A program made the translations under genes and the position numbers. From Luzula sylvatica (lineage: Eukaryota; Streptophyta; Magnoliopsida; Poales; Juncaceae): a stretch of DNA of 64,000 nucleotides. Under the pieces are notes generated by a model. It was not told the origin of the DNA, made no database searches, and saw nothing but the letters and a program-made list of their open reading frames with translations. Positions 1-64,000 of this stretch are shown here, one piece after another. Location of the stretch: positions 23,365,150-23,429,149 of the forward strand of contig OX326960.1 of assembly GCA_946800325.1 (NCBI GenBank). Direction: 5' to 3'. Position 1 is the stretch's first letter; each line of letters begins with the position of its first letter.

Positions 1-1279
1 GTATGTATGAAATGTTCCCATCCACCTCATCATCCACTATGTCTTAGTCGGCCAGCATGTTATCTCTCTCCATCCATTCATACAACCACAAAACATTCAT
101 GAAACCCTAAGAGAAAAATAAAGAAAAATAGGAAAAAAAAAAAGCAAGGAAAAGAGGAGATTTCACAAAACGAAAAGTGCCATCATCTTCAGGAAGTTGA
201 GTTGTACGAGTTGGGAAGATCAAAAGAAGAGTTCCTTCGACGTTTCGAGTTGCTCCATTTTCTGCACCGTTTCGATTAATCTATTATTTGTCGAGTTTCT
301 TTCCATTAAGTGAGTGCTACTTTCACTTCTCCCGTATTAAGAATCCAATTACGAGCGTTTCTAGACCTGACATGATAGTCTAGGGTTCTTGCTTTACAAA
401 TCCGTATTTTGCTTTAAAAACCGTGTTACTTCAACAAAATATATATTTTGTAGATTTGATCATATATATGTATGTAGAATTTGAGTATGATAAAACGTAA
501 GCCGGGCTTACGGTTTTGAAAGAGGGTCCTTTAGTAACATGACGCGGCTCCTCAGGCATGTTTTAGTTTGTTAGGTGTAGTGTCGCGTGACCCCGTGGCG
601 CTCTTTGGAGGGAATTGCGTAGCAAACTTGATGTAGTGCAAAGTCCCGACCCATGAGGGGTCTGGCTGTGGCGCATGGCCTATCCGGTCGTCAGCTCATT
701 TTTGGGAATTCGCGCTTCCCGAGCTTTATAATTTGTTCCAGCCCGTGTGTGACTTGCTGTCAGCGCGGGTTGGCACTTCAGTCGAGTGTTATTTGCGCCC
801 TCACTCCGGTAAAACCATTAGTAGTATGTATATGATGTATATGATTATATATGAAGGTAAGTGATTTTGATTTCGAAAAACCGGGAAAAGTATTTGAGAA
901 GTATTTATATACATATATGATTTATGATTTCGATTATTTTGAGCGAGGTTTTTGACTAGCCATGTAAAAGGTCGATCTTAATAAGTAGGCTAAAAACTCA
1001 CTCACTTAGTCACTTCCGTGACTAACAATTTTATTTGAATGTTTTGAGTCTAGGTACGGTGGACAGATCACCCGGGACAGTGGGTATCTAGAGTGTGAGT
1101 ACGACGGTTTCGTTTTCATCGCGGAACCTCCATGTTGTGTATATTCGTTTACTTCCATTTCTGGCCAGCGAGCCTTTTGTTGATGCCACATCTTGTTTAG
1201 TTTTGTGTTTGTTATGTCCCGTATGTGTTCATAAGCTTCCGCTAGTTTTCTTTGAGTTCGTTTGTATATGTTATGTGAT

Positions 1280-1600
1280 CACTACAATATTTTTTGGCTA
1301 TTGGGGCAGTCAAAACCGACCCAAAAAGACCCTAAAACCGACCCTGCACGTTTTTGGGGCGGCTGACCGACCCTAATGAGCCGACCCTGACAGGTCCGTT
1401 CCTGTATGGGGCGGGCCGACCCTACAAGCCTATTGGGACGGTGTGTTATTGGGGCAGCCAGCCTCTACAACTTGAATCAATTTTAATACCTGCCAAAAGT
1501 ACGATGTACCTGTGTCAGCCCTATTGGGGCGGCCAGCCCCTATACCCTGTTTGGAGCGGTTAGCTTATTGTGTCAGGCAGCCCCAATAACTCTATGTTAA
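1280..1600. repeat. CACTA left subterminal repeats
   Basis: Short units of the form TTGGGGCGG followed by CCGACCCTAA recur in both orientations within about 300 bp of the left end. In En/Spm elements such subterminal repeats bind the TNPA-type protein. That role is inferred here from position and repetition. Confidence 0.75.
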
Positions 1601-1768
1601 TTATTTATATTATTTATTTATTATTAATTATTATATTATATTATCTATTATATATAATTATTATTTATAATATATTAATTACAGTTATTATTTGCAATGT
1701 TAGTCATTTCATTAACAAGGAAATTATTTTAAATAGAAAAACACTCGTGCGCACTGAACCCCCCTGCC

Positions 1769-1842
1769 CTTTCCCACACACACATTACACATGCACACAC
1801 ACATTACACCCATATTACACGCACACACATTACAAACACACA
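1769..1842. repeat. CA-rich microsatellite (CACACATTACAC-like)
   Basis: Irregular CACACA and ATTACA units inside the CACTA interior, following an AT-rich stretch (1590-1740). No coding value seen. Confidence 0.7.
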
Positions 1843-2197
1843 TAAAGAGTGAACAACAATATTCAAATTTAAGACTAGTGTCTTCATGCCGTGATTAAGA
1901 CTCGATTCTGCAGCCCCTAATTCCTCGTTCTTTACTTGCGCGACTTGTCTCCATTCCCGTGATTGTCTCTACAATAAACGGTATATTAAAAAAGAAACAT
2001 TAATATCATAATTATAATAAAAAAACAGTGAAAAAATATTTATTAATAATAATTAATAAATAGTAAATATCATAATTATAATAAAACAATAATATTTTGT
2101 GCAGATCTTACTAGATTCCCCGACACCTGAATATAATAAAATGTTATTAAAGGAAAACTTGTAAAGAAGACCTTGAAATTAATGGAATTTAACTTTC

Positions 2198-2731
2198 TCA
2201 CCTGACAAAGCCGTCGATTTTGTAGCCGCCCGAATATTGAATATCAGCACATATGGTCACGTGACTATCAATATATCCAGCGAGGTCGAAACAGTATCCA
2301 ACCCAAATACCGATATGAACCCTCTCGTTCACTTCGTGCAATAATTCGAATGCGCCGTCTACTCCTTGCTCGTCAGCGGCTTGTCCTCCCTCGCACAACA
2401 AAAGGCAGTAAAAATCATAACACAACTAATAACTTATATTAATTAATTACATAGTACACTAATTTTGCCTTAGTTTTGCCTGCGAATTCAAGTGTTGTCT
2501 CCTTTTAACATCCGTTAAATACTCTCGAGTGTTCCTAAAAGCTTTCGCAGCCAAGACTTTGTACTCCTCCAGTTTCCTAACCAAAACAATACGGCCCCTA
2601 TCCCTCGCACTGCACTGCAATCTCATCCAGCTCCCAATATCGCCTCCTCTTACTCTCTCTCGTCTTATCCCTCCCACTTCAATAATGCGGCCCCTAAACA
2701 AAACAAAATTAAGAGAAATCTTTAGGGGCAT
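2198..2731 (-). pseudogene. Possible decayed coding remnant inside the CACTA element
   Basis: Two consecutive minus-strand open stretches (2731 to 2459, 90 codons; 2425 to 2198, 75 codons) are less AT-rich than the surrounding interior. The first is rich in basic residues and ends in a helix-like segment (REYLTDVKRRQHLNSQAK). The second has a plausible globular composition. I do not recognise either family. They may be exon relics of the transposon's own gene or of a captured host gene, or may be chance. Low confidence. Confidence 0.2.
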
Positions 2732-3795
2732 TTAGGAGAAATCTTTGTGGATTCGGCGACAAAAATGATCAGAATATTGAAAAATGAATAAAAATTAGCT
2801 AAAAATTAGCAAATATAATATGAATAAAAATAATTAAAATATTTGAGTACCTAGAGAAGGTAACGAGAAACCAAAACTTGGTCACCGGAAGAGATCCCAA
2901 TCGAAGGTCCCGCTTGGAACTCCCACTGTTTAATTTAAGCACAAAATTAAGCAATTAATTAATTAATCCCCAAATCAGAAAATGAAGAACTTTTTTTTTA
3001 AATTACATAATTAAACAAAACATTAATCAATTCTCAGATGTCATATTTCATATCTTGGAGGGTATATGTGATACTTACAGATATTACAAGGATATGCATG
3101 AAAATTGCACTAAATAATCAAAGACTAACATTCTTCTCCATGGTTTTTCGAAAAAACCCTAATTAATAACAGTATAAAAAGTTAATGCTAGCACAAAAAT
3201 AGTTGAACCCTAAAAAAAAAAATTCATTTACATATAAAAAACTGTAAATCTAATCAAACCCTAAAAAAATTAAGCCCAACAAAATAGTAAATTCAAATTC
3301 GAACTAAAAGAAATTGAAACCCTACTTAGTTCCAGCAAAAAAAACCCTAATTAATGCCAGCAAGAAACTCCCAAAAAACAGCAATTTCAACCGTAATTAA
3401 CGAAAAATAGCAATTTGTTTTTCGAAAAATAACAAGTTCAACAAAAAAAAACCCTAAAAAGACAAATTAATGTAAAAACAGCAATATCAGCCCTAATTAA
3501 CGAAAAAAAAGAAGAAACCCTTGCAAAAAGAAAGAACATACCATAATCGAGAAAGCAATGGTCGCAGCAAGATCCTCCAACGAGCTCCAAAATTTCAGAT
3601 CTGAGATTCACAAAAAAGAACAAAACATTATCAAAGTGACGAAAAAAGAGAAAGGGAAAGAACGTGAGAGATCGAAAAACCATTCACATTGAGAGAGAGA
3701 GGGCAAAATCCTTCCACAAATCGTCACAAATCGTGGGAGAGAGAGAGATCTAGGGCAAAAAAAATCGCAAGTGAGAGTGCAAAATATGTCGAAAG

Positions 3796-3798
<3 letters not shown>

Positions 3799-3848
<50 letters not shown>
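3799..3848. repeat. (GA)n microsatellite
   Basis: About 25 GA units, near perfect, followed by degenerate GA-rich sequence to about 3920, all inside the CACTA right half. Confidence 0.95.
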
Positions 3849-3850
<2 letters not shown>

Positions 3851-3939
3851 AGAGAACGAGATTGAGAGAGAGAAAGGAGTGGGCTGGTAGAGGGCACGGG
3901 TGGAGAGAGAGGAGAGTGCATGGGAAGTTGTGTGAAATT

Positions 3940-4336
3940 TTGGGTCTGGCCGACCCAATAACATTTTTGGGTCGGTTTTACTGTTGGGACGGGCAGACCT
4001 ATGCTTTTAGGGACGGGCAGACCTATGCTTTTAGGGACGGGCAGACCTATGCTTTTAGGGGCAGCCAGACCCAATTATTTACCGACTCTAACATGTTTTG
4101 GAGCGGTCATACCCAATTTTAACCGATCCTAAATATTTTTGGGGCGGCCAGACCCAATTATTTACCGACCCTAACATGTTTTGGGGCGGCCAGATCCAAT
4201 TTTAACCAACCCTAAATGTTTTTGGGGCGGGCAGACTCAACAGTGACCGACCCTAATGACTTTTTGGGGCGGGCTGACCCTGAACTGACAGATTATTTGG
4301 GGCGGGCTGACCCTAAAATAAGTATATGTTGTAGTG
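3940..4336. repeat. CACTA right subterminal repeats
   Basis: At least eight units alternate GGGGCGGCCAGACCCAA-like and TAACCGACCCTAA-like words. A 26-bp tandem of GGGACGGGCAGACCTATG-type words is repeated three times at 3975-4055. The array mirrors the left end and runs into the TTGTAGTG terminus. Confidence 0.8.
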
Positions 4337-4480
4337 GATGCATATGTACATATGTGTGTCGTTGTTTTCGAGTTGTGGTATTTATGTTTTTGTGAAATTA
4401 TCATATAAGAGGTTGTGGTATACGAGTTGTATACTGGCAGGTTGCCGCACCCTTTTCCATTTTAGTTTTGGGGTGTGACA

Positions 4481-4641
4481 TCTGCCAAAAGACAAACAAA
4501 ATGTATCTCACTGGTTGCATCGTACAACTCTTGTAGGCTCCTTGTGAGCGTCTGTCTCGGCTCGTCTTCTTCATCAGGTATTGCGGGGCTAGTCGGTACA
4601 ACAACTGAGGATTCTTCTTTCTCGGACTCGTCTGACTCGGC
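4481..4641 (-). pseudogene. Antisense copia pol fragment: linker between integrase and reverse transcriptase
   Basis: Read on the minus strand, this 161-bp piece encodes an acidic Ser/Glu-rich stretch followed by the RSLQELYDAT motif, typical of the copia segment joining integrase to reverse transcriptase. It continues in frame with the integrase fragment at 16762-17530 once element A and one copy of its target duplication are set aside. So A inserted into this older copia relic. The relic is cut on this side by the gypsy-type LTR end at 4480. Confidence 0.7.
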
Positions 4642-4983
4642 TGTTGATCCAAATATCCTATGGTTTGATTATTTCAAAACACTGTCAATACTAACGTCTA
4701 CGTCAAGAAAAACGTGTAGGACAACACAGGTACAACGATCAAGGAAGATCAAGAGAAACACAAGGGAAGAACCGTCCAAGACAAAGAGACGAAAAGGAAG
4801 GCGAAGAAACGATTCAAGAATCAAGATGTCGAAGCCTTCCGTGAGATGTCGAAGCCTTCCGTGAGTTGGGATCACCACAAATAAACCTTAGGTAAACCCT
4901 AGTACATCTCACATTTATCAAGGTCAAAAGATAAACTCAAAACATGATGAAAATGGAATTTGGTAAACCATCACAACAGTAGG

Positions 4984-5217
4984 GGGTTCGTTCGAACTGA
5001 TCAAACTGTGCGTTCGAACGCACATGTTCGTTCTACATTAAAATTCAAAGCGTTCGAACTAACCTATCAAATAAACCTTGATCGTTCGAACGAACACCTT
5101 TGTTAGTTCGAACGAACCATCATGCATATGAAGAAATCTTTTGAAACGGCTAGTTCAAACTTGCAGTTCGTTCGAACACACCTCAGTGTCAGTTCGAACG
5201 AACTATGCGGTTTGTAC
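4984..5217. promoter_or_regulatory. Paired GTTCGAAC palindromes upstream of the LTR TATA box
   Basis: Perfect palindromes with core GTTCGAAC, often extended to GTTCGTTCGAAC or GTTCGAACGAAC, occur in pairs. The first and second cores of a pair start 22 bp apart in three pairs (near 4988/5010, 5094/5116 and 5170/5192). They lie 30-260 bp upstream of TATAAATAG. Palindrome arrays upstream of the core promoter are a known Sirevirus LTR trait. Enhancer function is inferred. Confidence 0.75.
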
Positions 5218-5244
5218 TCAAAATGAGGGTGTTTCTATAGATCA

Positions 5245-5253
5245 TATAAATAG
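5245..5253 (+). promoter_or_regulatory. TATA box of element A 5' LTR
   Basis: TATAAATAG lies downstream of the palindromes and about 550 bp before the primer site. The same motif is at 16176-16184 in the 3' LTR. Confidence 0.7.
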
Positions 5254-5806
5254 AACCCCTCATATTTTTCTCTCTTGCAGCTTTTCACAAAAATTCATTC
5301 AACATTCAAAAGAGAGAAAAACCTCTAGCCTTGATTTCCAAATCCCTTGATAGTTCGAGCTAAACCTCAAGATCATAGATCTATCTTCGAATCATCTATT
5401 CTAAACGATTCCCAACTCACGTGACCGATCACGTCGTAGTTCGTCTTAGAAACTTGTAATAGGCTAGTACTACGATTGTAAAGCCCGCCATAGATCGATA
5501 GAAAACGTGTAAATCGATCTTGGCAAAACCTTGTACGAGTGAGTTGGAATTCAATCGAAAGCCCAAAAGGCACAAGGCATTCCCAGAGACGTAGGTACTT
5601 GCAACTAATCGAATCGGTCGATTAAGCAAGTAAAGGGTGAGTTAAAGCAACTAATCAAACATTGTGTGTTCAATTGTTCGGTACTCTCTTCTCTATTTTA
5701 AATTACTTCAATTAACTTCCGCATCTATAATTGGTATACCGTAGTGAGAAAATTGTACACTAGGAATACCTATTCACCCCCCTCTAGGTTAGAATTAACC
5801 AAAAAT

Positions 5807-5818
5807 TGGTATCAGAGC
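5807..5818 (+). other. Primer-binding site, initiator tRNA-Met
   Basis: TGGTATCAGAGC is complementary to the 3' end of plant initiator tRNA-Met and lies 2 bp after the 5' LTR. Confidence 0.93.
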
Positions 5819-5866
5819 AAAATACTAACCGTCTCTTTGAGTAAAATTGACAACTTGTATACGATA

Positions 5867-6896
5867 ATGGCCAACAACACCGTTTCCAAATTACAACTTA
5901 CATATCCCAAGGAATTGGACGGTAAAAATTGGAATGCTTGGAAACGATGCATGTTAAATGTGTTTTCCATCCAAGGCTTAAGATCGATAGTAGAAAATGG
6001 GTTCATACTCAATTCGACTGTCAACACCGACGGTAAAATACTTTTATCAACCGATTCAGTGAATGACCAAACCTCCGACATATATGCCCAAAAACTTGAT
6101 TCTTACCAACATGGTAGGATCACTATCCGTCTTAGTAGATGGATGTGATACCTCTCATCAAATGTGGCAAGCTCTCCTCAATCGATTCGAAGAAAACGAT
6201 CAAATGAAGAGAATCAACCTTATGAGACTCGAACAACAATTTGATAGTTTTCGGATGATCGATGGTGAATCCGTTAATGATATGTACACAAGGATGAATC
6301 ACATCAAAAACGGATTCACCGCTCTTGGAGAGTCCCTAACAAATTCTCGAGTTGTAGGTAAACTAATTCGAGCAATGCCTACGAGCTGGGAGACTCTACG
6401 GGTAGCATTGGAGACTATGATGGCTACGCAAGATATGTCGCCCGAAGACTTGGTAAGCTATTTCCAAAACTTCGAGGCCCGACTCAAACAACTAAATCAA
6501 GAGAATGCCTCGACATCTCGCCCCAAGGTAATTGCTCTCCCCGCCGTGGATGCAAGCGACGATGAGAGCGAACTCGCTCTTTTGGTAAGAAAGTTTCGTG
6601 ACTTTATGTCACATGAAAGACGGTTTAACGACAACCGCAAGCGACAAAATGTGAAGCAATATTGCTTCGAGTGCAACAAGAAGGGCCACACAATGGAGAC
6701 TTGTTGGACCCTTCATCCCGAACATGCTCCATGGTACAAGAAGGAGGACGAGCACAAAGATCGTGAAAGACGCGAACCTCGACACGAAAGGCGACACGAT
6801 GACAAAAGTCGAGAAGAAAGACACAAGAACAAAGGTAAGGACTTTAAAAAGAAAAATGCTTACAAAGCTCATGCTCATGTAGGAAGATGGGGATAG
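5867..6896 (+). pseudogene. Element A gag (frameshifted)
   Basis: Capsid and nucleocapsid precursor of the retrotransposon. The ATG at 5867 starts MANNTVSKLQ. The GKNWNAWKRCM motif is the conserved copia gag N-terminus (W-x-x-W). A frameshift near 6100 moves the reading frame, after which the UBN2-like gag domain runs to about 6500. A CCHC zinc knuckle (CFECNKKGHTMETC) lies near 6660 and is followed by a basic Arg/Lys/Glu-rich tail. The frame ends at 6894, where a second frameshift prevents reading into the gag-pol linker. Confidence 0.88.
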
Positions 6897-8148
6897 TAGC
6901 GCCTCATCCGACTCGGAGTGCAACTCGGATAGAGAAACCGCCAACTTGGCACTCATGGCGATAATCACTCCATCGGTGGAGGATGTGGTGGAGAGAGCCA
7001 TTCAAGCTCTGCGCCTTCAACGAGCACCTATATCGGAGCCTCTCGTGCCCCAATCTCCAAGTGTCACATCTCCCGCCTCTACGTCAAGCTCAACACATGA
7101 CCTAGGTCATGAGGTATATCTCAACCCCTTAATTAATTTTGTTAAGCCAACCTCACATGCATGTTCCTAATTCAAATTTAATACGAACTTAGAACTTGAA
7201 TCGTTCGACGCACTCTTAAGAGACATTGATTTTTCTCATCAAAGTGAGGGTAAGGTCGAGAGCACGATAGCGGCTCTCGAGGCTAAGGTAGTATCTTTAG
7301 AATTATCAGTAAGGTCTTATAAAGCACAACTAAACGAATTTAAATGTTTTTCTAAATGTGAATGTCAAACCCTAAAAAGTGAGAATTCACATCTAAAAGT
7401 AGAACTTCAAAATCTAAAAGTTGAAAATACATCCTTGAAGAAAGCTTGTGCAATCAATGCATCAAGCTCTCCTTCATTGGATGATGTTTTAAAAGGGTCA
7501 TTACGGGGACAAAAGCCCAATGACAAGTCGGGTCTAGGGTTCAAGAAGGATATCGGTTATAAATCCGGTCCTTCCAAATCCAAATATCAAAAATCAAAAT
7601 TGGAGAACAATCGAGTTAATAGTCACGGAAATGCTTTCATGTACCGTGACTATAACAAGGGTAAAAGTGATAAAATGGAACAACCTAAAAGTGTTAGGTT
7701 CAATAATAGAAATAATTATCTTACACAAACTAAGTCTTATAGATGTACCGATTTGGGACGAACCGATTGCTCGTTCAAACGGGGACCAAATGGGTATTTC
7801 TATGAGGTGAAGCACAACATCGACGCCTCGTATCAACAAAGGGCTCCCAAACATTTCACTAACACAGAAAAACATTTTTCAACGAGAAATTATTGTGCAA
7901 AACCGACCAAACCGGAAATTCAAAAGAAAAACTATCCAAACCAACTCTCGAGTCATTTCGTTAAGAGTTCCGAAACATACAACAAACCCACAATTGCGTT
8001 TTGCAATTACTGTTGTAAGTTAGGACACATCTCCACGAGTTGCAATCTTCGCAATCATAATCATAACTCCAATGTTATGTGGATGCGTAAAGATAGACAT
8101 ACCATGGGTCCTTCCACCTCAAGGGGTGTTGGACCACCAAGGAAATAA
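6880..8148 (+). pseudogene. Element A gag-pol linker: acidic motif, coiled coil, second zinc knuckle
   Basis: One frame runs from the acidic Ser/Asp stretch at 6885 through ETANLALMA (near 6940) to 8148, broken only by a TAA at 7168. Residues encoded at 7230-7450 have heptad-like Leu/Val spacing with Lys/Glu, a likely coiled coil. GLGF follows near 7530. A second CCHC knuckle (CNYCCKLGHISTSC) is near 8000. This long linker between gag and protease is characteristic of Sireviruses. A PPT-like AGGGGGAG lies downstream at about 8201. Confidence 0.8.
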
Positions 8149-8498
8149 GCCATGTGTGACATCGTACTCCCTCACCCTACTAACATAAGCCAAATATTAA
8201 GGGGGAGTATTAGTATAAGGATTCATATTAGAATAATGTTTGTTATGAATTTTTAACTAATATGGATTTCTTATAGATGTACCTAAGTTCCTCAAATAAG
8301 TCATCGAAATAGTGTCTAGACAGTGGTTGTTCTAGACACATGACTTGGAACCGAGATATGTTCAAATCTCTCAAACCTTTCAAAGGAGGAGACGTTACCT
8401 TCGGAGGAAACCAAAAAGGTAAAATTGTCGGTATCGGCTCCATAGGAACCACCAATTGGACCTTAGAAAGTGTCTATCTAGTTATAGGGTTAAAACAC
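8149..8498 (+). pseudogene. Element A aspartic protease fragment
   Basis: The catalytic motif LDSGCSRHMT is read at 8316-8345, followed by the expected GGDVTFG and KGKIVGIG segments. A TAG at 8310 sits just before the motif, where Trp is usual. The frame differs from the upstream linker. The fragment is cut at 8498 by an antisense solo LTR, and the reading resumes past it in the pre-integrase region. Confidence 0.85.
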
Positions 8499-9904
8499 TG
8501 TTGGTTAATTCTAACCTAGAGGGGGGTAAATTTGGCAATCTAACTTACACTTAGTTTAGATTTAAACCTAATTTACGGTGCGGAATAAATAATAATTTAG
8601 ATGATAAAGATGATACCGTACAAACACTTTGACACAAGATGTTTGTTTACGAAGTTCGGTAGGTGGTTGCTTTGTACCTTTAACTCATCCTTTACTCGCT
8701 TAATTGACCGACTCAATTATTTGCGAGTACCTACGTCTCCGGGAATGCCTTGTGCCTCTTTTTGGCTTTCGATTGACTTCCAACTCAACTCGATTACAAG
8801 GATTTGCCTAGATCGATTTACACGCTTCTATCGATCTATAGCTTAGGCTCTTTACAATTTGTTGCACTAGCCTATTACACTTTTTCACTAATCGAGCTAC
8901 AACGTGATCGGTCACGTGAGTGGGATACGATTAGTGGAGAATTTCGAAAGTAGATCAACGATCTAAAGAGGTTTCTCAAGCTATCAATGGATATAGATAA
9001 TCACAGCTTAGGGTTTCTCTCTTTTTAGGTTTTTATATTTGAAAATGAAGGGTTGGGAGAGAGAGACCCATGAAGGATTCTATTTATACTCTCTATAGAA
9101 ATCCTTCAGAAAACTTGAAGTGCGTTCGAACGCATAAAGTCCGTTCAGAACGCACTTGTAGTTTGCACTAGCCGTTTCAAAATAACGTGCAAGTACATTT
9201 TGGGTCCGTTCGAACGGACAATGTCCGTTCGTAACGGACTCAATTATACATAGCATTTTGCGTTCACAGGAACAAGAGTCCGTTCAACGCACTGAAAAGT
9301 GGGTGAACGGATTCCAGGTTGTCCGTTCGAACGCACATGTGTGTTCGTTCTAACGCACACATCCCTGTGACGTTTTCCGTTCACAGGAAGGATTGTCCGT
9401 TCAACGCACTCAGAAGGTGGGTGAACGGATTCTAATTATCCGTTCGAACGTACATGATTGTTCGTTCGAACGCACACATCCCTGTGACACGTTTGGTTCT
9501 AATCAAGCTTTAAAGTTTTGATATGTAGCAAGTCCGTTCTGAACGGACTTTGAGTTCGTTCAGAACGCACTTCCTGCTTGACTGAACTCTTTGTTATTTT
9601 GAACATGATTTTACTTGAGTTCTACTAGGTTTGTACCTAAGGTTTATTTGTGGCGTATCCCACTCACGGAAGGCTTCAACATCTTGAGTCCTGATGTATT
9701 CCAATGGCCTTCCTTGTGTTCTTCTTTTCTTGTTTATGTTGAGACTTCATGTCCTGATTCTTGATGTAGTCCAATGAAGTCTTCCTTCACAAATCCTCCT
9801 TCATCTTCGTATCGTACCTATGTTATCCTGCACTTTTCTGGATGTATACATTAGTAATGACAGTGTTTTGAAATAATCAAACTATCAGGAAATTTGAACC
9901 AACA
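8499..9904 (-). mobile_element. Antisense solo LTR of a relative of element A
   Basis: The + strand starts TGTTGGTTAA and ends GAACCAACA, flanked by the 5-bp duplication AACAC (8494-8498, 9905-9909). Its ends, in reverse orientation, match the LTR termini of element A: AGAATTAACCAACA, and GACAGTGTTTTGAAATAATC near the other end. The middle is clearly diverged. There is no internal region, so it is a solo LTR left by unequal recombination. It carries its own paired palindromes (9120-9560) with CCGTTCGAACGG-type cores. Confidence 0.93.
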
Positions 9905-9909
9905 AACAC

Positions 9910-11050
9910 AACCTAATTATCATAAGCCAATTGTGTGATGCCGGATATTGTGTGAGGTTCGATCAATCCTCGTGTATAATTGATCGAACGTTAGACAATA
10001 TTGCGGTGTGCAAGGGAACCCGACACGATAATTTGTATTACTTCGATTTCAAATCATTCGTGCCTGGAATCCATTGTCTCACCGCGTCGGAATCGACTTC
10101 ACGTCTATGGCATAAGAGACTAGGCCATATATGCATGGAGACGATTCACCGGTTGTCTAGAAAGGAACTCGTTAGAGGGTTACCTTCCGATAAACTAAAA
10201 TTGGAAGGATTATGCAACGCGTGTGAAAAGGGTAAGCACACAAAATCCTCGAATTTCAAGTCGAAGGACATCGTCATGACAAAATGACCTCTTCAACTCA
10301 TCCACCTCTACCTTTGCGGACCAATGAGTGTCTCAAGTTTAGGTAATAAAAGGTATATGTTTGTCATTGTCGATGATTATTCACGTTTTACTTGGGTATA
10401 TTATCTACTTCATAAAAGTGAAACGTGTGACATATTTATCAAATTTTGCAAATTTGTCGAAAATGAAAGAAACACCTCCATTGTCACAATTCGAAGTGAT
10501 AATGAAGGTGAATTAAAAAAATGCAAAGTTTGATGAATATTGTCATAATAAGGGATATATACGTGAATTTTCCGCTCCTCTCACACCTCAACAAAACGGT
10601 GTAGTCGAGCGTAAAAATCGCACGTTAATTGAACTTGCTCGTACCATGCTCAATGAGCATCCTTCTCCAAAATATCTTTGGGCCGAAGCGGTTAACACCG
10701 CGTGTCATGTCGTTAATCGACTTAGCCTAAGACCATTTTTGAAGAAAACGCCATATGAGCTATGGTACAGGCGAAATCCAAATGTATCATACATGAGAGT
10801 ATTTGGATGCAAAACTTTCATTTTAGATGAGTCAAATAATATAGACAAACTTGATCCAAAATCAATTGAAGGAATTTTTGTGGGATATTCAAGTACAAGT
10901 AAAGCGTATAGGGTTTACATAAAATCCTCGCGGATAGTATGTGAGTCTGTTCATGTACACTTTGATGAAACTAACAAAGAAGCCGAGAAAGGTAGTCACA
11001 ATGTAGGTACACAAGAAGGAGAAAATGTGGAGGTACCACAAAGATCCACA
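9910..11050 (+). pseudogene. Element A integrase region
   Basis: The pre-integrase HHCC zinc finger (WHKRLGH...CNACEKGKH) is at about 10105-10245. The first catalytic Asp would be in the LYLCGPMSV segment near 10310, but Asp is replaced by Tyr there. The second is in RSDNEGEL near 10500. The Glu lies in [10 protein letters not shown] near 10600. The C-terminal GKT-like VFGCKTF segment follows. A TGA at 10285 and an A-run indel near 10515 break the frame. Confidence 0.88.
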
Positions 11051-12811
11051 TCACTCGAGCATAGATTCCTAGACCTCACCCTCTATGAAGTGGAAAATCA
11101 AGCAAGTGACCATGAAACTCAAGAAGAAGAAGAAATCAAAAATCACTACCAAATTCCCAAAGTTCTCCGGGAAGTGTCGGCTCATCCCGTCTCCAACGTT
11201 GTAGGGGATCCAAGAGATGTAGTCCGAACTCGGTCACGTATCCAAAACTACGTAGCTCAATGTGCCTACCTTTCCCACATCGAACCGAAATCTTTCAAAG
11301 AAGCCAACAACGATGAGGATTGGATATTGGCCATGCAAGAGGAGTTAGAGCAATTCGAGCGAAACAAGGTGTGGACCTTGGTACCAAGGCCAACGACAAG
11401 ATCCATCATCGGTACTCGGTGGATCTATCGAAACAAGTTAGACGAGCACGGAAATGTGGTGCGAAACAAAGCGAGACTTGTAGCTCAAGATTTCAAACAA
11501 CAAGAGGGCATCGACTTTGAAGAAACTTTCGCCCCCGTCGCCCGTTTGGAATCCATCCGACTTCTCTTGGCTTACCCCGCCATCGAAGGATTCACGCTCT
11601 ACCAAATGGACGTAAAGAGTGCATTTCTGAACGGGGAAATCGAAGAAGAAGTTTACGTCGAGCAACCCCCGGGGTTCAAAGATCCGAAATACTCCAATCA
11701 CGTGTGCAAACTCTCGAAAGCTCTATACGGGTTAAAGCAAGCTCCTCGAGCATGGTATGGGCGTCTATCGATGTTCTTCCTCTCCAATGGATTCGAGCGG
11801 TGCAAAACTGACACCACCATCTTCACACGTAAAAAGTGAGATTCTATTTTGCTTATTCAAATCTATGTAGATGATATTATTTTTGGATCTAGTGACCCGA
11901 CACTTGCCGAAGATTTTTCTATTCTCATGCATAGTGAATTCGCCATGAGCATGATGGGTGAACTCACTTTCTTCCTCGGACTTCAAGTCAAGCAATCATC
12001 CGAGGAAATCTTCGTAAATCAATCAAAATATACTCGCGAACTCCTCAAGAGATTCGAGCTAGACCAAATGAAGACGAGCGACACGCCCATGGCCAAGGAG
12101 TCTAAATTGGATGCGGATGAGGATGGTGAAGCTTTCGACATAACGGAATATCGAGGAATGATCGGAAGCTTACTCTACCTCACGGCAAGTCGACCCGACA
12201 TAATGTTCACCGTATGTCTATGTGTCCGGTTCCAAGCAAACCCTAAGGTATCTCACTACACCGCGGTAAAACGCATATTTAGGTACCACAAGGGAACAAT
12301 CGACTTAGGGATTTGGTATGACCATAGTGGGAATCTCGCCTTGATAGGGTATACGGATACGGATTTTGCCGGCTCTCGGGTTGATCGCAAAAGTACGAGT
12401 GGAACTTGCCAATTCATAGGCGGGTCACTCGTCTCGTGGTCAAGCCGAAAGCAACATTCCGTTGCCCTATCAACGGCCGAGGCCGAATATGTCGCGGCGG
12501 GAAGTTGTTGTGCCCAACTACTATGGCTAAACCAAACCCTCGGCGATTACGGGTTAAATTTTCGAAAAATCCCCATATTGTGCGACAACAATAGCGCAAT
12601 ATGCATCTCGAAAAATCCCGTCCACCACTCGAGAACAAAACACATCGACATCCGCCATCACTTCATCCGAGATCACGTGGAAAAAGAAGACGTCAAACTC
12701 GAAAAGGTGGATACTCTCGATCAAATCGCGGACATTTTCACAAAACCCCTACCGTTCGCTCAATTCTCCGCTTTAAGGTTAAAGCTAGGTATGCTCTATC
12801 TCAAGAATTAA
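11051..12811 (+). pseudogene. Element A reverse transcriptase and RNase H
   Basis: The linker has the Sirevirus-like [13 protein letters not shown] motif near 11200. RT core motifs follow: [21 protein letters not shown] (near 11610), [12 protein letters not shown] (near 11730) and IYVDDIIFG (near 11865), the last holding the two catalytic Asp residues. RNase H includes STAEAEYVAA (near 12475) and a DIFTKPL tail. The sole break is a TGA at 11837. The frame ends with TAA at 12809-12811. Confidence 0.92.
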
Positions 12812-13682
12812 AGTTATCATATCTATCATTTTTGGAGTCTCGAGTATCGAAATCTTAGCAAGCGAAAATTTCATAAAATCATTTTTGTGTCCTATTACAT
12901 ATATACATAAATATTATTTTTCATTTTCTTTGGTTTAAAATTTTCTATCAAAAACCAACTAATCATCCTCAGAAAAGGGTTCGTTCGAACTCACACAAAT
13001 GTTGGTTCGAACGAACTACTTACTTAGCCAAAAACCTAACCATTGGTTCGAACGAACCTAAATCCTAGAAGAAAATCAAACCAACAGGAGGAGGTTAGAT
13101 CGAACGAACAATTACCAAGGGTTCGAACGAACAAATTAAGAAATCAACAGGAGGAGGTTAGATCGAACGAACCATTACCAAGGGTTCGAACAAACAGATT
13201 AAGAAATAAAATTGCCAAACCAACAGGAGGAGGTCTGATCGAACGAACCTTACCAAGGGTTCGAACGAACTAACAATGCTTTGATGTTCGTTCCCATCCC
13301 TCTCATCTATCGTTCGAACGAACCAAAATCAATTTGTTTTAACAAATCGACAGGAGAACGTGGGATCGAACGAACCTAATCCTGCGTTCGAACGAACCTC
13401 CTGAGAACCATTCATCTTAACCCATTCGTTCGAACGAACCATCACCTTTCGTTCGAACGAACCCATCGGGAAACAGCCATTAAACCTTGGATACGAAGCA
13501 TTTCTCACTTCTATCTCTCCAAAACCAACCCTACCTCTTCCTCTTCTCCACTGAAACGTCTCTAGGTCAAGCCACCACTATTTAACACCTTAGATCTACA
13601 ACGTTTAAATCTCACCTTGCTTCAATACACCTATCTCTCTCGCCATTTTCGAAAACTCATTTTCATCTCTCAAGGTTTCACC
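12812..13682 (+). promoter_or_regulatory. Spacer between pol and ORF3 with palindrome array and 63-bp tandem repeat
   Basis: No ORF of substance. About a dozen GTTCGAAC-type palindromes occur at 12978-13462, mostly in pairs about 22-23 bp apart. Part is a 63-bp tandem repeat (13070-13275, about three copies) containing AACAGGAGGAGG and two palindromic half-arrays. The array resembles the LTR enhancer arrays and stands right before the extra ORF, so it could drive a separate ORF3 transcript. That is inference. Confidence 0.65.
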
Positions 13683-15059
13683 ATGGCAAGCCGAATGAGG
13701 AAGAAACTTGCCACCAAGCCTGCACGAGCTCCCTCTCCTCGCTTCGACTTCAACGACCCCGGTAATAAGTATTTATTTCGAGATACTGATGTCGGAGTCC
13801 GTTATAGGGACAAGTTTTCGAAGAAACCCATTTGTATTGGTTACTATTACCAATTACCTTCCAACATACCTCACCTCTCCAACATCGTTAATCCAATCGA
13901 AACTCGTTGGGGCATTCGTAACTTGTGCACACTCAACCATCCCACATACGAAGTCGTAACCAAGTTATTCTACGCAAATGTCGTAGTCAACCATAACGAC
14001 AATGAAATATTTAGCTACCTTTTCGGAAACATGATTACCGTCAACGTAGCATCGCTATGCCAATGGCTAAATTTGGCGGACGATGGCGAAGTGGTCTACA
14101 TTAGCCGCGCCGAGAAAATCGCCGATACGACGTACCAACGCATTAACAGCCTTGCCACCAAAAATGGTCTAGTCGAATCGGCCACTCAACTCTCCACCCC
14201 TCTCCGTTTCGTTTGGCAAATCGGTAATAATATTCTCACACCCGTGTCAAAACTCAAAGCAAACCTAGATAAGCGCAATATCACGCTACTCTATCGCCTA
14301 TGGTACCCAAGCGAGACTCCCGTCCATGTTCCAAATCTTATTATGCGACACATGGAATCAATCATGGGCCTCAAGGTCTCCTCTCTCGCCTACATAAGCC
14401 TCATTGCTTACGCATGCGACTTACTAGACATCGAGATCCCCGTCGATCAATGGGATCTTGGACGATCGGACCCCACGAATCTTGCATCCCGCGAAAACCT
14501 CTCTCGCATCGGGTACTCCGACGCAAAGATCGGACAAGTTGATCCCGCTTCCACTCAAAGAGGACGAGTCGGTCACGTGATCACGGATTGGCTCCTTGAT
14601 GAACCCTCCGATCGTCATCACTTTCCCGACAATCCTTCCGATTGGACTACACCTGAAGAAGACGCATCGATCCCACGGCGTATAAGAAAACATCGCCACG
14701 GTTCGAGTTTGGGAATCAAATCTCCGGGTTTCAACATGGAAGCGATGCATGCGATGCTTGATGACATGCAATCCCGCATCCACGAAGAAGGTGTGTGGAT
14801 CCGCAATCAAGTGATCGAAGACAATGCCCGAACTCGCGAGCACAACACCCAACTCTTCACCAATCTCTACGCTCATCTTGATGCCCATTTCGGTACATGG
14901 AATGCACCGCAAGACCCTCCACCCCCGTTTAACCCAGTAGACCCATCATATCCACAGGATGACTCGTGGAATATGAACGATTTCACTACGGATGGACCCG
15001 ACGCCGAGACCTCTTCAACAAACCCTAACCCTAGTCTTAGCTCACTAGAACGTATTTAG
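13683..15059 (+). CDS. ORF3 of element A, intact, plant-transposon-protein-like
   Basis: An uninterrupted 458-codon ORF on the element strand lies between pol and the 3' LTR. The chosen ATG sits in a good plant context (ccATGGCAAGC); an in-frame ATG lies upstream at 13617-13619. The N-terminus is basic (MASRMRKKLATKPARA). A central segment (TRWGIRNLC ... LFYANVVVN ... NMITVNVASLCQWLNL) resembles the 'putative plant transposon protein' domain found in ORFs of plant retroelements, in which a Tyr/Phe-Tyr-Ala-Asn motif is typical. The C-terminal third is acidic and Pro-rich, with a possible helical stretch (MEAMHAMLDDMQSR). No signal peptide or membrane segment is visible, so it does not look like an envelope protein. 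Function unknown. It stays open although the neighbouring pol is broken eight times. Confidence 0.75.
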   Translation: MASRMRKKLATKPARAPSPRFDFNDPGNKYLFRDTDVGVRYRDKFSKKPICIGYYYQLPSNIPHLSNIVNPIETRWGIRNLCTLNHPTYEVVTKLFYANVVVNHNDNEIFSYLFGNMITVNVASLCQWLNLADDGEVVYISRAEKIADTTYQRINSLATKNGLVESATQLSTPLRFVWQIGNNILTPVSKLKANLDKRNITLLYRLWYPSETPVHVPNLIMRHMESIMGLKVSSLAYISLIAYACDLLDIEIPVDQWDLGRSDPTNLASRENLSRIGYSDAKIGQVDPASTQRGRVGHVITDWLLDEPSDRHHFPDNPSDWTTPEEDASIPRRIRKHRHGSSLGIKSPGFNMEAMHAMLDDMQSRIHEEGVWIRNQVIEDNARTREHNTQLFTNLYAHLDAHFGTWNAPQDPPPPFNPVDPSYPQDDSWNMNDFTTDGPDAETSSTNPNPSLSSLERI

Positions 15060-15513
15060 AGTAGTCAAATGATATTTTCAAATGCTTGTTGTTCTTGTTG
15101 CGTACATGTTGTTTTTTGTTGTGTAACAAGTATGGTATGTTTTGGCTTAAAACTTTAAATGTTATGTCATGAAATTTCATATTTTAAATGGTATTTTCAA
15201 TTCATTATGGTTGTTTATTAGTATGTGATATATTTTGTTTTGACTTGAAGAGTGTCATTATCTTATTATACAATTGCGAAAATCATCAATAAAATATAAC
15301 TTGCTAATATTTCCTATTTACGAGCCTATGATTGAGAAATTCAAAAATTTAGGGGGAGCTCGTATTTAGGGGGAGCCTTCCGTGTCGTTCAGTCTCTATC
15401 ACCTTTTGATCATTTCAAAAAGGGGGAGAAAAGACATCGTACGGAAAGTTCTTCGATAACCGATAAAACTCTCCAAATCGACAGTGTTTTGAAATTAATC
15501 AAAAGGGGGAGTT
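15060..15513 (+). other. 3' untranslated region with multiple polypurine tracts
   Basis: AGGGGGAG-type tracts occur at about 15351, 15370, 15421 and 15503. The last one abuts the 3' LTR and is the expected plus-strand primer. Multiple PPTs are a recognised Sirevirus trait. Confidence 0.8.
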
Positions 15514-16756
15514 TGTTGATCCAAATATCCTATGATTTAATTATTTCAAAATACTGTCAATACTAACGTCTACGTCAAGAAAAACGTGTAGGACAACATA
15601 GGTACAACGATCAAGGAAGATCAAGAGAAACACAAGTGAAGAACCGTCCAAGACAAAGAGACGAAAAGGAAGGCGAAGAAACGATTCAAGAATCAAGATG
15701 TCGAAGCCTTCCGTGAGATGTCGAAGCCTTCCGTGAGTTGGGATCACCACAAATAAACCTTAGGTAAACCCTAGTACATCTCACATTTATCAAGTCAAGG
15801 TCAAAGGATAAACTCAAAACATGATGAAAATGGAATTTGGTAAACCATCACAACAGTAGGGGGTTCGTTCGAACTGATCAAACTGTGCTTTCGAACGCAC
15901 ATGTTCGTTCTACATTAAAATTCAAAGCATTCGATCGAACACCCTCCTGTGAATGTGAGAACCAAACACATTTTAATAGTTCGTTCGAACTCACCAAAGT
16001 GTTCGTTCGAACTAACCTATCAAATAAACCTTGACCGTTCGAACGAACCATCATGCATATGAAGGAATCTTTTGAAACGGCTAGTTCAAACTTGTAGTTC
16101 GTTCGAACACACCTCAGTGTCAGTTCGAACGAACTATGCGGTTTGTACTCAAAATGAGGGTGTTTCTATAGATGATATAAATAGAACTCCTCATAGTTTT
16201 CTCTCTTGCAGCTTTTCACAAAAATTCATTCAACATTCAAAAGAGAGAAAAACCTCTAGCCTTGATTTCCAAATCCCTTGATAGTTCGAGCTAAACCTCT
16301 AGATCCTAGATCTATCTTCGAATCATCTATTCTAAACGATTCCCAACTCACGTGACCGATCACGTTATAGTTCGTCTTAGAAACTTGTAATAGGCTAGTA
16401 CTACGATTGTAAAGCCCGCCATAGATCGATAGAAAACGTGTAAATCAATCTAGGCAAAACCTTGTACGAGTGAGTTGAAATTCAATCGAAAGCCCAAAAG
16501 GCACAAGGCATTCCCGGAGACGTAGGTACTTGCAACTAATCGAATCAGTCGATTAAGCAAGTAAAGGGTGAGTTAAAGCTACATAGCAACCACCTACCGA
16601 ACTTCGTAACAAATATTGTGTGTTCAATTGTTCGGTACTCTCTTCTCTATTTTAAATTACTTCAATTAACTTCCGCATCTATAATTGGTATACCGTAGTG
16701 AGAAAATTGTACACTAGGAATACATATTCACCCCTCTAGGTTAGAATTAACCAACA
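15514..16756 (+). repeat. Element A 3' LTR
   Basis: 1243 bp, starting TGTTGATCC and ending ACCAACA, then TSD TCGGC. Paired palindromes lie at 15861-16135 and TATAAATAG at 16176. It has one more palindrome block than the 5' LTR. Confidence 0.94.
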
Positions 16757-16761
16757 TCGGC

Positions 16762-17530
16762 GTCCTCATTATCCATCTCGCACTTCTTACTCCAGTCCTA
16801 TGCGCTCTTCTCATTCACATGGACATCTCGACTCACCACAACCTTTCTTTCAATCGGGTCGTACAACTTGTATGCCTTCGTTTTCTCGTCATGTCCAATG
16901 AACATGAACTTCTTGCTTTTATCATCAAGTTTCATCCTTCTTTGATCCGGTACATGTGCATATGCCACACTTCCGAACACCTTGAAATGCGACACCGTCG
17001 GTTTCTGACTGCTCCAAGCTTCTTGAGGTGTTTTTCGCATGAGGACATCGATTATGTACATACACCGCACACAGTACCGCACACCGCACACCGCACATCT
17101 ATTCTTTTGGCACTCCTTTGCTCTTCAACATCGACCGAACCATGTCGAGAATGGTCCGGTTCTTCCTCTCGGCCACACCATTTTGCTTAGGCGAGTAAGG
17201 CTCAGTCAAGAATCTCTTAATCCCTTGCTCCTCACAAAAGCTCGTAAATGCGGTTGACGTGTACTCAGCGCCTCTATCTAACCGCAAATCTTTGATGTAT
17301 CGTCCGGTCATCTTCTCGACAAGCACCTTGAACCTCTAGAACACTTCGAATGTCCTGAATTTTTTCTTCAAAAGATAAACACATGTCCTTCTAGTGTAAT
17401 CATCAACGAATGCAATAAAATACCTTTTCTCACTAAATAATTTTGGTGTGATCGGACCACAAATGTCGGTGTGCACCAGCTCGAGAGGACTTGCTGCTTC
17501 ATATTTCGCCTTTTTCAACAAAAGCAGTAC
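16762..17530 (-). pseudogene. Antisense copia integrase fragment
   Basis: Read on the minus strand from 17530, it encodes VHTDICGPI (first catalytic Asp), a frame break near 17330, then RLDRGAEY (second Asp), NGVAERKNRTILDMVRSML (catalytic Glu) and, after a CGCACAC-rich disruption at 17055-17100, KTPQEAW and the VFGSVAYAHVPD C-terminal segment. It joins in frame with 4481-4641. This is the host of element A. It abuts the truncated CRK kinase exon. Confidence 0.88.
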
Positions 17531-17689
17531 ACAAACTCTATTTTTTTTTTGTTATTAAAAAGTTTAAGATTCTGTAATTTCAATCGAGGTGCTTATATAT
17601 ATTAAGTTATTAACTACTTACTATGTGCCTACAACTCGGTTTGTATTTGCTTCGAGTTCTTAAAGAATATTGCTTGCTATGTGCCTACA
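17531..17689. other. Breakpoint spacer between copia relic and CRK kinase
   Basis: A 17-bp direct repeat (CTATGTGCCTACAACT) occurs at about 17619 and 17673, flanking 50 bp of AT-rich DNA. This suggests a rejoined break where the kinase C-terminus was lost. Confidence 0.5.
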
Positions 17690-17891
17690 ACTTTCGGGCC
17701 AAAAATTCTAGCCAAACCAAAATCTGAAATTTTAGGTACCATTTCAGAGTCGAGTAGAATATTGCTTGCTTTCAAATCTCGATGGATAATTCGTAGTCTT
17801 GAATGCTTGTGAAGGTAAAGGAGTCCTTGTGAAATGCCTTCTATAATTTCAAATCGTTTTTCCCAATTCAGCATTGCTCCTCTTGCGGTGT
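17690..17891 (-). pseudogene. CRK kinase exon: catalytic loop and DFG, truncated
   Basis: The acceptor ATCACAG precedes the exon at 17892-17898. Encoded: [10 protein letters not shown], then [10 protein letters not shown], the catalytic loop HRDLKASN (an RD kinase) and the magnesium motif [10 protein letters not shown]. The usual activation-segment insertion (GGDQTQANTNR-like) is missing and the frame stops just after VVGT. The APE motif and kinase C-lobe are absent. Confidence 0.9.
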
Positions 17892-18139
17892 CTGTGATAT
17901 GATAATACATAAGAAATTGGGAAAGATCTTTTTCTTATGATACGTCCTTTCAAAAAAGATATTTTGTATATTTATTAATTAATATTTAGTGATAAGATTT
18001 AAGTATATATATTAATGCCGAGCCAAATAAAGGTGTTGATTTTTCATGTAAAAATATTTAATTAATTGAAAATGTGCAAATTGTCTTTTTAAAAACAAAA
18101 ACAATAATAGCTGCGCATTATGTAAAATGTCAAATTTAC

Positions 18140-18352
18140 CAAATATGAAGAAGTCCAAGCTTTTATTTGTCATGAATTCATAGATGAGTATTTTCTCTTC
18201 TCCTTGTACGCACCACCCTATGAGTCGAACTAGGTTTCTATGCTGAAGTTTCGCGATAAGTTGAATTTCATTTTTAAATTCTACAAGGCCTTGCCCCGAT
18301 TGTGCAGAGAGTCTCTTCACTGCTATTTCTAGTCCATCTTCTAGCACACCCC
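18140..18352 (-). pseudogene. CRK kinase exon: N-lobe with catalytic lysine; acceptor lost
   Basis: Encodes [12 protein letters not shown] (ATP-anchoring Lys), the [10 protein letters not shown] helix C segment with its Glu, and [11 protein letters not shown]. The donor is GTAAAT at 18139 downward. At the 5' side the sequence reads TTTTTGCGGGGTG where TTTTTGCAG|GGGTG is expected, so the acceptor AG is missing and normal splicing would fail. Confidence 0.87.
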
Positions 18353-18494
18353 GCAAAAAGTACTTTATAATTTGCTTAATTAAATAGAATCTGACAGTTT
18401 CGAGAAATTATCTTGCACTTTCTTTTATATAAGCAAGTTGAGAGTTAATAAGCATGCGAATAACGAAAAAAAATACTAAATAGGACGATAACAC

Positions 18495-18631
18495 CTTATA
18501 TACAGGTCCAAATCCTCCTTGGCAAAGTTTATTGTCCGAAGGAAAATTATTTGTAGCTTTTGTTATCTGAGAGAAGTTCAGCAGTGAGAACTCTGAACTT
18601 ATCTCTTCACTCCTCAAAAGAATGCTTGTTT
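18495..18631 (-). pseudogene. CRK exon: juxtamembrane and glycine loop
   Basis: Acceptor TTACAG at 18632-18637, donor AAG|GTGTTA at 18494. Encodes FSLLNFSQITKATNNF, the standard CRK juxtamembrane start, and the glycine-rich loop LCQGGFGPVYK, whose first Gly is Cys here. Confidence 0.87.
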
Positions 18632-19043
18632 CTGTAAGAAAATATTTATAATTCTGTCAGAAAATGAATTGGTAGAACAGAATATTTAGAAGCTGGGAGA
18701 ATTTAGAATAGTGTGTTTGCATTGCTTAAAAATATAACTTTGAAATCTTATTTTTTTCATCCATTAATTTAATCTACCAGTAGAAAGATTGTTAACGGGT
18801 GATTAACTCTATTTTACCACACAAAAAAAGAAAAAAATAGTACTGATATGAAGCAGCCTTAAAATTCTAGCATTGAATTGCATTGACCAGGACATGAAAA
18901 GTATAATTATATATATATATATATTTTTATCTCATTTGCTTGATTTATTAATAACTTTGATTTATTATTAACTGTTAATTGACGTAAATATGAAGGAAAC
19001 ATATATAAATGAGAAACCATTATATAAAAATAAAAGTGAAAAC

Positions 19044-19154
19044 CTGCATGGCTGCCTTTTTTGATCCGGAAAAAACATACTATGCAGCCACAGAGAATTA
19101 GAAGCAACGATACCGTAGTTATGCTAATGATGAGAATGGCTTGTTTGCTTATGC
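19044..19154 (-). pseudogene. CRK transmembrane exon
   Basis: A hydrophobic run (AILIISITTVSLLLILCGCI) is followed by the basic stop-transfer FFRIKK. The acceptor is in GATAG|GAGG and the donor is CAG|GTTTTC at 19043. This exon normally follows CRK exon 1 directly. Confidence 0.85.
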
Positions 19155-19320
19155 CTCCTATCATTTAAAATTAAACTATATTAAATTAAATTCAATTAAA
19201 TTATAGGTTGCGAAATGTAACATCACCCCAAAAATAACATATGTATTTTTTTGTTAATTATTATGCTAATCAATTAAACTAATCAATGTTTGAAGTGGAT
19301 ATAATTTATATGTAATTTTT

Positions 19321-19876
19321 TGTTAGGGAGCTGATATCTGAGTCGTTTTTGAGCGTTGAGAGCAGAGAGAAACTTCTTTAACCAATACATATTATACCCC
19401 AAAATCAAGTTTCATTCTTACGTCACTTTAAACTCGACGAAATTGGCATTAGTAAATATTCGATAATGTTTTTTTTATAATAAATGAATAAGCTTCATAT
19501 GTCCTCCATCCATTAATATGTTATGATATGGAGACTTTTGGAAACCCGAGGATTAAGAAATTGGAAAAAGAAAACATTGAAGAGATAGGAAAGTTTTCCA
19601 TATATTGTTATTGACATAATTGAATGGTAATTAAGGCAATGATTATTTCCGTGTATTATTTTCTTGAATTGTGTAGGAGTTTAGCTACAAATAGAGGGGT
19701 AGACTAGAGTTTTATTCATTCCAACAAGTACAAACAATTGTATTCTCTCTTTCTCCAGTATAGTAAAATAGTTCGAGTGCCGGCGGCCGTGATTTTTTTC
19801 CTTCGGGGTTTCCAAGTAAAAATACTTGTGTCCGTGTGTTGTTCTTGCGTGTGTGTCTACGGCGACGATCCTAACA
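19321..19876 (+). repeat. Element G 5' LTR
   Basis: 556 bp, with inverted termini TGTTAGG and CCTAACA. The flanking 19316-19320 is TTTTT, but the right flank is lost, so the target duplication cannot be checked. Confidence 0.72.
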
Positions 19877-19878
19877 AG

Positions 19879-19887
19879 TGGTATCAG
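19879..19887 (+). other. Degenerate tRNA-Met primer-binding site of G
   Basis: TGGTATCAG matches, then GGGG replaces AGC. It lies 2 bp after the LTR. Confidence 0.7.
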
Positions 19888-19917
19888 GGGAAAGGTTAAG
19901 GTTTGAGGAGACGAGAG

Positions 19918-20511
19918 ATGGACGAGAGCAAGGTTTCGATATGCCGGTTCGATGGGCGAGACTTCGGTTACTGGAAGATGCAAGTAGAAGCGTTGCTATG
20001 CCAGAAGGACCTAAAAGAGGCGCTATTCGAGACAAGGCCGGAAAGTATTACGGACGAAGATAAGTGGAAGAAGATGAACCGCAAGACGCTAAGCTATATC
20101 CAATTATCGCTGGCCAAAAACGTGGCATTCAACGTAACGAAGGAGACGACGGCTTTCAGGGTCATGAATGACATTCGGCGAAAGGAGCGGGGAGAAGCCT
20201 CTGGTTCCTCGGGTTTGGCGTTGAATTTGGAGAGCTGGGGCCGTGAAGGTCAGAGGAGAAACAACCGCGGGCGAGCCAAGTCGAGAGGACGTAGCAAGTC
20301 AAGACCACGTGGCGAGTTGGAGTGCTGGAATTGTGGCAAGAAAGGTCACATGAAACAGGACTGCAAAGCCCCGAGAAAGGAGAAGGTGAAATCGAGTTCT
20401 GCAAATGTTGTCACCGAGCAAGACACAGATGACACTCTCATCTTATGTGTCGACAGCCCCGTTGATTCCTGGGTTTTGGACTCAGACGCATCCTTCCACT
20501 CAACCTCGTAG
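19918..20511 (+). pseudogene. Element G gag and start of protease, internally deleted
   Basis: ATG 19918 starts the typical copia gag (KVSICRFDGRDFGYWKMQVE). After KETTAFRVMND the central capsid helices are missing and the text resumes at the Arg-rich nucleocapsid. The zinc knuckle CWNCGKKGHMKQDC is at about 20325-20366. The protease motif reads WVLDSDASFH, with Gly of DSG changed to Asp, and the frame stops at 20509. Confidence 0.88.
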
Positions 20512-21460
20512 AAAGATAAGGTCTTAAATTTCTAGACAGGAGATTTAGGAAAGGTTCACCTAGCAGATGGAAAGCTTCTAAGCATATCGGGCAAATGTGA
20601 TGTCCAGATAAAATCGAGCAACGGATTTAGATGGATCTTGCAAGGAGTTCGGTACATTCCCGATCTGAAGAAGAACTTGATATCCGTCGGACAGATGGAT
20701 AGCAAAGGCTACAAGACGGTGTTCGAGAACGGATCGTGGAAGATTGTAAGGGGGACCATGGTGATAGCGAGAGGTACGAAGACGGGAATCCTCTATCTTA
20801 CCGATAATAGAGGAGATTGTTTGGCGTTTTCGGGAACAACGACTGATCCGATGTTATGGCACAATCCGCTCAGTCACATGAGTCACGAAGGGATGCAAGT
20901 GTTGATTTCCAAGGGTCTGTTACCGAAGGTAAAATTGGTACAAACCGGTTTATGTGAAAACTGCGTGCTCGGCAAGCAAAGACGGGTTAGTTTTTCGAAG
21001 GCCGGACGAGAACTCAAGATGGAGAAGTTAGACCTGGTGCATATTGACGTTTGGGGCAGCTCCGGTCCAGTCTATCGGGGGTCACGATACTACGTCACAT
21101 TTATCGACGATTCAACCAGGAAGGTATTGATCTATTTTATTAAACACAAATCTGACGTGTTTAATGTGTTCAAAAGGTGAAAGGCAGAAGTTGAGACCGA
21201 GACCGGCTTGAAGCTGAAATGCTTGAAGTCGGACAATCGAGGGGAGTACGACGGTGCAGAGTTCAGAGGGTTTTGCGCGGAACAAGGAATCAAGTAGTTT
21301 CGAACGGTTCCAAATCGACCTCAGCAGAACGGGGTGGCAGAACGAACTCTGAATGAACGAGCAAGGGCGATGCGATTGCACGCGGGATTGTCGAAGATGT
21401 TCTGGGCGGATGCGGTTAGTACGGCCGCATACCTTATCAACCGTATCCCGATGAAATCCC
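20512..21460 (+). pseudogene. Element G protease tail and integrase
   Basis: The pre-integrase finger (WHNPLSHMSHEGM ... CENCVLGKQ) has His changed in the GH motif. Catalytic positions: VHIDVWG (near 21045), KSDNRGEY (near 21230) and NGVAERTLNERARAM (near 21340). Stops at 21178 and 21298. The coding is cut at 21460 by the TCAAC duplication of element B. Confidence 0.87.
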
Positions 21461-21465
21461 TCAAC

Positions 21466-22464
21466 TGATGGGGAATATCCCCGGCCCCGGGCCCGCGCAG
21501 CGGATATGTAGGCCCGGTCCGGTTCCCCGATTCCTGAGATCACGCCACGACTTCGAGGGTACGATGCAAATAGAAGGTTAGATCTTTACCGGTGCAAAAT
21601 TGATTGCACACGAAGGGTTGATCGCTGCCTTCTTTCTCCTGTCACGTTGGTGACAATACGCGCGTCCCACACCACGCGTCTTTCACCGCTCGTTGACTTC
21701 GCCGATTCGCTTGATTTCGTCTCCGACTCAATCTACTCGTCCGAATCGATCACAATCGTGAGAGCCTCAGTTGTTGCTCCTCTACGTGTATCCACCTTGA
21801 ATCGCAAGACGTCGGTCACGGATGCACCTGCCTAGACGATGCACCGGTGAACTTGCTTAATCGAATTGATTCTCTAAACCGTAAAACACCTTTTCACGGT
21901 TTCTCTCTTTTACACCTTTTCACTCTCTAGAAATTTGTCTCACAATTTTCTAGATAATTCTGAATGAATTGCTTAGTTAAGATGAGAGAGAAAATCCTAT
22001 TTATATACAATAGGATCAGGATTAGCCAAAAGGCATGTATATCCAATATACACCCTCTCACACAGAAAACTGCATGAACCTGGTCAGTATTCTGTCCAGA
22101 CGAAATTGATAAATTTCTCTGACAGAAAATCAACCAACACGAAAGTTGTAGATAATCTCATTATCTACTCGACCCAATTTGGCCCAGACCAATTGGAGTT
22201 CGTATGCAAAAGTTATGACTGTTTTACTAACTGTATGTCATACTGTTGCACCCTTTCGGTATTTCACAGAAACGACACTTATAATTCGTTCATCTGAAAT
22301 ATATTTCTACATGAAGGTTATAGATAATCTAATTATCTATCTTACCCAATTTGAACCATTCAAATCGGATTTTCCTACTGAAAGATATGGCTACGAATGT
22401 ACGACTACATTCGTTTATCCTTGTGTACACTTTTACGGTTGATCCTGAAACTGTATTTCCTTCA
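21466..22464 (-). repeat. Element B 3' LTR
   Basis: In element orientation it starts TGAAGGAAATACAG and ends in TTCCCC. The minus-strand TATATAAATAGG at 21996-22007 is a good TATA box. A GC-rich near-palindrome (GGCCCCGGGCCCGCGC) lies 15 bp inside the end. Confidence 0.94.
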
Positions 22465-22481
22465 GTCTCCCACTCAATTTC
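22465..22481 (-). other. Polypurine tract of element B
   Basis: GAAATTGAGTGGGAGAC on the minus strand directly abuts the 3' LTR. The same sequence is at 57400-57416 in E. Confidence 0.85.
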
Positions 22482-23872
22482 AGATCTACCTAAAAGGTAC
22501 TCATGCATATCCAATACGCACGATTTTAGAGAATATAGCTCGCGTATCAAATACCAAGCTATGCACATCCTATGTGCCAATTTTATGATCAAGCCTGACT
22601 TAGTACGACTCGTTGTGTGACCATGTAGGTTCGACTTAACGATGGCAGTAGGTTGTTTCCAATACCTACAAGCTCATGAGCGGGATCTAGTCACTCCATC
22701 ATAGCTACCCATGTTAAACGAATAATGATTGTGATCATTGTGCCTATCTCGAATAGCGGTTACTAGTTCTCTTGTTTGCGATATCCGTTAATCAAAAGGC
22801 ATGGTAATAGTCATCCTTATAATTTGATTAACTACACTTATTCCCCGATTCCGAGTTGAGTTAACAAATTTCAATCGATATTAACCATTAATATCATTGA
22901 CTGCGGCCGCAGGTTTCGTTAATCGACTCATCGAGCGGCGCCTAAGAGATATCTCTTCCTTTCGGAATAAACAATTCCTATCTTGGAGACTCACATTGAA
23001 TTCCGTGTTTCGGACAATACCCAATGATGACCCTTTTAACTCCCTGTTACGGTGAGCGTAAGATCATATCAAAGCATTGTGTTACGCACGAAACGCAATC
23101 AATGATCCCCTCAAGTTTGAAGAATCTAAAACCCCATCCGTCGCAAGTCCATCTATAATGACTAAACCATGTCATGGTCTCGCGGCTTCGATCATATCCA
23201 ATACATGTAACCTAACATATATCTACGTTCCCGATTCGACAAACTCCTTTGTCCCATGATTAGCAAAACATAATCATCTCCTCGGCAAACGTACTAGTGT
23301 ACGCGTTCAGTCTATTCCCTTGTAATAGTAATGCTTCTCTCTTAAGCAAACTGACCCGCGACTAGGGATGTTTAGAAATGACACTTTAAGTGTGACGGTT
23401 TCGCTGCACATGGTCCTCAACCATGTCGACGTCCACACAAGTTCAAATCAAGGTTCATGTAACAATCATATTACACAACCCAGCACACAGTTTTCATATA
23501 AGGTGAATGCATATTAATTAATTTTAAAAGGGATGCATTCATATGGACTAAGTATTTGGGTGATACAACGTTTACCTATGGGTATCTCCATACCCATAAC
23601 CTGCGAGGACTATCGTATTAGATAACTACACTCTACTCTCTTCTTCCTCCTCTAGGTATCTCCATACCCATAGTCATCGCATGACAGTCACGCGCGACTA
23701 GAGAGAGCGGTTTTGTAAACGGGTCCGCACGTTCCCGCTATTGTTAATCATCATCAGGATTGGAACATTTCCAATACCTACGATCACATCTTTTCACAAA
23801 ATTTCATGGATCAAATGAAATTTTCTGAGTATTGGCTAGAAGTGGTTGTGACCTCGGCATTTTTGGCTTGTA
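22482..23872 (-). other. Element B long 3' untranslated region
   Basis: About 1.4 kb with no usable ORF, between the RNase H relic and the polypurine tract. It is colinear with 57417-58813 in E. Parts are recognisably related to the 3' UTR of D. Confidence 0.7.
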
Positions 23873-24073
23873 CTATTGCGTCTCACGCAATAAACAACCA
23901 TAAATCCGATAACTCGTGACTACTAGAGTTTGGTCATGTATCCTTGATCCATACCACTTCCTTTTGCGATTAATAACCGCAATATACTCGCCACCGTAAA
24001 TAGAATCATAAACTATTGGTTTTGTGGAACCTTTCCACATAACCGTGTTTTCATTTAAGCAAAACATGTACAC
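23873..24073 (-). pseudogene. Element B RNase H relic
   Basis: The minus strand reads FCLNENTVMWKGSTKPIVYD then SIYGGEYIAV, aligning with the copia RNase H pattern seen in D (FTLNGGAVVWK ... TTEAEYIAA). Catalytic residues are only partly kept. Confidence 0.7.
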
Positions 24074-24823
24074 ACTTTGTGATCGAAAGTCGTGCTACAT
24101 ATTTGGACGTGCTTCATCTTTGGAAACTGTTGTTTGTTATAACTCTTTATAACCAACACGTCCTCCACACCATTATAGATAATAAATCCTGAATTCTTTC
24201 GCAAAGTATTCAAGGATAAACTTCACCGCTATCAATAAAAATCCCGATGGGTTTTAAATATACATAACCATTATGTATATATTTGTATAACCATTATACA
24301 ATCACAAGAGTTATTCTCATGTAATCGAATTACATTCAAACTCATGTGATTCCCATGAATTTTATTGACGGTGAACTAGACGCTTTATTTGTATGACAGA
24401 TAGCCACATACATATCATGACAGATATAATAGATCCTAACATCAAATGTAAGACATCATATTATTACTTTTCGCGCTGCTTGATGTCTCACATCGAGCCG
24501 TTGAAAATTTCTGCCATTCGACATTTCGATTTATCTCCTCCAAGGAGTTTACATGTTGAAAACCATTTTCAACAATATGTCGATATATGTGCTATAACAT
24601 AGAACGAGGAACTTTTTAGATCTATCCTATAGATCTTCACGCTTAATTCATAAGCGGTCTCGTCTAAATCCTTTGTCGATACAAGAAATATAACGCAGCT
24701 CCCACTAACCTTCATGTGTACACAAAGTTTCCATTCGTTTCGACAATTTTATAACAGTTTATAATTTTGTCAAAACGAATATTCCAATTCCGAGAAGCTT
24801 TCTCTAATCCATCATATGGATCG

Positions 24824-25040
24824 TTAAAGCGTGCATATCTTATCCCCGATTCTTATGAATCGACAAAACCGTAAGGTTGTGTCAAGTACACATCCTTTCA
24901 TAAAATTTCTGTCAAGAAATTCGGTTTGACATCCATTTGGCCACATCACATAGTCATAATACGCGACCATGGCAAGCAGAATTTCGAGAATGGGAAAGCA
25001 TGGCAACAAGCGAAAATGTTTCTTCATAGTCCGACTATGA
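24824..25040 (-). pseudogene. Element B reverse transcriptase relic
   Basis: ILLAMVAYYDYVMW followed by EFLDRNFMKG matches the copia RT pattern ILLAIAAYHDYEIW ... AFLNGNLTE in D, with frameshift-like changes between. The YVDD box is not recognisable. Confidence 0.65.
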
Positions 25041-25573
25041 ATTGCATGAAACTTTTCGCAAAAAGCCTCGCTTTACATATATGCGTATTCCTATCCATGT
25101 CGGTTCTTCATCTTGAAAAACCCACTCACATTTCACGGGTCTAACCTAGAAAGTAATGAAATCAAGTTCTAAACTTGATAATTCACATGGATCGAATCTC
25201 AGATTTCATGACACCATGTCATGTGGAATCAACTTTTCATAGCATCCTTGTAGGATATCGAATCATCATATGATTTCAATCTATCATCATTAGCCACGAT
25301 AAATCCGTATTTACCGGCTTATGATATAGCCTACTTGATCTACGAAAAATTCCTTTATGTTTTCGACTTGCGTTCATCAACTCTTGATGAAGCCATGTCA
25401 ACTTTCATCGGTACAATGTTCATTTTCAAATCACGAACTCTGTCGAGATTTATTCTACTCCCACTAGCCCGCATAGAGAGAAATGGCACCAAGTTCCAAA
25501 CTTGTGCGCATCTAGTCCTCCTCCAAGAAGGCATCTCTTCGAGCCACGAAAATCTCATTTTCGTCGGGACGTT

Positions 25574-25860
25574 TTAACTAATACCCTTTAGTTTCCTTAA
25601 GGATAAACGAACAATTTCCAGATTTGGGATTGAGTTTAACCGAAACAAATTTCGAAATACACTCACATCCTCAAACCTGTACAAGTGACAACTTCGGAAC
25701 CATTCCGATCCATATCTCATATGGCGTCTTTTGTACCGATTAGAAGGTTTATGGTTCATATCTTATATGCAACCATTCATTAGTGCCGCTGTCTCAAGGG
25801 CGTATCCCCAAAACATTTTTGGGAGATCTTATTGACTCATCATTTATCGAATCATGTCCA
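25574..25860 (-). pseudogene. Element B integrase relic
   Basis: The minus strand shows LDMIR, stop, then DLPKMFWGYALETAA, equal to the integrase segment after the catalytic Glu in D. The stop (TAA at 25844-25846, read on minus) is also present in E at 60798-60800. Confidence 0.72.
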
Positions 25861-26453
25861 ACATGCGTTCATTTCCTCTTTTCGGACACATCTCAATGTT
25901 CCGAATAAAGGCAATCGTGAAACGATTCCACAATCATAAATGATCATTAATATTCATAACTCAAATATCGCCTCTTCGATCCTATCGAAAGGTTTAGCTC
26001 AAATACTCGCCTTCTCGATCCTATCGAAAAGCTTTGATTTTCTTGCTTAGTTGATTTCGTATTTCGTTTTTGAAACTCTTTGAATCTTTCAAAAGTCTCT
26101 GTTTCGGCAGGCATTAAATAGATATTTTCATATCTACTTTAACCGTCCATAAACTTAACAAAATACCGATAGCCTCCTCTTGCCTCGGAACTTATCGGAA
26201 CATCATATGTAAATATAATTTCCAATAATTCGCTGGATCTTTCTCCAATACTTTGGAGAATGATGCCATTTGTCGTTTTGCCTAATAAATAAGTATTGCA
26301 TTAATCAATCAAATCTAATTCGAATGATTCTAGCATTCCATCACATGGAATCTAGATACGCGTATCTCGTTTATATGGCCAAGACGGCAATGCCAAAAGA
26401 AGCAATCAACTTCTAGGTTTAATCCTCCTCGGATTTCACCATTCTTTGAGTCA

Positions 26454-26723
26454 CTAGTTTCGACAACTCCTTGTCCGAACTTTCCATTTTGGAAAACATT
26501 TTCCCAAAATACCCTTAGACATACATTTCTTTCGATCCCGCTTTTGAATTACAAGGACATCCACGCATCTATGTGCATTGGATTCCTCGGAAACTCTAAG
26601 CATCTCCAATTCAAATTTAAATCGCATGATATGCAATTTCGGGATCGACTTATCTATCGAATGCATATGATATTCGGTCACGAACATCAAATCTCGTACC
26701 ATCAACACACGAGTGTTAATCAA
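26454..26723 (-). pseudogene. Element B gag relic
   Basis: ELEMLRVSEESN ... VDVLVIQKRDRKK aligns with the D gag segment before the zinc knuckle (GMLRTFESDMK ... SEVLVVQGK). The zinc knuckle is not found. Confidence 0.55.
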
Positions 26724-27430
26724 AGACCCATAAGGCGTCTCAAAATTAACCTACTCTTTGAGCCGCATTGAGTCATTCAACGCGCTCTAGCTCTTGAAAC
26801 TATTTCATGAGCGTTGTGTTTTACTTTCATATACACCCGAATTCTCAAAACAATTTTGAGAAATTTGCGTCTATACATGCCACCACAAGGCACGTAATAT
26901 TGTTCGATTCCTTCTTAAGTTTATCGAACCCGGCTTTCTCTAAAGCCAAAGCCTCGAGCCCCGAATCTACCATTTCCGTGTCCAACACGTTCCTTTAAGT
27001 CTAAGAACTATTCTTTGACTATCAAGGTTAATAACGGTAATTCCGACCCAAAAGCCATCTATCATATCGATCTAATCGATATATTTGGTGTTGCTTGAAA
27101 ACATAATTCTAAACGGATGATGAAGATTAATTCCTAACCGTGCGTACTTAATCTATATGCTTATATGATAATTATATGATAGTGTTATTTTATCGAATCG
27201 ATAACCCTCATACCGATACGGGACTCCAAGTCCATAACACTCAAGATCCATATATCACGATCCTCCCATAAGTTGCTTTGGCAGACGAATGGGATCTCGC
27301 TATTTAGGTAGGATTATATCCAATCGCATCCAATGCGACTCTTGAACCTTTATAGGATTTCGGTGATGAATCGTATCCAATACAATCCCAGTTCCGTGTG
27401 TGCATCCTATCTATGCCCCGAACTTCCAAT

Positions 27431-27615
27431 CAAGTCGGCTTTGGCCTCAACCCTTACTGGCTTGAACGGTTAAGTCACAACCATACTCAGCGTATCGTTC
27501 AAATAAACTACTAATAAGTCGGCTTTGGCCTTAACCCTTATCAGTCCCTATTTAACGCTTGCCACCCCGTCGATGACTACAATAACCCATGTCGGCTTTG
27601 GCCTTAACCCATGTG
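27431..27615 (-). ncRNA. Three leader hairpins of element B, GGCC loop
   Basis: On the minus strand three copies of an identical or one-change 18-nt loop (GGTTAAGGCCAAAGCCGA) are flanked by short complementary arms: + strand loop positions 27435-27452, 27519-27536 and 27592-27609. The second has a 5-bp stem plus one more pair; the others have 3-4 bp. They are homologous to hairpins in C, D and E. Cis-acting RNA function is inferred. Confidence 0.5.
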
Positions 27616-27904
27616 AGACGTAGTACCGATCATAGTGGTTGTGAATATGGAAGGCATTTCCATGACTTAAATATTATGAGGGATCATGCCATTGCATGTT
27701 TCTAAATCCGTGACATAATCCAATTATATCACTATCACAAGATTTTCATAAATGCATATGTATTTATTTGGGAGTCTAATTATTCTAAATAATTATCTAA
27801 TTATATGCTAGTATGATTGATGCCGATCAAATCGATATAAAGAACTCAAAATTCCAAGTTGTGTAGCCAAAGTTATCACGAAAACAAAATCAGCAACCAG
27901 AAAC

Positions 27905-28357
27905 CAGTCCGTTGCAACGCAATATAGTCCGTTGCAACGGACCTCCTGTATACTTGGCACTCCGTTACAACGGAATACCAGTCCGTTACAACGCTATTTA
28001 TTCCGGAGTTTGGCCAAAATTGCCAGAAACATGTCCGTTGCAACGCAACATTGGTCCGTTACAACGCTATTTTCTGCAAACCTTTGTCCAAATTTCCAGA
28101 AACCTGTCCGTTACAACGCAACATATAGTCCGTTGCAACGGACAAAACTGCGTAGACATCCGTTATAACGGACCCAGTCCGTTACCACGGACTCCAATAG
28201 ACACCATTGGCATCCCCGCAACCCCGTATCTGATACAGGTTCCGTTACAACGGACTCCAAGTCCGTTGCAACGGAATATGCAGTTTTCACGGTCCTCCTC
28301 ACACCCCCGCATCCTATACAGGGTCCGTTACAACGGACACCAAGTCCGTTATAACGG
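27905..28357. promoter_or_regulatory. Array of paired CCGTTNNAACGG palindromes in the B leader
   Basis: Fourteen sites of the form CCGTT-2 nt-AACGG or AACGC (centres GC, AC, AT) begin near 27908, 27930, 27962, 27983, 28033, 28055, 28107, 28131, 28160, 28179, 28240, 28261, 28325 and 28346. They form seven pairs with 19-24 bp between starts. Each palindrome is two inverted AACGG words, the core of plant MSA/MYB-binding sites. Transcriptional function is inferred. Confidence 0.75.
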
Positions 28358-28619
28358 AATATGTGTTTTTTCGAAAAAATCTCAATTTTTGAACTGCTGT
28401 TTTCGCTCGTTTCCAAAACGATCAATCATGAAACCTTTTCACGATTATTCCTAGATACTCTCAATCAACTATTGATCGATCTCTAGCGAATTTCACTTGT
28501 GATTTTAATGGAATTTGACATTCTTAATATGTAACATCATGCAAACGGGTACGAACTTTGATAACCCGTGCGTATATCTAATATACGACTATGATTCGAC
28601 CCTCGAATCGATGGCGATC

Positions 28620-28631
28620 GCTCTGATACCA
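28620..28631 (-). other. Primer-binding site of B (tRNA-Met)
   Basis: The minus strand reads TGGTATCAGAGC, one base after the 5' LTR end. Confidence 0.92.
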
Positions 28632-28632
28632 C

Positions 28633-29631
28633 TGAAGGGGAATATCCCCGGCCCCGGGCCCGCGCAGCGGATATGTAGGCCCGGTCCGGTTCCCCGATTC
28701 CCGAGATCACGCCACGACTTCGAGGGTACGATGCAAATAGAAGGTTAGATCTTTACCGGTGCAAAATTGATTGCACACGAAGGGTTGATCGCTGCCTTCT
28801 TTCTCCTGTCACGTTGGTGACAATACGCGCGTCCCACACCACGCGTCTTTCACCGCTCGTTGACTTCGCCGATTCGCTTGATTTCGTCTCCGACTCAATC
28901 TACTCGTCCGAATCGATCACAATCGTGAGAGCCTCAGTTGTTGCTCCTCTACGTGTATCCACCTTGAATCGCAAGACGTCGGTCACGGATGCACCTGCCT
29001 AGACGATGCACCGGTGAACTTGCTTAATCGAATTGATTCTCTAAACCGTAAAACACCTTTTCACGGTTTCTCTCTTTTACACTTTTTCACTCTCTAGAAA
29101 TTTGTCTCACAATTTTCTAGATAATTCTGAATGAATTGCTTAGTTAAGATGAGAGAGAAAATCCTATTTATATACAATAGGATCAGGATTAGCCAAAAGG
29201 CATGTATATCCAATATACACCCTCTCACACAGAAAACTGCATGAACCTGGTCAGTATTCTGTCCAGACGAAATTGATAAATTTCTCTGACAGAAAATCAA
29301 CCAACACGAAAGTTGTAGATAATCTCATTATCTACTCGACCCAATTTGGCCCAGCCCAATTGGAGTTCGTATGCAAAAGTTATGACTGTTTTACTAACTG
29401 TATGTCATACTGTTGCACCCTTTCGGTATTTCACAGAAACGACACTTATAATTCGTTCATATGAAATATATTTCTACATGAAGGTTATAGATAATCTAAT
29501 TATCTATCTTACCCAATTTGAATCATTCAAATCGGATTTTCCTACTGAAAGATATGGCTACGAATGTACGACTACATTCGTTTATCCTTGTGTACACTTT
29601 TACGGTTGATCCTGAAACTGTATTTCCTTCA
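28633..29631 (-). repeat. Element B 5' LTR
   Basis: 999 bp, nearly identical to 21466-22464. It carries the unmutated terminus (TGAAGGGG on the + strand) where the 3' LTR has TGATGGGG. Confidence 0.94.
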
Positions 29632-29636
29632 TCAAC

Positions 29637-31243
29637 CTCGAGCTACCTGAAGAGAAATGGAGAGGAAAGAAGGTTTTTCTCTTGGTCATTTGCGAATTTT
29701 TGAGAGCATCTCGTATGTCCATATCGACGCAGAGAAGAGGGACAAACTAGACGCGAAGGCCCAAAGATGTGTGTTCATTGGTTATGGATCGAATTACTTC
29801 GGTTATCGATTTTGGATCGAGGAAGGTCGAAGAACAATTCGGTCAAGAGACACAACCTTTAATGAAGGGGAACTCTACAAGAACAGGCTCGGTTCCGGAG
29901 GCGAATCGAAACCGGAGGAGAGTGTCCATCACATCACGAGCAATGACGAGTCGAGTGAGCCCGAGAAAGACGAGTTTTCGGTCCAGGATGTGACGGAAAA
30001 TGGGGATGAAGACGTGCCTGAAATCGCGCACGACGAAAGCCCAGAAACTCCGATTTTGAGAGGATCAAGCTGGAGAATTAAGCCTACAAACCGTTATTCA
30101 CCATCACTCCATCATTTGCTGCTAACCGATGCGGGTGAACCAGAAGGCTACCGAGAGGTGGTACACGGAGGTGATTCGGTCAAGTGGGACCGCGCGATGA
30201 AAGAGGAGATTGCGTCTCTCCGGAAGAACAATACTTGAGAAATGACCCGGTTGCCAGATGGCAAGAAGGCGCTGCAAAACAAATGGGTCTACCGAGTGAA
30301 GGACGAGTCATATGGCAGCAAGAGATACAAGGCGAGGCTGGTAGTCAAGAGGTTTCTTCAGAAGAAGGGAATCGACTACACGGAGGTGTACTCGCCGGTG
30401 GTGAAGCCGACGACTATTCGCACGGTGTAAAGTATTGTAGCAGCGGGGGATTTGCACCTCGAGCAAATGGATATCAAGACGGCGTTCCTTCATGGCGATT
30501 TGGAGGAGGACATCTATATGGTGCAACCTGAAGGTTTCGAGATCCCGGGAAAGGAGGATCTTGTGTGCATGCTTAAGAAAAGATTGTACGATTTAAAGGA
30601 GTGGTACAAGAAGTTCGACAGGTTCATGTGTGATCGTGGTTTCCGCAGGGGTGACACCGACCATTGTTGCTACTACAAGAGCAGGTGCGAACATGAGGGA
30701 GATCGACAAGCTCAAGAGGGAGTTGTCGAGAGGATTTGAAATGAAGGATTTAGGAGAGGCGAGCCAAATCCTTGGGATGCAAATTACTCGAGATCGAAGC
30801 AAGGATACTCTCACAATGTCGCAAGAGAAGTACATTAAGAAGGTGCTAGAGCGATTCCGAGTAGATGACGCGAAGCCGAGAAGTACCCCACTCGGCGCAC
30901 ATTTCAAACTCTCCAAGACCCAGTCACTGAAAACCACGGAGGAGAAGAAGAGGATGGAGAACGTGCCGTATTCATCAGCAGTGGGTATCCTAATGTACGC
31001 CATGGTGTGCACGAGACCCGACATTTGTCATGCAATGGGAGTCGTGAGCCGGTTCATGACGAACCCCGACATCGAGCACTGGGAGGCGATTAAGTGGCTA
31101 CTGAGATACTTGAAGGGCATCGCAAGTATGGCATTGTGCTACAAGAAAGGTGACACGAGTTTGCAAGACTTTGTAGATGCTGACCTAGGAGGAGATGTGG
31201 ATAGTAGGAAGAGCACTTCCGGTTATGTCTTCACGATGGGATG
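29637..31243 (+). pseudogene. Element G integrase C-terminus, reverse transcriptase, partial RNase H
   Basis: After a frameshift the text HLRIFESISYVHID is the integrase C-terminal GKT-like region. RT follows: [36 protein letters not shown] (near 30465). The YVDD block is missing: CCYYKS runs directly into ANMREIDKLKREL near 30685. RNase H reads from VSRFMTNPDIEHWEA to DSRKSTSGYVFTMG and stops at 31243. Stops at 30236 and 30428. Confidence 0.87.
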
Positions 31244-31254
31244 AATTTGTTACG

Positions 31255-31485
31255 CTCCTCAAATTTTCTCCAACATTCTCTATATCACGAATTAATGATT
31301 AATTATCATCATAATTAGTAAAAAGACATTCTATTAACAGTTAATTATTATATAATTAAAGTACGTTTGTATTAACGGTTAATAATCAATATTAATTAAT
31401 TGTTAATGAAGTATATTTTAGTTAATTATCATGATGATTAATCACTAATTCTTGATATAGATGATGTTGGGAGGAATTTGAGGAG
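31255..31485. mobile_element. MITE with about 60-bp inverted arms
   Basis: CTCCTCAAATTTTCTCCAAC at the left is the imperfect inverse of GGGAGGAATTTGAGGAG at the right. The inverted similarity continues inward through GATTAATTATCATCAT. The central part is AT-rich. Target duplication is not clear. It borders the truncated end of element G in CRK intron 1. Confidence 0.65.
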
Positions 31486-31532
31486 AATAGTAGAATTGTC
31501 CTATGATTTATATCAAGAAAAATATAGTTGGG

Positions 31533-31746
31533 CCTCCAAACTCACCCCCAATATCCTTGATGAGTTGACAAAAAATGATTAAATTGATTGATTAGTTTTT
31601 CTATTTGACTCAATTAAATATTAATTAACGCGTAAACAATTTATAATATATTAATATTAGTACATGTTAATTGACGTGTCAATTTAATTAAACGTTCAAT
31701 TAAATCAATTAATAATAGTAATCCAGAGTGTTATTTTGAGTTTGGG
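31533..31746. mobile_element. Possible second MITE
   Basis: CTCCAAACTCA at the left and TGAGTTTGGGG at the right form short inverted ends around AT-rich DNA with several AATTAA-type words. The arms are short, so the call is weak. CRK intron donor lies 80 bp to the right. Confidence 0.3.
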
Positions 31747-31827
31747 GACATAATATATAATCCTTTTATATCACTACTATGCAATCAGTCATGTCCAATT
31801 GTACGAGGATGCATTGTGCTTAATTAC

Positions 31828-32439
31828 CTTTCTCATCCTCGTTAGATTTTACCAGAGGAGTCGGTATTTGGGCCATAGTTGGGGTTATAGATGGCCTGTT
31901 TTCGGAGGCTGCAGGAGTTGGCGCCACAACAGATCCTAGCGAAAGGATGCGTAATATCGAGTTCTTATTTGTGAAGGGATCATTGTTCTGGAAATCGGCC
32001 TTGGCGGCCGATTAATCACCGATTAATCGGTAGTCGAGGGTCCGCCGTCGAGATAAACTCTTGGCGTTTTGTGCTTGGCGGATTTCCGCCAAGCGGCCGC
32101 CAAGGGTCCGCCAAGACCGACAAGCCACCGTCGAGCCGATTTTTAGATGTGTACAGTTTTTTTTTTTTTTTTTTTTTTTTGCAATTATTTTATTTTATTT
32201 TTTTTTAAAATTTTTTTTTGAATTGCCAACGGGTCCATAGTCTAGTTGGTTGAATGTGAAGCACAAAAAATCATATATTATGAGAGGTTGTGGGATACTA
32301 TTCAAAATAATGATCGTTTTTGTTATGGATTGCCAATGAATTTTCATTGACATCAAAAAAATTAGACATCAATAATGAAAACGATCGTTTGTCAGATACT
32401 ATTTAAAAAAATATATTTGGACTAAATTTTTTCACATTT

Positions 32440-32487
<48 letters not shown>

Positions 32488-33464
32488 ATTATTTGAGTTT
32501 ATGTTAGTTTAGTGACGTAGTGTATTTTGTTACTTAAATTATTTAAAACTTATTAAAAAAACTGTGATTTGTAATTTTGTTTAATTAATATAAATATTAA
32601 ATATAAAAAAATAAAAATCCGCCGAGGTCCGCCGAGATTCTCGATTAATCCCGATTAATCATCCTGGGCGCTTGATGGTCGTTTGCCGACCAGCGAGCGC
32701 AGAGCGATTTCTGGAACATTGGAAGGGATACGTCTCATACCTGACGTTGCAGAAAGGTCCTAGAATCCTTCCACCTAGGCTCCCATAGGGCAACAACTTA
32801 AGCATCTCATCAATCACATCCTTCAAACACGCATGGCAGTCATCACTCGACATGTCAGGAATGCACTGAGTTAGGCCATAGATTATTGGAACTGCGAGAG
32901 TGATCTCTATCTCTCCTGTCCCAAACATTGTAGTTGAGTTGTAAGCTGACCAGTCAGAAACCTCATTAAGTAGAGCATTCACCAAGGTATTGAAGTAATA
33001 CGTTGATCCGTTAAATGTTCCCTCGGTTACATTTTGGGCATTATACATTATGCCAAGTTGTGAGATGTCAGATACATTAAAGTTCTCATTCGAATATCGA
33101 AGGAGGCAATAGTCGTAAAAAATGATTGCTGCTCTGTTATGCGGGCACAAATTCACGACATCTTGGAAGGATTGGTCAAGGCAAGACCCACAAATAGATG
33201 AATTTACATCACCACGACAAAGGAATAGACCAAATACTTGGTTTGGAGGGGAGCCAGTTGTATTTTTGGAGAAGCCGGCGTCTACTGCAGTATCTGTATT
33301 AGAGAGAGGAGAAAAGCAATTGAAGGTTGGATTCGTATGTACTATTTGCCGTGTAGTTTACAGCCCCGCATAGTTGGTAGAGAGCTGAATCACCATGACA
33401 AAAGTGAAAGAAGTTTGTGAGGAAAAGAGTACTGAGGGAGAAGAGAAGAATGACATGCATGTTT
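31828..33464 (-). pseudogene. CRK exon 1: signal peptide and two DUF26 domains, interrupted
   Basis: The ATG at 33464 starts a signal peptide (MHVILLFSLSTLFLTNFF) followed by LYQLCGAVNYT. A small deletion in a CT run near 33300 shifts the frame. The first DUF26 C-X8-C-X2-C is CRGDVNSSICGSC; the second is CIPDMSSDDCHAC. Reading continues to YETYPFQ, is cut by an hAT-like element (31994-32708) and resumes beyond it as a Pro/Thr/Ser-rich linker to the splice donor AAAG|GTAATT at 31827. Intact length would be about 300 codons, usual for CRK ectodomains. Confidence 0.88.
31994..32708. mobile_element. hAT-like non-autonomous element in CRK exon 1
   Basis: The 8-bp target duplication TTCTGGAA (31986-31993, 32709-32716) is diagnostic of hAT insertions. 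The ends are GC-rich with GGCGGCC/CCGCC words and repeated CGATTAATC motifs at both sides; the terminal inverted repeats are short and imperfect (ATCGGC versus ATCGCT). The interior has a T22 run (32158 on) and (TA)n at 32446-32492. It interrupts the CRK coding frame right after YETYPFQ. Confidence 0.72.
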
Positions 33465-34338
33465 TTGGTAGAAACTAATTTGCTTTGTTTTTATTTGTTT
33501 TTTGATGGATGAAAACTAGTTAGGTCGCAAGTAAGGATCATCTTCCATCTCATAGCTGGATACTTCAAGGAAAAAATTGAATGATAAATAAATATAAAAC
33601 ACAATTAATACAAATAGAGCCATGTTATATATTAAATTAAAAAAAAAAAATAACAGATTCGACCTTGAAATCTGTTAAAATTTTATTTTTTTGTTGATGT
33701 GTTATTCTTATTCTACATTACGCCATTATTAGCATTCAAAATAAATACGAAACAAATACTAAATTTCAATATTAGTTCCTGGGAAAATTCAAATGTTTTA
33801 AAAATAACTAATAGTTTTTTGATACAAAAAGTGGACCCGTAGAAAAACTGTCTTTGATGTTTGGGTCAATCAAATCTGATAGTGACCTATTTGTGCCCAC
33901 ATTCGAACCCCCCTCCCCTCCCCGCCCCACCCACCAAGTTACCCGGCATCAACCGACCTAAGAAAATTAAAGGAGCCCCAGACCAATTATGGATCCTTTT
34001 GAAGGATCCCACCAGACGGCAACGTCCTACCACACAAGGAATGCTCCCCGTTGCAAGCATGACTTCGTCAATCATAGGCCGGATTGTTGGCTTTTCCCGT
34101 CCTATTGCCTCAAAGGTCTCACGATTGAAATTAAAAAGCAGAAACCGAGAAGATGATTATAGTCTAATCGAGTGGTGATATAAAGATTCTTAGAATTTCA
34201 AATTGTATCGATGAGATGTAACTTTGTTATTTAGTGATAATTATGGTATTAAATGAATAGACTAATATTTAGTGATTAATTTAATATATAAGTAAGTTTG
34301 AAATGAATAGAAAAAAGAAATTATGTTCTGCCATCAGA
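33465..34338. other. Region upstream of CRK exon 1, no gene seen
   Basis: AT-rich sequence that would hold the CRK promoter (read on minus). A C-rich patch at 33900-33935 and a 105-codon open stretch at 33861-34178 have no recognisable family. No clear repeats. Confidence 0.5.
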
Positions 34339-34500
34339 TAACAACAAAATATTCCTAATTCTTAATTAATTCATTTAATTAACATCTCAATTAACATAAC
34401 AAGAAACATTGAATTAATAATTTTTAAATATTAATTCAATGTTTCTTGTTAATTGAGATGTTAATTAATGAATTAATTAAGAATTAGTAATATTTTGTTA
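34339..34500. repeat. Foldback palindrome, about 162 bp
   Basis: Two arms of about 75 bp are almost perfect inverse copies (TTAATTAACATCTCAATTAAC on the left, GTTAATTGAGATGTTAATTA on the right) around an 8-10 bp loop near 34420. It is a MITE or foldback element; ends TAACAA / TTGTTA. Confidence 0.8.
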
Positions 34501-34966
34501 ATTCGGATAAATATTAATTAACACATCAATCAATCTCAGGGTCAAACCTGGGCTTTGGCCGAGTTGGCTCATGTCACATGCCTCTCTTTTTTAAGGCATT
34601 TTTTCTATTAAACAAACATATACCACTACTAAACCGGCCCGTTAACAAATATCCAATATACTACCAATACCAATACCTTACCTCTTTGCTTTCCCGTACG
34701 CACGCGAGCGACACAAAACTCAAGTACCCAGTAGACGCGACGGGTGATGGCGATGGGAGTCACAGCGTTGCAGGCTTGCTATGGACATGACGATGCGACG
34801 GGACGGTGTCACTTCGCCGATAGGAGTCACTCACAGAGACGTTCGATCCTCTTGTCGTCTTAACTCTTCACATGAACTTTGACTTCATTTCAACTTAAGT
34901 GCTCACATTTCATTTTCGTGCTCACTTCAACTTCGAATTCGCGACGAGACTGACTGAAGACGCTTT
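34501..34966. other. Unassigned spacer
   Basis: Unique-looking sequence with GC-rich 34690-34870. No ORF with recognisable features and no repeats. Confidence 0.4.
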
Positions 34967-35434
34967 TAGGGGGGTGGGCAAATGGTTCGATTTAAATGGG
35001 AACCGAACCGAACCGGTCGAATTCGGTTCGGTTTTTCGGTTTATTTTGTTCGGTTGGTTAAAAAAATAGTATTGTTCGGTTTTGATATTTTCATAACCGA
35101 TTAAACCGAACCGACCGAATTAATACTATTTTTCACTTTTTCTATTATATTCATTTAAAAAAATTAACATTAATTATTGTAAAATTAGAAATAACGTAAG
35201 TATATTTTATATGATTTGTTTTTATATTTTTTTTTGTAAATAACATTTGAATTTTTACATTATAAAACATATAATTCGGTTCAACCGAATAAACCGAATA
35301 AGAAATTCGATTTATTCGGTTCGATTTTAAATCGGTTCAAATTTTATTCGGTTCGGTTCGGTTTGAATCTAGTCCGGTTCAATTTAATTCGGTTTGCTCT
35401 TATTCGGTTCGGTTCAACCGAATGTCCACCCCTA
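34967..35434. mobile_element. hAT-type MITE with CGGTTCGGTT repeats
   Basis: Starts TAGGGGGGTGGGCAAATGG and ends CATTCGG-type inverse (CCGAATGTCCACCCCTA). Subterminal arrays of CGGTTCGGTT and AACCGAACCG lie on both sides. Flanks GACGCTTT (34959-34966) and GACACTTC (35435-35442) match at 6 of 8, an aged 8-bp duplication. This end type is common among plant non-autonomous hAT elements. Confidence 0.78.
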
Positions 35435-36232
35435 GACACTTCGATCTTCTCTTCTAAGTCTTCTTCTCACTCTGGATTGAATCAAGAAGATTACATTTGG
35501 AATTGGGAGTAATTATTGGGATTTTGGCTTTCGGAATTGGGGACAATTGGCTCACTTCAAGTCTTCAACTTGAGTGTTATGCTCACAATTGACTTTTGAA
35601 GATTGCTTTGGATTGAATCACAGATTTTGGCTCCGAAATTGGGGGTAAAAGATTTTGGCTTCGAAATTAAGGTTAATTTGTAACTGTTGGCACAAATTTC
35701 CCTAAATCGTCGTTGATATTGGTAAGATTTAGTTTAATTTTGCTCAAAAATGAATTAATTAGCACGGAAAATTGTTAACACTTTGTAGTTCTTCACTGGA
35801 TTTATGCTAGTTACATGTTTTGTAATATTTTGAATTTATTTTATTAATAATATTTCGTTTTACATTAAAAAAAAATTTCATATTTGAATGATATAATTTT
35901 ATAATTTTGGATTATCGTAACAGCATGTAACAAGCCTCCGAATACTCAAGACCGGCCCTGATCAATCCACATGTATTAATCAATAAGTTAATTAACTCGG
36001 TAAATTAGGAATTAATGATTTTTTGTTGCAATATGATAACACCATATATACTCTCATAAAAAATCATAAAATCATAAATGTATAAATTAATCAAGTTTAA
36101 GACATAACAGTTCTAATTTTCACAATGTATTATATAAAATCATAAAATCATAAATGTATTTATTTAATATAGATGTGTTATTTTTTATAATATATATATA
36201 TATATATATATCAATGTTTTAAATATATATAT
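35435..36232. other. AT-rich spacer, no gene
   Basis: No convincing ORF. It contains a duplicated 'TTTTGGCT(T/C)CGAAATT' phrase (35520-35670) and a short (TA)n at 36190-36212. Confidence 0.5.
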
Positions 36233-36705
36233 CAATGTTTTAAATAGCGTGTAACGGCACGCAGCATTTTGATCTTTAATTTAGCGGTTAGCGTTAGCGG
36301 GCGATACATCGCCGCTTCACCATCGCAGCGGATTTTGATCAAAATTATTATTTTTATAATATTACAATATACATATAAATATAATTTAACGGTCCAATAT
36401 TATAAATAAAATTATATTGAATGCTTATTTATATCAACCTCACAAACTATCATAAATAAAAAATTCATCTCTAAGAAAAATATTTTATTATTATTATTAT
36501 TATTATCATTATCATTGTTATTATTATTATTACTATTATTACTTATTACTTTTATTTTTATTTTTATTATTATATTATTGTAATAATGCTATTAATAGTT
36601 GTTGTTGTTATTATCTTATTCTTCCTATAATAATAATAATAATAATTATTATTATTATCATTATTCTTCTTCTTATTATTATTGTTATTATTATAATAAT
36701 AATAA

Positions 36706-36746
<41 letters not shown>

Positions 36747-36872
36747 TAATAACAATAATTATTATTGCATACTAATAATATTAATAATAATAATAATTAT
36801 TATTATTATTATTATTATTATTTAATAACAACAATAATAATTATGATAATTATGATTATTATGATTATTATG

Positions 36873-36911
<39 letters not shown>

Positions 36912-37003
36912 TGTACTATTACTATTATTATTACTATCGTTATATTATTATTATTTTTTCTTATTACAATTGTTATTATTAGTTTTAACATTATTATGAT
37001 ATT

Positions 37004-37042
<39 letters not shown>

Positions 37043-37327
37043 TATTATTATTATTATTTGTACTATTACTATTATTATTACTATCGTTATATTATTATTA
37101 TTTTTCTTATTACAATTGTTATTATTAGTTTTAACATTATTATGATAATAATAATAATAATCACACTATAGTACCGCTACGGCCGCTATATTTGAACTAT
37201 TCATGCTATAGCAGTCCGCTATAGCGTTGCAGCGGAACAAAACGTTACAGAACTAAATTTCGAAGCGCTGCAGCGTTTACCTTCTAAAATCCGCTATAGC
37301 GCCGCTGAAGCGCCGCTATTTAAAACA

Positions 37328-37330
<3 letters not shown>
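36233..37330. mobile_element. hAT-like element with GCGGCGC-type ends and AAT-repeat interior
   Basis: Ends CAATGTTTTAAATAGCG and CGCTATTTAAAACACTG are inverse copies with one or two changes. Both subterminal regions are rich in CGCTATAGCG, GCAGCGG and AGCGCCGCT words. Flanks ATATATAT on both sides agree with an 8-bp duplication but lie in (TA)n. The middle is a long trinucleotide tract. No transposase. Confidence 0.72.
36484..37160. repeat. (ATT)n/(AAT)n trinucleotide tract
   Basis: Interrupted ATT and AAT runs in both orientations, including a near-duplicate of about 100 bp (36890-36995 and 37040-37143). Capable of strong foldback. Its open frames (poly-Asn, poly-Ile) are artefacts. Confidence 0.93.
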
Positions 37331-37405
<75 letters not shown>

Positions 37406-37408
<3 letters not shown>

Positions 37409-37605
37409 GATGGCTAAGATACTCAATTAAGTATCATGAGTTTGGTACTTATAATTTTTTCACCATTAGATTTGCTTTGAGATTTGTGTTTTTTAATGCT
37501 ATATATATTTATCATTAAATGAACAAATTTCAAAGCAAATCTAATGGCCTAAAAAGTCTTAAGTAACAAACTTATGATACTTAATTAAGTATCTTAGCCA
37601 TCCTC
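37406..37605. mobile_element. MITE, 200 bp, copy 1
   Basis: Ends GAGGATGGCTAAGATACT and its inverse AGTATCTTAGCCATCCTC (inner arms continue). Inserted in (TA)n, consistent with TA-targeting Stowaway/Tc1-Mariner type. Flanked by (TA)n at 37331-37405 and 37608-37692. Confidence 0.8.
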
Positions 37606-37692
<87 letters not shown>

Positions 37693-37695
<3 letters not shown>

Positions 37696-38097
37696 GATGG
37701 CTAAGATACTTAATTAAGTATTATGGATTCGGTACTTAGGATTTTTTGACCATTTGATTTGCTTTGAGATTTGTGTTTTTTTGATGATATATATACTCAT
37801 CATTAATGATTACCATATATGTTTATGCTAATCATTAATTGCACAAATCTCAAAGCAAATATAATGGTAAAAAATTCCTAAGTACCAAACTCAAGATACT
37901 TAATTAAGTATTATGGATTCTGTACTTAGGATTTTTTGACCATTTGATTTGCTTTGAGATTTGTGTTTTTTTAATGATATATATACTCATCATTAATGAT
38001 TACCATATATGTTTATGCTAATCATTAATTGCACAAATCTCAAAGCAAATATAATGGTAAAAAATTTCTAAGTACCAAACTCAAGATACTTAATTAA
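37693..38097. repeat. MITE copy 2 with 190-bp tandem duplication
   Basis: The left end GAGGATGGCTAAGATAC is intact. A 190-bp unit starting at 37704 repeats at 37894 and begins again at 38084. The expected right terminus (CCATCCTC) is missing. Confidence 0.85.
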
Positions 38098-38132
38098 GCT
38101 GCAGCGTTTCGAAATTTAGCTCTGTAGCGTTT
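38098..38132 (-). other. Filler fragment copied from the hAT-like element
   Basis: GCTGCAGCGTTTCGAAATTT and the following AGCTCTGTAGCG match, in inverse orientation, 37235-37270 inside the hAT-like element (about four changes). Confidence 0.65.
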
Positions 38133-39478
38133 TATAAAAATTCCTAAGTACCAAACTCAAGATCTTGAGTGTGGTACCATATAAAAATTTCATCGATGGT
38201 GCAGTCCCTTGAGAGAGAGAGAGAGAGAGAGACTATAAAGCTTGTACAAGTTGTGTGGTTATTTTACTTGAAGATTTGTAACCGTCAGATCACATAGAGA
38301 TAGGTGCAAACATGTAATCACGTCAAGGAAGGATGACTCCGTTTAAAGCTCCGTGAACATAACTTCCCCTCTCAAGTTATCTCTCTCTTTCTCTCTCTCC
38401 CTCTGCTTTCCAAAGCTGATTTCTCTTTCCCTCTCCAAAGCAGATTACTTCCTCCTCTCTCGCGATGCTCTCCGAAGCTCCATATTTCTCTTCCCTCTCC
38501 AAAGCAGATTGCATCCTCCTCTCTCTCGACCTCTCTCCAGATTGCGAGCTCGTACAACCCTAAATCCAAGGCAGCAGCGCTCCAGACGCGAGCTCAGAAA
38601 TCCCAAAATCCCGAGCTGCAGCGGCGCTCCAGACTCGAGCTCAGAAAACCCAAAATCCCGAGCTGCAGCGGCGCTCCAGACTCGAGCTCAGAAAACCCTA
38701 AATCCTGAGCTCAGAAAACCCTAAATCCCCCAGCTCAGAAAACCCCAAATCTCGACTGCTCTGTCTTTCGACAGTAGGAATTGGGGCAAATCAGTGTGTG
38801 CGTGGATTCAATCATCACTGTCGGGTATATCGCCAATTAATTCTATTAATATTTAAAAATAATTCTATTTCTTATTTTTAGGAATAACTTTTATATATAT
38901 ATATTTTTAATTTCTCGATAGTGGCTCAATAATTGTGTGGGGGGGGGGGGGGGAAGAATGACATGACATTCATTGCTCTATTGGCAATCAGTCTCCCTTG
39001 GGTATATTTTCTTCATATTAATTCTTCAAATTATTTTATTTTTCAGCTCGTGATCGAACTCACAGTAGGAGTTGCGGTACTCACAGTTGGAATTGCGGCA
39101 AATCAGGGTTTATTAGGTTGTTCTTAAGGCTCTAATTGTGTTGTTGATTTACGTTGATTGAACATCTAATAGAGGTAAACAATCTCATCGAGGCTCTAAT
39201 TGGGGCCAATCAGGGCAAATTAGTTTATTTTTCAGCTCGTGATCGAACATATATTATTTTATTTTTCAGCTCGATGATCTACGGTGTGTTCGAGTTACCA
39301 TTTCAACTATCTCATAGAGGTAAACAATCTCATCGAGGCTCTATTTTTATTTGCATTGTTTATGTTTTTTTGAATTTGCAACGGAGCATGGAGGCAATAT
39401 GGGTCCAGCTCAAAAGATTGTTGTATTGAAGTGAGCAAGAAGTGAGGCATAATGTATGGGGTTAATATAATTTTATGA
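38133..39478. other. Non-coding region with short repeats
   Basis: Contains a short (GA)n (38212-38231), a CTCTCC-rich stretch with CCTCTCCAAAGCAGATT repeated (38400-38520), a 47-bp minisatellite (38571-38755), a G15 run (38939-38953) and duplicated phrases GAGGTAAACAATCTCATCG and TTTTTCAGCTCG (39030-39350). No gene is supported; the open frame at 38353-38724 is made of the minisatellite. Confidence 0.55.
38571..38755. repeat. 47-bp GC-rich minisatellite
   Basis: About three units containing GGCGCTCCAGACTCGAGCTC and AGAAAACCCAAAATCCCGAG, with a partial fourth and fifth. Confidence 0.8.
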
Positions 39479-39752
39479 CATGTGTATTGAATGTAAATAT
39501 GTATAGGGATGTAAACATGTATTGAGTGTAAATATGTATCGAGGTGTATATGGACATGTAAATATGTATTGAGTGTAACTATGTATCGAGATGTATATGG
39601 ACATGCAAATATGTATTGAGTGTAAATATGTATCGAGGTGTATATGGACATGTAAATATGTATTGAGTGTAACTATGTATCGTCTATCGAGATGTATATG
39701 GATGGCATGTAAATATGTATTGAGATTATATTGAACGTGTAAAATATGTATT
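39479..39752. repeat. 47-bp minisatellite (ATGTATTGAGTG)
   Basis: Five to six units of 47 bp alternate GTAAATATGTATCGAGGTG and GTAACTATGTATCGAGATG forms. Long minus-strand open frames here are a by-product. Confidence 0.88.
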
Positions 39753-40646
<894 letters not shown>

Positions 40647-40864
40647 GAGAGAGAGCAAAAAAACTCTCTCTGTTTGGAGGCGCTAATATTTTTCTGTTTG
40701 GAGTCCCTGTTTGACGGAGAGTATTCATAAACGGAGGAAAAGAAGTAAACGGCAGGTTAAGTTTTTAACACCAAACCAATCTGATGATAATCTGATAGTA
40801 TCCAAGGGTTAAAAACTGTGTTGCACGGATACGGCGACACGGCTATACGACAACGCGTATCGGA

Positions 40865-41580
40865 TGTTGGTTATATTTCAATAATTAACCAAATAAATAA
40901 TTAAATAATAATAAATAAATCAAGACAAGCCTGGATGTAGCCGCGCGGTCATGCCACAGCTGTCCTAAAGACAGATTAACGCCCTCTTGTGCAGGGTATT
41001 TTCGTTTCTCCATCTCCAAGGTTCTACACCTCGAGAGCTCATCTCGTATCCGTTCCGTAAGCACAGTCGAGAACGGATGTTCCTCACTTCGAAAGAAATG
41101 AAGCCGTGCACCGAATTCTTCAAACCAAGATATATAATTTCACATGTGTAATTTGAGAATATATTGGAAGAGATAGTGTTTTATGTTATAATGTTTTTAG
41201 GATGTAATAGAGATGAAAAAGAGAGACAGGGTATGTCTCTAAAACCAAATAAATAATGGTCTTTTCATAACAGTAGGAGCCACAATAATTTCTCCTCATT
41301 ATTGTATTATTAAAGAGAGAATGATTACTTCATATTTTATTTTAATACAAAACCGTAAAGTCATTAATTGCCCAAATTATTCATGGGTCAATTAATCTTA
41401 ATTTCAGAACATCTAACATTTCTTCTTTTCATATTCTAAAATGATTAGAATGTTTTGTAATTTGATTTTCTCTATTATTAATGCATATCATTTGCATATA
41501 ATAAAATATTCAATAATTAATATTGGATCAAAATATAAAGTTTTAAATTTTAGTATTATTTGTAATAAAATAATACAACA
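40865..41580 (-). repeat. Element F 3' LTR
   Basis: 716 bp, paired with 44540-45253. It has an extra GA pair near 41035. Confidence 0.92.
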
Positions 41581-44539
41581 TTCGCCCTCAATTTAAAACT
41601 TTTATAAATAACATTTTCTTTCTTCCAAAACTTGATATCTATTATGCATTGTTATGGGTGGACGTGGCCTTGAACCCACACTTAGTGTTGATCATATTGA
41701 ATCGAGACTGCATGGTGAACTAGCTCTTGAACCATGCGTCATTCGACCAATCCTCTACAATCACACACATAATAGGAAAAACTCATTGGTGCTTTTGCGG
41801 GTGTGCGCTATTTATGGCCGTGCGCTAACCTTGATTTTCATGAGAATATATTAGGATTCTGCCCATATCCTTTAGTCGCGGCCCACGACAATTCTCACAT
41901 AGGTAATTCCTCAAAGAGTATACGGTGTGGAAATATACTCCTTAAATTATTTAATTTAATATATACATTTTATGTATATTTTCTTTTGGAATTATTATGA
42001 ACAATAATATTCAACCTAAACATCACCTTGAAACACTTCACCATAGGGATGTACACAGACTTTTCGAGTCTAAATTGTGCTTCGAAAGTGTCACATCAGT
42101 CGTTTCGTTCACCCCTTGAACCATTTGTCCGGACCAGCCAGCCACAATGGTAGGGACCCAACTTCTGGTGACAATCATATAGACATAATCCTCATCCCCC
42201 TCGATGAACAAGATCTTGTAGGATCTTTTGTTATTTGATCGGTTAATTATTTTTCCGATCATTTAAAATTCAGTGATATATCACACTTTTATTTATTATT
42301 TCGCGCGTTTTAATATTTAATATAAATACGTGCCTATTTATTTAATGATTCATAATTTATTGATTGATCAGATCGATAATTATATTTGAATCAAAATGCA
42401 TATGCTAATTATTTAATTAGGCACTTTAGTTAGGAATATACATAAATTAATTCCTTAGCCAATTTTAGGCAAACATTATTTCTTTTCGAATTAAATTTCA
42501 TACTTAAATAAATATCATCCTAACCAATATTTTCAAATTGGTATTCTTAATTATTACATCTGAATATCATTAAAGATATTTAAAATTAATATAATATATA
42601 TAATTATACATATTGGATCACTAATAATTAGTGAAATCCAAATTTATATAAAGAGATATTTTTATCAAACTTTATTTATCATTTGCAATAACAGAATAAT
42701 TAAATAAATTGCAAATATAATGCAAAATATTTAAAATCACTGCTGTATAAATTATATTAATAATACCATGCATTACAGTCATTATAAATCCATAAATTTC
42801 AGATTACATGACATGCTTCGTGTTAATTAAACAAATTTTATTATGGTAAAATTGACCAGCAAATAATTGCATTCTTCTTCTTATTGCAGAACATTTAGTC
42901 TATTAATCATAGGCTAACGTCATTCAATAAATTACTTATTTAGCCCAATTAAGGAGAAGAATTCATTAATTATCAATGACCAGTTTATTTGCATCCAAAT
43001 TATGATATGAGTAAACCGTTTCAATTTGTCATTGAAAACATTTAATATTAATTTGTGCAATAAATATATGAATTGGAATTTTACAATAATTGATTCAAGT
43101 AATAATCAATTATTTGCATTATTTTATTAAACAAAATTAATCATCAATAGATTAACAGGATGAGCATATAAACTTTATAACTTTATCTGAAATAATTAAA
43201 CAATTGTTTTATTACATTGATAGAAGAGATAATAATATTATCAAACTTCACATGATACTTATTGTATTTGTCCATAATCTGGATAAAGATAAATTTGAAT
43301 GTTTATATTATTTAAAGCCGCACATCAATAAAAAAGATATTAAATGTAAAGTTGGTCAAGCCAATATCTTTACTGTTAATTTCATATGTATCCTAAATAT
43401 TAGGAACACAAAATAATTATGATTTATCAAAATAAATTTATTATCATCAAGATTTAATTTGATCAATTAACCTATACATTATTTTTCATTTTAGAACAAC
43501 AATATAGGTTTTAATTAAAATTCTTAATAAGTGGAGATAGGAATGGTTTAGCACAAACGTGAACATAACCTCCATAATCAAACCACGATTCTAAAGAGAT
43601 AAATAAATTATCAAACTTTAAAATCCTAGCATTTTAGCCAAGTCATTTGATCTTAATCTAAGCTTAATTAGATTAGTGGTTTAGCATAATTTAGTTCTAT
43701 CAAGTCATATTAAATTGAAAAATAATTGACTGACTTAATTTTTTAAATTATCCAAATAATACTGGACCAATCTAGTTGTGTATGATGGTAGGTTTGAAAT
43801 GAACAAGACCCCATTTCATGTATTGACTTGATACAATATATAAGTTCCATACGAATGCAAATGTAATTTGCCATGCAACACTTATGTATGATATGGCCGA
43901 CTGTATCTGTCGTCAATATAATATTTATAATTTATAAGTATTTCATTTGATCTCTGCCTTTTATTGTTTTAAACGGTTACATGTTATAGAATCACTATGA
44001 ATAATTATGATTCATATCATAAAAGTTGAAAAGTGTAACTGTTCAACAATTAAAGTATAAATATAAATGATGAATATGATGCATGATTATCACAAACATT
44101 ATTATAATTTGTTAATTAAATTTGGAAAATCATAATTTGAGTTTCCAAATAGTTTCCAATAATATATAATTATAATCATAACAAATTTGAAAGCACAAGA
44201 AACTATGTTTATTTTATACAAAACTTTGATTTGTATAAATAGTTTATTTTTCTTCTAATCTGATTTTTATCAATATAAATTTTAAGATCTACCAAAACAA
44301 ATAGATCAAACAAATTCAACAGAAAATCATGTCTTGAATTTGAATTTACAATCGATTTCGATTGATGCAAATTTGTGCAAAACAATCTTTATATAAAATC
44401 AATTGCAATTTGACACATCTGACTAATATGATGTTATTGATCAAATAAATGTCAACCGAAAATAAATTTGGCCATTTTGTTTCTAACAATCTCATGAATT
44501 TAAATTTCATCAAATTCAAACATTAATCTGTCTTTAGAT
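41581..44539 (-). other. Element F internal region, non-coding
   Basis: AT-rich throughout. The only open stretches (under 80 codons) show no domain. 41640-41950 is less AT-rich and contains GGCC-bearing phrases, but they do not fit the hairpin pattern of C, D and E. Confidence 0.75.
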
Positions 44540-45253
44540 TGTTGGTTATATTTCAATAATTAACCAAATAAATAATTAAATAATAATAAATAAATCAAGA
44601 CAAGCCTGGATGTAGCCGCGCGGTCATGCCACAGCTGCCCTAAAGACAGATTAACACCCTCTTGTGCAGGGTATTTTCGTTTCTCCATCTCCAAGGTTCT
44701 ACACCTCGAGCTCATCTCGTATCCGTTCCGTAAGCACAGTCGAGAACGGATGTTCCTCACTTCGAAAGAAATGAAGCCGTGCACCGAATTCTTCAAACCA
44801 AGATATATAATTTCACATGTGTAATTTGAGAATATATTGGAAGAGATAGTGTTTTATGTTATAATGTTTTTAGGATGTAATAGAGATGAAAAAGAGAGAC
44901 AGGGTATGTCTCTAAAACCAAATAAATAATGGTCTTTTCATAACAGTAGGAGCCACAATAATTTCTCCTCATTATTGTATTATTAAAGAGAGAATGAATA
45001 CTTCATATTTTATTTCAATACAAAACCGTAAAGTCATTAATTGCCCAAATTATTCATGGGTCAATTAATCTTAATTTCAGAACATCTAACATTTCTTCTT
45101 TTCATATTCTAAAATGATTAGAATGTTTTGTAATTTGATTTTCTCTATTATTAATGCATATCATTTGCATAAAATAAAATATTCAATAATTAATATTGGA
45201 TCAAAATATAAAGTTTTAAATTTTAGTATTATTTGTAATAAAATAATACAACA
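44540..45253 (-). repeat. Element F 5' LTR
   Basis: 714 bp, nearly identical to the left LTR and followed by TCGGA. Confidence 0.92.
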
Positions 45254-45404
45254 TCGGATACGGCGATACGGCAATTTAACATATGATTTAGGATACGATA
45301 CAGATACGGCGATACGGGTAAATTCGATTTTTTAAAATATCCACGCAACATAGGTTAAAAATCTTCAAATAAAAAATAGAAGTAACTTGTACAAGTTTTA
45401 TAGT

Positions 45405-45408
<4 letters not shown>

Positions 45409-45472
<64 letters not shown>
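45409..45472. repeat. (TC)n(TA)n compound microsatellite
   Basis: A CT run to about 45438, then a TA run to about 45470. Confidence 0.95.
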
Positions 45473-45475
<3 letters not shown>

Positions 45476-45601
45476 CATATTTTAATATCTATGTATTATT
45501 TATTTTTCAACATTTTTTTAATATTTTAATATTTTTTAATATCTATTTATTATCTATTAAATTATAGAGATTTGTCAAATATAATTAAAAGTGGTATAAT
45601 T

Positions 45602-46592
45602 TGAAGGAAATACAGTTTCGGATCAACCGTAAAAGTGTACACAATGATAAACGAATGTAAGCCTACATTCGTGGTCATATCTTTCAGTAGGAAAATCCAA
45701 TTTGAATGGTTCAAATTGGGTTAGATAGATAACAAGATTATCTACAACCTTCATGTAGAAATATATTTCATATGAACGAAGTATAAGTGTCGTTTCTATG
45801 AAATACCGAAAGGGTGCAACAATATGACATACAGTTAGTAAAACAGTCATAACTTTTGTATACGAACTCCAATTGGTCCAGCCCAAATTGGGTTGGGTAT
45901 ATAATACGATTATCTACAACTTTCGCGTAGGTTGATTGTCTGTCAGAGGAATTTACCAATTTCGTATGGACAAAATACAGAACAGATTCATGCAACTTTC
46001 TGTGTGAAAGAGTGTATATTGGATATACATGTCTTTTGGCCCATTCTAATCCTATGTGATATAAATAGGATAATTCTCTCTCATCAAAGAATGTTCATTC
46101 AGTCCAATCATTCGGATTATTCAGAATATTCCAGAATTATCGAGAGACATCTTTCTAGAGAGTGAAATGGTATAAAGAGAGAGAACCGAGAAAAGGAGTT
46201 TTCCGGTATAGAGAATCAATCGATCAAGCAAGTTCGCCAGTGCATCATCTAGGCAGTTGCACCCGCGATTGACGAACTCCGACTCACGGTGGATACAAGT
46301 AGAGGAACGACACTTGTGGCTCTTCGATTGTGATCAACCCGAAGGAGAAAGAGGACGGTCAACGACCGGTGAAAGACGCGTGGTGTGGGGACGCGCGGAT
46401 TGTCACCAACGTGACAGGAGAAAAAAGACTAGTAATCAACCCGTCGTGTGCAATCAATTTTGCACTGGTATGAATTTAATCTTCTTATTTGCATCGTACC
46501 CTTCGAAGTCATGGCGTGATCTTGGATTAAGGGAACCGGACCGGGCCTACATATCCGTTGCGCGGGCCCGGGGACGGAAAGAATTCCCAACA
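45602..46592 (+). repeat. Element C 5' LTR
   Basis: 991 bp. It includes the GC-rich near-terminal block (GCGCGGGCCCGGGGAC) seen in B and E, and a TATA-like ATAAATAGGAT near 46060. Confidence 0.9.
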
Positions 46593-46593
46593 G

Positions 46594-46605
46594 TGGTATC
46601 AGAGC
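46594..46605 (+). other. Primer-binding site of C (tRNA-Met)
   Basis: TGGTATCAGAGC, one base after the LTR. Confidence 0.93.
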
Positions 46606-46852
46606 GATCACCATCGATTCGAGGGTCGAATCATAGTCTTATATATGATATACGCACGGGTTATCAAAGTTCGTACCCGTTTGCATGATGTTACATATAG
46701 AGAAAGTCAAATTCCGTTAAAATCACAAGTAGAATTCCCTAGAGATCGATCAAAAGTTGATTGAGGGTATCTAGGAATGATCGTGAAATGGTTTCATGAT
46801 TGATCGTTTTGGAAACGAGCGAAAACAGACAAAACTGCAGAAAAATCGCATA

Positions 46853-48168
46853 GTCCGTTACAACGGACTAGTTGATCCGTTGTAACAGACACTGTATATG
46901 ATACAGGATAATCTGCCAAAATCGTATAGTCCGTTATAACGGACTGGTTGATCTGTTGTAACGGACACTGTATGAGATACAGAGAATTGGGGAAAATCTG
47001 CAAAAATCACATAGTCCGTTATAACGGACTGGTTGATCCGTTGTAACGGAACTTGTATACACTACAACATCTTTGCCTTATTGGGGCGGCAAAAAACCGA
47101 CCCAAAAAGACCCCAAAACCGTCCCTAAAGCTTATTGGGACGGTTGGCCGACCCTAACATACCGACCCTAAAGGTTGCGTTCCTAACAGGAGCGGGCCGA
47201 CCATATAGAGCTTATTGGGGCGGTTTGGTATTGGGGCAGGCCGACCCTACAAGACTAGTACACTTTTGACACTGCGGAAAGTACACTGTACTCCCGCGTC
47301 AGGCTTATTGGGGCGGCCTGACCCTAATACCTTATTGGGGCGGCCCGACCCTAATATTATATATTATTTATTATATATTATGTATTATATATTCTATATA
47401 TTCTATATAATTCTATATTCTATATTATAATATCATTTTTGTTTATATTTATATTTATATTATATATTAAAATGTTTATAGGGTCGGTGGTAATTTGGGG
47501 CAACGTGGGATTGAAAGAAGGGACACGAGTCAGGTTTTGGGTCGGTGGTAATTTGGGGCGGGCCATTACAATAGATTATAGGGTCGGGCAGCAGTAGGGG
47601 CGGGCGGTTACAATAGGTTGTAGGGTCGGTATGGATTGTAGGGACTGCCCGTTACAAACGTTTAGGGTCGGTAGGAAGGTTTAGGGACGGGCAGACCCTA
47701 AATTTTAAACCTATTGGGTCGGGCTGATCCTGAATTAACCGACCCTGATTTGTTATTGGGACGGCCAGACCCAATAACTGCACATATTTAGGGGCGGGCG
47801 GACCCTAAATTGCAGATGTGTTGTAGTGATAGGATACATGGATGTTAGGAGGACTGTGAATAAATGCATAGTCTGTTGTAACGGACATTGGTCCGTTGTA
47901 ACAGACCTTGTATGTGATACGAGGATGTGGGGATGCCTTTGGCTTCCCGTGAAGTCCGTTGTAACGGATATGATCCGTTATAACGGAGTTGTTCACGAGT
48001 TAGTCCGTTGTAACGGACCTAGGTTGCGTTATAACGGACATGTTTCTGGCAATTTTGGCCAATCTCCAAAATAAAATAGCGTTGTAACGGACATGTGTTC
48101 CGTTGTAACGGAGTAAAGGAATCTGGGGTTCCGTTGTAACGGACTAAGGTGCGTTACCACGGATTAGT
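46853..48168. promoter_or_regulatory. Array of paired CCGTTNNAACGG palindromes in the C leader
   Basis: Three pairs lie before and five after the CACTA insertion. Starts within a pair are 19-22 bp apart (e.g. CCGTTACAACGG then CCGTTGTAACAG). Same design as in B; the spacer phrase GATACAGG/GATGTGG between pairs is also shared. Confidence 0.75.
47060..47828. mobile_element. CACTA derivative, 769 bp
   Basis: Starts CACTACAACA and ends TGTTGTAGTG with the 3-bp duplication ATA (47057-47059, 47829-47831). It is composed almost wholly of GGGGCGG/GACCC subterminal repeats and an AT-rich core (47350-47470). The first 60 bp match the element at 1280 closely. It is inserted inside the palindrome array of C. 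Confidence 0.93.
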
Positions 48169-48450
48169 TTCTGTTTGCTGATTTTGTTTTCGTGATAACT
48201 TTGGCTACACAACTCAGAATTTTGAGTAATTTATATCGATATGATCGGCATCAATCATACTAGCATATAAGATTAGTATTTATTTGGAATAATTACTCTC
48301 CCTAATTAAATCATATGCATTTAGAAATCTTGTGATAGTGATATAATATGATTATGTCACGAATTTATTAAACATGAATGTCATGATCCCTCATAATATT
48401 TAAGTCGTGGAAATGCCTTCCATGTCCACATCCATCGAGATTGGTATGAC

Positions 48451-49086
48451 TGTAAGGTTACGCACACGTTTATCAAAGTGTGCAGCGGAATTAGTTTCGC
48501 ATGCGTAACCTAATTCTACCGGGATCACGCCTGAAAACCAACGAAAAAGGAAGAGTTTCGGAGAATTACCTCGTACAAGTTAGTACGTGACGCTTTCTTA
48601 TCCAAATCCGTGAACCTTCTCCAAGGAGTGCTTCTGCAATCCCTCTACTCGTGTGCACCTCGATTTCGTCCGATCGAAATCGCCCACATCGTTCTAGTCG
48701 CCGTCACGATCGATTCTCTCAAGATCTTTGCTCAAATCTCCCTCTCAATCTATCTAGATCTAATCTAGAATTCTGTGGAAGAAGGAGAGAGAAATGGCGG
48801 CTCAAAATCCTAAAACTCGAAAATTAGCTTAGGTTAAAACGAAATCAGAATTCTATATATATAGGAATTAAGTCAGTTCGAACGCACCTAAATGGTTCGT
48901 TCGAACGAGCCCAGTTCGTTCAAACGCACTTAAGTAGTTCGTTCGAACTAACCCAAATCTGACTGTCACGAATAAGTCCGTTCGAACGCACTCATATAGT
49001 TCGTTCGAACGAACCTAATTCTGACTGCAGAATTGCCTATTTATATAAATTCTTCCAAGTTAATTCTTAACCCATATTTTCTTTCA
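48451..49086 (-). mobile_element. Solo LTR of the element D family, antisense
   Basis: 636 bp. In its own orientation it starts TGAAAGAAAATATGG and ends CCTTACA, flanked by ATGAC (48446-48450, 49087-49091). Both ends match the D LTR (49710-50350), but the middle differs: here there are paired GTTCGAAC palindromes (48873-49015) that the D LTR lacks. Confidence 0.92.
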
Positions 49087-49091
49087 ATGAC

Positions 49092-49204
49092 ATAATGCGT
49101 GGTTTCAGGCCATAGTCGGGCACGTATTATTGTATGTATTGATGCGGGTGGTAAGCGTTAATTGGGGACTCACGTGGGTTCAGGCCATAGTCGAGCACGT
49201 GAGT
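49092..49204 (+). ncRNA. Two leader hairpins of element C, GGCC loop
   Basis: Hairpin 1: stem 49092-49101 with 49121-49130 (10 pairs, one G-T), loop 49102-49120 (GTTTCAGGCCATAGTCGGG). Hairpin 2: stem 49168-49176 with 49196-49204 (9 perfect pairs), loop 49177-49195 (GGTTCAGGCCATAGTCGAG). Both loops are 19 nt. The stems differ in sequence but both pair fully. Confidence 0.65.
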
Positions 49205-49235
49205 AGTTCAATTGAACAGTTACGTGTAGGGTTAA

Positions 49236-49709
49236 TTATATCAAAGTATTGTCTTTTTCACATACTAGGTATCCGTGAGATCACTCAAGTATGAAGAACT
49301 AAAACGCACTATCTGGATATGAGTTCATCTCCAATGACTCTAACCATGTTACAAACTCATATAGTGGTCAGTCCAATATACGACGCCGCGTATATCCATA
49401 TTCTAGAATCGACGCTACCGTCCCAGATCAGTAAAACCTGATCATCTCATCTACGAATATGCCAGTGTATGTAAAAGTCTCCATTCAGTGAATGGACTAC
49501 CTGGTTCAAACCTATGAACAACTTTATACACGAGGGACGTTTTAGAATTATATTCATTCCGTTTAGTGGTTTTACTATCATTCAATTGACGAATCAATAT
49601 GCCAGGCTATGGCCATGCAACATATTATTCTCAACTGACTCGATGCACTAAACTAGAATAAAATTCAAGGTCTATCCGATTATTATAATCGAATAACCTC
49701 TCACACACT
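49236..49709 (-). other. Inverted fragment of a D-type 3' UTR
   Basis: The inverse complement of 49380-49703 matches 56012-56336 with roughly ten differences. It joins the C leader on its left and the D 5' LTR on its right. No coding. Confidence 0.8.
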
Positions 49710-50350
49710 TGAAAGAAAATATGGCTTAAGAATTAACTTGGAAGAATTTATATAAATAGGCAGATCTGCAGTCATAATTGGGCCAGTTCATAAATCTGGG
49801 CCCGTTCAGAACTTAGGGTTTTAACCTAATAATTATGGTTTAAACTTTTTCGGGTCTATTCTGATAATTAGGCTTTTAACCTAATTTCGGCCTGTTAGGG
49901 TTTAACCTAATTTTGGTTTAACCTAACCCTGCCTATATATATATTCTGATTTTCATTTTTCTCTCTCTTCGAGCTCTCATTCTGAACCCTAATTCGGCTG
50001 CCGAATTTTCTCTATTTTTCACACAATACAAATTGACATCTGGATAGTTTGAGGAGAGAAATCTGAGCGAAAGTTTGAGAGAAATAATCATGACGTCGAC
50101 TAGAACTGCGTTGGCGGTTCCGATCAGACGAACATCAAGGTGGACACGAGTAGAGGGACTGCACGAGCAATCCTTGGAGAAGGTTCACGAATTTTGGAGA
50201 AGAAGTCGACACGTACTAACTTGTACGAGGTAAAAATCTGAACAACTCTTCCTTTTTCATGGTTTTTCGAACGTGATCCAGGTAGAATTAGGTTATACAT
50301 GTGTAAATAATTCTGCTGCACACATAAATAATCATATGTATAACCCTACA
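49710..50350 (+). repeat. Element D 5' LTR
   Basis: 641 bp from TGAAAGAAAATATGG to CCCTACA. Confirmed by the termini of the antisense solo LTR at 48451-49086 and by the primer site that follows. Confidence 0.85.
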
Positions 50351-50351
50351 G

Positions 50352-50363
50352 TGGTATCAGAGC
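50352..50363 (+). other. Primer-binding site of D (tRNA-Met)
   Basis: TGGTATCAGAGC, one base after the LTR. Confidence 0.93.
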
Positions 50364-50748
50364 AATCGCTCGTTAAAACCGTCGAAAATTAGATTTTCAG
50401 ATTTACAGATTAGAATTTTATAATTTGAGAAATTTTAGAATTTTGGGCTAAATTGCAAAATTACACAATATAAATTGCAAAAATTAGATTTTCAGAATAT
50501 GTTGTAATTAATACAGATTAGATTTGTTTAAAAATTGTATTTTCAGAAAAAATTAGATTTTCAGAATAAAAATGGAAATTCAGAAAAAATTAGATTTTCA
50601 GAATATATTTTGTAATTAATACAGATTAGATCTATTGAAAATTGGATTTTCAGAAAAATTAGATTTTCAGAATATATTGTAATAAATACAGATTGGATCT
50701 GTTGAAAAATTGGATATGTTAAATATATTTTAATAAATACAGATTTTC

Positions 50749-50781
<33 letters not shown>

Positions 50782-51371
50782 TAAATACAGATTGCATTTG
50801 GAGTACAAAAGTTGAAATTTTTTTTTTTCTGTCGTTTGTTCGATCGAACTTGGAGTTGCGATCGTACGAACAAAATTCTGGACAACAAAAAAAAAATTTC
50901 TGTCAAAAATGCCCAATAATTTAAAAATTTTCAATTTATAAATTCGATTCGGTATAGCATATAGCCTAAAATGGGGATGATTGTTTGTGAATGTTTGTAT
51001 GTGTGTTGTGTGGGGGCCGGTGAGCTTTCCAAATTGTAAACTATTTTAATATGGGGACCGGTGAGTCTTCCAAAGTTGTAGTAGAATATGTTTGGTTTTG
51101 AAGAAGAACCTTCAAGGCAAGACGACACGACACGACACGAAGATTGGATCTTCAAGAAAAGCAAAAGATCATCATGGGTTTTAGGGTTGGGAATTTAGGA
51201 TTTTATGATTGCTCATAAAACTTAAAGGCCAATATGCTATACCGTAAATTTTATTTGTTTTGTGAATGAATAGAATTTAGAATTAAATGATTTTATAAAA
51301 GAAAATCCTCCCACGTAATTATCAAGTAATTTGCCTCCCAAAGTGGAACCTTCGAGACTAGTATTTGTTTA
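50364..51371 (+). other. Element D leader with degenerate AT-rich repeats
   Basis: The phrase AAATTAGATTTTCAGAATAT recurs about six times at 50385-50720. An A29 run lies at 50749-50777. A single palindromic pair (GTTCGATCGAAC and GCGATCGTACG) is at 50838-50875. No ORF. Confidence 0.7.
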
Positions 51372-51480
51372 TTTGTGTTGCATGGCCATAGTCTGGCACA
51401 GATTTACACGTACGTAGCATTGAAGGCATGCATTGATTAGGAGTTGACATGTTGCATGGCTTTAGTCTGGCATGTCAATT
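51372..51480 (+). ncRNA. Two leader hairpins of element D
   Basis: Hairpin 1: stem 51372-51377 with 51397-51402, 19-nt loop TTGCATGGCCATAGTCTGG. Hairpin 2: stem 51442-51451 with 51471-51480 (10 pairs, one G-T), 19-nt loop TTGCATGGCTTTAGTCTGG. They are placed like the hairpins of C and E. Confidence 0.65.
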
Positions 51481-51871
51481 CGCTAATTGAATGATACTCC
51501 ATTTGTGGTTTGGACTTGACCAATTAACTAGCTAGGCTAGTATTTGGGGCAAGGAGTGAGGTACACATACTCTGGTTTTGAGTTGGACTCAATACCAGAC
51601 CTCACGAATAAAGAAATAATCGTCTTGGAGATGATGGGACGCTGTCCTACCCGACGTGACGTATTTTCTGAGTGGTTGGCCATAGTCACCTTAGAAACAC
51701 GTTAAATAGGGATCTTGTCCATTACGAGATTTAAGGTATCAAATCTCCGTTTCAATAGTGGGGGCTATTTGAAATGATAAAATAATGGGTATTTCAAGTT
51801 GTTTAAAATGAATTTTAATATATGAAAGACCACGTTATTAATTACATTATTTTTCAAAAATTGTAGATTTC

Positions 51872-54800
51872 ATGGCTTTACCAAGTAATAACCGCTTTAG
51901 TTTACGTTCCATTTTGGAAAAAGGAACGAATGAACGGAAAGAACTTTCTCGACTGGCAGAGGAATCCGGGATTCGTTCTGAAACATGAAGGAAAGGCACA
52001 TGTCTTGGAGACGCCTATCCCTCCTGTGCCAGGGGATGACGCAACTGGGGATGCCATATTCGAATATACGACCATGATGGACGATTCGAATGATGTCACA
52101 TGCCTCATGTTGGCTACTATGACTCCTGAATATCAAATCCAGTTTGAGAAACAGGATGCATACGAGATTATGAAACAACTCAGGGAGATGTTTCAGGTTC
52201 AAGCAAGGGTGGAGAAGTATCAAGCTCTTGGCAATGCGACGCAATGCAAGATGCAAGAGGGTACGCCCGTTAGCTCGCATCTTCTCTAGATGAAAGGATA
52301 TTTCAATCATCTTGAGAGGCTTGGCATGAAATTCGAGGTGGAGTTACAAACTGATTTGATCATGTTGTCACTCCCACCGAGTTTCGATTCGTTCATTTCG
52401 CATTTCCACATGTCAGACATGAAAAGGACCATTCCCCAGCTTTTCGGAATGCTCAGAACATTCGAAAGTGACATGAAACCGCGGTACATGAAGTCTAGGA
52501 CTTCGGAGGTATTGGTGGTTCAAGGGAAGAGTCCAAACAATGGGAACAAGAACAAGAAGAGGAAGGCAAAGGGTAACAAGGTTGCGCCTAAGCCCGTGAG
52601 CAAGAAAGCCAAGAATGACAAGAAGTGTTTCCACTGCCTCAAGGAGGGACATTGGAAGCGTGATTGCGAGATCTTCCTGAGGGAGAGCAAGCAAAAGACC
52701 GCTTCCTTGGACACACCGGCATCAGGTATTTCTGTTATCGATTCTTATTTCTTTACTTCATCATCATGGGTGTTGGACACTGGATGTGGGACTCATATTT
52801 GTAATAATATGCAGGGCCAAAGAAGTAGAAGATTGTTGATTCGTGGTGAAGTTGATTTACGCGTCGGGAATGGAGCTCGAGTAGCAGCATTAGCCGAAGG
52901 GACGTATGATTTAACTTTGCCAAATGGATTTGTTTTAGTTTTGAATAATTGTTGTTATGTACCTACTTTGAGTAGGAGTATTATTTCTGTTTCGAGACTT
53001 ATTGCGGATGGATATGAATTAGTTATTGGTACTAATGATTGTTTTATTGGCAAGAATGACATTTTCTTTAGTAATGTTCTAGTTGAAAATGGTCTATATG
53101 TCTTGGATTTAGAAAATAACAAAAATAAACAGTCCATTTATAACATAAATACTACTCAAACTAATGAAACATACTCATGGCATTGTCGTCTCGGACACAT
53201 AAACGAGAAACGCATTGCTAGACTCCAAAAGGAAGGAGTGCTAGATTCTTTTGACTTAGAGTCAATAGAAAATTGCGAATCTTGTTTGATGGGTAAGATG
53301 ACAAAGACACCTTTCTCCAAAAAGGGAGAAAGATCGAAAGATGTGTTGGCTCTTATACATTCCGATGTATGTGGACCGATGAGTGTCGAGGCTAGAAATG
53401 GGTATCGCTACTTCGTGACATTTACTGACAATTATAGTAGATAAGGATATCTATACTTAATGCGTCACAAAAATGAAACTTTTGAGAAATTCAAAGAGTT
53501 TCAACACGAAGTAGAACTTCAACTGGGTAAGAAAGTAAAAGCCATTCGATCGGATCGAGGTGGTGAATACTTGAGCTATGAGTTTGAGGACTATCTTCGA
53601 GATTGTGGTATAGTATCACAATGGACTCCACCCGGTACACCCCAATGGAATGGAGTGTCTGAGAGGAGGAATCGGACTTTGTTAGACATGGTTCGCTCGA
53701 TGATGAGTCGAACGGATTTGCCAAAGTCATTTTGGGGTTTCGCGCTTCAAACGGCCGCTCATATACTGAATAGAGTTCCGTCCAAATCGGTTGAAAAGAC
53801 ACCATATGAATTATGGCATGGCAAGGTGCCACCATTGTCTTATCTTAAGATTTGGGGTTGCGAGGCATACGTCAAAAGGTTATTGACGGAAAAACTCGAG
53901 CCAAGATCAGACAAGTGTTTATTTGTGGGGTATCCTCAAGAAACAAGAGGATACTACTTTTACTTGCCTAGCGAAAACTAGGTTTTCGTGGCTCGGCGAG
54001 GACACTTCTTAGAGAAGGAATTCCTAGATCGTCAAGCCAGTGGGAGTAAAATTGATCTCGAAGAAATTCGAGAACCACAAAGTGAACAAGTTGATTTGGA
54101 ACAAGATTCTGAGTTACCATTGGATGGTGGACCAGAATCTAATACACAAGCAATACGTAGATCTGGTAGGATTCGTCAAGAACCTGAGAGATATGGATTT
54201 CTCATTAGTAATTATGATGATGAGTTGACTCTAGATGATGAGCCAACCTCCTACGAAGGTGCTATGCCTAGCTTGGATTCCTCGAAATGGCATGACGCCA
54301 TGAAAACCGAGATCCAGTCCATGTATGATAATAAGGTTTGGAATCCTATTGATCTACCTAATGGTGCTAAGACCGTTGGGTGCAAATGGGTTTTCAAGAA
54401 GAAAACCGACATGGATGGTAATGTACACACTTTTAAAGCAAGACTGGTGGCGAAAGGTTTTAAGCAAATTCATGGTATAGACTATGATGAAACGTTTTCT
54501 CCAGTAGCCATGTTTAAAAGTATTCGCATTCTTCTAGCGATAGCTGCATATCACGATTATGAGATATGGCAGATGGATGTCAAAACCGCTTTCCTTAACG
54601 GGAACCTTACCGAGAATGTGTATATGACACAACTCGAGGGTTTTGTCGATCCAAATAATACGAATAAAGTGTGCAAGCTTATGAGATCCATTTATGGATT
54701 AAAACAAGCATCTCGTGCGTGGAACATACGATTCGATGAGGTTATCGCAAAGTATGGTTTCATTCAAAATATCGAGGAACCTTGTGTATACAAGAAATTC

Positions 54801-55820
54801 CGTGGGAGTTCGGTGGTATTCCTCATCTTGTACGTGGACGACATCTTACCCATTGGAAATGACATCCCGATGCTTAACCAGGTTAAGGCATATTTGGGTA
54901 GTCAATTCGCAATGAAGGACTTAGGAGAAGCTGCCTATATTTTAGGTGTGAAGATCTATAGAGATAGATCGAGGAGACTTCTCGGACTAAGTCAAAGTAC
55001 ATATATTGACAAAGTGATAACTAGGTTTCACATGGAGCAATCCAAGAAAGGATGTCTGCCAATGTCACATGGCACCACTCTCACTAAGGCTCAGTGTCCT
55101 TCAACGGACGCTGAACGTGAGCGAATGAGTCGGATCCCATACGCTTCGGCTATAGGATCAATCATGTATGCCATGATATGTACTAGACCAGATGTCGCAT
55201 ACGCGTTGAGTGTGACTTCCCGCTATCAGTCTGATCCCGGGGAAGTTCACTGGTCCGCAGTCAAGAGCATTCTTAAGTATCTTAGGAATACTAAAGATAT
55301 GTTTCTTGTCTATGGTGGTTCGGAAGGAGATCTGATTATCCAAGGATATACAGATGCTAGTTTCCAAACTTGCCCGGACGATTTCCAATCTCAAAGTGGT
55401 TACGTCTTTACGCTCAATGGCGGAGCTGTTGTTTGGAAAATCTCCAAACAGAAGACGGTGGCTGATTCTACAACTGAAGCGGAATACATCGCGGCTTCGG
55501 AAGCCGCAAAGGAGGCTGTCTGGCTACGACAGTTCGTGATGGAACTTGGCGTTATGCCAGGTATCTCGGGTCCCATGGATGTCTATTGTGACAATAACGG
55601 AGCAATATCACAATCTAAGGAACCGAGAGCGCATCATCGGTCCAAACATGTACTCCGGCGTTACCACTTGATTTGTGAGATTACGAAGAGAGGTGACGTG
55701 AAAATAATGAAGATACCTACTGAGGATAACGTGGCCGATCCATTTACGAAGTCACTATCACGTACCAAGCATGAGCAGCATGCTAGGGCGATAGGATTGG
55801 GATATCTATCGCAGTGTTAG
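51872..55820 (+). pseudogene. Element D gag-pol polyprotein, four lesions
   Basis: ATG 51872 (MALPSNNRFSLRSILEK) is followed by an A-run frameshift near 51921. From 51930 one frame runs to 55820, broken by TAG at 52287, TAA at 53442 and TAG at 53979. Order: gag; zinc knuckle CFHCLKEGHWKRDC (near 52627); protease LDTGCGTHICNN (near 52774); HHCC finger (near 53180-53290); integrase HSDVCGPMS, RSDRGGEY and NGVSERRNRT (catalytic Asp, Asp, Glu); RT MDVKTAFLNGNL (near 54578), YGLKQASRAWN, LYVDDI (near 54830); RNase H TTEAEYIAASEAAKE (near 55470) and a VADPFTKSL tail. Length is normal for copia. Confidence 0.93.
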
Positions 55821-56336
55821 ATTGGGTGTTTTATTTATATTTCTTATTGTATAAGGGGATTTGATCTGCCTAAGTGGGAGAACATTTATTATGCCCTAGG
55901 CGTGTTATTGGGATTGTATTTGTTTATGAGACAGATATTTATATTATTATTCATCATATGACCTAAACCTTCATATTTCAAAAAAAATTTAAAATAACAA
56001 GAAAGTATGTGAGAGGTTATTCGATTATAATAATCGGATAGACCTTGAATTTTATTCTAGTTTAGTGCATCGAGTCAGTTGAGAATAATATGTTGCATGG
56101 CCATAGTCTGGCATATTGATTCGTCAACTGAATGATAGTAAAACCACTAAACGGAATGAATATAATTCTAAAATGTCCCTCGTGTATAAAGTTGTTCATA
56201 GGTTTGAACTAGGTAGTCCATTCACAGAATGGAGACTTTTACATACATCGGCATATTCGTAGATGAGATGATCATGTTTTACTGATCTGGGACGGTAGCG
56301 TCAATTCTAGAATATAGATATACGCGGCGTCGTATA
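55821..56336 (+). other. Element D 3' UTR, cut by element E
   Basis: A PPT-like AAGTGGGAGAA is near 55873. The rest is non-coding and matches the inverted fragment at 49380-49703. It ends at the GTATA (56332-56336) that precedes E. Confidence 0.75.
56076..56129 (+). ncRNA. 3' UTR copy of the GGCC-loop hairpin
   Basis: The inner stem AATATG/CATATT (56087-56092, 56112-56117) carries the 19-nt loop TTGCATGGCCATAGTCTGG, identical to D leader hairpin 1. The outer stem CAGTTGA/TCAACTG (56076-56082, 56123-56129) extends it. Confidence 0.6.
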
Positions 56337-57399
56337 TGTTGGGAATTCACCCATCCCCGGGCCCGCGCAGCGGATAGGAAGGCCCGGTCCGGTTCCCTAA
56401 ATCCAAGATCACGCCATGACTTCGAGAGTACGATGGAAAGTAGGATAGACGATTACCAGCATGAAATTTATCACGCACGACGGGTTGATCGCTCGCATCC
56501 TTCTTTTCCTTCGGTGTCACGTTGGTGACTAGCCCGTACGTCCCATACCGTACGTCTCCCACCGTCTTGACACGCCTCGGGTTGTCTTCGTGCGTTCCAT
56601 GCCCGCATGCTTCCACAGCCCGTTACTCGATTCGCTCGTTTCCGTCTCCGGCAGATTTCGTTCCTCCGAATCGATCACAACCAAAAGAGCCCCAGATGTT
56701 GCTCCTCTACTTGTATCCACCTTGACTCGTAAGACCTCGGTCGCGGATGCAACTGCCTAGACGATGCACCGGCGAACTTGCTCGATTGATTGATTCTCTA
56801 TACCGGAAAACACCTTTTCACGGTTTCTCTCTCTTTACACCCTTTCTCTCTCTAGAAAGTTGTCTCACAATTCTCTGGAATATTCTGAATTAATTAACTG
56901 AATGAACCACACCAGATGAGAGAGAAAATTCCTATTTATATCATATAGGATTAGGATTGGCCAAAAGACATGTATATCCAATATACACTCTTTAACACAG
57001 AAAGTTGCATGTATCTGTCAAATATTCTGTCCATACGAAATTGGTAAATTCCTCTGACAGAAACTCACCCAACACGAAAGTTGTAGATAATCGTATTATC
57101 TACTCGACCCAATTTGGCCTGGCCCAATTGGAGTTCGTATGCAAAAGTTATGACTGTTTTACTAACTGTATGTCATACTGTTGCAGCCTTTCGGTATTTC
57201 ATATAAACGACACTGATACTTCGTTCATATGAAATATATTTCTATATGAAGGTTGTAGATAATCTTATTATCTATCTAACCCAATTTGAACCATTCAAAT
57301 TGGATTTTCCTACTGAAAGATATGACCACGAATGTACGCTTACATTCGTTTATCCTTGTGTATACTTTTACGGTTGATCCTGAAACTGTATTTCCTTCA
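56337..57399 (-). repeat. Element E 3' LTR
   Basis: 1063 bp, with + strand ends TGTTGGGAATTC and TTTCCTTCA. It is related to the B and C LTRs along its length. Confidence 0.93.
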
Positions 57400-57416
57400 G
57401 TCTCCCACTCAATTTC
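57400..57416 (-). other. Polypurine tract of E
   Basis: GAAATTGAGTGGGAGAC on the minus strand, identical to that of B. Confidence 0.85.
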
Positions 57417-58813
57417 AGATCTACCTAAAAGGTACTCATGCATATCCAATATGCACGATTTTAGAGAATATAGCTCGCGTATCAAATACCAAGCTACGCA
57501 CATCTTATGTGCCAATTTTATAATCAAGCCCGACTTAGTACGACTCGTTGTGTGACCAGGTAGGTTCGGTTAACGATGGCAGTAGGCTGTTTCCATAGCA
57601 CTACAAGCCCATGAGCGGGATCTAGTCACTCCATCATGGCTACCCATGTTAACACGAAGAATGATTGTGATCATTGTGCCTATCTCGAATGCGGTCATTA
57701 GTTCTCTTGTTAGCGATATCCGTTAATCAAAAGGCATGGTTATAGTCATCCTTATATTTTGATTAACTATACTTATTCCTCGAGTCCGAATTGAGTTAAC
57801 AAATTTCAATCGATATTAACCGTTAATATCATTGACTGTGGCCACAGTTTTCGTTAATCAATTCATCGAGTGGCCAAAGAGATATCTCTTCCTTTCGGAA
57901 TAAACAATTCCTATCTTGGAGACTCATATTGAATTCCGTGTTTCAGACAATACCCAATGATGACCGTTTTAACCCCCTGTTACGGTGAGCGTAAGATCAT
58001 ATCAAAGCATTGTGTTACGCACGTAACGCAATCAATGGTCCCCTCAAGTATGAAGAACCTAATACCCTACTCGTCGCGAGTCCATCTATAATGACTAAAC
58101 CATGTCATGGTCTCGCGGCTTCGGTCATATCCAATATATGTCACCTAGCATATATCTACGTTCCCGATTCGACAAACACCTTTGTCCTATGATTAGCAAA
58201 ACATAATCATCTCCTCGGCTAACGTACTAGTGTACGCGTTCAGTCTATTCCCTTGTAATAGAAATGCTTCTCTCTTAAGCAAACTGGCCCGCGACTAGAG
58301 ATGTTTAGAAATGAAACTTTAAGTGTGACGGTTTCGCTGCACATGGTCCTCAACCATGTCGACGTCCACACAAGTTCAAATCAAGGTTCATGTAATCATA
58401 TTACACAACCCCACACACAGTTTTCATATAAGGTGAATGCATGAAAATTTAAGTAAACAAAATTTTTAAAAGGGATGCATTCAAACGGATTAAGTATTTG
58501 GGTGATACAACGTTTACCTATGGGTATCTCCATACCCACAACCTGCGAGGACTACCGTATTAGATAACTACACTCTACTCTCTTCTTCCTCCTCTAGGTA
58601 TCGCCATACCCATAGTCATCGCATGACAGTCACGCGCGACTAGAGAGAGCGGTTTTGTAAACGGGTCCGCACGTTGCCGTTAGTGTTAATCAACATCAGG
58701 TTCGGAACATTTCCAATACCTACGATCACATCATTTCATAAAATTTCATGGATCAATGAAATTTTCCGAGTATTGGCTAGAAGTGGTTGTGACCTCGGCA
58801 TTTTTGGCTTGTA
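57417..58813 (-). other. Element E long 3' UTR
   Basis: Non-coding, colinear with 22482-23872 in B. Confidence 0.7.
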
Positions 58814-59130
58814 CTATTGCGTGTCACGCAATATACAACCATAAATCCGATAACTCGTGACTACTCGAGTTTGGTCATGTATCCTTGATCCATACCGCTT
58901 CCTTTTGTGATTCATAACCACAATATACTCGCCTCCGTAAATAGAATCATTATTGGTCATGTGGAACCTTTCCACATAACCATGTTTTCGTTTAAGCAAA
59001 TCATGTACACACTTTGTGATCGAAAGTCGTGCTACATATTTGGACGTGCTAAATCTTTGGAAACTGTCGTTGTTATAACTCTTTATAACCAACACGTCCT
59101 CCACACCATTATAGATAAAATAAAATCCTG
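58814..59130 (-). pseudogene. Element E RNase H relic
   Basis: DSIYGGEYIVVMNHKRKRYG and GSRIHDQTRVVTSYRIYGC match the B relic. The upstream part has diverged further. Confidence 0.6.
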
Positions 59131-59789
59131 AATTCTTTTGTAAAGTATTCAAGGGTACATTCACCGCTATCAATACAAATCCCGATGAATTTAAATATAC
59201 ATAACAATTATGTATATATATATATATATATGTATAACCATTATACATTCACAAGAGTTAGTCTCTTGTAATCGCATTACATTCAAACTCGTGTGATTCC
59301 TTTGGATTTTATTGATGGTGAATTAGACGCTTCATCCATACGACATATAGCCACATACATATCATGACAGATATAATAGATCCTCACATCGAATGTAAAA
59401 CATCATATTTTTATTTTCGCCCTGCTTGATGTTTCACATCGAGCCGTAGAAAATTTCTGCCATTCGACATCTCTATTTAACTCCGCCAAGGAGTTATATG
59501 TTGAAAACCTTTTTCAATAATATGTCGATATACGTGCTATAATATAGAACGAAGAACTTCTTAGATCTATCCTATAGATCTTCACGCTTAATTTGTAAGC
59601 GGTCTCGCCTAAATTTTGTGTCGTTACAAGAAATATAACGCGGCTCCCACTAACCTTCATGTGTACACAAAGTTTCCATTCGTTCCGACAATGTTATAGC
59701 AGTTTATAACTTCATCAAAACGAATATTCCAATTTCGAGAAGCTTTCTCTAATCCATCATATGGATCGTTAAAGCGTGCATATCTTATC

Positions 59790-59990
59790 CCCGATTCTTA
59801 TGAATCAACAAAACCGTAAGGTTGTGTCAAGTACACATCCTTTCATAAAATTTCTGTCAAGAAATTCGGTTTTGACATCCATTTTGCCACATCACATAGT
59901 CATAATACGCGACCACGTCAAGCAGAATTTCGAGAACGTGAAAGCATGGCAACATGCGAAAACGTTTCTTCATAGTCCGACTATGAAATT
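59790..59990 (-). pseudogene. Element E reverse transcriptase relic
   Basis: The minus strand reads VVAYYDYVMWQNGCQ, with stop codons nearby. It corresponds to the copia RT segment before AFLNG and is colinear with B. Confidence 0.6.
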
Positions 59991-60554
59991 CTTGAAACTC
60001 TTCGCTACGAGCCTCGCTTTGAATATATGCGTATTCCTATCCGTGTCGGTTCTCATCTTGAAAACCCATTGTCTTTTCACGGGTCTAACCTGGAAAGTAA
60101 TGAAATCAAGTTCTAAACTTGATAATTTTACACGGATCGAATCTCAGAATTCATGACATCATGTCATGTGGAATCAACCTTTCATAGCATCCCTGTAGGA
60201 TATCGAATCATCATATGATTTCGATCTATCATCATTAGCCACGGTAAATCCGTATTTACCGGCTTATGATATAGCCTACTTGATCTACAAATAATTTCTT
60301 TGTGTGTTCGACTCGTATTCATCAACTCTTGATGAAGTCGTGTCAACATTCATCGGTACAATGTTCATTTTCAGATCTCGAACTCTTTCGAGATTTATTC
60401 TACTCCCATTAGCCCGCATAGAGATTAGCAACATCAAGTTTCAAACTTGTGCGCATCGAGTCCTCCTCCAAGAAGGCATCTCTTCGTGCCACGAAAATCT
60501 TATTTTCGTCGGGACGTTAGAACTAATACCCTTTGGTTTCCTTAAGGATATATG

Positions 60555-60840
60555 TCATAAACGAACAATTTTCAGATTTGGGATTGAGTTTAACCGAAAC
60601 AAATTTCGAAATATACTCACATCCACAAATCTGTACAAATGACAACTTCGGAACCATTCCGATCCATATCTAATATGGCGTCTTTTATACCGATTAGAAG
60701 GTTTATGGTCCATATCATATATGCAACCATTCATTAGTGCCGCTGTCTCAAGGGCGTATCCCCAAAACATTTTTGGGAGATCCGTTTGACATATCATTTA
60801 TCGAACCATGTGCAACATGCGTTCAATTCCTCTTTTCGGA
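60555..60840 (-). pseudogene. Element E integrase relic
   Basis: VR, stop, then MICQTDLPKMFWGYALETAA is the integrase segment after the catalytic Glu. The stop (+ strand 60798-60800) is shared with B. Confidence 0.75.
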
Positions 60841-61284
60841 CACATCTCAATGTTCCGAAATGAAAATAATCGTGAAACGATTTCACAATCATGAATGATA
60901 ATCAATATTTATAACTCAAATATCGCATCTTCGATCCTATCGAATTGCGTAGCTCAAATACTTACCTCCTCGATCCTATCAAAGGGCTTTGATTTTCTTG
61001 CTAAGTCGATTTTGTATTTCGTTTTGAAACTCATTGAACCTTTCAAAAGTATCAGCTTCGACACGCATTAAACAGATATTACCGTATCTACTTTAACCGT
61101 CCGTAAACGTAATAAAATACCGATAGCCTCCTCTTGCCTCGGAACTTATCGGAACATTTACATCTAAATGTAATTTCCAATAATTCGTTGGATCTTTCTC
61201 CAACCTTTGGAGAATGATGCCCTTTGTCGTCTTGCCTAATAAATAAGTATCGCGTTTAATCAATTGAATCTAATTCGATTGATT

Positions 61285-61610
61285 CTAGCAATCCATCATA
61301 TGGAATCTAGATACGCGTATCTCGTTTATATGGCCATGACGGCAACGCCAAAAGAAGCAATCAACTTCTAGGTTTAATCCTCCTCGGATTTCACCGTTCT
61401 TTGAGTCATTATTTTGGACAACTCCTTGTCCGAACTTTTTGTTTGGAAAATAATTTTCCAGAATACCCTTAGACATTTATTTCTTTCGATCCCATCCTTG
61501 AATTACAAGGACATCCACGCATCTCTATGCTTTGGATTCCCCGGACACTCTAAGCATCTCCTATTCAAATTTACATCGCATCACATGCAATTTCGGGATT
61601 GACTTATCTA
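61285..61610 (-). pseudogene. Element E gag relic
   Basis: Colinear with the B gag relic at 26454-26723 (e.g. KGILENYFPNKKFGQG against KGILGKCFPKWKVRT). Weak similarity to gag. Confidence 0.45.
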
Positions 61611-62449
61611 TCGAATGCATATGATATTCGGTCACGAAGATCAAATCTCGTACCATCAACACACGAGTGTTAATCAAAGACCCATAAGGCGTCTCAGAAT
61701 TAATCTACGCTTTGAGCTGCATTGAACCATTCAATGCGCTCTAGCTCTTGAAACTATTTCTTGAGCGTTGCGTTTTACTTTCATATACACCCGAATTCTC
61801 AAAACAATTTTGAGAAATCTGCGTCTATACATGCCACCACAAGGCACGTAATATTGTTCGATTCCTTCTTAAAGTGTATCGAACCCGGCTTTATCTAAAG
61901 CCAAAACCTCGAGCCCCGAATCTACCATTTCCGTGTCCAACACGTTCCTTTAAGTCTAAGAATTATTCTTTGACTATCAAGGTTAATTACGGTAATTCCG
62001 ACCCAAAAGCCATCTATCATATCGATCTCATCGATATATATTTGGTGTTTGCTTGAAAACATAATTCTAAACGGATGATGAAGATTAAGCTCCTAACCGT
62101 GCGTACTTAATCTATATGCTTATATGATGATTATATGATAGTGTTATTTTATCGAATCGATAACCCTCATACCGATACGGGACTCCAAGTCCATAACACC
62201 CGAGATCCATATTTCGCAATCCTCCCACAAGTGACGAAGGCCTATCGAGTGGGATCTCGCTTATTTAGGTAGGATATAATTCAATCGCATCATATGCGAC
62301 TCTCGAACCTTTTAGAATTTCGGTGATGGATCGTATCACATACAATCCCAGTTCCGTGTGTGCATTCTAACTATGCCCCGAACTCCAATCGGATTGGCTT
62401 GGACGGTTAAGTCATAACCATATCAAACGTATCGTTCAAATGAACTACT

Positions 62450-62553
62450 CACGTGCATGACGAAGGCCTAGAAACACGTAAGTCCCCATTAAACGCTTGC
62501 CACCCATTAATACCATCAACATGTGTGCATGACGAAGGCCTAGAAACACACAT
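62450..62553 (-). ncRNA. Two leader hairpins of element E
   Basis: The loop on the minus strand, TTTCTAGGCCTTCGTCATG, is identical in both (62456-62474 and 62528-62546). Stems: CACGTG with CACGTA (5 pairs) and ATGTGTG with CACACAT (7 pairs). The stems differ although the loops are identical. Confidence 0.65.
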
Positions 62554-62759
62554 ATTGTGATACCAATTTCGATGGTTGATGATATGGAAGGCATTTCCAC
62601 GACTTAAATATTATGAGGGATCATGACATTCATGTTTAAATAATTCGTGATATAATCATATTATATCACTATCACAAGATTTCTAAATGCATATGAATTA
62701 TTTAGGGAGACTAATTATTCTAAATAATTAATTATCTAATATGCTAGTATGATTGAATT

Positions 62760-63811
62760 AATTGATTAGAGATAAAGATAGGCCTAAAGGTATGTATATC
62801 TCATATACACATTTTCAAACAGAAAACTGCATACACCCTTTCAGTAATCTGTCAGAACGAAAATGGTAAATTCCTCTGACAGAAAATCAACTAACACGAA
62901 AATTGTAGATAATCTTATTATCGTTCTAACCCAATTTGGCCCACCCCAAGTGGAGTTCGGACCCGAAAGTTACGGCCGTTTTACTGACTATATGTCAAAC
63001 TGTCGCACCCTTTCGGTATTTCATTAGAACAACACTGATACTTCGCTCAAATGAAATATATTACAACATGAAAGTTCTAGATAATCTTATTATCTAACTA
63101 ACCCAACTTGAACCATTCAAATCTGAGTTTCCTACTGAAAGTTATACCAGTTTTGGTAAAATACAGACAAACGAAAAGGTAAGTATATCCAATAGACACC
63201 TTTTCAACCAGAAAACTACAGACACCTTTTCAGTATTCTGTTGAAACGAAAATATTAAATTGTTCCAACCGACTTTGAACGTGAACGAAAGTTCTAGATA
63301 ATCTTATTATCTAACTAACCCAATTGGATTGGACTCAATTTGAGTTTCGATTCGACATCTACGGACGTTTTAGTCTCCGTATGTCAAACAGTCGCACCTT
63401 TTCAGTATTCCATAAAAACGACACTGATAATTCGTTCAAATGAAACAACTTTCTGTATCAAAGTCATAGATAATCTCATTATCTAACTACGCCAATTTGA
63501 TCCAATCAATTTGGAGTTTCCCACTGAAAATTATCTTAGTTTTACTCACTGTTTCGTATTCTAATTTTCTGCAGATTTTGCCGTTTCTTCCGTTTTCGCT
63601 CGTTTCTGAAACGATAAATCATGAAACCTTTTCACGATAATTCCTAGATACTCTCAATCAACTTTTGATTGATCTCTAGTGAATTCTACTTGTGATTTTT
63701 AACGAAATTGGAATCTCTAAATCTATCATCATGCAAACGGGTACGAACTTTGATAACCCGTGCGTATATCGAATATACGACTATAATTCGACCCTCGAAT
63801 CGATGGCGATC
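62760..63811 (-). other. Element E leader with repeated phrases
   Basis: In place of the palindrome array of B and C, this leader has three or four copies of a block containing GATAATCTTATTATC, CCCAATTTG, TCGCACC(C)TTTCGGTATT and CTACTGAAAGTTAT, spaced about 180-240 bp. The same phrases occur in the LTRs (e.g. 57090-57310), so the leader grew by duplicating LTR-type sequence. Confidence 0.6.
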
Positions 63812-63823
63812 GCTCTGATACCA
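63812..63823 (-). other. Primer-binding site of E (tRNA-Met)
   Basis: TGGTATCAGAGC on the minus strand, one base from the 5' LTR. Confidence 0.92.
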
Positions 63824-63824
63824 C

Positions 63825-64000
63825 TGTTGGGAATTCACCCATCCCCGGGTCCGCGCAGCGGATATGAAGGCCCGGTCCGGTTCCCTAAATCCAAGATCAC
63901 GCCATGACTTCGAGAGTACGATGGAAAGTAGGATAGACGATTACCAGCGTGAAATTGATCACGCACGACGGGTTGATCGCTCGCATCCTTCTTTTCCTTC
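63825..64000 (-). repeat. Element E 5' LTR, partial
   Basis: The first 176 bp match 56337-56510 almost exactly; the rest is beyond the window. Confidence 0.92.

Follow-up and report, generated by a model that had tools for sequence, protein, structure and literature searches.

Which step in the life of a retrotransposon is served by a hairpin that recurs in the leaders of several neighbouring elements, with much the same apex on differing stems? The question is raised by a 64,000-nucleotide stretch of Luzula sylvatica contig OX326960.1 (the window), whose DNA is plant-like and includes several Ty1/copia elements. The original prediction, made from the letters of the window, described two or three hairpins in each of several leaders and proposed that a self-complementary GGCC in their loops serves dimerisation or packaging of the genomic RNA. 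Here we examine the reality of these hairpins, the likely fold of their apices and the roles that they may play.

Ty1/copia elements of the window and their leader hairpins

Self-comparison and primer sites delimited the elements A to E, together with two D-like leader fragments, F and G (Table 1). The pol stretch of D matches RVT_2, and among the 120 relatives listed of 7,957 those that are named are mostly plant proteins (Hibiscus, Centaurea and others), one being labelled Acinetobacter. The two LTRs of B are 99.4% identical to each other, B and E are sister elements with 88.5% identity across 6.5 kb, and C is close to both by its LTR and leader. The leader of C is broken by an interruption at about 48450-49087 and diverges past about 49230. 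The 335-nt pieces of F and G, 96.7% identical, form an inverted pair flanking D, and the fact that the F piece ends at the E LTR suggests an E insertion there.

The primer-binding-site sequence TGGTATCAGAGC lies upstream of the hairpins in B, C, D and E. The gag reading frames of B and E are interrupted by stops, and in C a primer site is present upstream but gag was not found. The claim that the hairpins stand between primer site and gag is borne out for B, D and E, with a gag ATG that is probable in each, and element A has no hairpin core in its short leader. Some of the leaders hold further repeats. Between primer site and hairpins, the E leader carries two LTR-like copies (62771-63145 and 63174-63529) that resemble 22014-22388 of the B LTR. 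Three to five more hairpins, of the type CCGTTRYAACGGACTNG...CCGTTGTAACGG, lie 3' of the primer site in B (about 27900-28380, minus strand) and C (46850-47040), and at about 47680-47780 the C leader contains GGGACGGGCAGACCC and GGGACGGCCAGACCC with differing flanking stems.

Fourteen hairpins were placed in six leaders or fragments, 13 of them selected by the pattern GGC-N4-GYC and B4 by its position in the B/E alignment. Leader hairpins are present as described, and their number is larger than two or three, distal copies in D, E and B bringing it to as many as four per element. Their stems were predicted with mixed accuracy. For C (49092-49204) the description was exact, GUUUCAGGCCAUAGUCGGG being enclosed by 10 pairs and GGUUCAGGCCAUAGUCGAG by 9. 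In D (51368-51485) the hairpins are present with 9 and 13 pairs, G.U included, in place of the 6 and 10 given. Those of E (62441-62556) have 12 and 10 contiguous pairs on the sense strand in place of 5 and 7; the antisense rule yields 7 and 5, and the earlier figures for E seem to have been taken from that strand. The B hairpins (27420-27619) exist, and the weakness ascribed to their stems applies to B1 and B3 (4 pairs) and not to B2 (9 pairs).

Table 1. Elements, primer-binding sites, probable gag starts and leader hairpins in the window
Feature	Position	Strand	Basis or remarks
Element A	LTRs near 4642-5802 and 15514-16754; primer site 5807	+	self-comparison, primer sites
Element B	LTRs 21464-22464 and 28631-29631	-	self-comparison, primer sites
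Element C	5' LTR near 45602-46594	+	self-comparison, primer sites
Element D	primer site 50352, probable gag ATG 51872, pol to 55820	+	self-comparison, primer sites
Element E	3' LTR near 56337-57399; extends beyond window	-	self-comparison, primer sites
F, D-like leader fragment	56003-56337	+	self-comparison
G, D-like leader fragment, inverted	49376-49710	-	self-comparison
B primer-binding site	28620..28631	-	
C primer-binding site	46594..46605	+	
D primer-binding site	50352..50363	+	
E primer-binding site	63812..63823	-	
B probable gag ATG	27056..27058	-	likeness to D
D probable gag ATG, ATGGCTTT	51872..51874	+	frame broken soon afterwards
E probable gag ATG	62011..62013	-	likeness to D
B1 (hp1)	27577..27619	-	weak upper stem above longer basal stem; 4 contiguous pairs; R1 E 0.89
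B2 (hp2)	27504..27546	-	9-bp stem; R1 E 0.015
B3, extra, without E counterpart	27420..27462	-	B/E alignment; 4 contiguous pairs
B4, distal	27265..27293	-	CCCAU/AUGGG, ministem UGC:GCA, loop CAAA; folding z -3.05
C1 (hp1)	49092..49135	+	10-bp stem, ministem GGC:GUC, loop CAUA; R1 training row
C2 (hp2)	49167..49210	+	9-bp stem; R1 training row
D1 (hp1)	51368..51411	+	9 contiguous pairs incl. G.U; R1 training row
D2 (hp2)	51442..51485	+	apex GGCU instead of GGCC; 13 contiguous pairs incl. G.U; R1 training row
D3 (hp3), distal	51663..51704	+	8-bp stem; R1 E 0.071, R2 E 0.0038, untrained in both
E1 (hp1)	62513..62556	-	12-bp stem; R1 E 1.9e-6, untrained
E2 (hp2)	62441..62484	-	10-bp stem; apex identical to that of E1; R1 E 2.1e-7, untrained
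E2, extended domain	62433..62495	-	conserved "linker" is the lower stem; RNAalifold columns 84-146
E3 (hp3), distal	62224..62253	-	CCCAC/GUGGG, loop CUUC; 6-bp stem
F2 (hp2)	56083..56126	+	in D-like leader fragment; R1 E 1.5e-8, untrained
G2 (hp2)	49587..49630	-	in inverted D-like leader fragment; R1 E 1.3e-7, untrained

The hairpins share a common plan and a regular spacing. From core to core, hp1 and hp2 are 73 (B), 75 (C), 74 (D) and 72 (E) nt apart, and hp2 and the distal hairpin 247 (B, with B3 in between), 220 (D) and 226 (E) nt. In place of a conserved loop of 18-19 nt, folding predicts an asymmetric internal loop surmounted by a 3-bp stem of GGC with GYC, which closes a loop of 4 nt, so that hp1 and hp2 comprise an outer stem, an internal loop of 6 nt on one side and 2-3 nt on the other, the predicted ministem and the 4-nt loop. 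Outer and inner stems are present together in 12/14 RNAfold centroids and 13/14 minimum-free-energy structures, the weak cases being B1, whose basal stem appears in the whole-leader fold, and B3, whose outer stem is missing from the isolated fold. At the position of B3, E has a short CCAAUC/GAUUGG hairpin, as though B had acquired an apex module above such a hairpin. Folding z-scores of single hairpins are modest, at or below -2 in 5/14 (D2, -3.87) and above zero for E3 (0.05) and B1.

Pairing and covariation of the stems

Contiguous pairs were counted in the 14 hairpins with geometry limited relative to the core. Their own arms form 118 such pairs, as against at most 96 in 20,000 permutations of the 3' arms, and against shuffled flanks, the comparison suggested at the outset, the same 118 stand beside a mean of 47.7 (sd 5.6, maximum 69 in 2,000). 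With G2 dropped as a near-duplicate of F2, the remaining 13 hairpins have 109 pairs against a permutation maximum of 94. Matches to a degenerate pattern in 88 IMG/VR contigs, taken as chance, served as a stem control: stems of at least 8 pairs flank 3/87 such occurrences of GGTTNAGGCCANAGYCGR (two of them identical), compared with 10/14 in the window. The core itself is concentrated in the leaders, AGGCCNNNGYC occurring 8 times where 0.80 is expected, with all eight in the B, C and E leaders, and GGCYNNAGYC 13 times against 1.81 (sd 1.35), three of these lying outside leaders.

The original prediction that the stems vary and yet remain paired was upheld in a MAFFT alignment of 11/14 hairpins (A3), which has one gap, in the three B rows, and from which the three distal hairpins were omitted owing to the unequal length of their internal loops. 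Under the stated structure, paired cells make up 92.4%, against 74.0 (sd 2.7) after shuffling, and two-sided changes affect 8/12 pairs (28 cells) and 8/9 outer pairs, in counts that related rows inflate. Shuffled alignments have 5.6 such pairs on average and 19/500 reach 8, which makes the count less striking than the covariation score of 0.620, compared with 0.268 (sd 0.043) for shuffled alignments, none of 500 scoring as high, and a slid maximum of 0.161. All of this comes from one window and effectively two element groups, B/C/E and D/F/G. The plainest single comparison, B2 with E2, contains four outer pairs with two-sided changes, five unchanged and none broken, and in the extended domain of E2 the lower-stem pair 92-137 has likewise changed on both sides relative to B. 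Comparisons involving B1 have three broken pairs each, and B1 and D1 show broken pairs in several comparisons.

Covariance models carried the signal to hairpins outside their training sets. A model trained on C1, C2, D1 and D2 alone (R1) finds the untrained F2, G2, E2 and E1 at E 1.5e-8 to 1.9e-6, with weaker matches to B2 (0.015), D3 (0.071) and B1 (0.89) before the first non-leader matches at 1.4; it misses B3, B4 and E3 at E<=10. A second model, R2, built from all 11 hairpins of A3 and thus including B3, detects D3, absent from its rows, at E 0.0038; B4 and E3 escape it at E<=10.

The strand on which the stems pair best is that of the element transcript. B and E have their hairpins on the minus strand, matching the orientation of the elements themselves, and in the 13-hairpin set the sense strand gives 109 pairs against 70 for the antisense. 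An antisense reading was rejected on this difference; its total still exceeds its own permutations (maximum 64). Outer-stem wobble cells in 11 hairpins number 9 G.U and 0 A.C, by which DNA-level palindromes are disfavoured, and the inner stem adds 7 further G.U, though the search pattern admitted only C or T there. Together, these features of sequence and predicted fold show the hairpins to be real and apparently selected as sense-strand RNA of the element.

How far the hairpin extends beyond these elements was assessed against known RNA families and outside copia loci. Rfam 15 gave no match at gathering score in the whole window and none at E<=1 for the D and E leader stretches. Neither R1 nor R2 has a match at E<=10 in 13 copia loci (L001-L013; 70,428 bases) from one scan of GTDB contigs, of which L003 and L004 reach the primer site and L001 extends about 1.3 kb before a gag-like frame, while the other ten may not reach the leader; the lack of matches indicates that the hairpin element is not general among copia elements. 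The copia pol genes of these loci stand in assemblies whose labels include Streptomyces, Solirubrobacter and Bradyrhizobium, presumably by eukaryotic contamination. A search with gag returned 4 proteins and no DNA, and IMG/VR yielded no relatives by reverse transcriptase protein, reverse transcriptase alignment or two exact patterns. At L004:2765-2985 two hairpins 182 nt apart have a common apex, CAAACGTTGG, and two two-sided stem changes by eye, and possibly follow the same principle with a different apex. Repeated-apex hairpins in L001 and L004 were not accepted as a likeness, L001 being an AT-rich tandem repeat and L004 having only two copies.

The apex and its change between elements

At the apex, GGC stands opposite GYC across four bases in 13/14 hairpins, and UGC stands opposite GCA in B4. 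The Y of GYC is C in B1-B3 and G2 and U elsewhere, with pairing retained throughout. The ministem has a predicted pair probability of at least 0.79 in 9/11 isolated hairpins, falling to 0.26 in B1 and 0.08 in D1, and D1 forms the predicted ministem when slightly more flanking context is given. In these predicted structures GGCC is mostly one half of the ministem plus one loop base and not an open loop. Since 13/14 hairpins were chosen by GGC-N4-GYC, B4 alone is a free test of ministem capacity, which all 14 possess, and since the inner three pairs are near-invariant and lie within the search pattern, the ministem is more a prediction than a covariation result. Its support is mainly thermodynamic, plus B4, in which one ministem pair (U-A, against G-C in E3) and one outer pair (U-A against C-G) are changed on both sides.

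This predicted closure bears directly on the kissing-loop reading, in which the apical GGCC would pair with the GGCC of a second genomic RNA, as retroviral dimer initiation sites do, and which we regard as unlikely. GGCC is present in 12/14 apices, and the hairpins resemble retroviral dimer initiation and psi stem-loops in leader position and in the self-complementary apices of D (except D2), E, F and G; palindromes measured by eye reach 8 nt in D1, F2 and G2 and 6 nt in D3 and E1-E3. Against this, the palindrome is lost in D2 (GGCU) and B4 (UGCC) and is merely 4 nt long in B1-B3 and C, so that self-complementarity of about 6 nt or more is confined to D1, D3, E1-E3, F2 and G2, to the exclusion of B, C and D2. 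Moreover, the hairpins differ from the retroviral site in forming a repeated array with GGC predicted to close onto GYC, and exposure of a self-complementary loop is not predicted in 9/11 isolated hairpins. When four of 11 apices were compared with 500 composition shuffles each, one exceeded them: self-duplexes as strong as that of B1 arose in a fraction of 0.006, compared with 0.84 for C1, 0.23 for D1 and 0.20 for E1. Apex duplexes within elements (-13.8 kcal/mol) are also hardly better than those between elements (-12.5 kcal/mol). An open GGCC palindrome was therefore set aside as a common rule, being inconsistent between elements, and as a kissing loop it is weakly supported. Of the kissing-loop mechanism there remain the 6-8-nt palindromes of most D-, E-, F- and G-type apices, for which in particular kissing via GGCC is possible. 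The GGCT of the second D loop does differ from GGCC as first noted; it need not be an exception, for the ministem can still form.

A precedent for interacting apices exists in excerpts of a study of the Ty1 leader, where the kissing hairpins SL1a and SL3a of the TIPIRT domain have apices that matter for retrotransposition and RNA stability (PMC5454406). Ty1 is likewise a copia-type element with functional leader hairpin apices; as described in those excerpts, two different apices are complementary inside a pseudoknot (PMC5454406), whereas the leaders here carry between two and four apices that are nearly alike and are predicted to contain a ministem. A long-range partner for the apex was also sought. 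The B apex has its best complementary stretch, of 14 nt, close to the gag start (26940-26953, minus strand, G.U allowed), compared with 9-12 nt in 10 shuffled apices; the E version of this site has one base changed and does not fit E's own apex. A non-matching pair, the C apex in D, also reaches 14 nt, which leaves such a partner unsupported.

The apices change as sets. Apex identity is 0.95 within elements (6 pairs) and 0.59 between them (49 pairs), while stem identity is 0.45 and 0.48, respectively. The identical loops on differing stems first noted in E hp1 and hp2 are confirmed as regards the apex. The 4-nt loop is CAUA in C, F, G and D (one UUUA), CAAA in 4/4 B hairpins and CUUC in 3/3 E hairpins. 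Between the sisters B and E, 30/58 positions differ in the three shared apices, as against 35/408 in non-hairpin leader (Fisher p 5e-14). Stem differences amount to 30/57 in hp1 with its base, 8/20 in hp2 and 1/21 in the lower stem of hp3, so that hp1 and hp2 are altered in stem and apex and hp3 nearly only in the apex; with the hp1 and hp2 stems diverging too, the change is not confined to the apices. Among aligned 250-nt pieces, the one with hp1 and hp2 is the least conserved between B and E (71.0%), compared with 96.5% at the gag start and 97.2% and 96.0% in two pol pieces; pieces farther up the leader aligned partly or not at all. Because CAUA is common to C and D despite the closeness of C to B and E, it is probably ancestral, B and E having each probably switched all their copies.

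What the leader hairpins may do

Selection of the genomic RNA is the most likely role of the leader hairpins, as judged from sequence. A multivalent array for protein binding would fit the recurrence of one apex, the freedom of the stems, the regular intervals and the location, with the primer site on one side and gag on the other. Since genomic RNA must be picked by Gag/nucleocapsid, this protein is the obvious candidate ligand, and its selection of genomic RNA is established in retroviruses and Ty1. We give an even chance to the specific model in which the array offers the Gag of its own element several docking points specific to that element. In such a mechanism the apex would be a repeated docking site for one ligand, likeliest the element's own Gag/nucleocapsid, and docking would cause full-length genomic RNA to be picked for packaging, perhaps as a dimer. 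A shift in the preference of the ligand would then shift the apex set jointly, and related elements in one cell would stay apart. The stronger form of this model, an RNA identity code in which each element's apex type is read by its own Gag, the set switches when elements diverge and sisters cease to be co-packaged, is put forward tentatively and is rather less probable.

Related suggestions appear in part in the literature. In excerpts of the Ty1 study, the authors suggest that Ty1/Ty2 divergence in the leader could impede co-packaging (PMC5454406). Excerpted work on BARE1/BARE2 mentions "conserved dimerization and packaging signals" in a plant copia, retained in the parasitic BARE2 (PMC3735527); the plant copia setting and the supposed packaging role are shared with the leader hairpins. 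Sirevirus motifs lie near the env gene and upstream of the TATA box in the LTR and have been likened to transcriptional activators (PMC2829016). Like the leader hairpins, they are conserved, recur within plant copia elements and have dyad symmetry; they differ in that covarying stems are not described in the excerpts concerned (PMC2829016). Packaging is mentioned in a 2025 review of plant host factors, from whose excerpts the terms "dimer", "encapsid" and "stem-loop" are absent (PMC12786077). Excerpts of papers on Triticeae template switching (PMC1950507) and wheat autonomous/non-autonomous pairs (PMC9744471) contain no description of the hairpin, and those of a report of new plant structured RNAs (PMC12218528) do not mention retrotransposon, LTR or copia. 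The hairpin is likewise undescribed in the titles and abstract openings of the literature matches listed, a set in which subscription journals are thinly covered.

Beyond kissing loops, two further explanations are each improbable, to a similar degree. The array may control translation or RNA fate, arranging the long leader so that ribosomes reach gag by shunting, internal entry or a switch between translation and packaging. Such a function would be in keeping with the similar distances from hp2 to the probable gag ATG (472 nt in B, 414 in D and 455 in E) and with the strong structure of the D leader (z -4.99 for leader stretches of 513-596 nt), but the B and E leaders exceed their shuffled versions in folding stability only moderately (z -1.95 and -1.69), and the likeness of apices within an element and their concerted change would be left unexplained. 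Alternatively, the pattern may be a ligand-free product of mutation, in which short-patch template switching from hairpin to hairpin during reverse transcription homogenises the apices and hairpin-templated correction keeps the stems complementary. The apices are indeed the main stretch common to the hairpins of one element and change jointly; against this process stand its need for repeated tracts of about 19 nt, the spacing kept across element groups and the outer-stem wobbles, whose bias to G.U suits RNA selection better than DNA correction. That the hairpins feed plant silencing as miRNA-like precursors, or act as decoys, is very improbable: E1 with its basal stem exceeds 20 pairs in the whole-leader fold, but most stems have 4-13 contiguous pairs, short for Dicer-like substrates, and vary freely, the conserved part being the apex.

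In summary, the reading that we favour, selection of the genomic RNA through a repeated leader hairpin, concerns a step that seems little known in plant LTR retrotransposons. The covarying repeated hairpin offers a concrete sequence for Gag-binding tests, and if the apices of close relatives switch in concert, parasitism and co-packaging between families could be measured. If the identity code were true, these hypervariable hairpins amid an otherwise conserved leader would represent a fast-evolving system of self/non-self packaging.
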